Origin: an uncultured Chryseolinea sp.
Lineage (GTDB): Bacteria; Bacteroidota; Bacteroidia; Cytophagales; Cyclobacteriaceae
Reading direction: 5' to 3'
DNA length: 7,036 nucleotides
NCBI GenBank assembly: GCA_946478915.1
Contig: CAMLER010000262.1
Location: 1 to 7,036 of the forward strand
Each line of letters starts with the position of its first letter. The stretch's first letter is position 1. The position numbers and the translations under genes were made by a program. Under the pieces are notes generated by a model. That model was not told the DNA's origin and did not search any database. It worked only from the letters and a program-made list of their open reading frames with translations. Below, piece after piece: positions 1 through 7,036 of this stretch.

Positions 1-237
1 CATTTACACAAACACACAAATAGAGTATGAGTAACAGGCAATCATACCTGCTTGGTTTCAACTCTTCGCGCAAAAGCTTTACGATTGTAGTAAAATTCAT
101 CAATAAATTGTATGGAGTGTAGACAAAACATTTAAGTACTGTAAATAGGGTTTGGAAAACATAAGGCACTTCTTGTTGATAAACCACATTTTTATTGCCG
201 CTCCATGACTACTTTTGTAACAACGAAATGAACCGTT
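1..237 (+). promoter_or_regulatory. Non-coding leader upstream of cydA, with candidate -7 element
   Basis: No reading frame of useful length crosses this stretch. TACTTTTG at 210-217 fits the Bacteroidota -7 consensus TAnnTTTG and would place transcription start about 14 bases before the cydA ATG. No TTG-type -33 element is seen at the expected distance, which lowers confidence. A TTGAT half-site (176-180), like half of an FNR/CRP-family operator, has no matching ATCAA partner. An imperfect palindrome, TTTA-N7-TAAA, lies at 131-145. Oxygen-responsive control of cyd genes is common in other bacteria, but this sequence does not prove it here. Confidence 0.3.
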
Positions 238-1566
238 ATGGATGATCTCCTGGCTGCCCGTTTACAGATGGCACTTTCTCTGGGCTTCCATATCATTTAT
301 GCCTGTATCGGTATGGTGATGCCGTTCTTTATGGCTGTTTCTCACTATCAATGGATAAGAACAAAAAATGAGGTTTATAAGAATCTAACGAAAGCTTGGA
401 GCAAGGGTGTTGCGATATTTTTTGCAACGGGCGCTGTATCCGGTACGGTCCTTTCGTTTGAGTTGGGACTGTTATGGCCAACTTTTATGAAGCACGCAGG
501 ACCAATTTTCGGCATGCCCTTTTCATTGGAAGGTACCGCATTTTTTATCGAAGCAATTGCACTTGGATTTTTCCTTTATGGATGGGACAGATTCAACAAA
601 TGGTTCCATTGGTTTACAGGTGTCGTAGTAGGTGTGAGTGGCCTGGCCTCCGGCATACTCGTTGTAGCGGCCAACGCATGGATGAATAGCCCAACGGGTT
701 TTGATGTTATTAACGGCGAATATGTAAACATTGATCCGATTAAAGCGATGTTTAACGACGCTTGGTTCTCCCAGGCGCTACATATGACATTAGCGGCTTT
801 CGCTGCCACTGGGTTTGCTGTGGCGGGGGTTCACGCCATCATGATACTACAAAAGAAGAACGTATTATTTCATTCAAAAGCGTTCAAAATTGCAGCGATT
901 TTTGCATCAGTCGCGGCTATCCTTCAACCCATTAGCGGCGACTTCTCGGCGAAGGATGTAGCGAAGCGACAGCCGGCGAAGCTTGCGGCAATGGAAGCCC
1001 ACTTTCAAACGCAGGAGAATGCTCCATTAATTATCGGCGGAATTCCGGATATGGAAAAGCAGGAGGTGAACTATGCCATTGAGTTGCCAGGCATGCTTAG
1101 TTTTCTGGCACATGGAAACTTTCAATCCGAAGTAAAGGGTTTGGATTCCATACCAAAAGAAGAACATCCGCCTGTTCCTGTTGTCCACTATGCTTTTCAG
1201 ATTATGGTGGGATGCGGCATTATCATGATGGTGATTTCCATCACATTTTTTATTGCCCTTTTAAAAAGACGCTGGTTTTATTCTGCCTGGCTCCCAAGAT
1301 TGTTTGTCATAGGCCTACCGTTAGGATTCCTCGCGGTTGAGGCAGGATGGACAGTTACTGAGGTGGGAAGGCAACCCTGGATCATTCAGGGTATCATGCG
1401 GACAGCCGACGCTGTGACACCAATGCCCGGTATCGCATGGTCATTCTATTTGTTTGCTTTGGTTTATTTGTTCTTAAGCGTTGCAGTAGTATTTCTCCTA
1501 TACCGCCAGATCAAAATGGTTCCAGTATTATATGATAAAAATGAAGGCCTTATAACTGGCGTGTAA
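238..1566 (+). CDS. cydA: Cytochrome bd quinol oxidase subunit I (CydA), short Q-loop type
   Basis: This is the haem-bearing subunit of cytochrome bd, an inner-membrane oxidase that takes electrons from quinol and reduces oxygen to water, with high oxygen affinity in studied members. Hand alignment to E. coli CydA gives His-18 (E. coli His-19, high-spin haem b595), His-182 and Met-323 (His-186 and Met-393, haem b558), Lys-248 and Glu-253 in the quinol-binding loop (Lys-252, Glu-257), Glu-98 and Glu-105 in the acidic GWDR-preceding helix, and Glu-375 just before the GRQPW signature at 377-381. Gln-321 stands where E. coli has Arg-391. At 442 residues it lacks the roughly 60-80-residue Q-loop insertion of the 522-residue E. 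coli protein, so it is a short-loop member like those of Firmicutes and many Bacteroidota. The ATG at 238 is the first after an in-frame stop at 229-231; no Shine-Dalgarno sequence is seen. It is translationally linked to cydB by a TAATG overlap. Confidence 0.97.
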   Translation: MDDLLAARLQMALSLGFHIIYACIGMVMPFFMAVSHYQWIRTKNEVYKNLTKAWSKGVAIFFATGAVSGTVLSFELGLLWPTFMKHAGPIFGMPFSLEGTAFFIEAIALGFFLYGWDRFNKWFHWFTGVVVGVSGLASGILVVAANAWMNSPTGFDVINGEYVNIDPIKAMFNDAWFSQALHMTLAAFAATGFAVAGVHAIMILQKKNVLFHSKAFKIAAIFASVAAILQPISGDFSAKDVAKRQPAKLAAMEAHFQTQENAPLIIGGIPDMEKQEVNYAIELPGMLSFLAHGNFQSEVKGLDSIPKEEHPPVPVVHYAFQIMVGCGIIMMVISITFFIALLKRRWFYSAWLPRLFVIGLPLGFLAVEAGWTVTEVGRQPWIIQGIMRTADAVTPMPGIAWSFYLFALVYLFLSVAVVFLLYRQIKMVPVLYDKNEGLITGV

Positions 1567-2594
1567 TGGTTTATGTGGTTATAACATACCTTTATCTTGC
1601 AATTTTGCTTTACCTCCTGTTGGGCGGTGCAGACTTCGGTGCGGGTATAATTGAAATGTTTACTTCTTCGAAAAATATTCGACTCACGCGCAAGACACTT
1701 TACCATGCTATCGGACCCATCTGGGAGGCGAATCACATGTGGCTGATCATTGTAATTGTCATCCTTTTTGTCGGCTTTCCCGAGATATACAGCCAGCTGT
1801 CAATTTATTTACACATCCCACTGGTTATAATGCTGATGGGCATCATTGCAAGGGGAACTGCTTTTGTATTCCGACATTACGATGCAGTGCGCGATGACTT
1901 GCAGGAGCTGTACAACAATGTTTTCGTATGGTCCAGTTTTATCACCCCTTTTTTTCTTGGAGTTATCGCGGGAAGCACGATGTCAGGCCATATCGACAGT
2001 ACCACCAAAAGGTACGTAGATACCTATATATTCTCCTGGCTTAATCCATTTTCAGTAGCCACCGGGTTGTTTACGATCGCGCTGTGTGGTTTTCTCGCTT
2101 CGATTTATTTGATAGGTGAAGCAAACGATGAAGATGACCGTCGGCGGTTTATTCGCAAGGCAAAGTTGATGAATATACTGGCAGTAGTGTGCGGCGTCAT
2201 GGTTTTTATTGCTGCCGTCATTGATGATATCCCGCTGGTTCAATGGGTTTTTGGTGATTTTGTTGGACTTGCAGCGGTGGTTTCAGCAACCGTCTCATTG
2301 GTTTCGTTGTGGCGATGGATCAATAGCAAGCAGGTGATGATCCCGCGGATTTTGGCGGGCTTCCAGGTGACAATGATCCTATTGGCCATTAGCTATGCAC
2401 ATTTTCCAAATTTTGTAATAATGGCCCAAGGTGAGACGCTTTCATTGCTGGATAATAGAGCCCCTGAAGAAACTATAGAGGCGTTGGGCTGGGCCTTGCT
2501 CATTGGGAGCGTTTTTATTCTGCCCGCGCTTTTTTACCTGTATTACAGCTTTAAAAGAAAGGATGTTGAAACGTCCTCTCAGCATAATGATTGA
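1566..2594 (+). CDS. cydB: Cytochrome bd quinol oxidase subunit II (CydB)
   Basis: CydB is the second large membrane subunit of the bd oxidase. It pairs with CydA as a pseudo-symmetric partner and is needed for stable haem assembly. The N-terminal helix carries the GGADFG motif (residues 20-25, Asp-23), followed by the family signature GPIWEANHMWL at 50-60 with Trp-53, Glu-54, Asn-56 and Trp-59. The rest is strongly hydrophobic, with about eight or nine predicted membrane helices and a charged cytoplasmic stretch around EANDEDDRRR. Its 342 residues are slightly fewer than the 379 of E. coli but usual for the short-type enzymes. The ATG at 1566-1568 shares one base with the cydA stop, pointing to coupled translation. 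The C-terminus (YYSFKRKDVETSSQHND) is a short hydrophilic tail. No cydC/cydD transporter genes are in the window. Confidence 0.97.
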   Translation: MVYVVITYLYLAILLYLLLGGADFGAGIIEMFTSSKNIRLTRKTLYHAIGPIWEANHMWLIIVIVILFVGFPEIYSQLSIYLHIPLVIMLMGIIARGTAFVFRHYDAVRDDLQELYNNVFVWSSFITPFFLGVIAGSTMSGHIDSTTKRYVDTYIFSWLNPFSVATGLFTIALCGFLASIYLIGEANDEDDRRRFIRKAKLMNILAVVCGVMVFIAAVIDDIPLVQWVFGDFVGLAAVVSATVSLVSLWRWINSKQVMIPRILAGFQVTMILLAISYAHFPNFVIMAQGETLSLLDNRAPEETIEALGWALLIGSVFILPALFYLYYSFKRKDVETSSQHND

Positions 2595-2642
2595 TGTAAC
2601 GTTGGCAAAGATTTTGCGTTCCTTAACTGAAAAGGGAAGGCA

Positions 2643-2753
2643 ATGAACAGATTTTTTAACGGTTTTTTTCAGTTGATCAAAGCTGAGTTTATTTTTTACC
2701 TTACGGTTTCGATATTGGCTGGATTCATTTACCTGGTTCAGCTGATGCTCTAA
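2643..2753 (+). CDS. 36-residue single-helix membrane protein, candidate small subunit of cytochrome bd
   Basis: ATG at 2643 opens a 36-codon frame ending in TAA at 2751-2753; an in-frame TGA at 2628-2630 fixes this as the only ATG start. The peptide begins MNRFFNGFFQLIKAEF and continues as one hydrophobic segment (about residues 16-36) that runs to the C-terminus, with Arg-3 and Lys-13 favouring an N-inside orientation. A purine-rich AAAGGGAAGG lies at 2631-2640, only 2 bases from the ATG, so it could help initiation although spacing is short. The frame follows cydB by 48 bases on the same strand. Single-helix subunits of 30-40 residues (CydX in E. coli, CydS in Geobacillus) are established parts of bd oxidases, often encoded after cydB. 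I see no clear residue match to CydX, so the role is inferred from size, topology and position. A chance ORF is the main alternative. Confidence 0.65.
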   Translation: MNRFFNGFFQLIKAEFIFYLTVSILAGFIYLVQLML

Positions 2754-2816
2754 ATTCGTTATTCGTTATTCGTTATTCGTTATTCGTTATTCGTTATTCG
2801 TTATTCGATATTCTTT
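2754..2816. repeat. Heptanucleotide tandem repeat (ATTCGTT)n
   Basis: Seven perfect copies of ATTCGTT occupy 2754-2802, followed by two degenerate copies, ATTCGAT (2803-2809) and ATTCTTT (2810-2816). The array begins at the base immediately after the TAA of the 36-residue ORF and ends 24 bases before the stop codon of the convergent response regulator. It fills most of the gap between two convergent operons, where no conventional stem-loop terminator is visible. The unit is not a multiple of three but lies outside coding sequence, so copy-number change would not alter a frame. Its function is unknown; slippage, a role in transcript 3' ends, or a neutral repeat are all possible. Confidence 0.95.
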
Positions 2817-2839
2817 ATTTGTAATCAGTTCCCCTAACC

Positions 2840-3550
2840 TCAAAAAATATTCCTCGCCAGTATCTTCATCACATCATTCTTATAATTCCTGCCGATCGGA
2901 ATGCTGTGTTTTCCGATTTCAACATCGGTTGCCGAATACGCATCGATCTTTTCAAGATTAACAATAAAGGACCGGTGTATACGCAAGAATTGCTCGCGCG
3001 GTAAACTTTCTTCCAGATAACTGATCTTTTGCTGTGTGACAATTTCCCTTTCTCCTGTCTTGACTTTTACATAATCCTTAATGCTTTCGATATAAAGAAC
3101 ATCCGCCATTTTTGTTTTGATCATTTTCTTATCAACCTTGAAATAGACATAGTTGTCAGACACCACATCCGGCTTGGAAGCATTTGCGGGAGTGGCGGGC
3201 TGATGAAGCACCTTGGCAACGGCCTTTAAAAAACGATCAAAGGGAATGGGTTTCAAAAGGTAATCAACAATTTCCAACTCGAAGCCTTGCAGCGCATAAT
3301 CTCTGAATGCTGTAGTGAAAATTACTTTGGGTGGATTCTTAAGGGTCTTAAGAAAATCAATGCCCGACAGCTTGGGCATTTGAATATCAAGAAAGATAAG
3401 ATCCACCGAATGCTGTTGAAGAAAAGTAAAAGCTGAGACCGCGTTTCGAAAGGTGCTCAAGAGCTGCAACTGTTCAACTTTTGCAACATAAGATTCGAGA
3501 ATCTCAATAGCGAGCGGTTCATCATCAACTATAATACATTTTATGCTCAT
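2840..3550 (-). CDS. LytTR-family response regulator transcription factor
   Basis: This is a two-component response regulator with an N-terminal receiver domain (about residues 3-118) and a C-terminal LytTR DNA-binding domain (about 133-235), joined by a short Ala/Pro-rich linker. The receiver has the acidic pair Asp-9/Asp-10, the phospho-acceptor Asp-55 in FLDIQMP, Thr-79/Thr-80 and the conserved Lys-100 in LLKPIPF. The LytTR part shows IESIKDYVKV (154-163), FLRIHRSFIVNL (188-199) and IPIGRNYK (217-224), all typical of the AgrA/LytR fold that binds DNA through beta strands. Its 236 residues are the usual length. The ATG overlaps the stop of the upstream kinase gene by 4 bases (ATGA), so the two are co-translated and almost certainly cognate partners. 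The target genes cannot be read from this window. Confidence 0.95.
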   Translation of the reverse strand: MSIKCIIVDDEPLAIEILESYVAKVEQLQLLSTFRNAVSAFTFLQQHSVDLIFLDIQMPKLSGIDFLKTLKNPPKVIFTTAFRDYALQGFELEIVDYLLKPIPFDRFLKAVAKVLHQPATPANASKPDVVSDNYVYFKVDKKMIKTKMADVLYIESIKDYVKVKTGEREIVTQQKISYLEESLPREQFLRIHRSFIVNLEKIDAYSATDVEIGKHSIPIGRNYKNDVMKILARNIF

Positions 3551-4605
3551 ACATCACTTCCGTTTCGATTTTGAATTGTCAGAATTACCAAAAAGGTTTC
3601 TTGCCCATTAATAATTTTCAGTTCGTGATGGTCGGGATAAATCAGGTCAAGACGACGCCTTACATTGGCTATTCCTATCCCTTCTTTTTTGTTTACACCA
3701 TTCAGGACGGCCTTATTGTTTTCAACCTTTGCCAGGATGCCATGAGGCTGCGCATCAATCGAAACCTTTACCCATGACTGCTGTAGTTCTTCGCTGGCTC
3801 CATGCTTAAAACAATTTTCAACGAAAGGCAACAACACAAGTGGTGCAATCTTCCTGTCTTTAAGGTTTCCGGTCACGCGAATATCTATATCGACCTTATC
3901 GCCGTAACGGATCTTTTCAATATCCCCATAGTTTTTTATGAACTTTATTTCCTTTTCAAGCGACACCTCCTCGCTCGTGCATTCATATAGCATATAATTG
4001 ATGAGTTCCGACAATTTGAGGACCATTTCGGGTGCACGTTCCGACTTTTTTAAAGTCAAAGCATAAAGATTGTTCAAGGTGTTAAAAAGAAAATGGGGAT
4101 GGATCTGAGTCTTCAGAAATTTTAATTCCGCTTGAAGCTTTTCCTGCGTTAGCACTTGTTGCGCCTGCTGGTTTGCATACCAATATTTTAACAACTTAAT
4201 CGCTACCGCCACAAAAGTTACCGGATAGATGGCGACGATCATCTTGACAATCTTTGGGAAATAAAAGAACGGGTCAGCAAGCGCCTGAGGATAGTACAGC
4301 GGATAGTCGATATTAAAAGCGATGTACCGTTGTATTATCCCGATTCCAAAGGAGGATACTAGCAGCCAGGAAAAAAACTCAGCGTACTTGCCCGGAAGAA
4401 GGAATTTGGGGAGAAGAAAATAAAGGACGAAATATGTAAATGCCATCTTGCCTGGCAGGTAGATCAGTTCTTCGAAAAAGAATTGATCATACTTGTCTTC
4501 AAATGATCCGTACAGCCACGCGTAGAACACGATGTGAGCCACCCAGAACAGGATGTGCTGCAGGATGCGATTTCGAAAAAGCCAGTCTAATTTGCGCTTC
4601 AGCAA
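3547..4605 (-). CDS. LytS/YehU-type membrane sensor histidine kinase, apparent TTG start
   Basis: This is an inner-membrane histidine kinase of the His_kinase (LytS/YehU) family. Four predicted membrane helices fill the N-terminal part (roughly residues 14-32, 47-70, 76-96 and 117-140), with no separate sensor domain. A helical linker (142-168) leads to the phosphorylation motif QIHPHFLFNTLNN at 167-179, where His-171 of PHFLFN is the conserved family histidine. The ATP-binding part has the N-box LPFVENCFKHG with Asn-264 and the glycine-rich GIGIANVRRRL at 309-319. The frame opens after a stop at 4618-4620 and contains no ATG before Met-54, which would delete the first helix. The N-terminal LDWLFRNRILQHILFW looks like the normal start of Bacteroidota homologues, so TTG at 4603-4605 (or the next codon, CTG) is the likely start. 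It lies upstream of, and overlaps, the LytTR regulator gene. The ligand sensed is unknown. Confidence 0.93.
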   Translation of the reverse strand: MLKRKLDWLFRNRILQHILFWVAHIVFYAWLYGSFEDKYDQFFFEELIYLPGKMAFTYFVLYFLLPKFLLPGKYAEFFSWLLVSSFGIGIIQRYIAFNIDYPLYYPQALADPFFYFPKIVKMIVAIYPVTFVAVAIKLLKYWYANQQAQQVLTQEKLQAELKFLKTQIHPHFLFNTLNNLYALTLKKSERAPEMVLKLSELINYMLYECTSEEVSLEKEIKFIKNYGDIEKIRYGDKVDIDIRVTGNLKDRKIAPLVLLPFVENCFKHGASEELQQSWVKVSIDAQPHGILAKVENNKAVLNGVNKKEGIGIANVRRRLDLIYPDHHELKIINGQETFLVILTIQNRNGSDV

Positions 4606-4836
4606 GGGAAAACGTGATTATCAAATTCAAATTACGTAAACTTTTTCCTGGCGTTATAATTTTCAAGCTCAACGACGCTCTCGTATCGACCAAATTCTAA
4701 TACAAGCAACCCAACTGCATTTGACATTTTTTGGATGCTTTGTAGGGGCAATAACATTGTATCAGGGGTGATTCTAAATTTTGTTCATAAGTCATACGTA
4801 CCTTAACACAATGACAAAAACTAAAGTAACAATCAG

Positions 4837-5034
4837 ATGCGAAGACTATTGTTCATTTTGGTCGGTATAATCAGCGCGGGATTCGCGCTGTACTTTTTTG
4901 CCTGCAGCACTGTGGATATGTTTAAAATGATCGTACCACGATCGGCCTCAAAAGTGAGGACAGTAAAGCAGGTAATCATATATTCTATACCACCATTGGA
5001 AAAATCAGAAGTTGACCCGATACTGTATCAATAA
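4837..5034 (+). CDS. Small hypothetical protein with N-terminal membrane or signal segment
   Basis: I do not recognise this 65-residue frame. It starts MRRLLFILVGIISAGFALYF, a basic N-terminus followed by a hydrophobic stretch typical of a signal peptide or membrane anchor. FFAC at 20-23 resembles a lipobox but has Phe at the positions usually held by Leu and Ala/Ser, so lipidation of Cys-23 is doubtful. The remainder (about 40 residues) is polar with several Lys and Val and ends SEVDPILYQ. There is no Shine-Dalgarno sequence and only a weak -7-like AAATTTTG at 4777-4784. Its stop overlaps the convergent ggt stop by 7 bases. The signal-like N-terminus supports a real gene; the short length and overlap leave a chance ORF possible. 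Confidence 0.5.
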   Translation: MRRLLFILVGIISAGFALYFFACSTVDMFKMIVPRSASKVRTVKQVIIYSIPPLEKSEVDPILYQ

Positions 5035-6713
5035 CCATCGGCAGTATCGTCGCCGCGGGGATCTGCTCCGCCCTCAAGCTTACCCTCGGTTGTCACACGA
5101 ATGGCATCAACACGTCCAATACCACGGCGGCGTTTCATCGAATGCCCCATCTCAATTAGCGAGACACTGTCCTTCTTCAAAAACGCTCCGATTTCAACCT
5201 CTACTGTATCTGGCAGCCACTGGCTATGTATTCTTTTCGCGCTGACTGCTTCCTGCATCGTCATTTTGTGATCCACAACGTTCATTATCGTTTGAAAAAC
5301 GGATGTAATAATCGTCGTTCCTCCTGGTGTTCCAACAACCATAAAAAGTTTACCACCCTTTTCCACGATTGTCGGCGTCATTGAACTCAGCATTCGTTTA
5401 CCAGGTTCAATTTTATTTGCTTCCCCGCCAATTGCGCCATACATATTGGGTACACCTGGTTTGATGCTGAAGTCGTCCATTTCATCGTTCAGAAAAAAAC
5501 CGGAACCCGCTACCACTACGCGCGATCCAAAGCCATCGTTTAACGTGGTCGTTACCGCCACAGCATTGCCGTATCGGTCCACAACGGATAAATGTGTTGT
5601 CTCTGAAGACTCGGGGTAAACAATTGTGCCTGCACGAATTGAGCGGCTCGGAGTCGCTTTCCCAGGTTTAAAATCCTTCATCCGCTCAGATACGTACTGC
5701 GTGGAAATAAGATTATCTACTGGTACGCGAAAAAAGTCCGGATCGCCAAGATAGACCGAGCGGTCAGCGTATGCCCGACGTTCCGCTTCCACCATCAGAT
5801 GGACTGTCTTCGGCGTGTTATGTCCCCAGTCGCTCAGGGGAAATGGTTCAACAGATTTTAATAATTGAGCCAGGGCAACTCCACCGCTGGAAGGCGGGCC
5901 CATAGATATCACGTTGTATCCCCTGTAGTCAAAAGTCAGCGGCTTTCGCCATATGGCACGGTAGGACTTAAGGTCGTCGTAACTAATTAGTCCGGCTCCA
6001 CGTTTCATTTCGGCAACGATGTCATCGGCGGTCTTACCTTCGTAAAATCCAGCCATCCCGTTGTCACGGATCCGTTCCAGAGTATGCCCCAAATCCGTGT
6101 ATCGAATGGTATCACCTGCTACCCATTCATCACGTATTAAAAATTCCGGAGTAACAGAATTGAATGCTTTGAGATCATCCTGTATATCGTTAAGATTTTC
6201 TGCTTCATTATGTGTTAATAAGAATCCATTTAAAGCAAGATCGATTGCGGGCTGAACAAGATCCCTCCATGGCGAGGTCCCATATTTTTGATGTGCCTCC
6301 ACGAGTCCAGCAACCGTCCCAGGTACTCCGCTGGCCAGGTGACCGCGTTCACTAATACCTGGAACGACATCTCCATTTTCGTTTAAATACATTGTAGTCG
6401 ATGCAGCGGATGGTGCGCGTTCACGGTAGTCCAGCGTGTTCGTTGTGCCATCAGCTTGCCGCAATACCATAAAGCCCCCTCCGCCAATGTTTCCCGCGGA
6501 CGGATACACAACTGCGAGAACAAATTGAGTGGCGATAGCTGCGTCGACAGCGTTGCCGCCTTTCCGCATTACCATTACACCTGCATGAGAGGCGAGGGGA
6601 TGCGCTGATACAACCATAGCAGAATCGGCAATCAATCCAGGAAGCAGTTTTTGTGGCGTCCGTTGAACGCACCCGGATAAAACTACCATCAAACAAAAAA
6701 TATACAGCCTCAT
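5028..6713 (-). CDS. ggt: Gamma-glutamyltransferase, predicted lipoprotein
   Basis: GGT cleaves the gamma-glutamyl bond of glutathione and related compounds, passing the glutamyl group to water or to amino acids and peptides. The N-terminus MRLYIFCLMVVLSGC is a lipoprotein signal with lipobox LSGC, placing the mature protein on an envelope membrane from Cys-15; no acidic export signal follows the Cys. The enzyme should mature by self-cleavage before Thr-372 in ETTHLSVVD, giving a large subunit (about 15-371) and a 190-residue small subunit whose N-terminal Thr-372 is the nucleophile. Other family positions, by alignment to E. coli GGT, are Arg-97 (E. coli Arg-114, binds substrate carboxylate), Thr-390, the GFFLNDEMDDFS stretch at 405-416, Ser-443/Ser-444 and Gly-464/Gly-465 of the oxyanion region. 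The lid-loop region PGVPNMYG is present. Length (561) and the C-terminal GGADPRGDDTADGY are normal, so the gene is intact. A TetR-type gene diverges from it across 72 bases. Confidence 0.97.
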   Translation of the reverse strand: MRLYIFCLMVVLSGCVQRTPQKLLPGLIADSAMVVSAHPLASHAGVMVMRKGGNAVDAAIATQFVLAVVYPSAGNIGGGGFMVLRQADGTTNTLDYRERAPSAASTTMYLNENGDVVPGISERGHLASGVPGTVAGLVEAHQKYGTSPWRDLVQPAIDLALNGFLLTHNEAENLNDIQDDLKAFNSVTPEFLIRDEWVAGDTIRYTDLGHTLERIRDNGMAGFYEGKTADDIVAEMKRGAGLISYDDLKSYRAIWRKPLTFDYRGYNVISMGPPSSGGVALAQLLKSVEPFPLSDWGHNTPKTVHLMVEAERRAYADRSVYLGDPDFFRVPVDNLISTQYVSERMKDFKPGKATPSRSIRAGTIVYPESSETTHLSVVDRYGNAVAVTTTLNDGFGSRVVVAGSGFFLNDEMDDFSIKPGVPNMYGAIGGEANKIEPGKRMLSSMTPTIVEKGGKLFMVVGTPGGTTIITSVFQTIMNVVDHKMTMQEAVSAKRIHSQWLPDTVEVEIGAFLKKDSVSLIEMGHSMKRRRGIGRVDAIRVTTEGKLEGGADPRGDDTADGY

Positions 6714-6785
6714 CAGTTGATTGCTTAAATTGCAGCCTTCGTAATCCGTGTAAAAGTATTAATTCCCCCTCAACTTTTTTCCCTC

Positions 6786-7036
6786 ATGAGCCTTCGAAAA
6801 GAAAAGGCTGCGCGACTCAAGGTGCAGATATTGGATCAGATGCTGAAATTAATCGGGAAGAAATCCTTTGATGATCTTTACATTGATGACTTGTGCGCGA
6901 AAGTGAAAATTTCAAAGGTCACGCTTTTTAAATATTTTCCTCAAAAAGAAGATCTGCTCCTGTATTTTTTTTTCGGTTGCCGCCAGCTGATCGGCGATCG
7001 GTTTAGCGGTGGCGATCGAGATCGCGAAGCCGATGC
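6786..7036 (+). CDS. TetR/AcrR-family transcriptional regulator, N-terminal part (cut by window end)
   Basis: The frame from ATG 6786 stays open to the window edge (83 codons). The first 60 residues form a TetR-type DNA-binding domain: a charged N-terminal helix (SLRKEKAARLKVQILDQM), then SFDDLYIDDLCAKVKISK as the helix-turn-helix and VTLFKYFPQKEDLLLYFF, with the family's Y/F-F-x-x-K-E-D-L-L signature. TetR proteins are usually repressors with a C-terminal ligand domain, which is outside the window. The gene diverges from ggt with a 72-base gap, so control of ggt or of itself is possible, but no clear operator was found. After the run of nine T at 6965-6973 the composition becomes GC-rich and the predicted residues (GCRQLIGDRFSGGDRDRE) do not look like TetR, so the last 21 codons may not belong to this gene. 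Confidence 0.85.
   Translation, partial: MSLRKEKAARLKVQILDQMLKLIGKKSFDDLYIDDLCAKVKISKVTLFKYFPQKEDLLLYFFFGCRQLIGDRFSGGDRDREAD
6974..7036 (-). other. GC-rich terminal segment resembling an HtrA/DegP-like protease fragment; possible chimeric junction
   Basis: These 63 bases are about 65% G+C (41 of 63 by hand count), against an AT-rich sequence immediately before them. Read on the - strand from 7034, they give IGFAISIATAKPIADQL followed by AAT. That matches the pattern found after the catalytic serine in trypsin-like HtrA/DegP proteases, where GIGFAIP-type residues precede KPI-x-DQL. The frame then runs into the poly-A complement of the T run and on to a TGA near 6911 without any protease-like sequence. 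The GC-rich stretch also has two GGCGATCG copies (6993-7000 and 7011-7018). A misjoined read, a recombination junction or a coincidence are all possible; the fragment is too short to settle it. Confidence 0.4.

Follow-up and report, generated by a model that had tools for sequence, protein, structure and literature searches.

A conserved 36-residue single-helix peptide encoded behind cydAB in an uncultured Chryseolinea, a candidate small subunit of cytochrome bd

INTRODUCTION

The small subunits described for cytochrome bd oxidases are similar in size to the peptide studied here and consist of a single helix (PMC8951039). CydX and CydS stabilise the enzyme and CydH covers an oxygen access site in CydA; the mycobacterial bd oxidases function with CydA and CydB alone (PMC8951039). 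CydS of the Geobacillus thermodenitrificans bd (5DOQ) is a single helix of ~4 kDa, and CydH (YnhF; CydY in the review) of E. coli bd-I is a single-helix subunit encoded away from the operon (PMC8951039).

CydX of E. coli (YbgT, PF08173; with AppX) has 37 residues and is encoded directly behind cydB; its motif, YxxWxxG(15)E/D, spans 97% of homologues, and in a screen of 1095 species it is described as confined to Alpha-, Beta- and Gammaproteobacteria and tied to a long Q-loop (PMC4325964). The same source describes CydY, a non-CydX sORF behind cydB of Epsilon- and Deltaproteobacteria with a long-Q-loop partner, and CydZ (DUF2474, PF10617), a small single helix behind the cydB of a short-Q-loop oxidase; both have a tryptophan at the start of the helix, which in CydY is absolutely conserved (PMC4325964). 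In Bacteroidota, the small membrane protein CydW of the cyd operon of Porphyromonas gingivalis and other Bacteroidales has 82 residues, is encoded upstream of cydA and is given as of unknown function (PMC4668044).

Here, we have analysed the 36-residue ORF that follows cydAB in a stretch of 7,036 nucleotides from an uncultured Chryseolinea sp.; this whole stretch is called the window throughout. An earlier note, made from the letters alone, had proposed that the ORF encodes a new small subunit of a Bacteroidota cytochrome bd. The portions of the open-licence literature on cytochrome bd, CydX, CydW, Bacteroidetes and Chryseolinea that we drew on contain no description of this peptide.

RESULTS

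The cydAB locus and the ORF behind it

The features of the window that matter for the argument are as follows.

238-1566, + strand: cydA, bd oxidase subunit I, 442 aa (Pfam PF01654, E 5.3e-146)
1566-2594, + strand: cydB, bd oxidase subunit II, 342 aa (Pfam PF02322, E 1.4e-70)
2595-2642, + strand: linker of 48 bases from the cydB stop to the peptide start, containing TGA 2628-2630 and a purine-rich stretch
2643-2753, + strand: ORF of the 36-aa single-helix membrane peptide, ATG to TAA (from homologues and helix prediction)
2754-2819, no strand assigned: tandem repeat of the heptamer ATTCGTT, 9.4 copies, 94% matches, its first base following the peptide stop codon
2840-3550, - strand: LytTR-type response regulator, convergent neighbour (family by reading the sequence; same place in genome G102)
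3547-4605, - strand: LytS-type sensor histidine kinase, convergent neighbour (family by reading the sequence)

Among solved structures, 9r2g_A and 5doq_A are closest to the CydA of the window; 5doq_A is the second-best match (E 5.8e-97), and the 442-residue CydA aligned to it along 2-433. From the length of CydA and this full-length match to 5doq_A, which we take to be a short-Q-loop bd oxidase, the oxidase of the window is judged to be of the short-Q-loop type.

On the + strand, no terminator-like or promoter-like site was found in the linker (2595-2642), and the sole terminator-like site between 2400 and 2950 lies within cydB (2497-2511; shuffle mean 0.6). The minus strand has one promoter-like site (2608-2581; shuffle mean 1.4), and a scan of the window against Rfam gave nothing at gathering scores. 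No CydW-like ORF is among those listed in the 237 bases upstream of cydA, where the window ends; CydW is presumably a member of Pfam DUF4492. On the far side of the kinase gene, a 65-aa ORF (4837-5034, + strand) looks, by eye, hydrophobic at its start and contains FFACS, which resembles a lipoprotein signal; it has no match in Pfam or NCBIfam.

The ORF encodes the 36-aa peptide MNRFFNGFFQLIKAEFIFYLTVSILAGFIYLVQLML. The earlier note had taken its start to be fixed by an upstream in-frame stop, and indeed a TGA lies at 2628-2630, four codons 5' of the ATG, which is the first start codon after it. The other features that it had read from the frame are likewise present. The ORF lies on the same strand as cydB and 48 bases 3' of it (cydB stop 2594, ATG 2643). 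Immediately 5' of the ATG stands the purine-rich stretch AAAAGGGAAGGC, then A, a feature of the window without conservation in the G102 locus L088, the one relative compared at DNA level. The single hydrophobic helix running to the C-terminus appears both in the hydropathy of the peptide (maximum Kyte-Doolittle mean 2.07 over a 19-residue span) and in the AlphaFold2 model from the eleven-row alignment described below, which predicts one helix over residues 2-35 with a mean pLDDT of 92. As the positive charges stand close to the start and none is found among the last 20 residues, the positive-inside rule suggests an N-inside/C-outside orientation.

The frame alone is little proof of a gene, because hydrophobic ORFs of this length also arise in shuffled DNA. 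Among 3000 dinucleotide shuffles of 2595-2839, 17% gave an ATG ORF of 30-70 aa beginning in the first 100 bases and 1.9% gave such an ORF that was equally hydrophobic. It is homology that decides.

A family of small proteins conserved in sequence

Protein searches covered 5.8 billion proteins. A single-sequence search with the window peptide returned two proteins, with E 6.6e-11 and 1.1e-8, and profile rounds led to ten database homologues, P0001-P0010, of 36-59 aa. In the alignment, P0001 (36 aa) and P0002 (38 aa) are 83% and 75% identical to the window peptide, and the sequence of P0003 is that of the G102 peptide. In the final round the ten scored from E 7.5e-18 to 8.6e-11; five of them were in the query profile, two were near-copies of profile rows, and three were new (P0008-P0010, E 1.5e-12 to 8.6e-11). 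That significant homologues exist argues that the ORF is more than a chance frame.

Over the eleven rows of the window peptide and P0001-P0010, ten columns are invariant: M1, F5, G7, A14, E15, I17, Y19, L25, Y30 and Q33. Conservation by helix face peaks at 100 degrees and is not significant (permutation p 0.12). P0008, the sole member tried, had no match in plasmid and phage collections.

P0004 and P0005 have 59 residues, and their initial residues correspond to an out-of-frame reading of a cydB end and linker of the L088 type: the misread start matches the L088 reading VKVIRRGNS, then a stop in L088, then DFVYDHKTFDMMGS. Since these N-termini are a misread cydB end and linker of the G102 type, the genes of P0004 and P0005 very probably sit behind cydB.

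The earlier note had suspected a small gene that annotation misses, which agrees with the family libraries scanned here, Pfam and NCBIfam: neither has a model for the peptide. The window peptide gave nothing in either at E 10, and no Pfam domain is recorded for any of the ten database homologues. The eleven peptides of profile A7 (the window peptide, the look-alikes L081 and L090 described below, and eight database proteins, P0004 and P0005 being left out as close to P0003) gave no NCBIfam match and only stray Pfam matches, to DUF2770 in two rows (best E 0.033) and to MitoNEET_N in one row (E 0.028). Family profile A6 found no PDB chain of at least 20 residues at E 10, in a search whose sensitivity is limited by the short chains.

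Descent from the end of cydB was considered and rejected, as the peptide has no similarity to CydB: it does not align to CydB at E 100, and with the family profile no CydA or CydB from the loci scored above 5.1 bits. In alignment A8, which joined CydB, linker and peptide, the peptide was paired with the final CydB helix of the other rows.

Selection on the peptide gene

The comparison at DNA level is that of one pair of short sequences, from the window and G102 (loci L088 and L148). The two peptide genes differ at 32 of 108 bases with zero indels, the changes being distributed 13/3/16 over the three codon positions, and pN is 0.22 against a pS of 0.56. When the same changes were re-dealt at random 20,000 times, equally few amino-acid changes were found in 1.1% of the re-deals and the observed BLOSUM score was reached in 0.04%, while a stop codon arose in 56%. 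The earlier note had proposed a test for synonymous-biased substitution and had named frame-disrupting indels as evidence against its reading; the bias is seen in this pair, and the frame is intact in G102, the one whole genome found to carry it. CydB is 73% identical between these two loci (pN 0.16, pS 0.81), and the linkers (48 bases in the window, 46 bases in L088) are poorly alignable, with 26 identities over 57 alignment columns.

The conservation at protein level across eleven rows is a stronger argument than these codon statistics from one pair. Judged by sequence comparison, the ORF at 2643-2753 is a real, conserved small-protein gene under selection, without a family model in Pfam or NCBIfam.

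Distribution behind cydB

In G102, cydA, cydB and the peptide gene are followed by a convergent LytTR regulator, a kinase and, further on, a gamma-glutamyltransferase-like gene (by reading), and the peptide (L088) starts 43-46 bases 3' of cydB, compared with 48 in the window. Comparing the window with G102, the LytTR regulator (94%) and the kinase (88%) show a much closer resemblance than does the neighbouring CydB (73%). A LytTR orthologue is also found in G001, G002, G003, G004, G005 and G169, with no cydAB within the stretch examined, and searches of these six genomes gave no strong match to the peptide.

The GTDB genus of G102 also contains Chryseolinea lacunae (G002), C. serpens (G004) and Chryseolinea sp. 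H1M3-3 (G003). Six genomes of this genus were searched; four matched at E up to 1, strongly in G102 alone. Wider samples, which overlap and were each drawn from a larger group, gave matches in 10 of 390 genomes of the family (E up to 0.1), 22 of 390 of the order (profile A2, E up to 0.1), 13 of 293 relatives of G102 (profile A3, E up to 0.05) and 5 of 395 of the phylum (profile A5, E up to 0.01), and in each of these samples only G102 fell below 1e-4. Among 201 genomes of the family of G006, profile A6 gave two matches at E up to 0.001, namely G102 (5.4e-21) and G003 (1.5e-5). With profile A7, which contains L081 and L090, 10 of 292 relatives of G246 matched at E up to 0.01.

The earlier note had named a lack of conservation downstream of cydB in close relatives as refuting its proposal, and this part of its test went against it: none of the 80 nearest cydB loci (up to 11 kb, closest named relatives included) has a family match, the best score being 12.3 bits. 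Its suggestion of a lineage-specific peptide agrees with this distribution, in which the peptide stands behind cydB in the window and G102 and at 0 of the 80 loci. A census of hydrophobic small ORFs (25-70 aa, starting with ATG, GTG or TTG) found them downstream of cydB, with a start at most 150 bases from its stop, at 7 of 80 loci, and within 400 bases upstream of cydA at 11 of 77. These ORFs were rejected as equivalents of the peptide, which by eye they do not resemble; when four of them were scanned, L025 matched the PepSY-associated TM region and the others gave nothing convincing.

A tree of CydA and CydB had 80 rows: besides the window and G102 it took in all of the 80 loci except L037 and L050, in which the genes are incomplete. 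The window, G102 (L148) and L003 form one clade with an SH-aLRT of 99, and the pair of window and G102 has a support of only 52. Derived CydA sites common to window and L148, window and L003, and L148 and L003 number 1, 1 and 3, and derived CydB sites 5, 1 and 1, respectively. L003 is 84.8% identical to the window in CydA and 72.5% in CydB, has no peptide behind cydB, and has its cydAB apart from the LytTR gene. The presence of L003 in the same clade without the peptide implies either gain in a subset or loss in L003, and implies that the bd enzyme can work without the peptide there.

Distant look-alike ORFs

Whole-genome matches at E 0.001-0.1 were counted as chance unless raised by an independent profile. 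Isolated ORFs in G003 (L081/L166, 39 aa) and G246 (L090/L165, 37 aa) had first E-values at chance level over 390 genomes. With a profile built without them they scored 29.7 bits (L081) and 29.4 bits (L090), and L081 reached E 1.5e-5 in the G003 genome with a profile that excluded it. Their identity to the window peptide is 36% and 31%, respectively, and these orphans could form a family of their own with a similar build.

A profile including L081 and L090 added L167 (G281) and L168 (G345) and, with lower scores, L169 (G037), L170 and L171; L167-L171 are less independent because the profile contained L081 and L090. L149, L151 and L161 reached 20-22 bits with the profile built without L081 and L090, but they cover part of the profile only, L149 lying within an open piece of 21 aa. 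By eye, none of L165-L171 stands beside cyd in 3-kb stretches. L165-L170 have 37-39 aa where the start is plain, L168 having 71 aa from a GTG, and their neighbourhoods look unrelated, save that L169 and L170 have common neighbours. The weak L171 (E 0.0015; 1501-1608) is a hydrophobic ORF of 35 aa that stands, by eye, shortly before putative succinate dehydrogenase subunit genes.

The start-side pattern G-x(4)-[ILV]-[KQ]-x-E is found in 11 of 11 family members, in 7 of 7 orphan loci and in 7 of 16,488 background pieces with a length of 25-80 aa. Because the orphan loci had been chosen by profile, the shared pattern is a description and not proof of kinship. Of six genomes with such look-alikes, G037, G109 and G324 gave a CydA match at E 1e-20, and G246, G281 and G345 gave none. 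Should the look-alikes in the genomes without a CydA match be true relatives, bd oxidase cannot be the only partner of the wider group.

Comparison with described small subunits

Like CydX, the peptide is a small single-helix protein directly 3' of cydB, but it has no CydX match in Pfam or NCBIfam, its hydrophobic helix in the window reaches the C-terminus, and the CydX motif occurs in 0 of 11 family sequences, as the reading of the window alone had led one to expect. It shares with CydZ a place behind the cydB of an oxidase judged to be short-Q-loop, but it has no Pfam DUF2474 match and the helix lacks tryptophan in 11 of 11 sequences; tryptophan occurs in one of the eleven, P0004, within the N-terminal extension. 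CydY is likewise a non-CydX sORF behind cydB, but its conserved tryptophan is absent from the peptide, and a long-Q-loop partner is judged absent here from the length and alignment of CydA.

With CydS the peptide has in common the size and the single helix, and CydH, encoded outside its operon, resembles in this respect the distant look-alikes, but shows no sequence relation to the peptide in the family-library and PDB searches. Since no PDB chain was found at E 10, a relation to the chains of CydS, CydX or CydH could not be detected. CydW is likewise a small membrane protein encoded in a Bacteroidota cyd operon, but it has 82 aa and its gene lies upstream of cydA, whereas the peptide has 36 aa and lies behind cydB. 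In G102, G003, G002 and G001, CydX (PF08173) and CydZ (PF10617) were each over the Pfam cut-off in 0 of 4 genomes, with sub-threshold matches only; as PF08173 passed in 2 and PF10617 in 0 of 14 control genomes, the CydZ negative is without a positive control. For want of sequence marks and of family or PDB matches, the peptide is therefore not filed under CydX, CydY, CydZ, CydS, CydH or CydW, although it may work like them.

DISCUSSION

Our preferred reading, to which we give a probability of roughly one half, sees in the peptide an accessory subunit of cytochrome bd that is restricted to one lineage and is analogous but not homologous to CydX. Its place behind cydB, its size and single helix, the selection on its gene and the lack of CydX and CydZ over cut-off in four related genomes suggest such a role. 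The case is weakened by the 80 nearest cydB loci, none of which has the peptide, by L003, and by the look-alikes away from cyd. L003 and the two-subunit mycobacterial enzymes together indicate that a subunit of this kind is not always needed. Of the earlier proposal of a bd small subunit, the selected gene behind cydB stands, with its position, size and selection, while membership in the oxidase is something we still infer.

How the peptide could act may be pictured from the better-studied enzymes. We infer that it would be translated from the same message as cydAB and would span the membrane once as a helix, its positively charged start lying on the cytoplasmic side, a topology taken from the positive-inside rule. 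The helix could pack on CydA or CydB, where it would stabilise the haem-bearing core or cover a lipid-facing opening, in the manner of CydX, CydS and CydH elsewhere.

The main rival, which we regard as quite possible, is a free-standing small membrane protein, for example one of envelope stress or membrane regulation, that became attached to the operon. Its gene would stand between cydB and the LytTR gene by chance and might be co-transcribed, and its product would not bind the oxidase. The isolated genes of the weaker relatives (L081/L166, L165, L167, L168 and L169) fit this reading, as do the three genomes G246, G281 and G345 that have such genes and no CydA match at E 1e-20. So does the setting: cydAB stands beside the LytTR gene at both loci seen (window and G102), and in six genomes a LytTR orthologue without adjoining cydAB goes with no strong peptide match. 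However, four distinct members (the window peptide, P0003, P0004 and P0005) lie surely or very probably behind cydB, and the orphan group may be a different family that is merely built alike.

It is conceivable, though we consider it doubtful, that the peptide represents a single branch within a broader, so far undescribed Bacteroidota group of single-helix peptides with the start-side pattern G-x(4)-[ILV]-[KQ]-x-E in common. These would be interchangeable accessory helices for different membrane complexes, the cyd branch serving the bd oxidase and the orphan branches other partners. The look-alikes in genomes without a CydA match weaken the idea of a strict bd-only role for this wider group.

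We find it improbable that the ORF encodes a toxin-like membrane peptide as in type I toxin-antitoxin systems, kept silent by an antisense RNA. Shortness, hydrophobicity, patchy distribution and isolated relatives between genes would suit a toxin, but the operon-like place behind cydB would not, nor would the conserved charged and polar residues (E15, Y19, Y30, Q33). Moreover, the window has no Rfam match at gathering scores, P0008, the only member tried, has no plasmid or phage match, and the single minus-strand promoter-like site (2608-2581) compares with a shuffle mean of 1.4.

Very unlikely, too, is a cis-acting element, in which the ORF, as a translated stretch or as RNA, would act on the end of the cyd message or on the convergent LytTR message. 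The ORF does lie where the two sets of genes converge, ahead of the LytTR stop, and in the window has the tandem repeat directly 3' of it, but selection acts on the amino acids, the ATTCGTT repeat is missing 3' of the L088 peptide in G102, and no Rfam match was found in the window. A functionless chance ORF, or a degraded or duplicated cydB end, is scarcely credible: the 1.9% of shuffles with an equally hydrophobic ORF and the 80 nearest cydB loci without it are outweighed by significant homologues with frame and length kept, by the synonymous-biased change between window and G102 and by the failure to align with CydB, so that the chance reading is already refuted by the homologues, unless those too are untranslated.

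Returning to the accessory-subunit reading, small subunits of bd oxidases are known in several bacterial groups, often without a clear sequence relation to each other. If the peptide does bind CydAB, it would add a separate case of such a subunit, one from Bacteroidota that lacks the tryptophan found in CydX, CydY and CydZ, and the need of a bd oxidase for a small helix could then be tested with sister strains that have or lack the peptide. Whatever its function, the peptide belongs to a conserved small-protein family that is not in Pfam or NCBIfam.
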